In this document: one piece after another, positions 1-37,093 of the stretch
How the letters are laid out: the number at the start of each line of letters is the position of its first letter
Numbering within the stretch: the first letter of the stretch is position 1
From: an uncultured Erysipelotrichaceae bacterium
GTDB taxonomy: Bacteria; Bacillota_I; Bacilli_A; Erysipelotrichales; Erysipelotrichaceae
Length of the DNA: 37,093 nt
NCBI GenBank assembly: GCA_900314905.1
Contig: OMXA01000016.1
Span: forward strand, 1-37,093
Direction: 5' to 3'
The notes under the pieces: generated by a model
Databases searched by the model: none
What the model saw: the letters and a program-made list of their open reading frames with translations, nothing else
Told to the model about the DNA's origin: nothing
Program-made: the position numbers and the translations under genes

Positions 1-253
1 TCCTCTTTTCGTGGTGGCCGATCAGAAAAATTCTGAAGCTTATGAATTTATCGAAGAAATCTCCGAAAAAGGGCTTGATTTAAGTTATCAAATTTATTTG
101 CCCTTGAAAAACGCCGCCAGAATTCACTGGCAGCGTATAAGCAGAAATGCGGATGATAGGATTCCGGTTATACCGCCCTGGGCACAGTCTTCTTCATTCT
201 GAAGAGCTGTACTGCTCTCTGGAATGGTTCTTCTGTCGGAATCACAGCGGTTG
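1..253. other. Left edge: unresolved gene end(s) plus a minus-strand terminator
   Basis: Two plus-strand frames are open from the window edge. One ends with TAA near 83 and would give a short basic tail. The other runs to 202. Neither is recognisable. The longer frame reads straight through a strong minus-strand terminator hairpin at 107-135, which argues against it being real. The first 100 bases are AT-richer than what follows. A gene coming in from the left and ending at about 83 is plausible but unproven. Confidence 0.3.
107..135 (-). terminator. Intrinsic terminator closing the osmC-lpd-lplA-marR operon
   Basis: Read on the minus strand, this is a 9-bp stem (CGCTGCCAG / CTGGCGGCG, one G-T wobble) with a 6-base loop, followed directly by TTTTT. 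It lies about 120 bases past the marR stop codon and is a textbook rho-independent terminator. Confidence 0.85.
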
Positions 254-676
254 TTATTTCCGGCGGGTATTCTCGACCATTTTGTCCAGAACCCATTTGA
301 AGTGATCCATATAGTCTTCGGGAATTCCCATGATCGCGTCGTTTTTGAACTTTTCGGCGATGACGAGGCCTTCTTCATAGAGCTTCAGGCCCTTATCACT
401 CAGTTCCACAGCGTTGGTCCTGCGGTCTTTGCGGATCCTTCTGACCAGATCGTCTTTTTCCATTCTGTCAAGCAGTCTGACAACGGTCGGCTCTTTTGTA
501 CCCAGAAGAGATGCGAGTTCCTTCTGTGTGATCCCGGGCTGGTTATGCAGATAGTAAAACGCCATCCACTGTACGCGTGTAACGCCGATCACAGACATTC
601 TTTTATCAAGTATCTCTGCAAGTTCTTTCGAATTTCTGCTCGCTAGATGGGCAAGACAATCCTCAAATATGAACAT
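254..676 (-). CDS. MarR-family transcriptional regulator, possibly thiol-sensing (OhrR-like)
   Basis: A 140-residue protein with the MarR winged-helix layout: an N-terminal dimer helix, a helix-turn-helix around residues 50-75 (ITQKELASLLGTKEPTVVRLLDRME), a charged wing (RRIRKDRRTNAVELSDKG) and a C-terminal dimer helix. Cys7 sits in the first helix, before LAHLASRN, at a place similar to the single redox-sensing Cys of OhrR. The Tyr residues that partner that Cys in OhrR are not obviously kept. The start overlaps the end of lplA by 14 bases, so this is the last gene of the osmC-lpd-lplA-marR operon and probably autoregulates it. MarR membership is clear; peroxide sensing is inference from Cys7 and context. 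Confidence 0.85.
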   Translation of the reverse strand: MFIFEDCLAHLASRNSKELAEILDKRMSVIGVTRVQWMAFYYLHNQPGITQKELASLLGTKEPTVVRLLDRMEKDDLVRRIRKDRRTNAVELSDKGLKLYEEGLVIAEKFKNDAIMGIPEDYMDHFKWVLDKMVENTRRK

Positions 677-1571
677 TCAAGCCTTTTCCTCTTATCAATG
701 CGGATATTCTAGCATAGATTTCATCCGGATTGTAAAGCATGCCCTTAAGAGGCTCCATATCCGGTATAAACGCCGCATCCATGAAGTCATGGCTGAGAGT
801 GACGCCGCTGATCACTCCATCATGAACAGAAAGACAGACGCGCATAATACCCTGATCGGTTTTGAAATCATGCTCTGCCTGATAGTCAGCGCATTCCCCA
901 AAGATCCACTTTTCAGAGCGCAGCTTTTCCGCTTCTTTGATGATTCTTTCATCAGGCTCTATGTTCATAGCCTCGCATCCGAAGAACTGTTCACAGGCAC
1001 CGCAGATCATTTCAGCAGTCAAAGAACTGCAGACTTCTTTGAGATTGATGACCCTTGAGCGCACGGAAGAGATGCCTTTGGAGGCAAGCTTGAGTTTTGC
1101 CGGCGTCAGGACATGGCGCATTTTTTCAAGATCCGTTTCAATTAAGAGCGTCCCGTGGAACAATACCCACTCATCTTCGCTCTGCCAGGCGGTCCCGCCG
1201 AGTTTTCTCCCACTGATCATTAGATCATTCCTGCCGGAAGCTTCCGCTTCTATATTCACAAGGGAGAGGATCTGCAGGATCATCTGCGGCGCTCTGTCCA
1301 GTTCTTCCTGAGGCAGGATGAATGAATAGTTCAGATTACCGTGATCATGGTAGACGCAGCCTCCCCCGGTGGTTCTTCTCACCGGCAGGATCCCGTTTCT
1401 TTTGGCAAATGAAAGGTCTGCTTCGGCATAAAGATTCTGGTTCCTGCCGGCAATCACACACGGGCGGTTGCGCCAGAGAAAGACTGTTTTCTTTTTTTCT
1501 CTGAACAGCTGTGCCTCAATGGCGAGATTGATATAGGGATCGTCTGTGACTGTCTGATACAGGCGGAACAT
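663..1571 (-). CDS. lplA: Lipoate-protein ligase
   Basis: A 302-residue ligase that activates free lipoate with ATP and attaches it to a lysine of a lipoyl domain. The family signature RRTTGGGCVYHDHGNLNYSF is present around residues 65-85, with SGRKLGG holding the catalytic Lys further on. The last 80 or so residues match the small accessory domain of LplA-type enzymes. The start codon overlaps the lpd stop (TAATG), which suggests translational coupling. The only lipoyl domains encoded in the window are the two on the neighbouring Lpd, so these are the obvious substrates. Salvage of host or dietary lipoate is the likely source, since no lipA or lipB is visible here. Confidence 0.92.
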   Translation of the reverse strand: MFRLYQTVTDDPYINLAIEAQLFREKKKTVFLWRNRPCVIAGRNQNLYAEADLSFAKRNGILPVRRTTGGGCVYHDHGNLNYSFILPQEELDRAPQMILQILSLVNIEAEASGRNDLMISGRKLGGTAWQSEDEWVLFHGTLLIETDLEKMRHVLTPAKLKLASKGISSVRSRVINLKEVCSSLTAEMICGACEQFFGCEAMNIEPDERIIKEAEKLRSEKWIFGECADYQAEHDFKTDQGIMRVCLSVHDGVISGVTLSHDFMDAAFIPDMEPLKGMLYNPDEIYARISALIRGKGLNVHI

Positions 1572-3487
1572 TATTCGTGATACGCTCCGCCGGTCAGATC
1601 AAGGGCGGCTTCATGAATCACTTCCGCTGTTGTCGGATGGGCAAAGACAGTCTTTTCCAGATCATTCACTTTCAGTTTATTTGCCACGCATATACCGAGG
1701 GAAGCGATGATTGTGGACGCGTCCGCGCCAATCATGGAAGCGCCGATAATTGTCTCATTTTCATCCGCGAGAATCCGGATAAACCCTTCGGTCTCGTTCA
1801 TGGAGAGCGCTTTGCCGTTGGCTGTGTAATGGAAGATGCCCTCGTGATAAGCGATGCCTGCTTTTTCGGCAGCCGCTTTATTCAGACCGACGGAAGCAAT
1901 TTCGGGCATTGTGAAGATGACGCTCGGAATGATCGTCTGATCAAAAGGCCGCTTGGTACCGAGAATATGATCGACAGCAATCATGCCTTCATAGCTGGCT
2001 GCGTGGGCAAGCTGAATACGGTTGTTCACATCGCCGACAGCGTAGATATGAGGCACATTTGTCTCCATGTATTCATTGACCGCAATGCCCCTGTTCCCCG
2101 GGTTCATGGCAATGGATGTGTTTTCCAGACCAAGTCCTTCTGTATTGGATTTCCTGCCGATCGCAACAAGCACATAATCCGATGTGACCGCAAGGCTGTT
2201 TCCATCCTTTTCATAGAATGTCACGACACTGTCATTGACGGTCTCTTTGAATGATGTGACTTTGGAGGAGAGTTCCACACGGATGCCCTTTTCACGGGCA
2301 ATTCTCAATATCTCTTCCGAGATGTCGCTGTCCATAACCGCACACAGTCTGTCAAGGAATTCAATGACCGTCACTTCCACGCCAAGGCTTCTGTACAGGA
2401 ATGCGAATTCCAGACCGATCACGCCTCCGCCAACGATTGTGACTGTTTTCATGAGTTCCTTATTGCTTAAGGCTGCTGTACTGTCCATGATCCTTCTGCC
2501 CTCAATGCCCTCGATCTTCGGTCTCATGACAGAAGAGCCTGTGGCAATGATGCAGTCAGTGAAGGAGATCCTGTACGACTTTTCGCCTTTGAGAAGAACG
2601 CTCTTCTCATTTTCAAAGGAAGCTGTTCCCTTCATCACTGTGACGTGATTCTTTTCCATCAGGTATTCAATGCCGCCGACCAGTCTGTCCACGACGCTGT
2701 CTTTGCGGGCAATGATCTTTTCCATATCCGGACGGACTGTTCCTTCAATCTGCACGCCGAAGATGCCGGCGTTGAGCGCTTCCTCATAGCGGTGTGCTGA
2801 GGCAATGAGTGTTTTTGTCGGAATGCATCCGACATTCAGGCATGTGCCGCCAAGACGGTTCTTTTCCGCAAGGATGACTTTTTTGCCTGCCCTGGCTGCT
2901 CTGATCGCGGAAACATAGCCGCCTGTGCCGCCGCCGATGATCAGCACATCAGTCTGCACATCTTCAACGGCTTCTTCAGAAACCTTTTCTTCTGCCGCGG
3001 TCTGTAAACCAGCAGAAAGCCTTACACATACAGTACCGGCAGGGACTTCATCTCCCTCATGGATCAGGATGGCAGAAACGGTTCCGTCCTCCCGTGCCTT
3101 GACGGATACAGCGCTTTTTTTGCCTTCCGCCTGGAACAGCGGCTGTCCCTTTGTGACGGAATCGTCTTCTTTGACAAGGATCTTTCCAATCCTGATCATT
3201 TTCGCGCCGGGGATCACCGGCATTTTCACTTCTGTTTCTGACGGTATCTCTGCAGCGGCTTCCTCAATGAGAAATGCGTCTGTATTGACAGCAGCCTCTT
3301 CCCCTTCATTGATCAGGATTTCTTTGACGATACCCTCATACGGGGACTTGATCGTCTTTGTGCCTTTTTTCGTCTCAACAGCAAACATTTCTGCATCCTT
3401 TGAGACTTTCTCTGCTGCCTTTACGAAGATCTTTGTGACAACAACTGTTTTAGCGCCGGGAAGCGCCGGAATTTTTACAATGTTCAT
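1571..3487 (-). CDS. lpd: Dihydrolipoamide dehydrogenase with two N-terminal lipoyl domains
   Basis: A 638-residue fusion. Residues 1-75 and 86-160 are biotinyl/lipoyl-type domains; each has a Lys at the modification position (Lys41 in ETKKGT, Lys124 in EGKKSA). An Ala/Glu-rich linker leads to a complete flavin disulfide reductase: FAD-binding IIGGGTGG, redox-active pair GGTCLNVGCIPT, NAD-binding VGGGVIGLEFA, the second FAD motif YAVGDV, and the C-terminal active-site His-Glu in FAHPTTAEVIHEA. One lipoyl domain on Lpd is common in Bacillota; two are less usual. No E1/E2 2-oxoacid dehydrogenase genes are nearby. The neighbours are lplA and osmC, so the lipoyl arms may pass electrons from NADH to the peroxidase rather than serve a dehydrogenase complex. 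Confidence 0.93.
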   Translation of the reverse strand: MNIVKIPALPGAKTVVVTKIFVKAAEKVSKDAEMFAVETKKGTKTIKSPYEGIVKEILINEGEEAAVNTDAFLIEEAAAEIPSETEVKMPVIPGAKMIRIGKILVKEDDSVTKGQPLFQAEGKKSAVSVKAREDGTVSAILIHEGDEVPAGTVCVRLSAGLQTAAEEKVSEEAVEDVQTDVLIIGGGTGGYVSAIRAARAGKKVILAEKNRLGGTCLNVGCIPTKTLIASAHRYEEALNAGIFGVQIEGTVRPDMEKIIARKDSVVDRLVGGIEYLMEKNHVTVMKGTASFENEKSVLLKGEKSYRISFTDCIIATGSSVMRPKIEGIEGRRIMDSTAALSNKELMKTVTIVGGGVIGLEFAFLYRSLGVEVTVIEFLDRLCAVMDSDISEEILRIAREKGIRVELSSKVTSFKETVNDSVVTFYEKDGNSLAVTSDYVLVAIGRKSNTEGLGLENTSIAMNPGNRGIAVNEYMETNVPHIYAVGDVNNRIQLAHAASYEGMIAVDHILGTKRPFDQTIIPSVIFTMPEIASVGLNKAAAEKAGIAYHEGIFHYTANGKALSMNETEGFIRILADENETIIGASMIGADASTIIASLGICVANKLKVNDLEKTVFAHPTTAEVIHEAALDLTGGAYHE

Positions 3488-3510
3488 CTTGTCTGTCCTC
3501 TTCTGATATA

Positions 3511-3534
3511 AGAAAGCCTGCCTGCCGGCAGGCT
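3511..3534 (-). terminator. Hairpin between osmC and lpd (attenuator or partial terminator)
   Basis: A 7-bp perfect stem (AGCCTGC / GCAGGCT, 6-base loop) followed on the minus strand by TTCTTATATC. The U-tract is short, so read-through into lpd is likely. It may lower lpd-lplA-marR expression relative to osmC, or stabilise the osmC mRNA 3' end. Confidence 0.55.
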
Positions 3535-3546
3535 GCTGTGTCTGAA

Positions 3547-3987
3547 TTATTCCTTGATGCTGGCGACTCTGACGAGTTCAACGCCGTTAGCCAGGTTGTC
3601 TCCCACAGGGCATCTGGATTCAACGAATTTGGAGAATGCGTCGATCTTTTCCTGGGGTTCATCTGTCTTGAAATGATGTGTATAGCGGATCTGCTGGAAT
3701 CCGTTTCTGCAGTCAGCAAGACCCATGAATCCGTCCGGATCAAGATCGCCTTCCAGTTCAATCCAGAATTCGTCATATTTGAAATCCTGGGATTCCGCAA
3801 ATGCCGCGACAACGATGGACTGGCAGGCACCCAGTGCGCACAGAACGCCTTCCACCGGATTCATTCCTGTATTTGTTCCGCCGAGTTCTTCCGGCTCGTC
3901 AAATGTAATTTTGAATCCGCGTGCGTCGGCAACTGCCTGAAGACCTGTGGCTGTTTTTGAAACCTTTGCTGTGAATGTTGTAAGCAT
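3547..3987 (-). CDS. OsmC/Ohr-family thiol peroxidase
   Basis: A 146-residue OsmC-fold protein. Members reduce organic or hydrogen peroxides with two conserved cysteines, and Ohr and OsmC proteins are known to take electrons from dihydrolipoyl groups. The first conserved Cys is in ALGAC (Cys55) and the second in SRCPVGDNL (Cys126); Cys50 and Cys93 are extra. Residues GMNPVEGVLCALGAC match the central helix of the family. It is more like the YhfA/OsmC branch than classical Ohr. A good AAGGAG site precedes the ATG. It is first in an operon with lipoylated Lpd, lipoate ligase and MarR, which fits a lipoyl-dependent peroxidase role (inferred). Confidence 0.88.
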   Translation of the reverse strand: MLTTFTAKVSKTATGLQAVADARGFKITFDEPEELGGTNTGMNPVEGVLCALGACQSIVVAAFAESQDFKYDEFWIELEGDLDPDGFMGLADCRNGFQQIRYTHHFKTDEPQEKIDAFSKFVESRCPVGDNLANGVELVRVASIKE

Positions 3988-4029
3988 GTTTTTCTCCTTG
4001 CTGTGCTTTTTATTAGCATCCTATCTATT

Positions 4030-4061
4030 ATTAGACTAATTATTGTGGTTAGGAATGTCAA
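4030..4061 (-). promoter_or_regulatory. osmC operon promoter with palindromic operator over the -10
   Basis: On the minus strand: -35 TTGACA (4056-4061), a 17-base spacer, and -10 TAGTCT (4033-4038). The perfect inverted repeat ATTAG-T-CTAAT (4030-4040) covers the -10. This is the kind of short AT-rich palindrome MarR-family repressors bind, so autoregulation by the marR gene at the end of the operon is a natural guess. Confidence 0.7.
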
Positions 4062-4129
4062 TACCTGATTTATCTTTTTCTGCTGACTTCACGAAAATCT
4101 TAACTTTCTAAAAATTTATTCCTTCATGA

Positions 4130-5160
4130 GTGGAAAAAGAAATATGTAGTCTTTGCGATGCATGCATGGATGAGCATCAGAAGAAAATGCTTGTCAGTCA
4201 GAACCTACGGCTGCAGAAATACTTCTCTAAGGCAATGGAATATGAAGAAAAGGAACGGATTTGCGGGCCGGATCGGAATTCGTATTACAAAACGAATCAT
4301 GATGCGACCGCAATGTGTCTGAAAGAGGACTATTATTCAGGTCTCGGCAGCAACATGCATGCGGCATATAATGCGCAGGTTTTGGTCATTAAAGGCTTTG
4401 CCTGTGCATATTATGTGTCGCATTCACGCAGTGATATAAACGATTTGATTCCTACGCTGGAAGCGTTTTTTCGTATTCATCACCAGTATCCAAAGAATCT
4501 GTGTGCAGATTCGGGATATGGAAGCATGAATAACTATCAATATCTGGAGCTGCACAAAATCGGTAACTACGTAAAATATCAGTCGTGGGATGGGAATGTC
4601 TCTGGGAAACGACCTGATCAATACCATCTGAATGATGACCTGTCAATAACATGCATGAATGGTTATATAGGGAAGCAGGTCGAGCTGAATAATCGTCATT
4701 CCAAAAATGCAGGTCGGTCTTTTATATGATTACTGGATGTCTTTCCTGCCCATTCGCTTCATACTGCAAGCGTTTTATGAATAACAAAGATGAAGATTAC
4801 AAAATATTCGAAGTCAATGCTGAATATCAGAAATACAGAAATCAAGCCACTGAAAATCTGCTTTCTCCAAAAGGAATAGAGATACGAGTTAATCGAAGCA
4901 TACAGAATGAAGGGGCATTCGGTTCGCTGAAACAGAATATGGAATACATCCGGTTTCGCCGTCGGTCAATGGAAAAAGTTACAGCAGAATATATGCTTAC
5001 CTTTCTTGGATATAACCTGAGGAAGTTGTTCCGGTTTTACAGTGGAAATCTAAAGCTGTCTTTCTGGACAGCACCGGACAACCTGCAAGCAGAAATGTTT
5101 GCCAAGCCTCGTGCAAAGATCCTTGCACACAAAGCTGAAGCAAAAGAAGAGTGTCAATAA
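4130..5160 (+). pseudogene. IS1182-type transposase remnant, truncated and frameshifted
   Basis: Two overlapping reading frames (4130-4729 and 4726-5160) together give the catalytic half of an IS1182/IS5-like DDE transposase. The three acidic residues appear to be present: Asp in KTNHDATAMCLKED, Asp in CADSGYGS, and Glu in NEGAFGSLKQNMEYIRFRRR. The cysteine cluster CLSCPFASYC lies just after the break. The N-terminal DNA-binding part is missing, with an in-frame stop just before 4130. A one-base shift near 4700-4726 separates the halves, with no slippery A-run to suggest programmed frameshifting. The stretch is AT-richer than its neighbours. It is a dead element fragment. Confidence 0.85.
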
Positions 5161-5183
5161 AGTGGCTAGATCAGCTAATCGAA

Positions 5184-5243
5184 AAAAGAAAGGGGGTTGA
5201 GAACCTATCAGTTATCCTGTAGGTTTTTCAACGCCCCCTTTTA
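5184..5243. terminator. Bidirectional terminator between the transposase remnant and typA
   Basis: A long interrupted hairpin pairs AAGGGGG with CCCCCTT, then TTGA with TCAA, then AACCTA with TAGGTT. On the minus strand it follows the typA stop at once and ends in CTTTCTTTTTTC. On the plus strand it ends in TTTTATTATT. It may double as the right end of the old IS. Confidence 0.75.
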
Positions 5244-7091
5244 TTATTCATCTTCTTCGTCGTCAATCTTGCCGAGTTCACGAGCATGTCTGCGGCGATC
5301 GATAATGGTCAGATATTTCTTGCGCACGCGGATATCTGTCGGCGTAATTTCAACAAGCTCATCATCGTTGATGAACTCAATTGCCTCTTCCAGCGTCAGG
5401 ATCTTCGGCGGAACAAGCTTCATGGCTTCATCGTTTCCGGTAGAACGGACCGCAGTCATCTTCTTATTCTTGATCGGGTTGACCGTCATGTCCTTATTCT
5501 TGCTGGAAACCCCGATAATCATGCCCTCATAAACCGGAGTCTGAGCGCCGATGAACAGCTGGCCGCGCTCCTGGATATTCCAGAGTGCATAGGTCATGGC
5601 ACTTCCGGTTTCCGTGGAAATCAGCGCACCATTCTCACGCTGCGGGATATCTCCCTTCCATGGTTCATAGCCGGCAAGTCTGCGAACCATCGTTCCTTCG
5701 CCATGTGTGGTATTGATGAACGCAGTGCGATAGCCGATCAGTCCTCTGGTCGGAACCAGATAAGTGACGCGGGTATAAGAACCATTGTCCTCCATGTTCT
5801 GAAGCATGCCTTTTCTCTTGTTCAGCACGCTGATCACCGTTCCGGAATATTCATTCGGAACATCGCAGACAACTTCTTCGACCGGCTCGCAGGTCTGACC
5901 ATCAATCTTCTTCAGAATGACTTCCGGTCTGGAAACAGCTACTTCGTATCCTTCCCGGCGCATCTGCTCCAGAAGAACCGTCAGATGAAGCTCACCGCGG
6001 CCGGAGACCTTGAAGGTATCGGTCGATCCGGTTTCTTCTACTTTAAGACCGACATTGACTTCGAGTTCCTTTTCAAGACGCTCGCGGATATTGCGGGAAG
6101 TCACATATTTGCCAGTCTGTCCGGCGAACGGAGAATCATTGACCATGAAATTCATGGACAGCGTAGGTTCTTCGATCTTGATCATCGGCAGCGGATCCGT
6201 CGTCCCATCCGGGCAAAGCGTATCTCCGATTGAAATATCAGGGATACCGGAAATCATGCAGATTTCGCCGCACTGAATTTCATTGACCGGGATTCTGGAA
6301 AGGCCTTTGTAGACAAAAATCTGATTTGTTTTCCCTTTTCCGGTTTTTCCTTCAGCGTTGCAGACTTCATACTGGGTAGCAGCTTTGAGTGTGCCGGAGT
6401 AAATGCGGCCGATGCCGAGTCTGCCGATATAGTCATCATATGCAAGCGCGCATACCTGCATCTGCAGCGGTTCCTTCGTGAGATCCGGATAAGCCTGGGT
6501 ATGATGCAGAATGGTCTCGAACAGCGGCGTGATATCGTTGTTCGTATCTGTATCCCAGTTATAGCGCACGACTCCTTCTCTGGCGACCCCATAAAGAATC
6601 GGGAAGTCGAGCTGATCATCTGTCGCGTTCAGTTCCAGGAACAGATCGTAGACCTCATCGATCACTTCATTTGCACGTGCATCCGGCTTGTCCATCTTAT
6701 TGATGAGCAGAATCGGACGCAGGCCGATTTCAAGAGACTTCTGGAGAACGAAACGAGTCTGAGGCATCGGTCCTTCGGCTGAGTCTACCAGCAGGATTAC
6801 CGTATCTACCGTCTTGATGATACGTTCCACTTCGGAGGAGAAATCCGCATGCCCCGGAGTGTCGACAATATTGATCTTGTAATCCTTGTACTGGACAGAG
6901 CAGTTCTTGGAATAGATGGTAATGCCTCTTTCCCGTTCGAGGTCGTTGCTGTCCATGATGCAGTCCACAACCTTCTCGTTATCCTTGAAGACATGGCTCT
7001 GCTTCAGGAATGCATTTACAAGCGTAGATTTTCCGGCATCGACATGTGCGATCACCGCAATGTTGATAATCTTCTGATAATCCATATTCAT
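5244..7091 (-). CDS. typA: Ribosome-associated GTPase TypA/BipA
   Basis: A 615-residue translational GTPase of full family length. It binds the 70S ribosome in an EF-G-like way and helps growth under cold or other stress and 50S assembly. GTPase motifs are intact: G1 [10 protein letters not shown]2 RERGITI, G3 DTPGHADF, G4 [11 protein letters not shown]-like domains follow ([40 protein letters not shown]), then the BipA-specific C-terminal domain ([20 protein letters not shown]). ATG at 7091 and ATG at 7085 are both possible; the GAGGAA site sits 3 or 9 bases upstream, so 7085 has the better spacing. It has its own promoter and terminator. Confidence 0.97.
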
Positions 7092-7111
7092 TCTTCCTCG
7101 AAACGTTCCCT

Positions 7112-7140
7112 ATTATATGATGCGCGCTTTTTTTCTGCAA
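7112..7140 (-). promoter_or_regulatory. typA promoter
   Basis: Minus strand -35 TTGCAG (7135-7140), 17-base spacer, perfect -10 TATAAT (7112-7117). This predicts a leader of roughly 14 bases before the typA start. Confidence 0.75.
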
Positions 7141-7151
7141 TAAGAAACCTC

Positions 7152-8465
7152 TCAGCTATGCGGTCTGCGGGAATTCTGATGCTTCAGGGAAATAATCACT
7201 GCAATCGTCAGCACCAGCACCGCCACAATCCCCGGCAGCTCAGGAAGGATCCGTTCCTCGGCAAATGAATAAAGGACTCCTCCTGCCGTTCTCGTTCTGC
7301 TCTCTGAAGACACCAGATTCACAGTTCCTGCCAGCGTATCATATGCGTAGATCTCAAGCCTCCCGACCGCTTCTCCTTCCTGTATCGGAGCTGTGACAGA
7401 TTCCGGAAGAACTGCTCGGTAATGAATATTCTCCTCTTCCGGAAGGTCCAGTATCAGGGAATCAGAGGCAAGAACCCGGATATCTCCTTCTGTGCTTTCA
7501 CGGACTTTCAGGGTTCCGAAGTCCTGGCCTGCTGCAACTGCTTCTTTCCGCTCATAATGCTCCGAAAACCAGTGATAGAAGGCGGCCGCATCCGAAATCG
7601 AAGCCGGATAATGCTCCATATAGTAACCATGCGCATTGACCATCGTCAGAGGAATGCCGCCGATCTTTGCACAGCTTGCCAGCGTATACTGTCCTTCGAT
7701 CGTATATCCGGACTTTCCTCCGATGAATCCGGGAATGTCAAACTCATATCGGAACGGAGGGTCTTCCTGATTGATGTAAAGAAGCACGTAGTTCTGCATC
7801 ACCAGACCATGGCGATAGTGAGCGAGCGGTTTGGTTCGATAGATCTCGGTTGTGATCACTGTCCGAAACAATTCATTCTGCATGCAGTAGTTCAGGAGAA
7901 TCGCCATATCGCGGCAAGTGCTGTAATGAGCATCTTCATGCAGACCGGTGGTATTCACAAAATGCGTATCCCGCATGCCAAGTTCCGCTGCCTTCGCATT
8001 CATCTGTTCTACAAAGGCTTCCTCACTCCCAGCCAGATAGAAGGCAAGTGCTCTTGAACAATCTGCTCCGGAAGGAAGCAAATCCCCGTAGAGATAGTCC
8101 AGCGCAGTCGGCTCATCACCAGGAACGAATCCAGCCCGGTTTGCGTTGGCTTCTACCAGGCCGGCAAGCATTTCTTCTGTAAACGGGATCACGGTATTCA
8201 GAGGATCAGGAATCTGCTCAATCGCGAGAATTGCAGTCATCATCTTTGTCATCGAAGCAGGAAAGATCTGTTCTTCGCTGCGATGATCCAGAATCACCTG
8301 CCCTGTTTCAGAATCCTCGAGAAAGTAATAGTCACAGAAAAGATCCGGAAAATCTTCCGGAGCAGCATAGGTTTCTTCCGGTTCGAAGACGGCGGTTTCC
8401 TGCCTGCAGGCAGCCATGGAAAGCACCAGCATCCCTGCCGCCAGGATTTTCCATATCATTTTCAT
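7152..8465 (-). CDS. D-alanyl-D-alanine carboxypeptidase (PBP5/DacF type), putative lipoprotein
   Basis: A 437-residue low-molecular-weight penicillin-binding protein that trims the terminal D-Ala from peptidoglycan stems. The S11 peptidase motifs are SMTK (in PASMTKMMTAI), SGA in LLPSGADCSRAL in place of SxN, and KSG (GGKSGYTIEGQY) in place of KTG; both variants occur in this group. A PBP5_C-like domain follows (about 310-390), then a C-terminal hydrophobic anchor VAVLVLTIAVIISL and a basic tail. The N-terminus MKMIWKILAAGMLVLSMAAC resembles a lipoprotein signal with Cys20, though Met at -3 is imperfect. If processed, the protein would be anchored at both ends. No Shine-Dalgarno site precedes the ATG. 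Confidence 0.9.
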   Translation of the reverse strand: MKMIWKILAAGMLVLSMAACRQETAVFEPEETYAAPEDFPDLFCDYYFLEDSETGQVILDHRSEEQIFPASMTKMMTAILAIEQIPDPLNTVIPFTEEMLAGLVEANANRAGFVPGDEPTALDYLYGDLLPSGADCSRALAFYLAGSEEAFVEQMNAKAAELGMRDTHFVNTTGLHEDAHYSTCRDMAILLNYCMQNELFRTVITTEIYRTKPLAHYRHGLVMQNYVLLYINQEDPPFRYEFDIPGFIGGKSGYTIEGQYTLASCAKIGGIPLTMVNAHGYYMEHYPASISDAAAFYHWFSEHYERKEAVAAGQDFGTLKVRESTEGDIRVLASDSLILDLPEEENIHYRAVLPESVTAPIQEGEAVGRLEIYAYDTLAGTVNLVSSESRTRTAGGVLYSFAEERILPELPGIVAVLVLTIAVIISLKHQNSRRPHS

Positions 8466-8473
8466 CCGAAAAA

Positions 8474-8482
8474 ATTATAGCA
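8474..8482 (-). promoter_or_regulatory. Extended -10 promoter of the carboxypeptidase gene
   Basis: Minus strand TGCTATAAT, an extended -10 with perfect TATAAT (8474-8479), only 8 bases before the ATG at 8465. No -35 is recognisable. Transcription would begin within about two bases of the start codon, so the mRNA may be almost leaderless. Confidence 0.5.
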
Positions 8483-8487
8483 ATCCT

Positions 8488-8516
8488 TTGACCTTTTCGT
8501 CGACGGTGTATATAAT
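8488..8516 (+). promoter_or_regulatory. tRNA-Leu promoter
   Basis: -35 TTGACC (8488-8493), 17-base spacer, -10 TATAAT (8511-8516): close to consensus, as expected for a stable RNA gene. Transcription should start a few bases before the mature tRNA 5' end at 8527. It is back-to-back with the carboxypeptidase promoter. Confidence 0.85.
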
Positions 8517-8526
8517 ATCTAGGCAT

Positions 8527-8610
8527 GCACCAGTGGTGGAATGGCAGACACGTACGCTTGAGGGGCGTATGGGGAGACCCGTGCAGGTTCAAGTCCTGTC
8601 TGGTGCACCA
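8527..8610 (+). tRNA. tRNA-Leu (anticodon GAG)
   Basis: 84 nt class II tRNA. Acceptor stem GCACCAG / CTGGTGC, anticodon stem TACGC / GCGTA around loop TTGAGGG (anticodon GAG, reading CUC and CUU), a long variable arm GGGG-AGA-CCC, T arm GCAGG-TTCAAGT-CCTGT, and an encoded ACCA end. Confidence 0.95.
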
Positions 8611-8628
8611 TTCATTAGCAATATGGAG

Positions 8629-8665
8629 CCGCTCAGAAATCACAGAAGCTGATTGGGCGGTTTTT
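8629..8665 (+). terminator. Terminator after tRNA-Leu
   Basis: CCGCTC pairs with GGGCGG and AATCA with TGATT around a small bulge, followed by TTTTTCTT. It lies 19 bases after the tRNA CCA end. Confidence 0.75.
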
Positions 8666-8839
8666 CTTACGCTTCTCTGCAGCGGACCGGTCGATTCCGG
8701 TTTCATCTGATCCAGGCAGAATGGTATCTTCCATTAACTCTGCCATGCAGGAAGACCTCCCGAAATCAGGAAGAACATTCCGATCAGAAGGATGCCTGCA
8801 GTATGATGTTACAAGACTCAGAGACAGGAAGGAGTTCCA

Positions 8840-9331
8840 ATGGAATTAAGACTTGCAAAACCGGAAGATCTTGGAACAGTCATGAAGATCTATGCCAGTG
8901 CCAGAGAATTCATGAAAGAAACCGGGAATCCCCGCCAGTGGGGACTTTCAAACTGGCCTAGCGAAGAACGGATCCGTATGGATATCGCAGCCTCAAAAAG
9001 CTATGTATGCATCGAAGGCAGTCAGATTGCTGCAGTCTTTTACTATGACTTCGGAAAAGACATCGATCCGACCTATCGGAACATTGAAGGAGCCTGGCTG
9101 TCAGATTCGCCATATGGCGTCGTGCATCGGATCGCTTCCGCAAGGATTATTCCAGGTGCCGGATCCTGGTGTATTCAGCAGATATTCAGAAAATCCGGCC
9201 ATCTCAGAATGGATACGCATCCGGACAATCTCATCATGCAGAAGACTCTGCTGAAGCTCGGATTTCAGAGAACAGGTCTCATTCACGTAGAAGAAGACGA
9301 TGATCCTCGGATCGCCTTCGAAAAGATCTAA
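8840..9331 (+). CDS. GNAT-family N-acetyltransferase
   Basis: A 163-residue GNAT protein that would move an acetyl group from acetyl-CoA to an unknown amine. The start MELRLAKPEDLGTVMKIYASA is the usual first strand and helix. The acetyl-CoA region is GAGSWCIQQIFRKSGHLRMDT, followed by HPDNLIMQKTLLKLGFQRTG, the last beta-alpha-beta unit. AGGAAGGAG is well placed before the ATG. The next gene begins 10 bases after the stop, so the two may be co-transcribed. Substrate is unknown. Confidence 0.85.
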   Translation: MELRLAKPEDLGTVMKIYASAREFMKETGNPRQWGLSNWPSEERIRMDIAASKSYVCIEGSQIAAVFYYDFGKDIDPTYRNIEGAWLSDSPYGVVHRIASARIIPGAGSWCIQQIFRKSGHLRMDTHPDNLIMQKTLLKLGFQRTGLIHVEEDDDPRIAFEKI

Positions 9332-9340
9332 AATACAGGT

Positions 9341-10129
9341 ATGGCAAAAACACAGGAAACTCTGGATCTGGAAGAAGCACTGGATCAGAGAAGCAGACAA
9401 AGACGGGAATACGGCTGCAGAGAGGTCACGATCGGTTTTGCCCATAATTCCCATGGGGACGAAATCGTCGATTACATGTCCATGGACAGTCACAGTATCT
9501 TCCGATGCTATGAGCTGAAGGTCAGTGTCTCCGATCTGAAATCGGACGCAAGAAAGAGCTGGTACGGAGATTACAACTATCTGGTCTGCGGGATGGACCT
9601 CTGGAATCAGCAGCCTGTATTTGATAATTATATTCCTCCGTATGCAGGGATCCTTGCCGGCCCGGATCTCATCGTAAAACGCAAGGCTCAGAAGCGCGTC
9701 ATCTCTGATCAGCAGCGTGAGATGCTGAAAGACAGCCTGATCCGCAGCGTGTTCTGGAAGATGGACCAGTATCGCAGCGCTGACAATCTGAATGCCATGC
9801 GGGAACTGGAGCATTCTCTCGAAGCACTGCAGCAGGAATATGAAGCGTTCCGTCAGAAAACAGACCGCATGCGATGGACGTATCAGGATTATGAATCCTT
9901 CGCAAGGCGCAATCATCAGGATCCTTCCTTCACGATTGAGCGGCAGGCAAAGGCTGAAAGGAATCAGTATGCCGCAAGAAAAGAAGGCAGATTCACCTGG
10001 ACCGAAACCCCGGATGGAACAACAGTATGTCCTTCCTGCGGCAAGCTTGCCCCTAACATCGATGGGAAGCCGTTTCTGACTGAGTTCTGCCCATTCTGCG
10101 GGGCAGATCTTCGCAAGCTGAGCCAATGA
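9341..10129 (+). CDS. PD-(D/E)XK-like protein (MmcB-like) with C-terminal zinc ribbon
   Basis: A 262-residue protein with three parts. Residues 28-90 have a nuclease-like core: HSIFRCYELKVSVSDLKSD holds an ExK motif and GDYNYLVC a following strand, the pattern seen in MmcB-type DNA repair proteins and other PD-(D/E)XK folds. Residues 115-200 are Gln/Glu/Arg-rich helices, probably coiled coil. Residues 225-255 are a four-cysteine zinc ribbon (CPSCGK ... CPFCGADL). It looks like a phage- or repair-type nucleic acid protein, but no phage genes are nearby. Function is not established. The start has only a weak CAGG site. Confidence 0.6.
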   Translation: MAKTQETLDLEEALDQRSRQRREYGCREVTIGFAHNSHGDEIVDYMSMDSHSIFRCYELKVSVSDLKSDARKSWYGDYNYLVCGMDLWNQQPVFDNYIPPYAGILAGPDLIVKRKAQKRVISDQQREMLKDSLIRSVFWKMDQYRSADNLNAMRELEHSLEALQQEYEAFRQKTDRMRWTYQDYESFARRNHQDPSFTIERQAKAERNQYAARKEGRFTWTETPDGTTVCPSCGKLAPNIDGKPFLTEFCPFCGADLRKLSQ

Positions 10130-10139
10130 GGCGATAGGC

Positions 10140-10167
10140 ATGACAATTTCCAAAACCCGCTTATAAT
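10140..10167 (+). promoter_or_regulatory. Promoter of the CobW-type GTPase pair
   Basis: -35 ATGACA (10140-10145), 16-base spacer, perfect -10 TATAAT (10162-10167). An upstream ATG at 10166 overlaps this -10 and so cannot be the translation start; ATG at 10196, with GAAGG just before it, fits instead. Confidence 0.7.
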
Positions 10168-10195
10168 GAGGATGCGAAAAAGAAAGAAGGTAGTT

Positions 10196-11269
10196 ATGAC
10201 AAAAGTAGATGTAATTTCCGGATTCCTCGGGGCCGGAAAGACAACTCTGATCTCAAAGCTGATCAAAGATGTTTTCCATGGCCAGAAGGTAGTCCTTGTA
10301 GAAAATGAATTCGGCGAAATCGGCATTGACGGAGGATTCCTGAAGGAGTCCGGCATTGAGATCCGCGAAATAAACAGCGGCTGCATCTGCTGCACCCTGA
10401 AAGGTGATTTTGAGAAGTCTCTGCAGCAGGTCATCGACACCTATCATCCGGACCGGATCATCATTGAGCCTTCCGGAGTCGGAAAGCTTTCCGATATCCT
10501 GCGGGCAGTGAAAACAGTCAGCGGGGTTGAACTGGACAGCTACAGCACTGTGGTCGACGCAGCTCGCTGCAAAGTGTATCACCGGAATTTCAAGGAATTC
10601 TTTGACGATCAGATCGCAACTGCATCCTGCGTCATTCTTTCCAAAACCCAGAATGTGGACGAGGCAAAGCTTGAGGCGGATACAGAAATCATCCGTGAGC
10701 TGAACCCAGATGCGAGAGTCATCACCACCCCATGGGATGAGCTTTCCGGACAGGCAATCTTCGATGCGATGACCGGTGCATCCAGCGGCTTCCCGGAAGA
10801 TCTCGGAGAAGATGACGAAGATGAAGAACATGAACATGATGAGCATGAACATCATCATGAACATGATGATCACGATGAGCATGAACATCATCATGAACAT
10901 GAAACCGATCCGAATGAAGGACTCTCTGAAGGAAACCGGATCCATCTGGGAGAGGATGAGCACGAGCATCACCACCATCACCATCATCACGGAGAACATG
11001 ATGCTGATGAAGTCTTTGATTCCATCGGAATCGAAACCATCAATCATTACTCTGAAGAAGAAATCCGCACTGCGCTCAGCAAGCTAGGCGACAACATTGT
11101 CCGCGCAAAGGGAATTGTTCCGGATCATGAGAATGGATGGATCTTCTTCGACTTCGTCCCAGGCGATATCGATGTCCGCAGAGGAAGCCCCGCATATACG
11201 GGCCTGATCACCGTCATCGGAGAGCACGTTGATCTTGGCCAGATCAAAGAAATCTTCCAGGTGAAGTAA
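10196..11269 (+). CDS. CobW/COG0523-family GTPase with long His-rich metal-binding segment
   Basis: A 357-residue G3E-type P-loop GTPase. Walker A GFLGAGKT (9-16), the metal-site motif CICC (63-66) after EFGEIGIDGG, and IIIEPSGVG as the Walker B/G3 region. About residues 205-285 form a Glu/Asp/His-rich segment with runs such as HEHHHEHDDHDEHEHHHEHE and an eight-His block. The C-terminal CobW_C domain follows (GIVPDHENGWIFFDFVPGDI). Such proteins act as metal chaperones, often for zinc under scarcity; which metal or client is used here is unknown. The start at 10196 is chosen on RBS and promoter position. The next gene begins 4 bases after the stop. Confidence 0.9.
   Translation: MTKVDVISGFLGAGKTTLISKLIKDVFHGQKVVLVENEFGEIGIDGGFLKESGIEIREINSGCICCTLKGDFEKSLQQVIDTYHPDRIIIEPSGVGKLSDILRAVKTVSGVELDSYSTVVDAARCKVYHRNFKEFFDDQIATASCVILSKTQNVDEAKLEADTEIIRELNPDARVITTPWDELSGQAIFDAMTGASSGFPEDLGEDDEDEEHEHDEHEHHHEHDDHDEHEHHHEHETDPNEGLSEGNRIHLGEDEHEHHHHHHHHGEHDADEVFDSIGIETINHYSEEEIRTALSKLGDNIVRAKGIVPDHENGWIFFDFVPGDIDVRRGSPAYTGLITVIGEHVDLGQIKEIFQVK
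10838..10902 (+). repeat. Two exact 29-base direct repeats encoding His/Glu-rich units
   Basis: The same 29 bases occur at 10838-10866 and 10874-10902, a period of 36 bases (12 residues), inside the His-rich part of the CobW gene. The repeat keeps the frame, so the segment probably grew by slippage or unequal recombination. Confidence 0.85.
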
Positions 11270-11273
11270 TCCG

Positions 11274-12215
11274 ATGCCGACTCCTGTGTATCTTTTTACC
11301 GGTTTCCTAGACAGCGGAAAAACAACGCTGATCAGACAGACCATGGACGACCCTCAGTTCATGGAAGGCGTCCAGCGTTCTCTGATCCTATGCTTTGAAC
11401 AGGGAGAAACCGAATATGACGAGCAATTTCTCGATTCTCACAACGCATTCGTAGAGTATTTTGATTCTCCGGATCAGCTCACGAAAGAGCGGATGAGAGA
11501 GCTCGACACAATCTACCACCCTTCATTCGTCTTCATCGAATACAACGGCAGCGTCCCGATCAGCGATACTCTGCTTAGTGAGATGCCGGATTTCTGGCCG
11601 CTGGTGCAGATCCTGACGACCGTCGATGCAGGGACCTTTGAATCCTATATCAGCAACATGCGTTCCATGATGTTCGAGCAGCTTCGATACAGCGACACGG
11701 TGATCGTCAACCGCTGCACGCCCGATACCAACGGCCGCATGCTGAGAGGCAACATCAAAGCAATCAATCGCAGAGCACAGATCTATTATGAAGGAAACTT
11801 CGGAGAACCTGTGGAGCTGAAAAGCGGCACTCTTCCATTTGACCTCAATTCAGAAGTCATCGACATCAAAGATGATGACTATGGTCTCTGGTATATGGAC
11901 TGCACGGAAGACCCAGAAAAGTATGATGGCAAGACTGTCGTCCTGCGCGGAATGTATGCAGAAAACATCCCCGGATATCACCAGTCATTCATCCTCGGCA
12001 GAAGAGCAATGGTATGCTGCAATGCAGATACCAGCCTCTGCGGCGTTACGGTTACCGGTGTGAAGATAGAAGAAATGAACCTTGGCGACTGGGTTGAGGT
12101 AGAAGGAACCTTCAAGCTCGTCGACATGGAAAACGGCGGCAAGACTGTCGTTCTTTACGCAAAACGAATTCAGCACTGCAAAGAGCCTGAGGATCCCTAC
12201 GTCTATTTCAGCTGA
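11274..12215 (+). CDS. CobW-like GTPase fused to a DUF1980/YcgQ-like C-terminal domain
   Basis: A 313-residue protein. Residues 1-190 are a shortened CobW-type GTPase: P-loop GFLDSGKTTL and FVFIEYNGS as the Walker B region. The CxCC metal motif is absent (ILCFEQGETEYDEQF lies there), and the NKxD-type base-recognition loop is VIVNRCTPD. Residues 205-310 resemble the C-terminal domain of DUF1980/TIGR03943 proteins: GKTVVLRGMYAEN, FILGRRAMVCCNADTS, then GDWVEVEGTF. In other Bacillota that domain belongs to a zinc-regulated protein encoded near a permease and a CobW GTPase; here it is on the GTPase itself and no permease is in the window. It forms an operon with the His-rich GTPase. Confidence 0.75.
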   Translation: MPTPVYLFTGFLDSGKTTLIRQTMDDPQFMEGVQRSLILCFEQGETEYDEQFLDSHNAFVEYFDSPDQLTKERMRELDTIYHPSFVFIEYNGSVPISDTLLSEMPDFWPLVQILTTVDAGTFESYISNMRSMMFEQLRYSDTVIVNRCTPDTNGRMLRGNIKAINRRAQIYYEGNFGEPVELKSGTLPFDLNSEVIDIKDDDYGLWYMDCTEDPEKYDGKTVVLRGMYAENIPGYHQSFILGRRAMVCCNADTSLCGVTVTGVKIEEMNLGDWVEVEGTFKLVDMENGGKTVVLYAKRIQHCKEPEDPYVYFS

Positions 12216-12306
12216 TCCCAAAGCATAAGCACAGCTTGCCCCTGCAGCAGAAGTTACCGCTGCAGAATAGCTGACAATAGGATCTGGAATTTCCGATCAG
12301 AGAGAG
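12216..12306. other. Intergenic spacer with a 7-bp hairpin
   Basis: After the second GTPase stop there is a perfect stem CTGCAGC / GCTGCAG (12242-12265) with a 10-base loop and no U-tract. It is too weak to call a terminator; the real one lies just after it. Nothing else is recognisable. Confidence 0.4.
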
Positions 12307-12354
12307 AAAAAAAGCTGAACCACTTCATCGCTCGAATGAACATTCAGCTTTTTT
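12307..12354. terminator. Bidirectional terminator between the GTPase pair and the B3/B4 gene
   Basis: AAAAAAAGCTGAA ... TTCAGCTTTTTT: the same hairpin gives a U-tract in both directions, suiting the two convergent transcription units. The 125 bases that follow up to the B3/B4 gene stop hold nothing I recognise. Confidence 0.85.
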
Positions 12355-12479
12355 CGTACCATTGCTTGCTTTCAAAGCCAGTGCTAACCCCAGTACAGAT
12401 CTTCTTTCTCATCCCTGCAGTTTCCCATGATGAGATTGATCATCAGACCATGCAGTCAGCCGCACAAGCCGAAAATATG

Positions 12480-13205
12480 TCAATCTTCAATCGGGATCGA
12501 AGGATGGCAGCGAGACACCATGCCAGCATGAACAATCTTCACGCCAAGATATTTACGCATCAGATCCTGCAATTCTTCCAGTGCGTTCTGAAGATCGGCA
12601 GTACGTTCCGGTTCCACGTTTTCCATCAGGATGATCTCATTGTGCGTATCATCTGTCACTTCGGTCCGGCGGCCATCCCGCCAGTTGAAGCAGCGGCATA
12701 CTGCTCCAGCTTCGTCGTAATAAGCAATTTCTCCGGGCAGCGGAGGATCCTGTTCTTCCGATCCGATCGGAATGAAATCTTCCCCTCCCTTCATCGCGCC
12801 AAGATGAAGATCTCCTCTGATCTGATCAAGATTCTCCACGCCGATCGGAAATGCATATTTCAGAGAAATCGCATTGGTGATGTCAACGGCAGGTGCAATC
12901 ATCCCGACCGGCTTTCCGTGAAGAATGCGTTTCAGGAGATTCTCAATGGAGCATCTCGCCCCCTTTTTGCCAGGGAACTTCTGATATGCGGCGCGCCATA
13001 CCGCCGGCACATGATTCTCGCTGATCACATCGCTGGTCAGGAACTTCCGCGCTGCCTGATTTGCCTGTTCAAGGAGAATCCGGATTTCTTCCCTCTGAGC
13101 TTCTGAAAGTTCTCTGAATGTCTCAGCATTTTTCACAGAGAGCACAGCAATTTCCACATCCGGGAACAGCTCCCAGAAGCTCTCATCCGCTATGAATTGT
13201 TTCAT
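12480..13205 (-). CDS. B3/B4 tRNA-binding domain protein
   Basis: A 241-residue stand-alone version of the B3/B4 domain found in the phenylalanyl-tRNA synthetase beta chain, where it edits misacylated tRNA. Recognisable parts are VPAVWRAAYQKFPGKKGARCSIENLLKR, then VDITNAISLKYAFPIGVENLDQI, and the later FNWRDGRRTEVTDDTHNEIILMEN stretch. Free-standing members are common in Bacillota and are suspected amino acid or tRNA quality-control proteins, without a firm assignment. AAGGA precedes the ATG. Its start lies inside the end of the AraC gene (23-base overlap), so the two are co-transcribed. Confidence 0.82.
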   Translation of the reverse strand: MKQFIADESFWELFPDVEIAVLSVKNAETFRELSEAQREEIRILLEQANQAARKFLTSDVISENHVPAVWRAAYQKFPGKKGARCSIENLLKRILHGKPVGMIAPAVDITNAISLKYAFPIGVENLDQIRGDLHLGAMKGGEDFIPIGSEEQDPPLPGEIAYYDEAGAVCRCFNWRDGRRTEVTDDTHNEIILMENVEPERTADLQNALEELQDLMRKYLGVKIVHAGMVSRCHPSIPIED

Positions 13206-14508
13206 CTTGCTTTCCTTTCTTTTTTGGTTTCAGCCGTTCTGAAGCTTCTGATCCATCCGTTTTCTGAAGGGTTATGGAATTGCGGAACGCAGAAGGAGTC
13301 ATCTGCTTCAGCTTGTAGAAGTTCAGATTGAATGTCTTGATATTGTTATAGCCCACCCGGATTGCGATATCAAAGATCGGAATATCTGTTTCCGTCAGGA
13401 GCTTGCATGCCTCATTGATCCGGATGAACGTCAGCAGGCAATCAAAGTTCCGCTCTGAATAGAACAGCAGTGCTCGGTTCATCTGCGGAATTGACACCCC
13501 GACTTTGCTTGCCACTTCATCCGCCGTAAGATGTTCCTGATCAAAATTCTGATATAAATAATCTGTAATGCGGAAAGCCACGTCCTTATCGGTCTTATTG
13601 CAGTTCGTTTTCACTTTGCTGTAGATCTTGCGATAGCGGATCGGGGTGACCCCTACTCTTGCCACAAAGTGCTTCGTCAGATGAGACGCATCAACAAAGC
13701 CGAGCAGATCAGCAATTTCATTCAGGGTCAAGCTGGTGTAGATCAGGTAATCAGATGCTTTTTCTATGCGGATGCTGCTGAGCAGCTTTGAGAAAGAAGT
13801 CCCTGTAAGTTCCTGAAGCTGTTTCGCAACGGATGATTCCGACATGAACAAAGCTTTTGCCGTCTGCTCCAGCGTCAGTTTTTCGGAGGAATGCGCATAG
13901 ATATAACTCATGATCGGTTCCTGGGTAATCCGATTCACCTCATGACTTTCACCACGCAGCGACATGATATACCGACGATACATAATCATCAGTTCCAGAA
14001 TCTTGTTAGTGGTAAACAGAAAAGTAAGCGGCTTATTCGGAGGTGTCATTCTGACCGATTCTACGCCAAGCTCTTCCTTCAGCTGATCCATAATTCCGTC
14101 AATTGCTTCTGCCTGCACGGAATCAAGGTAGATTACCGGCTCAGCAGTGATGAAGCGCAGCAGTTCTACGCTGTCTTCCTCAAAACCCACCGTAGTCTTG
14201 AGCACTGTATTGATATACTGATAGTCATAGACCACTTTAATGAGCTGGAGCGTTTCCTCAACTTCCGTCACATCCGAGATCTTCCATGGTGTGATCGATA
14301 CAAGCATATTCGGCCGGATCTCATAGGTTTCTCCATCAATCACGATCGTTCCTCTGCCGCGCTTGAAATACAGAAATCTTGCCGCCTGATGCATCAGTGC
14401 TTTCGTCGGTCTTTCAATGGCTTCATAGTCGAAGGAACAGACAGAAGTAGGGTCTGCTTCCGAAGTCAGATTATCCTGCAGTGTTACCTGCCTACATGTT
14501 TTATTCAC
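13183..14508 (-). CDS. AraC-type regulator with two tandem AraC DNA-binding domains
   Basis: A 441-residue regulator starting at GTG, with AGGA-type sites just upstream. Residues 1-150 look like a cupin-type sensor domain (FKRGRG-type strands; ETYEIRPNMLVSITP). Residues about 205-305 are a full AraC HTH domain (LTLEQTAKALFMSESSVAKQ; LTLNEIADLLGFVDASHLTK; GVTPIRYRK). Residues about 320-425 are a second one (LTADEVASKVGVSIPQMNRA; IFDIAIRVGYNNIKTFNLNF; MTPSAFRNSI). One AraC domain already has two HTH units, so this protein carries four. It lies directly downstream of the ADI operon on the same strand and is the best candidate to control it. Confidence 0.85.
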   Translation of the reverse strand: MNKTCRQVTLQDNLTSEADPTSVCSFDYEAIERPTKALMHQAARFLYFKRGRGTIVIDGETYEIRPNMLVSITPWKISDVTEVEETLQLIKVVYDYQYINTVLKTTVGFEEDSVELLRFITAEPVIYLDSVQAEAIDGIMDQLKEELGVESVRMTPPNKPLTFLFTTNKILELMIMYRRYIMSLRGESHEVNRITQEPIMSYIYAHSSEKLTLEQTAKALFMSESSVAKQLQELTGTSFSKLLSSIRIEKASDYLIYTSLTLNEIADLLGFVDASHLTKHFVARVGVTPIRYRKIYSKVKTNCNKTDKDVAFRITDYLYQNFDQEHLTADEVASKVGVSIPQMNRALLFYSERNFDCLLTFIRINEACKLLTETDIPIFDIAIRVGYNNIKTFNLNFYKLKQMTPSAFRNSITLQKTDGSEASERLKPKKKGKQDETIHSG

Positions 14509-14535
14509 GATCCTAGTCCTGAATCCTGCAGATTC

Positions 14536-14541
14536 ATTATA
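14536..14541 (-). promoter_or_regulatory. -10 element for the AraC-type regulator gene
   Basis: A perfect TATAAT on the minus strand, about 27 bases before the GTG start and just after the hairpin that ends the arc operon. No convincing -35 is seen, which would suit an activator-dependent or weak promoter. Confidence 0.45.
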
Positions 14542-14550
14542 ACCGAAATA

Positions 14551-14578
14551 GGAAGAGGACCGGAGATTTTTCCGGTCC
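14551..14578 (-). terminator. Hairpin after the arcD-like gene
   Basis: Perfect 7-bp stem GGACCGG / CCGGTCC with an 8-base loop, then TCTTCC on the minus strand. The U-tract is poor, so some read-through from the arc operon into the regulator gene is possible. Confidence 0.55.
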
Positions 14579-14602
14579 CTTCAGTCAGCTTACTCGTATC
14601 AT

Positions 14603-16048
14603 TCAGCCCAGGATTACCATAGCACCAGTAAGAACCACAGCACTGAAGATTGCAATGATCATCAGGAGCTTTCCAGCCCACTTCACCCATGTTTCATAAG
14701 GGATTCTTGCAAGTGCAAGGCCGCCCATGATGAATCCGCAGGTCGGTGTGAACAGATTGACCAGTCCATTTGCCGCTACCGTGATCATGATTGAAGTTTC
14801 AACCGACCAGTTCATTCCTGCCACAATCGGGGATACGATCGGGGAAGAAAGAGCTGCAAGGCCGGAAGAAGACGGAACCAGGAAACTGAGACCCACATGG
14901 AGCAGATAGTCCAGGAAAGCGAATAGACCGCTGGACATGCCGCTGTTGGTAAGCCCGGTAACAGAGATCTGAACAATCCAAGCACCAAGCCCGGTTTCTG
15001 CCATGAGAACTGAAGTTGCACGAGCCAGCGCAATGACAACGTTTACGCTGATCATGTCTCCGAAGCCGCTCATGATGACATTGACCATGTGCTTCTTGTC
15101 CTTCATTCCAACCAGACCGATGATGATTCCCATCAGAAGGAACCAGGTCGCCGCGTCGTCAAACCACCAGTCACCGAACTGATTCCCGGTGAGGAATGAA
15201 GACCATCCGAAGAAGCTGTATGCACCGCCTTCTCCGAAAGAACCCCAAGGAATAAAGCCGAGGATCATTACGATGAAGGCAAGAGCGAATAATCTCAAGC
15301 AGACCTTCTGCTTGGAGGAAAGCACCGGATTATCTTCGATCTCAGTTGCGCCGCCATAAGCAGCCTTGCAGACTGCAAGCTGATCTGCAGTCAGGATCGA
15401 TCCTTTGGTCTTCATGACCTTCTTTGCATACCGCAGAACAAACCAGACCGACAGGCCATAAGTTCCAAGGCAGAGAATCAGGCCTTCCGCATATACGATT
15501 CCCATGTTGACAGGAACTCCGGCAGCAGCTACTGCCGCACCTGTCGCAAATGGGTTGATCGTGGAGCCGAGAACTCCGGATCCCGCGCCGAGCAGAACCG
15601 TGGCTGCTCCGACAATCGGGTCCATGCCAGCTGCAGTCATGGTTGCAGCAAGAAGAATATAGAATCCAACCGTTTCTTCGCCCATGCCATAGGTTGTTCC
15701 GCCGATGCAGAACAAAGCCATCAGAATCGGAATCAGGCGAAGTTCATTTCCATGCATCTTCCGAACCAGAACATGGATTCCGGTTTCCAATGCACCTGTC
15801 GAATTGACCAGGCCGAGGAAGGCTCCAAGGCAGAACACGAAGCCGATGACATCACTCGCATCATGGAATCCGGCAATCGGTGCCATGAGAATCTGAGAGA
15901 ACGAGGCTGCTGCGACGGTTCCTTCATTTCCATCTGCATCAATATATGGCTTTCCAGCTGCGAGCCAGGTCATTGCTGAAACCAGAAGCAGAACGATTAA
16001 GAGTATTGTAAATGTGTTCAGTGATCTCTTTTCTTTTTTCTGACTCAT
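14603..16048 (-). CDS. ArcD-like/YfcC-family membrane transporter of the ADI operon
   Basis: A 481-residue polytopic membrane protein with about a dozen hydrophobic segments. It begins with a basic tail and a first helix (TFTILLIVLLLVSAMTWLAAG). Features of the YfcC/AbgT-like group include GGTTYGMGEETVGFY, GAGSGVLGSTINPFATGAAV and FLVPSSSGLAALSSPIVSPI. YfcC-family carriers sit in many ADI operons and are taken to exchange arginine or citrulline for ornithine; the substrate cannot be read from the sequence. It lies 29 bases after arcC with an AAGGGG site, as the third gene of the operon. Confidence 0.85.
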   Translation of the reverse strand: MSQKKEKRSLNTFTILLIVLLLVSAMTWLAAGKPYIDADGNEGTVAAASFSQILMAPIAGFHDASDVIGFVFCLGAFLGLVNSTGALETGIHVLVRKMHGNELRLIPILMALFCIGGTTYGMGEETVGFYILLAATMTAAGMDPIVGAATVLLGAGSGVLGSTINPFATGAAVAAAGVPVNMGIVYAEGLILCLGTYGLSVWFVLRYAKKVMKTKGSILTADQLAVCKAAYGGATEIEDNPVLSSKQKVCLRLFALAFIVMILGFIPWGSFGEGGAYSFFGWSSFLTGNQFGDWWFDDAATWFLLMGIIIGLVGMKDKKHMVNVIMSGFGDMISVNVVIALARATSVLMAETGLGAWIVQISVTGLTNSGMSSGLFAFLDYLLHVGLSFLVPSSSGLAALSSPIVSPIVAGMNWSVETSIMITVAANGLVNLFTPTCGFIMGGLALARIPYETWVKWAGKLLMIIAIFSAVVLTGAMVILG

Positions 16049-16077
16049 AATTATGTTTTCCCCTTTAATCCGAACAG

Positions 16078-17016
16078 TTATTTCGTTATGACTGTTCCCG
16101 TTTTCCCTTCGAGAGCTTCCGCCGCCCGCGCAAGTGAGGTGATCAGAGCAGTTCCTCCGGTCTGATTCTGTTTCACAAACTCAATGCACGACTCAACTTT
16201 CGGAAGCATGGATCCTGGAGCAAATTCCTTTTCCCTGATCAGTTCTTCTGCTTCAGATACTGTCATTGCAGAAAGTTCCTTCTGGTCCGGCTGGTTGAAA
16301 TGGACGCATACACGATCCACAGCCGTGAGGATGATCAGCTTATCCGCATGAATGTCACATGCAAGCAGGGCACTCGAACGATCCTTGTCAATGACTGCAG
16401 CGACTCCTTTCAGACCTTCCGGTGTCTCAATCACCGGAATTCCGCCGCCGCCGACCGTGATCACGATATCCCCCGCATTCACAAGCTGCTCTACAACATC
16501 AAGCTCCACGATCCGTTTCGGAATCGGAGAAGGAACTACCCTCCGGTATCCCCTTCCCGAATCTTCTACGAATGCAAATCCTTTTTCAGCAGCAATTGCT
16601 TCTGCTTCTTCTTTGCTGTAAAAGCTGCCTACCGGTTTTGTCGGGTGTGCAAATCCAGGATCTTTCTCATCAACTACGACCTGGGTAATGATCGTTGCAC
16701 ACTGTTTCCGGATCCCGCGGCGCTTCAGCTCTTCCTGGATTGCCTGCTGCAGGTGATAACCAATATATCCCTGCGACATTGCACCGCATTCCGGAAATGG
16801 CATATATGGAGTTTTCCCGCCATGATTTGCTGAAAATTCCATTGCCAGGTTGATCATTCCGACCTGCGGTCCATTGCCATGTCCGACAATCACTTCATAG
16901 CCAGCTGCCGCCAGGTCTGCAATGGTTCTGGCAGTATGCTTCACGAGTTCAAGCTGCTCTTCCGGAGTCTTGCCAAGCGCATTTCCTCCCAGAGCAACTA
17001 CAATCCGCTCCGCCAT
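16078..17016 (-). CDS. arcC: Carbamate kinase
   Basis: A 312-residue amino-acid-kinase-fold enzyme of normal length. It takes phosphate from carbamoyl phosphate to make ATP, the energy-yielding step of the ADI pathway. Signatures: VALGGNALG at the N-terminus, VGHGNGPQVG for the carbamate site, RRVVPSPIPKRIVE, and VGGGGIPV plus DKDRSSALLA for nucleotide binding. The start is 3 bases after the stop of the arcA-arcB fusion, so the two are translated from one mRNA and may be coupled. Confidence 0.95.
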   Translation of the reverse strand: MAERIVVALGGNALGKTPEEQLELVKHTARTIADLAAAGYEVIVGHGNGPQVGMINLAMEFSANHGGKTPYMPFPECGAMSQGYIGYHLQQAIQEELKRRGIRKQCATIITQVVVDEKDPGFAHPTKPVGSFYSKEEAEAIAAEKGFAFVEDSGRGYRRVVPSPIPKRIVELDVVEQLVNAGDIVITVGGGGIPVIETPEGLKGVAAVIDKDRSSALLACDIHADKLIILTAVDRVCVHFNQPDQKELSAMTVSEAEELIREKEFAPGSMLPKVESCIEFVKQNQTGGTALITSLARAAEALEGKTGTVITK

Positions 17017-17019
17017 GGC

Positions 17020-19173
17020 TTATTTCAGAGTTGCATACATGACCGCTTTGATGGTATGCATGCGGTTCTCTGCCTCCTGGAACTGACGAGCCTGATGACC
17101 GAGGAATACATCATCCGTAACTTCCATCGCTTCCAGTCCGTATTTCTGGTAGATATCTTCTCCGATCGTCGTATTGCGGTCATGGAAAGAAGGCAGGCAA
17201 TGCTCGAAGATTGCTGTTGGCTTAGCCTCTGCCATCAGTTCTTTATTGACCTGATAAGGACGGAGCAGATTGATTCTGTCTGCCCAGAGCTCCTCCGGTT
17301 CACCCATGGAAAGCCAGATATCGGTATAGAGGACATCTGCGCCTGCTGCACCGGCTTTCGGATCATCCGTGAATTCCAGCTTTGCTCCGGTCTCTGCAGC
17401 GATCTTCTCGCAGCGTTCAATCAGTTTCTGATCCGGCATCAGAGCCTTCGGACCGCAGGCACAGAAATGCATGCCGAGCTTTGCGCTGACCACCATCAGA
17501 GAATTTGCAACGTTATTGCGAGCATCACCGAAGAATGTCAGCTTGCGGCCGCGCATATCTCCGAATTCTTCCCGTGCCGTCATGACATCTGCCAGCATCT
17601 GAGTCGGATGGAAGTCATCTGTCAGACCATTCCATACCGGAACACCAGAATACTTTGCAAGGTCTTCAACGACTGACTGCTTGTAGCCGCGGTATTCGAT
17701 ACCATCAAACATCTTCCCGAGCACCTTTGCAGTATCTTCCAGCGATTCCTTCTTCCCCATCTGAGAAGATTTGGAATCCAGGAAAGTAACGCCCATGCCA
17801 AGGTCCCGCGCGCCCACTTCGAATGCACAGCGAGTGCGAGTAGATGTCTTCTCGAACAGCAGCACTACCTGTTTTCCTTTCAGGAAACTATGATCAACGC
17901 CATTTGCTTTCAGCTTCTTGAATTCTGAAGCCAGATCGAGGAGATAATTGATTTCCTCCGGAGTAAAATCCAGGAGTGTCAGAAAGCTTCTTCCTCTGGA
18001 AAGCTCAGCCGAGCTCATCTCAATCACGGTGATTCCATGAGCGCGGAGAATATCGTTCGTCACTTCATTCCGCTGATAGACAACGATCTTTCCAGGTGCG
18101 ATTGCAAGTGTATTGGAGCCGTCATTCCACTGCTCCCGTGCTGCTGCAATCAGATCGTCACCGCCGCACTTGATCAGTTCAACATGGTCTGTCTCCGTAT
18201 ACTTCTCGAGGATGCTTTCCAGGGTTCCATCTACACGGCGGATTCTGAGATTCGCGGGATCTTCTCCCGGAGTGATTTCATATACAGTGAGCGGTCCGAG
18301 AATCGCAGGGTGAACCGTATATTTGTTTGTGTCAATCTGTGTGAATACAGTATCCAGATGCATGAATGCGCGGGATACCGGAATGTCAAAAGCAAGTACA
18401 GTCCTGATCTTTGCATTCGGATCGGAGAACAGATTGCGTGAAACAGTCTCAATGGCATCCGGTGAAGTACGCTGCGAAATCCCGATTGCAAGAACTGATT
18501 CGGTCAGATTCAGCACATCGCCTCCTTCGATATTGCGAGGCATCGTCCGATCATAGTATCTGGTAACCAGACCCTCGAAATCCGGATGATAGCGGAAGAT
18601 ATAATCTGCATAAATCGTTTCGCGATTTCTGGTCGGGAAACGCATCCGATGCAGGAATACGCCATTCCCTACCGAAGCAAACGGATCACGGGTGAAATAG
18701 AGATTCGGCATCGGGTCGATGATCAGGCTATCCGGCGGTGTGATCATATCCTGCAGAGAGTAGGAAGAATAATCGGTTCCCAGTTCCTTGAGAGAGATTC
18801 CTTCCATGGTCTTGAGAACAAGGTCCTTGCCATGGAAATTGGAAATCATATAATCGTAAAGTTTCTTCTGCCACTTTCTGGTCCGGATATTGCCTTCTTC
18901 CAGCCATTGGTAGAGAAATGGCTCTACCAGCTCCGGATGGAGTTTCAGCACTTCCGTCATGAGATCTTCGAGATAGACAACTTCAGCTCCATTTTCCCTT
19001 AAGATCTGTGCGAACTCATCATGCTCTGCCTGAGCAACTCTGAGATACGGAATATCATCAAACAGCAATTCCTGCAGACGATCCGGTGTCAGCATCAGGA
19101 GCTCATTTCCAGGCCGGTGAAGAAGCACTTTCTTCAGCGGCTTGATTTCGCTCCGGACATTAATTCCCTTCAT
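17020..19173 (-). CDS. arcA-arcB: In-frame fusion of arginine deiminase (lacking its catalytic Cys) and ornithine carbamoyltransferase
   Basis: A 717-residue open frame. Residues 1 to about 393 are arginine deiminase: NLYFTRDPFA (Asp), NIEGGDVLNL (Glu) and HLDTVF (His, Asp) keep four catalytic residues. At SSAELSRGR, where ADI should go on with GGPRCMSMP and its nucleophilic Cys, the chain instead becomes the start of ornithine carbamoyltransferase (SFLTLLDFTPEEINYLLDLA). That half is complete: FEKTSTRTRCAFE and HPTQM for carbamoyl phosphate, FEHCLPSFHD at the active site. ADI activity should be lost; the OTC half could still split citrulline. I chose the start at 19173 because AGGAGG stands 5 bases upstream; an upstream ATG at 19197 has no such site. 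An assembly error at a short homology (AGAGGAAGA, 17989-17997) must be excluded. Confidence 0.88.
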   Translation of the reverse strand: MKGINVRSEIKPLKKVLLHRPGNELLMLTPDRLQELLFDDIPYLRVAQAEHDEFAQILRENGAEVVYLEDLMTEVLKLHPELVEPFLYQWLEEGNIRTRKWQKKLYDYMISNFHGKDLVLKTMEGISLKELGTDYSSYSLQDMITPPDSLIIDPMPNLYFTRDPFASVGNGVFLHRMRFPTRNRETIYADYIFRYHPDFEGLVTRYYDRTMPRNIEGGDVLNLTESVLAIGISQRTSPDAIETVSRNLFSDPNAKIRTVLAFDIPVSRAFMHLDTVFTQIDTNKYTVHPAILGPLTVYEITPGEDPANLRIRRVDGTLESILEKYTETDHVELIKCGGDDLIAAAREQWNDGSNTLAIAPGKIVVYQRNEVTNDILRAHGITVIEMSSAELSRGRSFLTLLDFTPEEINYLLDLASEFKKLKANGVDHSFLKGKQVVLLFEKTSTRTRCAFEVGARDLGMGVTFLDSKSSQMGKKESLEDTAKVLGKMFDGIEYRGYKQSVVEDLAKYSGVPVWNGLTDDFHPTQMLADVMTAREEFGDMRGRKLTFFGDARNNVANSLMVVSAKLGMHFCACGPKALMPDQKLIERCEKIAAETGAKLEFTDDPKAGAAGADVLYTDIWLSMGEPEELWADRINLLRPYQVNKELMAEAKPTAIFEHCLPSFHDRNTTIGEDIYQKYGLEAMEVTDDVFLGHQARQFQEAENRMHTIKAVMYATLK

Positions 19174-19415
19174 AAAAACCTCCTGAATGTTATGCAATTG
19201 TATGAGGGGATACAGTCCCGCGCGCCAGGCGCTGCATCCGGTTTCATTACACTGTTACTGTAGCTTTTCCAGGAAGATCACTCCGGTAAGAAACTAGATA
19301 GGAAATTGTACATTTCGGGATTAATCATCCGGTTTCCCATCATTTGTTTTCTGAAAGAAAAAACTTGTTACGCAAAGAAAAAACCACATGACATAAGGAA
19401 ATCCACGACATGCAT
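19174..19415 (-). promoter_or_regulatory. Leader and control region of the arc operon with an 11-base direct repeat
   Basis: About 240 bases lie between the argS terminator and the arcA-arcB start. Read on the minus strand, GAAACCGGATG occurs twice (19326-19336 and 19235-19245), 91 bases apart. The copy nearer the gene, with flanks (TGAAACCGGATGCA), is a partial match to a CcpA cre site, with two mismatches. TGTAAT near 19245-19250 could be a -10, but no good -35 accompanies it. AGGAGG stands just before the start. Confidence 0.45.
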
Positions 19416-19447
19416 AAAAAAGAGCCATGCATGAAGGAGATGGCTCT
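19416..19447 (-). terminator. argS terminator
   Basis: Minus strand stem AGAGCCAT / ATGGCTCT with an 11-base loop followed by TTTTTATG, about 30 bases after the argS stop. It isolates argS from the arc operon. Confidence 0.85.
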
Positions 19448-19478
19448 TCTTAGAAATATTGTACGTTCTGCGGAAACC

Positions 19479-21137
19479 TTACATCTTATCCGGGGCACTG
19501 ACACCAATCAGATCCAATGCATTCTTCAAGGTGATGGAAGCCGCTTTCACCAGGCCGAGGCGCTCATTAGTCAGTTGGGGATCATCAGGATTGTTGACCT
19601 TGCAGCTGTTGTAATAGCTGTGATAGATCTTGACGAGATTCAGAATATATTCCGTGATCTTATTTGGCTTGCGGATCGCAGCAGCATTTGCAACTTCAGA
19701 CGGGAACTCATTGATCAGCTTCATGATCTGAAGTTCCTTCGGATCGGTCAGACGCCCGTAATCATCCGTCGGCGTATATGCAGGAATGTCGGGGTTATGA
19801 AGAATCGAATGCATGCGGCTGTATGCATACTGCGCATAATATACCGGATTGTTATTGTCTTTCGTTCTTGCAAGCTTCATATCAAAGTCCATATGCGTCG
19901 CAACATCCTTCGAGACAAAGAACCATCTTGCCGCATCCGTTCCGACATCCTCGCAGAGCTCACGCAGGGTGATCGCATTGCCGGTACGCTTGGACATTTT
20001 AACTTCTTTTCCGTCTTCTACCATGCGGACCATCTGAATCAGATCCACCTCAAGTGTTCCTTTCGGATAGCCCAGAGCAGTGAGGGCACACTGCATGCGG
20101 GTTACATAGCTATGATGATCTGCACCCCAGAGATCTACCAGTTTCGGATATCCGCGCTCCACTTTATAAACATGGTTTGCAATATCCGGAGTCAGATACG
20201 ACAGGGTTCCGTCGCTCTTGCGGAGTACCCGGTCCTTATCGTCTCCATACTCCGTGCTTCTGAACCAGAGGGCACCATCTTTTTCATAGGTCAGCCCCAT
20301 ATCATTCATCCGCTGGAGCACCTTCCGGATCCGTTCGCTGTCATTCTCATAGAAGAACGTCTCATGCATCCAGGAATCGAAGTGAACCCCATACAGATCC
20401 AGGTCCTTCTGGATCTTTGCCAGTTCTCTGCGGACGCCTTCTTTCTTGAAATATTCCAGTCTTTCCTTCGGGTCAGCCTCGAGCCATTTCTCGCCATCAT
20501 GTTCCGCGATATCGTTTGCAATATCGATGATATCCTGAGCATGATATCCTTCTTCCGGGAGCGGATAGCTCTTCCCGAAATGTTCATAATATCTGGAAAT
20601 GAGTGATTCCCCAAGCATGACAATCTGGTTGCCGGCATCGTTGATATAGAACTCTCTCAGAGTATCATACCCGCTAGCTTCAAGCAGTCTGCAGATGCTG
20701 TCTCCCCATGCCGCATTTCTCGCATGGCCGCAATGCAGATCGCCGGTCGGATTTGCAGAAACCCACTCTACGAGAATTTTCTTTCCCTTGCCGGTTTCAT
20801 TATGACCATAATGATCTCCTGCCTCGATGACTTTATTGATGCAGTCAGAAAGCGAAGATTCTGCAATCCGGAAGTTGATGAAGCCAGGCTTCACCGCTTC
20901 AATGCTCCGAGCTTCCGGCAGCTTTTTTTTCAGTTCTTCCACGAGCGGTTCAGCTATCTGCATCGGGCTCTTATGCAGAGTCTTGGCAAGACGCATCGCA
21001 ACACTTGTGGAGTAGTCTCCCATCTTCGGATCCTTTGGGGTTTCTACCATCAGCTGTCTGTCATCCGGATCAATCCCGAATGCAGTCCTGACGGCAGCTC
21101 TGGAAGCTTCCAGAATCTTGGCAGAAAAGTCACTCAT
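19479..21137 (-). CDS. argS: Arginyl-tRNA synthetase
   Basis: A 552-residue class I synthetase of normal length that charges tRNA-Arg. The N-terminal Add-1 domain recognises the tRNA D-loop. The HIGH-type motif is in SANPTGDLHCGHARNA and the KMSKS-type motif in EVKMSKRTGNAIT. The DALR anticodon-binding domain closes the protein (residues about 440-552). GGGAG precedes the ATG. It lies between tRNA-Arg(ACG) and the arc operon, all on the same strand, each separated by its own terminator. Confidence 0.97.
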   Translation of the reverse strand: MSDFSAKILEASRAAVRTAFGIDPDDRQLMVETPKDPKMGDYSTSVAMRLAKTLHKSPMQIAEPLVEELKKKLPEARSIEAVKPGFINFRIAESSLSDCINKVIEAGDHYGHNETGKGKKILVEWVSANPTGDLHCGHARNAAWGDSICRLLEASGYDTLREFYINDAGNQIVMLGESLISRYYEHFGKSYPLPEEGYHAQDIIDIANDIAEHDGEKWLEADPKERLEYFKKEGVRRELAKIQKDLDLYGVHFDSWMHETFFYENDSERIRKVLQRMNDMGLTYEKDGALWFRSTEYGDDKDRVLRKSDGTLSYLTPDIANHVYKVERGYPKLVDLWGADHHSYVTRMQCALTALGYPKGTLEVDLIQMVRMVEDGKEVKMSKRTGNAITLRELCEDVGTDAARWFFVSKDVATHMDFDMKLARTKDNNNPVYYAQYAYSRMHSILHNPDIPAYTPTDDYGRLTDPKELQIMKLINEFPSEVANAAAIRKPNKITEYILNLVKIYHSYYNSCKVNNPDDPQLTNERLGLVKAASITLKNALDLIGVSAPDKM

Positions 21138-21184
21138 TATTATTCTCCCTTCGCTGACAGATTATGCCAGTCTCTGCAGTCCTC

Positions 21185-21206
21185 GAAAAAAGCCCTGAGC
21201 GGGCTT
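21185..21206 (-). terminator. Terminator after tRNA-Arg(ACG)
   Basis: Minus strand AAGCCC / GGGCTT stem, 5-base loop, then TTTT. It separates the tRNA from argS. Confidence 0.8.
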
Positions 21207-21218
21207 CTGGGAATGCAA

Positions 21219-21295
21219 TGGTGCGCCGAACAGGAGTCGAACCCGCAACCTTTTGATTCGTAGTCAAATGCTCTATCCAGTTGAGCTATCGGCGC
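21219..21295 (-). tRNA. tRNA-Arg (anticodon ACG)
   Basis: 77 nt. Acceptor GCGCCGA / TCGGCGC, anticodon stem TTTGA / TCAAA around loop CTACGAA (anticodon ACG, the normal TadA substrate read as ICG), T arm GCGGG-TTCGACT-CCTGT, encoded ACCA end. Confidence 0.96.
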
Positions 21296-21338
21296 TTCAT
21301 AGTACGGCTTTGCGGGTATCCGCAGGGTCCGCCACTCT

Positions 21339-21367
21339 TTTATACAATACTTCTGTTTCTTTTTCAA
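21339..21367 (-). promoter_or_regulatory. tRNA-Arg(ACG) promoter
   Basis: Minus strand -35 TTGAAA (21362-21367), 17-base spacer, -10 TATAAA (21339-21344). The predicted 5' leader of the tRNA precursor is about 36 bases and contains the small hairpin GCGGATACCCGC. Confidence 0.75.
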
Positions 21368-21423
21368 CAAGCCAGTTTTTTCCTGGCAGAAATATACAAT
21401 TTCAGACTGGCTATTTTTCCATT

Positions 21424-21993
21424 TCACGATTTCTTTGTCTGAATGAGGTCCTGAAACGAGACCGTCATGAAGTCAACAACCATCTGTTTCGACTCCCTCA
21501 CGCCAAAGGAAGGATCCTTCCGGAACACGAAGTTCTTCACGTGAAATGCAAGGCACTCTCCGAAGTATCTCGCAACCACGTCATTGTCATATTTTTCCAT
21601 GACCCCTGGACGCCGCTGCCGATTCAGATAATCTCTGAATACCAGCGTCAGATTCTCACGAACCATATCTTCGAAGCTATTCTGGCCGGTGACATTGTAT
21701 GCAACGCGATAAAAAGCACGATTCTGGTCCACATTTGTCAGAACAGTTTCCAGATATTTCTGATCATCGAATGCATCCTTATTGTTCTGGTTGGTGCTTT
21801 CTACCAGATCATGGTAGACAATGGCATTGAGGCAGTCGTATTTATCCTCAAAATAATTATAAAAAGTTGCCCGGATTACTCCGGTCTGATCGCAGATCTG
21901 CTTGATGGTTATTTTTTCAAACACATTCCGCAGCATGAGATCGCGAAGATTCTCAAACAGGAATGTCCGCATCATGCCCTTGCGGTTCTCCAT
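21424..21993 (-). CDS. TetR-family transcriptional regulator
   Basis: A 189-residue TetR/AcrR-type repressor. The N-terminal HTH is clear (FEKITIKQICDQTGVIRATFYNYFEDKYDCLNAIV, residues about 24-58, in overlapping pieces). The rest is the helical ligand-binding domain, of the DhaS-like shape seen in many Bacillota; the ligand is unknown. It begins 18 bases after the stop of the MntP-like gene on the same strand, so it probably forms a two-gene operon and controls the transporter. Confidence 0.88.
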   Translation of the reverse strand: MENRKGMMRTFLFENLRDLMLRNVFEKITIKQICDQTGVIRATFYNYFEDKYDCLNAIVYHDLVESTNQNNKDAFDDQKYLETVLTNVDQNRAFYRVAYNVTGQNSFEDMVRENLTLVFRDYLNRQRRPGVMEKYDNDVVARYFGECLAFHVKNFVFRKDPSFGVRESKQMVVDFMTVSFQDLIQTKKS

Positions 21994-22011
21994 CGCAGGT
22001 TCCTCCCACCA

Positions 22012-22578
22012 TCACCTCAGAGCATACATACTCATCAGATAAATGCTGAGTATGATCATCAGGGAACCTCCGCTCATGCCCAGGATCTTGCTGAACCTGC
22101 TTCCCAGAGAGTACCCGACGTAAAGTGCCACAAGTATTGTAACAAAACTCACCGAAAATGCATAACATAACCCGGCATAGAGAGAAATATCAAGAAATGA
22201 GAAGCCCGCCGCAAGAAACAGCGTATCAATACTGGTGCCTGCTGCCAGGCGGAAACACTGGAGAGCGCCGAAATCCGGATCGCACTTTTCTTCCGCATCG
22301 GTCAGACGGTAGGACCGAGTTGTAATAAAGATTCCGATCGCAAACACGATCAGGCACGCAACCGCAAACTCTGCCCGATCATTCATCATGCCCATGAAAA
22401 TATCGGAAATGCCATAGCCGCATAAAACAGCCACTGCATTAGTCAGAGAAAAGATCAGAGAAAAAAGAATAGATTTTCTGAATGTAAGATTGCGAAGCGT
22501 AGCAGCTTTATTCATCATCACCACAAAAGAATCCAGTGACAAGCCGATGAAAAGAAGCACAGCCTGATATCCTCGCAT
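22012..22578 (-). CDS. MntP-like membrane protein (putative manganese or cation exporter)
   Basis: A 188-residue protein with six predicted membrane helices in two related halves. Each half has the MntP-type motif with an Asp in the membrane: GLSLDSFVVMM near residue 12 and AAGTSIDTLFLAAGF near residue 112. The C-terminus ends with GGSLMIILSIYLM, like the last MntP helix. It is a divergent member, so manganese as the substrate is only a family-based guess. AAGGGAG precedes the ATG. No yybP-ykoY (manganese) riboswitch shape is visible upstream. Confidence 0.7.
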   Translation of the reverse strand: MRGYQAVLLFIGLSLDSFVVMMNKAATLRNLTFRKSILFSLIFSLTNAVAVLCGYGISDIFMGMMNDRAEFAVACLIVFAIGIFITTRSYRLTDAEEKCDPDFGALQCFRLAAGTSIDTLFLAAGFSFLDISLYAGLCYAFSVSFVTILVALYVGYSLGSRFSKILGMSGGSLMIILSIYLMSMYALR

Positions 22579-22907
22579 ACAGAAATCTCCCTTCGATCCC
22601 GTTCATTTTACCTTGTAACTAAAGTGAAGCTACTATACAAATCACCTGTTATGTAAATGCGAGACTGCCACGAACTGAATCCGATTCCGACTCAATATCC
22701 GGAGATCCTGCACATTGCGCATCTCCTGAACTGAAAAAGAACCCGCCGCATCGGATTCCTCTTCAGGTAGGGGGAAAGAAATAATGAAGTCAATCATGAT
22801 CATTGACAGTTTCATCTTATCTTCCACCTGTGTCATTTTCATGCATGACTCGTGAAAACTGCGTGAAAGGCAGGTTTCCTGCATATGCATAGTCATGAAT
22901 TCATTGC
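22579..22907. other. Intergenic region between the MntP-like gene and degV
   Basis: About 330 bases between two divergent units. Near the MntP side is an imperfect palindrome TTGTA-N18-TACAA (22613-22640), a possible TetR operator. A minus-strand frame (22642-22896) is open but has no ribosome binding site and no family resemblance. The rest shows no RNA gene or repeat I can recognise. Confidence 0.4.
22613..22640. promoter_or_regulatory. Possible TetR operator upstream of the MntP-like gene
   Basis: Semi-palindrome with outer arms TTGTA and TACAA and partly matching inner bases (ACTA / TAGTA on opposing arms). It lies 35-62 bases before the MntP-like start codon, a normal place for a repressor of the pair. 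Confidence 0.3.
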
Positions 22908-22935
22908 TTGTAAAAAGACACGTGTTTGATATGAT
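22908..22935 (+). promoter_or_regulatory. degV promoter
   Basis: -35 TTGTAA (22908-22913), 16-base spacer, -10 TATGAT (22930-22935). Confidence 0.65.
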
Positions 22936-22964
22936 TACCTCAGTACATCGATATGGAGGTTGCT

Positions 22965-23858
22965 ATGTCTGCGCAGAATTATTTGATTGTCACCGATGCC
23001 TGTTCTGATATCATTCCGGAGTATGCGGACCGGAAGGGGATTCTTGTCATTCCGATGGAAGTCGTCATGACCGACGGCTTCAAGTTCAATGCTACCTATG
23101 ATTGTTCCGAGCTTCCTCTGGATGAATTCTATAAAAAAGTAGAAGGCGGGCTGATGGCCTCTACTACAGCAATCACCCCTCAGGCTTATCTGGACTTCTT
23201 CCGCCCTCTGCTGTCACAGGGAAATGATATTCTCTATTACTGCTTCACTTCTGGCATGTCCTCCACATATAACAATTCTCTGCTTGCTCAGCAGCAGCTC
23301 AAGGAAGAATTTCCGGACCGCAAGCTCATTATCGTCGATTCCCTGGGTGCAACCGGAGGCATGGGGTACCATGCATACTTCGCTGCCGAGAACCGCGATA
23401 ACGGCATGAGCATTGAGGAAAATGCAGAGTGGCTGGAAAACACCAAGCTCCATATCAACTATACCTGGACTGTATCCGACCTCAATCATCTGAGAAGAGG
23501 AGGACGCCTATCCAATATTGCTGCATTTGCCGGAACCCTCCTGCAGCTCAAGCCTGTCGGGGATATTGATGATGCCGGGCACCTCGTCGGCCTTGGTACT
23601 GTTCATGGCCGCAAGGCATCTATCAAGCGTCTCTTCGACATCATGGCTGCCCGCATTGACAGGAATGCAGACAAACCGGTTCTGATCTGCCCGTGCGGAT
23701 GCCCGGAAGATGCAGAAATGCTTAAGAAGAAGATCCTGGAATCTGGTCTTGCAAAGGAAGTGATCATGGGCAGAGTCGGTCCGGTAGTCGGAACTCATCT
23801 CGGTCCAAGCGGTCTTACTTTGTTCTATTTCTGCGATCATCGCGGCGGCTTGAAGTAA
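22965..23858 (+). CDS. DegV-family fatty-acid-binding protein
   Basis: A 297-residue DegV protein. The family binds a fatty acid between two domains and in several Bacillota hands it to the FakA kinase (the FakB role). Seen here: the N-terminal IVTDACSDI strand and turn, ASTTAITPQAYLDFFRPLL, the ligand-pocket loop YCFTSGMSSTYN, SLGATGGMGYH and LNHLRRGGRLSN. I start it at the ATG at 22965 because GGAGGT lies 5 bases before it; the ATG at 22953 overlaps that site. No fakA is in the window. Confidence 0.92.
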   Translation: MSAQNYLIVTDACSDIIPEYADRKGILVIPMEVVMTDGFKFNATYDCSELPLDEFYKKVEGGLMASTTAITPQAYLDFFRPLLSQGNDILYYCFTSGMSSTYNNSLLAQQQLKEEFPDRKLIIVDSLGATGGMGYHAYFAAENRDNGMSIEENAEWLENTKLHINYTWTVSDLNHLRRGGRLSNIAAFAGTLLQLKPVGDIDDAGHLVGLGTVHGRKASIKRLFDIMAARIDRNADKPVLICPCGCPEDAEMLKKKILESGLAKEVIMGRVGPVVGTHLGPSGLTLFYFCDHRGGLK

Positions 23859-23935
23859 GCTCCTGGCAGCCCCGGAAATTCAGACCGCTCTCTGGCCAGA
23901 AAGTGAAAATCAATCCCGAACCGGAAATAATTGTG

Positions 23936-23941
23936 TATAAT
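23936..23941 (+). promoter_or_regulatory. -10 element for the tRNA-Arg/tRNA-Pro pair
   Basis: TATAAT 10 bases before the tRNA-Arg(CCU) 5' end. No good -35 is seen at 16-18 bases. Confidence 0.5.
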
Positions 23942-23951
23942 AACAAGGCAT

Positions 23952-24026
23952 GCCCCTATAGTAAAACGGATATTACAAACCCCTCCTAAGGGTTAGTTGT
24001 AGGTTCGATTCCTACTGGGGGTGCCA
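23952..24026 (+). tRNA. tRNA-Arg (anticodon CCU)
   Basis: 75 nt. Acceptor GCCCCTA / TGGGGGT with G1-U72 and U6-G67 wobbles, anticodon stem AACCC / GGGTT around loop CTCCTAA (anticodon CCT, reading AGG), T arm GTAGG-TTCGATT-CCTAC, encoded GCCA end. Confidence 0.93.
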
Positions 24027-24029
24027 CTT

Positions 24030-24106
24030 CGGGATGTAGCGCAGTTTGGTAGCGCACTTCGTTAGGGACGAAGTGGTCGCCTGTTCAAATCAGGTCATCC
24101 CGACCA
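24030..24106 (+). tRNA. tRNA-Pro (anticodon AGG)
   Basis: 77 nt, only 3 bases after tRNA-Arg(CCU). Acceptor CGGGATG / CATCCCG, D stem GCGC / GCGC, anticodon stem CTTCG / CGAAG around loop TTAGGGA, so bases 34-36 are A24064-G-G. T arm GCCTG-TTCAAAT-CAGGT, encoded ACCA end. The C1-G72 start is typical of tRNA-Pro. An A34 proline tRNA is unusual in bacteria and would normally be converted to inosine. Confidence 0.93.
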
Positions 24107-24115
24107 TATCTGTGA

Positions 24116-24145
24116 AAGTCGCATAGCAATGCGGCTTTTCTTTAT
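24116..24145 (+). terminator. Terminator after the tRNA pair
   Basis: AAGTCGCAT / ATGCGGCTT stem with one wobble and a 4-base loop, followed by TTCTTTATT. Confidence 0.75.
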
Positions 24146-24314
24146 TCAGCACAGAATCGGGGCTGACTTCAGATCCTTCTCGCAGGATCCGATCCATTTC
24201 TTCCGTCTGCAGCTCCTGCGGAAAACCTGGATGAAAGAAACCATACGAAGCTGAATGAAGTGATCATCTCTTCAGGCACGTCTGCTGATTCTGAGTGAGC
24301 AGTTCGAAGGACAT
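24146..24314. other. Spacer before the potassium uptake genes
   Basis: About 170 bases with no start codon in a good context, no recognisable family and no clear RNA structure. It could be the eroded end of an older gene; nothing supports a firmer call. Confidence 0.35.
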
Positions 24315-24342
24315 TTGCAGGAATTACAGCGGACTTTATAAT
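24315..24342 (+). promoter_or_regulatory. ktrB/trkH promoter, very close to the start codon
   Basis: -35 TTGCAG (24315-24320), 16-base spacer, perfect -10 TATAAT (24337-24342). Only 7 bases separate the -10 from the ATG at 24350, so the transcript would start at or next to the start codon. Confidence 0.6.
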
Positions 24343-24349
24343 AGGACAT

Positions 24350-25783
24350 ATGCAGGAAACAAAACAGAAAATCCTGGATCTCAGGAAGAAACGACCGAAA
24401 TGGTTTGTGAGCTTTATTACCCGATTCGGCATTGCCCGGGTTCTGGCAATGAGCTTCGCCGGTGTGATTCTGATCGGATCACTGCTGCTTTCGCTGCCGG
24501 TCAGCGTCCAGGGTAAAGCCCCATCTTATCTGGACAGCCTGTTCATCTCCACTTCAGCTGTATGCGTAACGGGATTAAGCCCGCTTACCGTAGCAGATAC
24601 TTATACCTTTTTCGGAAAAACCGTCATGATCCTTCTGATGGAAATCGGCGGTCTGGGACTGATGACGTTCGTCGCTGCTGCAATCATTCTCCAGAAGAAA
24701 AGCATGTCTCTGACCGAACGAGTCATGTTTGCTTCAGCAGCAGGCAAAGGAGATGTTTCAAACATTGCCGATTATCTGAAGAAGATCATCAAGTATACCT
24801 TTTTCTTCCAGAGTATCGGATTTCTTCTTCTTCTGCCTCATCTGATCCGCGACTTCGGAATCGGAGAAGGAATCTTCAACAGTCTGTTCCTCTGCGTCAG
24901 TGCCTTCACGAATGCAGGTTTTGACTGCTTTGCAAGCAACAGTCTCATGAATTACGCTTCTGATCCTCTGGTGTCTCTGACCGTCATGGGACTGATCACC
25001 ATGGGCGGCCTTGGCTTCATGGTCTGGTTTGACCTCAGCCGGAAACTACATGAAGGAAAACGAAAGCAAAGCCTTCACAGCTTCTGGATCAGTCTCAGCA
25101 CGCACACAAAAGTAGTGCTTTCAATCTCTCTGATTCTGTTTGTTTCCGGAACCGTTTTCTTCTGCCTGGCTGAGATGGGCAATCCGAGCACTCTGGCAAG
25201 CCTTCCGGTTTCTTCCAGAATTCTGATCTCGATGTTTCAGTCCGTCACGCTCCGTACTGCTGGTTTCTATACGGTTAACATCGGCGCCTGCCGCCGGGTG
25301 ACACTGCTTATCATGTGCGTATTCATGCTGATCGGCGGTTCTCCAGGCGGCACTGCCGGAGGCATGAAAACCACAACTGCTGCAATTCTTGCTGTGGCGG
25401 TGAAGAACCTGCTTCATGATGAAGGAAACACGATCCATATCTGGAAACGCAGAATCCAGGATTCTGATTTCATCCATGCATTCATCATTTTCTCGGTATA
25501 TATCGGATTTCTGTTTGCAGCCACTGCAATCATGCTGTGCACCGATGGCAGGACCATGGATACCCTCGACCTCATCTATGAAGAGGTCTCAGCAATTGCA
25601 ACCGTCGGTCTTTCAGCAGGACTCACACCGCTGCTTTCTCCGGGCGGAAAAATCGTGATCATTCTGCTGATGTTCATTGGCAGGGTCGGACCGCTCGCAA
25701 TTATTGAAGTATTCCAGAATCGCCGCAGCGGGCTGGTCCGCAAGCATGTGGAATACCCTGATGCAGATCTGATGATCGGATAG
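24350..25783 (+). CDS. TrkH/KtrB-type potassium channel subunit
   Basis: A 477-residue membrane protein with the four repeated M1-P-M2 units of the TrkH/Ktr/HKT family that form a K+ pore. Selectivity loops with the central Gly are STSAVCVTGLSPL, CVSAFTNAGFDCF, SVTLRTAGFYT and EVSAIATVGLSAG. It also has the gate-loop stretch GGSPGGTAGGMKTTT. Uptake is driven or gated with the cytosolic RCK protein encoded 7 bases downstream. Length and lack of an extra N-terminal extension favour the KtrB side of the family. The ATG has a weak AGGA and lies at the probable transcription start. Confidence 0.93.
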   Translation: MQETKQKILDLRKKRPKWFVSFITRFGIARVLAMSFAGVILIGSLLLSLPVSVQGKAPSYLDSLFISTSAVCVTGLSPLTVADTYTFFGKTVMILLMEIGGLGLMTFVAAAIILQKKSMSLTERVMFASAAGKGDVSNIADYLKKIIKYTFFFQSIGFLLLLPHLIRDFGIGEGIFNSLFLCVSAFTNAGFDCFASNSLMNYASDPLVSLTVMGLITMGGLGFMVWFDLSRKLHEGKRKQSLHSFWISLSTHTKVVLSISLILFVSGTVFFCLAEMGNPSTLASLPVSSRILISMFQSVTLRTAGFYTVNIGACRRVTLLIMCVFMLIGGSPGGTAGGMKTTTAAILAVAVKNLLHDEGNTIHIWKRRIQDSDFIHAFIIFSVYIGFLFAATAIMLCTDGRTMDTLDLIYEEVSAIATVGLSAGLTPLLSPGGKIVIILLMFIGRVGPLAIIEVFQNRRSGLVRKHVEYPDADLMIG

Positions 25784-25790
25784 GAGGCAT

Positions 25791-26450
25791 ATGAATAGCA
25801 AAACTTATGTAGTAATCGGACTCGGTATCTTCGGCAGCGCCGTAGCTAAGACGATCGCCAGATCCGGGGCTGATGTGATTGCCATCGACAGCAGCATGAG
25901 CTGCGTCGAGAACGTGGCAGACGTCGTCAGCAATGCCGTGCAGGCAGACTGCTGTGACCTTGATCAGCTGAAAGAAGCCGGGGTGCAGGATGCGGATATC
26001 GCGATTGTCGCCATGGGCTCTCATCTGGAAGAAAGCATCATGGCAATCATCCACCTGAGAGAACTTCATGTGAAGGAAATCATTGCGAAAGCAAACAACC
26101 ACAATTACATGTATGTCCTCGAACGCGTCGGTGCCGACCGCGTGATCCAGCCGGAGAAAGAAGCAGGCCAGCGTCTTGCCGAACGGCTGCTCAATCCGAA
26201 TATCGTTGATATGTTCAATGTGGATAACGAATATTCCATCCTCGAGATCAAAGCTCCTTCCCTCTGGCAGAATCATTCGCTGATTGAACTGGAACTCCGG
26301 AAGAATTATGCAGTCAATATCATTGGCATCCGCAGCGGGGATTCGAAAAAACTCACCATGAGCTTCACACCGGACTATGTGATCAGACCTGATGATTCCC
26401 TGATCATTGTCGCCGACAGCAAACGCCTGCAGCAGCTGGACCTGAATTAA
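25791..26450 (+). CDS. KtrA/TrkA-type RCK regulatory subunit of potassium uptake
   Basis: A 219-residue cytosolic ring protein. Residues 1-135 are the RCK_N Rossmann domain (VVIGLGIFGSAVAKTIA, with IDSS ending the second strand) that binds ATP/ADP or NAD(H). Residues 140-219 are RCK_C, which in KtrA binds c-di-AMP. One gene with one RCK_N and one RCK_C matches KtrA rather than the doubled TrkA of enterobacteria. GGAGG sits before the ATG. It gates the pore subunit encoded just upstream. Confidence 0.93.
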   Translation: MNSKTYVVIGLGIFGSAVAKTIARSGADVIAIDSSMSCVENVADVVSNAVQADCCDLDQLKEAGVQDADIAIVAMGSHLEESIMAIIHLRELHVKEIIAKANNHNYMYVLERVGADRVIQPEKEAGQRLAERLLNPNIVDMFNVDNEYSILEIKAPSLWQNHSLIELELRKNYAVNIIGIRSGDSKKLTMSFTPDYVIRPDDSLIIVADSKRLQQLDLN

Positions 26451-26481
26451 CCGTTTCTCCCATCATTTCACACAAAATTGT

Positions 26482-26508
26482 TTAGCACTCTATATCCTTG
26501 TGTGCTAA
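26482..26508 (+). promoter_or_regulatory. CIRCE element (HrcA operator) upstream of ftsH
   Basis: TTAGCACTC - 9 bases - GTGTGCTAA. The left arm is perfect and the right arm has one mismatch from the consensus GAGTGCTAA; the 9-base spacer is exact. It lies 35-61 bases before the ftsH GTG, in a likely promoter region. HrcA-dependent heat-shock control of ftsH is the natural reading. Confidence 0.85.
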
Positions 26509-26542
26509 ACTGTACATACTGAAGAAAACGAGGTGATCTCAA

Positions 26543-28534
26543 GTGGACCAGGTTAATAAGCCGAAAAAACCGCTGATTTACTATTATGCAGTTGTGATGC
26601 TCGTACTTGCATTGCTCAATCTGCTGTTCGTTCCTGCCTACAACCAGGCAAAGATCGAAGAAGTCAGCTATAGTACATTTATTCAGGAGACGGAAGATAA
26701 GGAAATCAAGGAAGTTCAGATCACTTCTGAAGAAATTCTCTTCACGACTAAGACAGGTGGAGATAGCAAAATCTACAAGACCGGTCTCATGGACGATCCG
26801 GGGCTGACCGAACGTCTGTATGAAAACGGAGTGGAATTCACAAAGGAGATTCAGGAAAAACAGTCTCCCTGGGTTGATTTTCTGCTGAGCTGGGTAATTC
26901 CGATTGCGTTCTTCTATTTCCTCGGGCAGATGCTCATGCGCAGGATCATCAAGAGCGAAGGCGGCGGAAACTCCATGATGTTCAACATGGGAAAGTCCAA
27001 TGCTCGTGTCTACATCAAGTCTCAGAACGGCATCCGTTTCAAGGATGTTGCGGGTGAAGATGAAGCCAAGGAGTCTCTTCAGGAAATTGTCAATTATCTG
27101 CACGATCCGAAAGCATATAGTGAAATCGGTGCCAGCATGCCGAAGGGAATTCTTCTGGTCGGCCCTCCGGGAACCGGAAAAACCATGCTTGCAAAAGCAG
27201 TTGCCGGCGAGGCAAATGTTCCATTCTTCTCAATGAGCGGTTCTGAATTCGTTGAGATGTTTGTCGGCATGGGTGCCTCCAAGGTCCGCGATCTCTTCAA
27301 GCAGGCCAAGGAAAAAGCACCGTGTATTGTCTTTATCGATGAAATCGATGCAATCGGCGGAAAGCGTGTATCAGGAAATATCGGCGGCAATGATGAACGG
27401 GAGCAGACACTGAATCAGCTGCTGACCGAAATGGATGGCTTCGAGTCCAATAATGGTGTCGTGATTCTTGCGGCTACCAACCGTCCGGAATCTCTGGACC
27501 CTGCGCTGCTTCGTCCTGGCCGGTTTGACCGCCGTGTACCGGTAGAGCTGCCGGATCTCAAAGGACGTGAGGAAATCCTCAAGGTTCATGCTGCTAAGGT
27601 CAGGATGGATCCGAATGTGGATTATAACGCGATCGCAAGAATGGCTTCCGGTGCATCCGGTGCTGAGCTTGCAAACATCATCAATGAAGGTGCCCTCAGA
27701 GCCGTGCGTGAAAAGCGCAAGGTCGTCACACAGAGAGATCTTGAGGAAAGCATTGAAGTCGTATTCGCCGGCTATCAGAAAAAGAATGCAATTCTCACGG
27801 ATGAAGAAAAGCTTACAGTTGCATATCATGAAACCGGACATGCATTAGTCGCAGCTTTGCAGACGCACAGTGCACCAGTTCAGAAGATCACCATCATTCC
27901 TCGTACCAGCGGTGCCCTCGGCTATACGATGCAGGTTGAGGAAGGCAATCACTATCTCTACAGCAAAGAAGAGCTGCGCAACAAGATCGCTACCTTCACT
28001 GCCGGAAGAGCCGCAGAAGAAGTGAAGTTCGGAACTGTCACAACCGGTGCCAGCAACGATATCGAACAGGCAACAAAGCTTGCCAGAGCGATGATTACAC
28101 GCTATGGCATGGATGATGACTTCGATATGGTTGCCATGGAAACCGTGCAGAACCAGTATCTCGGCGGAGATACGTCACTGTCCTGCAGCGAAACTACTGC
28201 TGCTGATATCGATGCTCGTGTCGTTGCTCTGGTCAAAGCAGAGCATGAGAAAGCAAAGAAACTGCTCATGGAGCATCGTGATGACCTGGATCGTCTGGCA
28301 ATGTATCTGTATAGAAAAGAGACTATTACCGGCGAAGAATTCATGAACATCCTCGAGCACAAGGATGCGGAAACTCCGGAAGAACCTATTGAATGGACCT
28401 GCCCGAAGTGCGGACACGAAAATACCGGAAAGTTCTGCTCAAATTGCGGAGCCCAGCGTCCGGAGCCAGACAAAGCAATTCCGCTTCCTGTCCCCGCGGA
28501 AAAGCCTGCAGATACTCCATCTGCTCAGGCATAA
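26543..28534 (+). CDS. ftsH: ATP-dependent zinc metalloprotease FtsH with extra C-terminal zinc ribbon
   Basis: A 663-residue membrane AAA+ protease that degrades misfolded membrane and some soluble proteins. It starts at GTG after GAGGTG. Two N-terminal membrane helices ([36 protein letters not shown]) flank the external domain. AAA motifs: GPPGTGKT (Walker A), [12 protein letters not shown] (Walker B), [20 protein letters not shown] (second region of homology). The protease site is HETGH, with the third zinc ligand Asp in GASNDIEQA. The unusual part is the end: about residues 617-640 form a [17 protein letters not shown] zinc ribbon, then a Pro-rich tail. FtsH tails are normally short and disordered. 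Confidence 0.97.
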
Positions 28535-28546
28535 TCTTTAACTTCT

Positions 28547-28590
28547 GAAAGGCTGCCAGAGCTGATCAAGCAAGCTCCAGCAGCCTTTTC
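28547..28590 (+). terminator. ftsH terminator
   Basis: GAAAGGCTGC / GCAGCCTTTTC stem with an inner GAGCT / AGCTC stem, ending in CTTTTC. It begins 13 bases after the ftsH stop. Confidence 0.8.
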
Positions 28591-28726
28591 ATTTGTCTTA
28601 TCCATTCACTGTTTCAGAATAGCCCGGATTATTCTTTCTGTATGCAGGCGTCCCAATGCTCAGATGAAACGATCCAGGCATTCTCATGTCTTGCAAAACG
28701 GAAACACCTCATCCGAACACTGCCGA

Positions 28727-28771
28727 ATACAGAAAGAAGACAGTCAGGATTCAGCTGTCTTCTTTCTGTAT
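28727..28771. repeat. Perfect 17-bp inverted repeat (likely terminator for the minus-strand gene)
   Basis: ATACAGAAAGAAGACAG pairs without mismatch with CTGTCTTCTTTCTGTAT across an 11-base loop. It lies between the ends of ftsH and the convergent minus-strand unit. There is no U-tract after the stem, so it may stop transcription weakly, block RNA decay, or be a mobile-element scar. The 13 bases TTCTTTCTGTATG of its right arm recur at 28632-28644. The rest of 28591-28814 shows no gene. Confidence 0.6.
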
Positions 28772-28814
28772 GAATGCATGTGAGCTTCAGAAACTCGAAT
28801 TGTCGGAAACCTAT

Positions 28815-29630
28815 TCAATGAAGAGAATACTCAAACAGGATGGTTTCTTCCAGGTTGTCAAACGAACCGACAGATGCTTTCACCTGAACCGGATACGTGC
28901 CATCTGACTTTGTATCGCTGAAATTCGTATAATAATTCGTTTCTGAGCCTTCTGCAGACCTGGTGACTACCTTGAAGAAAGCCTCCGCCTTAACCGATAC
29001 GCCTTCAGAATTCTTCTGTTCTACCGTTGCAGGATTTTCCAGCAGCTGCACATCGATGAGCTTCCGGTCAGGGCCATCGATCACCAATGTCCGCAATATG
29101 CTGTAAACACCTTGCTTTGCCATACGTGAGAAGTCATTGTATGCCGGTTCGTTCAGAGCAATTCCATTCTGAATCACAAACCAGCCTTTCTCTTCTGCAT
29201 CTTCTGCAGAAATGGAGAGATCTGCTTCTGAAATATCTCCGATCGCCCACGCTACTTCGTCATCATCTGTCCATCCTTTGCAGGCATTTCCGGAAACATA
29301 GTGGTACTGCACGGAAGAAGGAAAACCGGATGAAGCATCATATCCGCTGAAAGACACATCGTTATCTGCATCATAGTAGTAAGTATTGCCGCGGCAGGTT
29401 ACTTCTTCATAGGAATGCATGGCATTCGCAGAATCTTTTCCTGCTGCATATGCACTGCGGATGCTTGCGAACGTAAGCGAAGAACCATCATCTGAGACAA
29501 ACCATGAGGCAAACGGAATCCGCCACTTCCGGCCTTCTCCATCCCTGCTCTCCACAGTGATAAAGGGCATGAAATACAGTGCCGTCATAGCTGCCAGGAT
29601 GATGCAGATCCATCTGACAGGTTTATTCAT
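28815..29630 (-). CDS. Membrane-anchored extracytoplasmic protein of unknown function
   Basis: A 271-residue protein I do not recognise. One N-terminal hydrophobic segment (VRWICIILAAMTALYFMPFI) follows a short basic tip, so it is a signal anchor or uncleaved signal peptide; the remaining 245 residues would be outside the membrane. They are acidic, rich in Ser, Tyr and Asp, and include WTDDDEVAWAIGDISEADLS and a C-terminal part (VEQKNSEGVSVKAEAFFKVV ... YPVQVKASVGSFDNLEETI) that looks like beta strands. The start overlaps the rpiB stop by 4 bases (ATGA), so translation is coupled. It is the last gene of the lgt-rpiB unit. Confidence 0.7.
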   Translation of the reverse strand: MNKPVRWICIILAAMTALYFMPFITVESRDGEGRKWRIPFASWFVSDDGSSLTFASIRSAYAAGKDSANAMHSYEEVTCRGNTYYYDADNDVSFSGYDASSGFPSSVQYHYVSGNACKGWTDDDEVAWAIGDISEADLSISAEDAEEKGWFVIQNGIALNEPAYNDFSRMAKQGVYSILRTLVIDGPDRKLIDVQLLENPATVEQKNSEGVSVKAEAFFKVVTRSAEGSETNYYTNFSDTKSDGTYPVQVKASVGSFDNLEETILFEYSLH

Positions 29631-30079
29631 TTCTCACGATTTCTGCGCTCGATATCCATGATTTCATTGACTCTGCGTTCATGGCGTCCGCCCTCGAACT
29701 CAGTCGTCATGAATTCATCAATGATCATCTTTGCCAATTCGATCCCGATGACTCGATCGCCGAAGCAGAGAATCTGACAGTTATTATGCAGGCGGGAATA
29801 CTTTGCGGAATACGGCTCGCTGCAGATGCATGCACGGATTCCTGCAACTTTATTGCAGGCAAGGCCGATGCCGACACCAGTCCCGCAGATACCGATCCCG
29901 CGGTCAACTTCACCTGCTGCTACTGCATTTGCCAGCTTTTCTCCCCAGATCGGATAGTCTGTAGATTCTGTGCTGTCAGTTCCGTAGTTCACCACTTCAT
30001 AGCCTTTCGACTTCAGATACTCCACGACTTCATTTTTCATCTCAACACCAGAGTGGTCATTCGCAATTCCGATTTTCAT
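29627..30079 (-). CDS. rpiB: Ribose-5-phosphate isomerase B
   Basis: A 150-residue RpiB/LacAB-family sugar-phosphate isomerase of normal length. It interconverts ribose 5-phosphate and ribulose 5-phosphate in the pentose phosphate pathway. Motifs: IANDHSGVEMKNEV at the phosphate site, the catalytic Cys region GIGICGTGVGIGLACNKVAG, the NNCQILCFGDRV stretch, and RHERRVNEI near the end. AGGAG lies 9 bases before the ATG, inside the end of lgt (23-base overlap). LacA/LacB (galactose 6-phosphate) cannot be fully ruled out, but the gene stands alone, which favours RpiB. Confidence 0.92.
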   Translation of the reverse strand: MKIGIANDHSGVEMKNEVVEYLKSKGYEVVNYGTDSTESTDYPIWGEKLANAVAAGEVDRGIGICGTGVGIGLACNKVAGIRACICSEPYSAKYSRLHNNCQILCFGDRVIGIELAKMIIDEFMTTEFEGGRHERRVNEIMDIERRNREK

Positions 30080-30962
30080 TAGATGATTCTCCTTCCTTCC
30101 GGCCGGCAGAGATTTCTTCTACCTGCGCATTGATTGCATCATGAACTTCCTGTTTCTTTTCTTCCGTAACAGACTTATCCAGAGTTCCTTCCATCAGAAC
30201 CGTCTTCTTCTGATTCTTTGTCCGAGTGCGGCTCATAAGCAGGAGAATGACCCCCGCAGCAGCAGTAAAGATGCTGATGAACTGAGACGTAGAAAGCACT
30301 CCGATGAACCCGCGGATCGTATCGCCGCGGAAGAATTCAACCACAAACCTTCCGGCACTATACAGAATCAGATACCACGCTGCAGTTTCATTCCTGCGGC
30401 TGCTGTCCTTGTAAATCGTATACAGAATATAGAACAGCACAAAGTCTCCGAAAGAAGAAATCAGCTGCGTCGGAATCAGCCTGACCCCTGCCGGGGCTTC
30501 CGAACCAGCCGGAAACACCAGGCTGAATTTCGAATCCGTCACTTTTCCATAGCAGCACCCCGCAAAGAAGCAGCCGATACGGCCGAATGCCTGTGCAAGT
30601 GCAACCTCCGGAAACAGAAGATTCACATAGCCCATGAAATCCAGCTTCTTATATCTGCACCAAAGCCATGCGCCGAAAATACCGCCGAGAATGCCGCCGT
30701 ATACAACCCAGCCGCTGGAACCCAGATAGGTCAGAGGATCCTGGATGAAATCGTTCCAGTTAGTCAGACAGAACAGAAGCTTGGAGAAGAAGTAACCGGA
30801 AATCAGACAGACAAATACCAGATTATCCACTTCATTCGGATTCAAACCGTACTTCTTCGCCTGTTTTTCGCCAAGCCAGAATGCCAGCAGGATTCCGATT
30901 GCGATCATGACTCCGTATCCGTGAATAGTGAAATTTCCAATCGTTAACCAGTTATTGTACAT
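30057..30962 (-). CDS. lgt: Prolipoprotein diacylglyceryl transferase
   Basis: A 301-residue integral membrane enzyme that attaches diacylglycerol to the lipobox Cys of prolipoproteins. The family start is present (TIGNFTIHGYGVMIAIGILL), as is the signature GRIGCFFAGCCYGK with the essential Arg, and a later RFVVEFFRGD region. About seven membrane helices are followed by a charged cytosolic tail of 50 residues (KKQEVHDAINAQVEEI), longer than usual. GGAGG sits 6 bases before the ATG. It heads the lgt-rpiB-unknown operon. The carboxypeptidase at 7152-8465 would be one of its likely substrates. Confidence 0.96.
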   Translation of the reverse strand: MYNNWLTIGNFTIHGYGVMIAIGILLAFWLGEKQAKKYGLNPNEVDNLVFVCLISGYFFSKLLFCLTNWNDFIQDPLTYLGSSGWVVYGGILGGIFGAWLWCRYKKLDFMGYVNLLFPEVALAQAFGRIGCFFAGCCYGKVTDSKFSLVFPAGSEAPAGVRLIPTQLISSFGDFVLFYILYTIYKDSSRRNETAAWYLILYSAGRFVVEFFRGDTIRGFIGVLSTSQFISIFTAAAGVILLLMSRTRTKNQKKTVLMEGTLDKSVTEEKKQEVHDAINAQVEEISAGRKEGESSNENRNCE

Positions 30963-30980
30963 TCATAACCTCCGTTCTTC

Positions 30981-31008
30981 ATTTTATGATATTTGCCTGC
31001 TAAAGCAA
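30981..31008 (-). promoter_or_regulatory. lgt operon promoter
   Basis: Minus strand -35 TTGCTT (31003-31008), 16-base spacer, -10 TAAAAT (30981-30986), beginning immediately after the terminator of the preceding gene. Confidence 0.6.
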
Positions 31009-31010
31009 AG

Positions 31011-31034
31011 AAAAACGCCGGCATTCCTGCCGGC
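31011..31034 (-). terminator. Terminator after the DUF308 gene
   Basis: Minus strand GCCGGCA / TGCCGGC stem with a 4-base loop followed by GTTTTTC, 8 bases after the stop. Confidence 0.85.
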
Positions 31035-31041
31035 ATCCAGA

Positions 31042-31749
31042 TCAATCTCTGCGAGAATCCTTTTCTTCGTACTCAGCGTCAATCGTACCGGAATCTGATT
31101 CAGAATCGTCAGAAACCGGAATATCTTCCGGCTGGTGAAGAGGAGCACCGGTTTCAGAGTCCATCACATCTCCATTCAGCACCTTAGCTGCCTGCTCTGC
31201 TTTGCCGATGAATTTTCTGATCTTGGAAGAAAGTGTAATCGTGAAATAGAGATCAGTAATCCCGCAGTAGATCAGACATGCACCGATGATCTGATAGAGC
31301 AAGGTATTCGCAGAAAGCAGGTTGAAGAGAATCACCAGCCCAAGCACGATGGAAATCGATGCCATAATGAGATAGACCCAGCTCTTCGGATACCCCATCC
31401 GGATGGCATCAATGCCATCCTGCAGCTTCAGGAAACCGCTGCTGATGATCATGATGCCCATGATGAACGGAATCATCGTCTGGAATATCGTCTTCTCCTT
31501 AACGATCAGAATACCAAGCAGAATCCATACAATGCCGAACACGAAATCATTGCGGAACAGCGAATCCTGCAGATCCATCATGAAATAGCTGATCATCAGC
31601 ACTGCACCATAGACCATCATGCCGATGCCGACCAGATTGCAGACCAGGTCTGCAACATTCTGCGGATAGAACAGCAGAAGAAGACCGGCAATCAGGTAGA
31701 GCACAGCAGCAATCATCGACTGCCACTTGAAGTGTTTCAGTTTTCTCAT
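31042..31749 (-). CDS. DUF308/HdeD-family membrane protein
   Basis: A 235-residue protein with six membrane helices grouped as short hairpins, as in HdeD-like DUF308 proteins: MIAAVLYLIAGLLLLFYP, LVGIGMMVYGAVLMISYFMM, FGIVWILLGILIV, MIPFIMGIMIISSGFLKL, IMASISIVLGLVILFNLL and IGACLIYCGITDLYFTI. An acidic tail of about 50 residues follows (DSETGAPLHQPEDIPVSDDS). Function in Bacillota is unknown; E. coli HdeD is linked to acid resistance. I start it at 31749 because GGGAGG lies before that ATG; an upstream frame to 31803 overlaps the promoter. Confidence 0.82.
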   Translation of the reverse strand: MRKLKHFKWQSMIAAVLYLIAGLLLLFYPQNVADLVCNLVGIGMMVYGAVLMISYFMMDLQDSLFRNDFVFGIVWILLGILIVKEKTIFQTMIPFIMGIMIISSGFLKLQDGIDAIRMGYPKSWVYLIMASISIVLGLVILFNLLSANTLLYQIIGACLIYCGITDLYFTITLSSKIRKFIGKAEQAAKVLNGDVMDSETGAPLHQPEDIPVSDDSESDSGTIDAEYEEKDSRRD

Positions 31750-31768
31750 AATAACATCCTCCCTTTGA

Positions 31769-31796
31769 ATCATAAGAGTTTCCGGATAGATTTCAA
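31769..31796 (-). promoter_or_regulatory. Promoter of the DUF308 gene
   Basis: Minus strand -35 TTGAAA (31791-31796), 16-base spacer, -10 TATGAT (31769-31774). Confidence 0.65.
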
Positions 31797-31828
31797 TCAA
31801 CATATGACGATTTGCGTCTAATCGCCTG

Positions 31829-31837
31829 TGTTAGAAT
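31829..31837 (+). promoter_or_regulatory. Extended -10 of the hydroxyacid dehydrogenase gene
   Basis: TGTTAGAAT, an extended -10, ends 7 bases before the ATG at 31845. TTGCGT at 31812-31817 may act as a -35 for an overlapping AATAAT. Transcription would start at the start codon, giving a leaderless mRNA. Confidence 0.4.
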
Positions 31838-31844
31838 AATGCCT

Positions 31845-32786
31845 ATGAAAAAGCATACTCTAGTAACCCTTCTGCTTGAGCAGAAAACCATCGATGCCAT
31901 GAATGGTATTGATGGCTATGAATACCGGTTCAGAAAACCAGAGGAGGTCACTGCGGATGACCTTTCCTGGGCAGAAATCATTGTCGGGGATCCGACCATG
32001 GAGCAGATCCGCATGGCTGAGCATCTGGAATGGATCCAGACAGATTCTGCCGGAGTCGACCGCTATCGCAGTCTGGACCCGCAGATCGTCTTGTCGAATG
32101 CCTATGGAGCTTATGGTCCAGGCATTGCAGAATTCATGACTGCCTGCATTCTGATGACAGATAAGAAGCTGAATCGCTATGTCAAAGCACAGACAGATCA
32201 CTCCTGGAAGAATCTCGGCTACGGGATCGGCATCGAGAACATGAAGGTTCTTTCGGTTGGCATGGGCTCAATTGGTTCTGAGTTTCTGAAACGCATGCAT
32301 GCACTCGGAGCTAAGTGCTATGGCGTCCGCCGATCTGTTCATGAAGTTCCGGAATTTGCGGAAGCCGTATATCAGACCAGCGATCTGAAACAGATTCTTC
32401 CGGAAATGGATGCTGTTGCTCTCAGCCTTCCGGAAACACCCGAAACAATTCACCTGTTTGACAGGGAAATGCTTTCCTGCACGAAACGCGGCAGCATCCT
32501 CATGAATGTCGGCAGAGGCACTGCAATTGATCAGACTGCTCTTCTCAGCTTCACCCGCCAGCACTGGTTTTCGGCAGTGATTCTCGATGTTACCGAACCG
32601 GAACCGCTGCCGAAGAACAACCCGCTCTGGAATGAAGAAGATGTCATCATCACGCCTCACATCAGCGGAAGATATCATAATCCGCTCAATTATGACCGGG
32701 TCAGTGCAGTAATTCTCGAGAACCTGAAACACGCAGCGGCCGGTGAGCCTCTGAAGCATGTCATTGACCTTAAGAAGGGCTACTGA
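31845..32786 (+). CDS. D-2-hydroxyacid dehydrogenase
   Basis: A 313-residue NAD(P)-dependent oxidoreductase that interconverts 2-oxoacids and D-2-hydroxyacids. The Rossmann core has LSVGMGSIGSEFLKRM (GxGxxG). The catalytic triad is present: Arg in NVGRGTAID, Glu in DVTEPEPLP and His in ITPHISG. It resembles the phosphoglycerate/glyoxylate reductase-like branch; the actual substrate is unknown. The start is taken at ATG 31845 (MKKHTL); ATG 31839 is also possible, and neither has a ribosome binding site. The PfkB kinase follows 17 bases after the stop, after AGGAGGGG. Confidence 0.88.
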   Translation: MKKHTLVTLLLEQKTIDAMNGIDGYEYRFRKPEEVTADDLSWAEIIVGDPTMEQIRMAEHLEWIQTDSAGVDRYRSLDPQIVLSNAYGAYGPGIAEFMTACILMTDKKLNRYVKAQTDHSWKNLGYGIGIENMKVLSVGMGSIGSEFLKRMHALGAKCYGVRRSVHEVPEFAEAVYQTSDLKQILPEMDAVALSLPETPETIHLFDREMLSCTKRGSILMNVGRGTAIDQTALLSFTRQHWFSAVILDVTEPEPLPKNNPLWNEEDVIITPHISGRYHNPLNYDRVSAVILENLKHAAAGEPLKHVIDLKKGY

Positions 32787-32803
32787 AACACAGGAGGGGA
32801 CAG

Positions 32804-33736
32804 ATGGGAATTGTCGTAATAGGAGCAGTATTCGTGGATATCAAAGGATATCCGCTCGGCAAATACGTACCGGACGGAAGAAACGCCGGCCGGGTTGTCC
32901 AGGTTCATGGCGGTGTCAGCCGCAATGTCGCTGAAGACATCGCAAACGTCGAACTCAGGCCGACCTTTCTGAGCGTCGTCGATGATACCGGAACCGGTGA
33001 AGACGTCATTCATAAACTTCAGCGGCACAAAGTCGTGACAGATTATATTCAGAAAGTCCCAGGAGGTCTTGGCACCTGGCTTGCAATCTTCGATCAGGAT
33101 GGCGATGTTGTCGGATCCATCTCTCAGCGTCCGGACCTTTCCGTGCTCAGTGACGTGCTTGCGGAACATGGCGATGAGATCTTCTGCGATTGCGACAGTG
33201 TAGTAGTCGAGATCGATATGGCTTCCTCCCTCCTCAAGCAGATCTTCGATCTTGCCGACAGGTATCATAAAGTCGTCTATGCAGTCGTTTCCAATATGTC
33301 CATTGCACTGGAGCGCAGAGATCTTATGATGCGCACCGGCTGCGTCGTATGCAATCAGGAAGAAGCCGGGCTCCTGTTTTCCGACGATTTCACCGGCATG
33401 ACTCCAGAAGAACTTGCTCCGATCATCTACCGTAAAGCATGCACTGCGCAATATCGCAGAGTTGTCGTGACGATGGGAAAAAGCGGAGCAGTCTATGCAG
33501 AGCCCGATATCGGATGCGGAGTATGTCCTGCTCAGGAAACAGCTGTCATCGATACTGCCGGATGCGGGGACGCATTCTTTGCCGGAGTCACGATAGGACT
33601 CACCTATGGCAAGAAGCTGAAAGAAGCATGTGAGATCGGAACAAGACTTGCTTCCTCCGTCATCGCAACAAAAGAAAATGTCTGTCCGAGATTCCGGCCT
33701 GAAGAATTCGGCCTGTTCCCGGGAAGAAACTGCTAG
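32804..33736 (+). CDS. PfkB-family carbohydrate or nucleoside kinase
   Basis: A 310-residue ribokinase-fold kinase. The first PfkB signature region (RVVQVHGGVSRNVAEDIANV) and the C-terminal one with the catalytic Asp and anion hole (DTAGCGDAFFAGVTIGL) are intact. CVVCNQEEAGLLF is the usual middle strand. GAGGGG precedes the ATG. The substrate is not readable; related proteins phosphorylate pseudouridine, ribose or fructose-type sugars. Pairing with a D-2-hydroxyacid dehydrogenase recalls pathways that oxidise and phosphorylate sugar acids, but this is a guess. Confidence 0.88.
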   Translation: MGIVVIGAVFVDIKGYPLGKYVPDGRNAGRVVQVHGGVSRNVAEDIANVELRPTFLSVVDDTGTGEDVIHKLQRHKVVTDYIQKVPGGLGTWLAIFDQDGDVVGSISQRPDLSVLSDVLAEHGDEIFCDCDSVVVEIDMASSLLKQIFDLADRYHKVVYAVVSNMSIALERRDLMMRTGCVVCNQEEAGLLFSDDFTGMTPEELAPIIYRKACTAQYRRVVVTMGKSGAVYAEPDIGCGVCPAQETAVIDTAGCGDAFFAGVTIGLTYGKKLKEACEIGTRLASSVIATKENVCPRFRPEEFGLFPGRNC

Positions 33737-33771
33737 AGGCTGCGGAAGGGCAGGGATTCATAAAACAGTTG

Positions 33772-33806
33772 CATTCCCGGCAGATGTTTCTGACGGGAAT
33801 GTTCAT
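33772..33806 (+). terminator. Possible terminator after the PfkB kinase
   Basis: Perfect 8-bp stem CATTCCCG / CGGGAATG with a 14-base loop, then TTCATGTATATT. The U-tract is weak. Confidence 0.45.
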
Positions 33807-33883
33807 GTATATTGTGTATATTTCATCGATTTGATAGAAAAGACTTAACAATTCGACAAGCTTAAATTTGACGAGATAGGGAA

Positions 33884-34345
33884 ATGCTTGAATTATATAA
33901 GCCTCATATTGAGGACTTGTGGTTTAAGGAAAAAATGATGAGTGATGAGCAGACGATGGCTTACAACCATGCCTGCGGAGGCACAATTCCATTCCCTAAA
34001 GAATATTGGGCAGATTGGCATGACAGATGGATCATAAACCACAATAACAAACGCTTTTACAGATACATTAAAGATAATGGCACTTTTATTGGCGAGGCAG
34101 CATATCATTTTGACGAAGAACGGCAGATTTATATTGCTGACGTGATCATTTATGCCCCGTACCGAGGAAAGGGATACGGCCGCAACGGACTATTGCTTTT
34201 ATGTGAAACGGCAAAAGACAACGGCATCATGGAACTCTATGACGATATTGCTATAGACAATTCTTCTGTTGCACTATTCCTTAAATGTGGGTTTGTGGAA
34301 GTTCTGCGAACCACCGAGTACGTTTTAGTAAAAAAGGAATTGTGA
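33884..34345 (+). CDS. GNAT-family acetyltransferase, AT-richer than its neighbours
   Basis: A 153-residue GNAT protein. The acetyl-CoA loop is IYAPYRGKGYGRNGLLLL (R-G-K-G-Y-G), followed by YDDIAIDNSSVALFLKCGFVEV, the usual last helix and strand. The substrate is unknown. The codon use is more AT-rich than in the flanking genes, the ribosome binding site is poor (AGGGA placed very close), and hairpins lie on both sides. Recent arrival by transfer is plausible. It is unlike the other GNAT gene at 8840. Confidence 0.82.
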   Translation: MLELYKPHIEDLWFKEKMMSDEQTMAYNHACGGTIPFPKEYWADWHDRWIINHNNKRFYRYIKDNGTFIGEAAYHFDEERQIYIADVIIYAPYRGKGYGRNGLLLLCETAKDNGIMELYDDIAIDNSSVALFLKCGFVEVLRTTEYVLVKKEL

Positions 34346-34420
34346 GCAGCCAATTCCAATTTGTTGAACAGATAAAGGGTGCACTTCTATACGCCGCCCG
34401 GTGTAGTGCGTTGAGTACGA

Positions 34421-34443
34421 TTATGCACTGCGCCGGTGCATAA
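34421..34443. repeat. 8-bp inverted repeat after the GNAT gene
   Basis: TTATGCAC / GTGCATAA with a 7-base loop, just left of the next terminator. There is no U-tract. It may be a recombination scar bounding the AT-rich GNAT gene; function is unknown. Confidence 0.4.
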
Positions 34444-34446
34444 CAC

Positions 34447-34479
34447 GAAAAACCGACCTATGATCGTAATCATAGGTCG
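34447..34479 (-). terminator. Terminator of the AlaX-aldolase operon
   Basis: Perfect 11-bp stem CGACCTATGAT / ATCATAGGTCG with a 4-base loop. On the minus strand it is followed by GTTTTTCG. On the plus strand ATTTACTGTTTT follows, so it may also stop transcription from the GNAT gene. Confidence 0.85.
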
Positions 34480-34523
34480 ATTTACTGTTTTATGGACACC
34501 TGCCAAATCTGCAGCCTCTTTTT

Positions 34524-35189
34524 TTACTTTCCAAGATGGATTTCTGCAGGATAGCCCCACTTCTGCAGTTCCTCTGCAGGAAGCACCTCAGGTTCTTTTC
34601 CCTGATTCAGCAGCAGGGCATGTTCATACAATTCTGCAATCTCTTCTACATAGCATGCCTTGAGATATGCCTCTTCAATACTTGCTTCATCGACCGTCAC
34701 ATCACCATGAGCCTGCAGCAGGAACGCATCATGATGCTTCACCGGCTCAATGACCGATTCTGCTAATGCCATAGTCCCCGGTCTTGCATAGGGAGCGACC
34801 GGGATGATTTCATCCGCATTGCCAAGATGGAACATCTCATACACCAATGCAGGAATCGGCTTATTCAGCACTGCAAATACCGTAGCAAATTTGGAATGCG
34901 TATGCACGATTGCGGTTACATCCTTCCTTGTGCGGTAGATCGCCAGGTGCATCATCGCTTCGCTGGTCGGTTTAAGTCCATTGACCGATTCCACCACTTC
35001 TGCATCCATATTCATGACTACCATATCCTGCAGCACCATCTTCTCCCGATCCACTCCGGTCGGCGTGATCACAACCAGGCCGCTCTCCAGGTCTCTGGCA
35101 GAGAAATTCCCAGACTTATGCCTGCATAGTCCATCTCTCTGAGCAGTCTTTGCGACCTCCATCACCTGTTCTTTCAGTTCTTCCAGCAT
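34524..35189 (-). CDS. Class II aldolase (fuculose-phosphate aldolase / AraD type)
   Basis: A 221-residue zinc-dependent class II aldolase/epimerase of normal size. The metal site is VHTHSKFAT (two His) plus LQAHGDVTV (third His). Gly- and Ser-rich phosphate loops GNFSAR and ITPTGVD are present, with KPTSEAMMH carrying the catalytic acidic residue. The family includes L-fuculose-1-phosphate aldolase, rhamnulose-1-phosphate aldolase and ribulose-5-phosphate 4-epimerase; no sugar operon is nearby to choose among them. It starts 4 bases after the AlaX-like gene, so the two are co-transcribed. Confidence 0.88.
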   Translation of the reverse strand: MLEELKEQVMEVAKTAQRDGLCRHKSGNFSARDLESGLVVITPTGVDREKMVLQDMVVMNMDAEVVESVNGLKPTSEAMMHLAIYRTRKDVTAIVHTHSKFATVFAVLNKPIPALVYEMFHLGNADEIIPVAPYARPGTMALAESVIEPVKHHDAFLLQAHGDVTVDEASIEEAYLKACYVEEIAELYEHALLLNQGKEPEVLPAEELQKWGYPAEIHLGK

Positions 35190-35193
35190 CCTG

Positions 35194-36321
35194 TTACTGT
35201 CCTCTCTTTTCTTTCATCATGGCTTCTGCCGCAGCCGCAAAATCCGCTTTGCTGAGTTCGCTTCTTCCGCTTACGATCTTCGGGCTTCCACCTCCTGAAC
35301 ATCCTGTCTTCTGCTTCAGAATTTCCAGAAAGTCACGTGCTTTCTGGTCTGGTGACACGATAGCAAAGTCAATCAGACTACCTGCGGAATAGATCATCGT
35401 CGTGCACTTTGCCACCCTTCCATATTCCTGTGAGAACACTCTCAGCTTCTGACTCTGATTCTTTCCGAGGTCAATGATCAGAGGCTCTTTCTCTGCATAT
35501 TCAGCTGCTTCATATCTGCAGAGACTCCTGGTCAGATCCTGAAGCTCTGCCTTCTGCTTCTTATTGTTTTCAAAGAGCTTCTCCAGTTTCTCTGGCAGCT
35601 CACTGATGCCGGTATTCAGAATTCCGGCAAGCTCATGCAGAAGACGGTCTTCCCTGACCAGCATCCAGTCAGCTGCTCTGCTGCAGGCAAAATAGATTCT
35701 GGTACCTGAGCTGATATGCTCGCTGTGAAGCAGCACAAAGCTTCCGATCTCTCCCGTATGATTTACATGCGGCGTTCCGCATGGCTGCTGATCCAGCCCT
35801 TTGATCGTAACGATCCGCACCAGGTCATATTTCGCATATTCAGGATCCGGATACTCTCTTCCCTTCACATACGAAAAGGTCACCGGCACATCCATTTCGA
35901 TTGCGTGATTGATATAGCTCTGCACTTCTTCCAGATGAGATGGAGGCAGATCTCTTGTATTGATGTCATAGTAGGAATTCTCCGGATTCACATTTGTGGA
36001 TGAAATCAGAATTCCTTTCTTTCGGTAATACGTATCCAGAATATGAAGCGCTGTCTGGGGAGCAGTTACCGCCAGCCGGTATTCTGCATCCAATTCCATG
36101 ACAATCGGATTATGCAGAATTCCATTCACATGATGCCAGAGCTCCTCTCCCTCCCAGTAAAGTCCATCCACGTTCAAGCCATTGATCGTTCCACGATCAT
36201 CAGGCATCCCGCCTTTTTCGCCATAAAACACCGTATCGGCAAAGCGATACCACCCATCCTTCTCGTCAGCGATTTCCGTTACACAGGAAACACGCTCATA
36301 ATGATCATACCTTCCCTGCAT
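35194..36321 (-). CDS. AlaX-like alanyl-tRNA editing protein with altered zinc motif
   Basis: A 375-residue stand-alone relative of the alanyl-tRNA synthetase editing region: a short beta domain with the family's GEKGGMPDDRGTI, the second additional domain, a coiled-coil linker (LEKLFENNKKQKAELQDLTR) and a C-terminal DHHA1-like domain (CSGGGSPKIVSGRS). AlaX proteins hydrolyse Ser- or Gly-tRNA-Ala. The zinc site is usually HxxxH plus CxxxH. Here the first motif is PQTALHILD, with Gln in place of the first His, while CGTPHVNHTGEIG keeps the second. The altered site may lower or change activity. AAGGAGG precedes the ATG. Confidence 0.85.
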   Translation of the reverse strand: MQGRYDHYERVSCVTEIADEKDGWYRFADTVFYGEKGGMPDDRGTINGLNVDGLYWEGEELWHHVNGILHNPIVMELDAEYRLAVTAPQTALHILDTYYRKKGILISSTNVNPENSYYDINTRDLPPSHLEEVQSYINHAIEMDVPVTFSYVKGREYPDPEYAKYDLVRIVTIKGLDQQPCGTPHVNHTGEIGSFVLLHSEHISSGTRIYFACSRAADWMLVREDRLLHELAGILNTGISELPEKLEKLFENNKKQKAELQDLTRSLCRYEAAEYAEKEPLIIDLGKNQSQKLRVFSQEYGRVAKCTTMIYSAGSLIDFAIVSPDQKARDFLEILKQKTGCSGGGSPKIVSGRSELSKADFAAAAEAMMKEKRGQ

Positions 36322-36502
36322 TCATATCCTCCTTTGCTGATCTTGCAATCTGGATCATCCGAACTCCGCCATCTGCAATCAGAATTGATCCGAGCGAAAC
36401 CATATATCAGCCGATTCCCCGGTCCATAGCAGCCAGAATATCCCCTCCGGAAACACCGAACAGAATCCCTGCAGCCAGGATCAGAATTGCTCTGCCTGCC
36501 AT
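36312..36502 (-). pseudogene. Fragment of a GntP-like permease
   Basis: In one minus-strand frame an ATG at 36502 opens MAGRAILILAAGILFGVSGG, then DILAAMDRGIG, a TGA stop, then YMVSLGSILIADGGVRMIQI and a short tail ending 10 bases inside the AlaX-like gene start. The order 'G - charged helix - G.G - LGS - IADGG..RI' matches an N-terminal stretch of gluconate-type (GntP) transporters with about ten residues missing. Stop codon and deletion make it a relic. The family call is tentative. Confidence 0.4.
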
Positions 36503-36544
36503 CGTTCATACAGATTCTGACAATCTGATTCTGTTTTTCCCTGC

Positions 36545-36946
36545 CTAGCATTGCAGAACAGTACAGCACAGCACCAGATTTGCGCCTTCGGAATGTCCTC
36601 CGATCAGATATCGCCGTTCCGGTTTCATCACATGTTCTGCATAGCTCAGGGCGTACTGCTGGGAAATGGTCTTTGCAAAGGGAATCATGAAATCTTCCAT
36701 TCACTCCGCTATAGAAGTATCTGTTCCCCGGAAAGAAAGATAAGGGCACCGCTCATTCAGAACTATTTCAACTGCTCCGAACTGACATGCATGCTTCTCA
36801 TCAAAATGATCCTCATAGTTTCTGAGAACCAGTCTTCCGGACCTTTCCGTATCAGCTGCAAGCATGAAATGATCAATATCGCTGAATGTATCTTCTGCAA
36901 GCGGAATATTCCGGTGCCAGAGCAGGTAATCCTTCAGCGTATCCAT
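36545..36946 (-). pseudogene. DUF2974 (Mbeg1-like) hydrolase pseudogene with a Trp-to-stop mutation
   Basis: The frame opens at ATG 36946 after an AGAAGGG site: MDTLKDYLLWHRNIPLAEDT, then IDHFMLA, and YLSFRGTDTSIAE followed by TGA (36701-36703). It resumes in the same frame as MEDFMIPFAKTISQQYALSY and a lipase-type nucleophile elbow IGGHSEGANL, before a TAG at 36545-36547. DUF2974 proteins read GTDxxxxxWxEDF, so the TGA stands exactly at the conserved Trp (TGG to TGA). The protein is also cut off after the elbow, well short of family length. It is a decayed alpha/beta hydrolase. Confidence 0.7.
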
Positions 36947-36973
36947 AATAGCCCTTCTTTCGCCCAGGACCAT

Positions 36974-37093
36974 CTTAACATGAAAAGGACTGCTTTAAAG
37001 TGGCCCCGTTGTCAAGGACAGTTTTCTGACAGTTCGGGTTTCTGAGGGTCACATGCATTGATCAAGACGGAAGACAGCTGAATCATAGCTGTC
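36974..37093. other. Right edge: non-coding, possible mobile-element end
   Basis: No gene start is recognisable. The stretch around 37001-37040 (AAAGTGGCCCCGTTGTCAAG, then ACAGTTTTCTGACAGT) looks like the kind of terminal sequence that borders IS3-type elements, and it contains a TTGACA on the minus strand. The window ends before this can be tested. Confidence 0.2.

Follow-up and report, generated by a model that had tools for sequence, protein, structure and literature searches.

An uncultured Erysipelotrichaceae bacterium carries, in its arc operon, a single gene in which an arginine deiminase (ADI, the product of arcA) that lacks its nucleophilic cysteine is joined in frame to an ornithine carbamoyltransferase (OTC, the product of arcB). 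The gene lies in a stretch of 37,093 nucleotides (contig OMXA01000016.1, assembly GCA_900314905.1), the whole of which we refer to as the window. We think it probable that a small in-frame deletion abolished the deimination of arginine and that what is left of the module suits citrulline. Below we set the fused gene beside its relatives in the genus and beyond, weigh the ways in which the join may have arisen and discuss how the operon may now be used.

The fused gene and its operon

The features listed here are on the minus strand and are given by their positions in the window.

13183..14508, minus strand: AraC-family regulator, with a homologue after the exchanger gene of loci L102 and L108
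14556..14579, minus strand: terminator-like stem-loop directly 3' of the exchanger gene (pattern match only)
14603..16048, minus strand: ArcE-type exchanger (PF03606), sharing 37% identity with the transporter encoded in arc cluster L081 of Streptococcus parasanguinis
16078..17016, minus strand: arcC, carbamate kinase of 312 aa (TIGR00746, 387.8 bits, over the cut-off of 358.25)
17020..19173, minus strand: fused arcA'-arcB gene, a truncated ADI joined in frame to OTC, 717 aa (open reading frame and family matches)
17020..17988, minus strand: OTC half, with the two transcarbamylase domains and unaltered at 73 of 73 near-invariant columns
17980..18006, minus strand: junction region, ELSRGRSFL (codons GAG CTT TCC AGA GGA AGA AGC TTT CTG)
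17989..19173, minus strand: ADI half, residues 1-395, with Asp163, Glu216, His272 and Asp274 kept and without GGPRC and all beyond it
19479..21137, minus strand: argS, arginyl-tRNA synthetase, upstream of the arc genes; the sole PF00750 match in the draft genome

The reading frame runs from an ATG at 19173, with an AGGAGG (read by eye) immediately 5' of it, to a stop codon at 17020-17022. At the join the listed codons continue with ACA, so that ELSRGR is followed directly by SFLT and no stop separates the two halves; absent at this point by comparison with relatives are the ADI tail (GGPRCMSMPL.R.D), the arcA stop codon, the spacer, and the arcB start with the first residues of its product. 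GC3 is similar in the two halves (0.52 and 0.55), and as both match curated families at E <1e-130, chance is not an issue. The fusion is therefore confirmed in the sequence, although it is known from one draft assembly (76 contigs, 94.6% complete and 3.8% contaminated). The preliminary description, in which ADI runs up to SSAELSRGR and then becomes OTC, holds in its coordinates and in its account of the gene by open reading frame, family models and junction codons; the GGPRCMSMP stretch with the nucleophilic Cys is missing as described, and the loss is larger, the last ~14 ADI residues being gone. By eye, the internal ATG of MSSAELSRGR could serve as a start for free OTC, with a good ribosome-binding site absent.

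The genes downstream complete an arc operon. The products of arcC and of the exchanger gene match their families over the full length, and the order arcA-arcB-arcC-exchanger-araC recurs in two related loci (L102 and L108) whose ADI and OTC are 79% and 85% identical to those of the window. The exchanger aligns with the S. parasanguinis transporter at 37% identity (E 1e-87), and that transporter is itself taken to be ArcE from its position after arcC, as described for S. pneumoniae in extracts of PMC5300872. The terminator-like pattern occurs 6 times in the region against a mean of 7.8 in shuffled sequence. Two stretches of the AraC-family regulator match HTH_18, and the protein may carry two DNA-binding domains in tandem. 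On the other side of the operon, a tRNA-Arg(ACG) gene (21219-21295) lies beside argS on the same strand; extracts of PMC5300872 place argS upstream of the arc cluster of Lactococcus lactis as well. Elsewhere in the window, at 10166-12215, are two adjoining genes for CobW-type GTPases, of which the second has DUF1980 as its C-terminal domain.

A deiminase without its nucleophile

Family models give a divided picture of the ADI half. The NCBIfam arcA model TIGR01078 matches residues 4-395 over profile positions 1-393 of 408 and scores 441.5 bits, below its cut-off of 489.1, and the ADI subfamily model PRK01388 matches over positions 4-390 of 405 at 432.6 bits, above its cut-off of 414, so that a profile alone would label this half an ADI. 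The Pfam ADI match ends at position 366 of 377, and in a comparison with solved structures the top-ranking ADI, 4bof chain A, is aligned over its residues 7-397 of 411.

The nucleophilic cysteine of GGPRC is found in all 103 aligned ADI relatives and is absent from the fusion. Of 76 ADI columns at least 98% conserved in these relatives, 69 are kept and the seven that are lost belong to the deleted tail, meaning that outside the tail every near-invariant ADI residue (69/69) is retained. Without its cysteine an ADI cannot form the covalent thiol intermediate, and from this established chemistry we infer that the ADI half is dead. The remaining catalytic residues had been described as intact, and they are: D163, E216, H272 and D274 are present in the window and invariant in the ADI alignment, and their equivalents are listed for Mycoplasma penetrans ADI beside the nucleophile Cys440 in extracts of PMC3474736.

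A nearly complete OTC

The OTC half keeps 73 of 73 near-invariant columns when compared with 123 OTC relatives, and both of its domains are complete (OTCace_N, PF02729, positions 1-148 of 148; OTCace, PF00185, positions 2-156 of 157). It scores 399.2 bits against TIGR00658, over the cut-off of 280.85; the narrower OTC model PRK04284 matches residues 393-716 over positions 5-330 of 332, at 489.4 bits and under its cut-off of 515. The OTC motifs STRTR, HCLP and SMG can be read in the translation. What is missing is the start codon and about the first 5-6 residues, where genus relatives begin MGVNVRGRSFL and similar. The earlier view that the whole OTC half is intact thus stands for the conserved columns and the two domains and fails for the extreme N-terminus.

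By analogy with characterized OTCs, the nearly complete OTC half has probably kept its catalytic trimer. In M. penetrans OTC the contacts between trimers are made mainly by helix 1 together with residues from both chain ends (extracts of PMC3474736), so a domain fused at one end may prevent dodecamers without stopping catalysis; the same extracts state that trimers of the Pseudomonas aeruginosa enzyme are said to retain cooperativity. The attached ADI may, however, also make OTC unstable or keep it from assembling.

Relatives with separate genes

Forty of the 71 genomes searched in the genus gave a match (E up to 1e-90), 25 of them with ADI, the genome of the window included, and 15 with OTC only. 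GGPRC is kept in all 24 of the other genomes with an ADI match. In 22 of these 24 loci arcB adjoins arcA, and a stop codon lies between the two in every case (22/22); no arcB was found in the stretch read for the remaining two (L004 and L008). Related strains had been proposed as the place to look for the same fusion or for separate genes, and in these 22 genus loci arcA and arcB are separate. The genus loci L117 and L118 match parts of L075 and L036, respectively, with 100% identity across 4179 bases. No arcB-arcC pair without arcA was seen in 11 loci from the 15 OTC-only genomes, read with up to 1.5 kb on each side, in which a single locus (L013) had a short, weak arcC match.

A scan of genome contigs found GGPRC in 80 of 80 loci, these being the best 80 of 582 related stretches. 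Over 110 loci taken together the motif is present in 89, of which not one is a stop-free fusion; the other 21 are the window and 20 loci that match OTC. Likewise, no other stop-free full-length match was found among genomes of the genus (71), family (273), order (316), class (395) and phylum (392) at E-value limits of 1e-200 (family and order), 1e-170 (class) and 1e-180 (phylum); these sets overlap, those for class and phylum are samples of larger groups, and limits this strict would miss distant fusions. The five family relatives within the limit have the motif intact with a stop after it. Among plasmid records 560 matched, and the ten matches listed are in two pieces.

Several candidates were examined and rejected. 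Many tblastn matches span residues 1-717 in one frame and are not fusions, as stops lie between the genes; a class genome (G329) matching over 4-716 has a TAA between its genes; and long open frames of 750-812 aa (G016, G026, G068, G088 and G090) and of 767 aa (G723) that resembled fusions also contain stops. As a separate observation, the arc operons of five loci (L111, L112, L115, L120 and L037) have an OTC 82-84% identical to that of the window with an ADI only 56-58% identical, and read NLCVGRGGPRC rather than ELSRGRGGPRC; in these operons arcA may have been exchanged for another copy.

The rest of the draft genome

One check suggested at the outset was for a second, intact arcA elsewhere in the genome. 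Protein and Pfam searches of the draft found no second ADI, and that possibility is rejected. The same genome yielded no further N-terminal domain of the OTC/ATC type (pyrB type included) and no argininosuccinate synthase (argG), with a single weak arginase-family match of 44 bits. In 14 control genomes, ADI was matched in 3, an OTC/ATC-type domain in 14 and argG in 14. Absence from a draft that is 94.6% complete is not proof, and the lack of argG and of a separate pyrB-type domain suggests a need for arginine and pyrimidines from outside. Many other members of the genus show weak transcarbamylase matches, which are read as ATC type from their identity and range.

Origin of the join

The fusion is found in no other genome searched and is most likely the product of a recent small deletion. 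The locus has the layout of its relatives minus about 70-120 bp: in the 22 genus pairs, the distance from the codon run before GGPRC to the [RS]GR near the arcB start is 71-119 bp, and this gives the estimated size of the deletion. The proposal that an in-frame deletion joined arcA to arcB is therefore well supported. On this reading, some 70-120 bp from the 3' end of arcA to the 5' end of arcB would have been removed in frame to yield one chain of 717 aa. The putative trigger is strand slippage, for which both genes offer a short AGAGGAAGA-like stretch that encodes Arg-Gly-Arg.

Shared Gly-Arg codons may have guided this deletion, judging from the codons in related loci. Relatives have Arg-Gly-Arg or like codons just 5' of GGPRC in arcA and [RS]GR near the start of arcB, and AGA GGA AGA itself is present in some copies of arcA (for example L003, L117 and L119) and some of arcB (for example L002, L111 and L115). 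None of the genus relatives has these nine bases at both ends, and it counts against the scheme that words shared by the ends reach no more than 8 bp in the genus and 10 bp elsewhere.

Age of the probable deletion

Trees were built for the 102 taxa, the window among them, common to ADI and OTC. In both, the window falls near L031-L035, L102 and L108, with a different sister in each: in the ADI tree it belongs to a clade of 9 (support 0.988), and in the OTC tree it joins L112, L111, L037, L115 and L120 (support 0.308). For ADI and OTC, respectively, the window has a terminal branch of 0.16 and 0.14 and a mean distance to the outgroups of 1.56 and 1.00. The corresponding ADI and OTC branches of L102 (0.10 and 0.06) and L108 (0.08 and 0.03) are shorter, as is expected when the window has no close relative in the set. 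Set against its OTC branch, the ADI branch of the window is not long, which argues against any particular speed-up of the ADI half.

Because many pairs have synonymous distances that are saturated or undefined, the comparison was limited to dN: the ADI:OTC ratio is 1.22-1.66 in six pairs that include the window and 1.26-5.44 in fifteen other pairs. By conserved residues, branch lengths and dN alike, no relaxed selection on the ADI half is seen. Under a neutral model, sparing 69 conserved sites among 395 allows at most about 16 changes at the 5% level, whereas roughly 64 changes are estimated for the whole ADI terminal branch of the window, and the deletion therefore fell late on that branch or the ADI fold has still been constrained. 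With an ADI half free of decay, the deletion may be young, or the fold may be needed to keep the chain sound.

Competing readings of the locus

The strongest competitor, which we regard as unlikely though worth keeping in view, is an ordinary loss of function in which OTC, tied to a truncated ADI, folds wrongly or is broken down, leaving a young pseudogene in a single strain. The removal of the final part of ADI, the restriction of the fusion to this one genome among those searched and an absence of decay that fits a very young event are all compatible with this. However, the reading frame has been kept even though arcA-arcB spacing is a multiple of three in only 5 of the 22 genus pairs, so an in-frame product is not automatic (such spacing in 74 of 76 loci from the tblastn scan is taken to reflect the way in which that scan orders its matches), and the near-invariant OTC residues have been kept beside an arcC and an exchanger that are still full length.

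Somewhat less probable again is an artefact of assembly or a minority variant, with the contig joining ends that are separate in most cells. The fusion does come from a single source, one draft assembly. Yet words common to the two ends reach 8 bp at most among the 22 genus pairs, 6 bp among 5 family pairs and 10 bp among 76 others, with a median of 6 bp in each of the three sets; assembly word lengths are usually 21 or more. Shared words of 10 bp or less are normally too short for an assembly collapse, and the join is accordingly more likely real than artefactual. The preserved frame also speaks against an artefact, as does the lack of a second ADI match and hence of any contig with a separate full arcA. 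A chimeric contig made from different organisms is not preferred either, since GC3 is alike in the two halves and both trees place the window among the same relatives, if on different branches.

Least of all do we favor a new job for the dead ADI half, which would tune OTC by binding arginine or by serving as a scaffold for assembly: apart from the tail, its near-invariant residues are kept, its dN ratio is not raised in pairs with the window and there is a precedent in the inactive dihydroorotase needed for ATCase assembly (extracts of PMC4581275), but a recent deletion accounts equally well for the conservation and no second genome with the fusion was found. The bolder form of this idea is a long shot: the fusion would be natural and fixed, its dead ADI would sense arginine or serve assembly for a citrulline-using OTC, and cellular arginine would gate citrulline phosphorolysis.

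A proposed switch to citrulline

A recent small deletion that ended deimination and spared the remainder of the operon is the reading we prefer, and on it a switch to citrulline use is plausible. The operon would no longer convert arginine to citrulline; the ArcE-type exchanger would import citrulline against ornithine, OTC would split the citrulline and carbamate kinase would make ATP, which together would constitute a short ADI route. The earlier suggestion that the cell may be a citrulline user gains support, by analogy, from the ArcE-family exchanger in the cluster and from the ArcE-ArcB-ArcC route proposed as a short citrulline pathway in extracts of PMC5300872. The same extracts report that S. 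pneumoniae ArcE translocates citrulline efficiently and has a far higher affinity for arginine.

If the fusion is real and fixed, it would represent a one-step route by which an arginine fermenter comes to depend on other organisms for citrulline. It would then also put the proposed short ADI pathway to a clean natural test and be an unusual fusion of two consecutive pathway enzymes of which the first is dead. If it is a deletion in a single strain, it is simply an example of operon decay.

Comparison with known systems

The titles and abstract openings retrieved from the literature describe neither an ADI-OTC fusion nor a cysteine-less fused ADI, and the novelty of this one is unproven. In the extracts of PMC5052871, on evolution of the pathway, the word "fusion" occurs twice, for cloning kits and not for ADI-OTC; those of PMC3124536 and PMC6423177 describe no case of arcA loss; and PMC8947608, in the part available, concerns ADI systems without arcC.

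The closest match is to the Streptococcus-type operon of arcA-arcB-arcC with an ArcE-type exchanger, which has the same enzyme order, the same three enzyme families and the same exchanger family; the difference is that here arcA and arcB are one gene and ADI is without its nucleophile. The window likewise holds all three parts of the short ADI pathway set out in extracts of PMC5300872, namely an exchanger of the ArcE family, OTC and carbamate kinase. In the citrulline users cited there, the ADI pathway was active as well, whereas the window has a broken ADI that forms one chain with OTC.

Pseudomonads offer a parallel for a transcarbamylase that retains a dead partner enzyme: in them, an inactive dihydroorotase accompanies aspartate transcarbamylase (cited in extracts of PMC4581275). 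That dihydroorotase is a separate subunit and, by the title cited there, is required for assembly, whereas for the ADI half of the window such a role is only possible. For metabolism, the nearest parallel is Clostridium carboxidivorans P7, described without ADI in extracts of PMC8520249, which gains ATP and growth from citrulline and which likewise has OTC and carbamate kinase without a working ADI; in that organism ADI is reported absent, and in the window it is instead fused to OTC.
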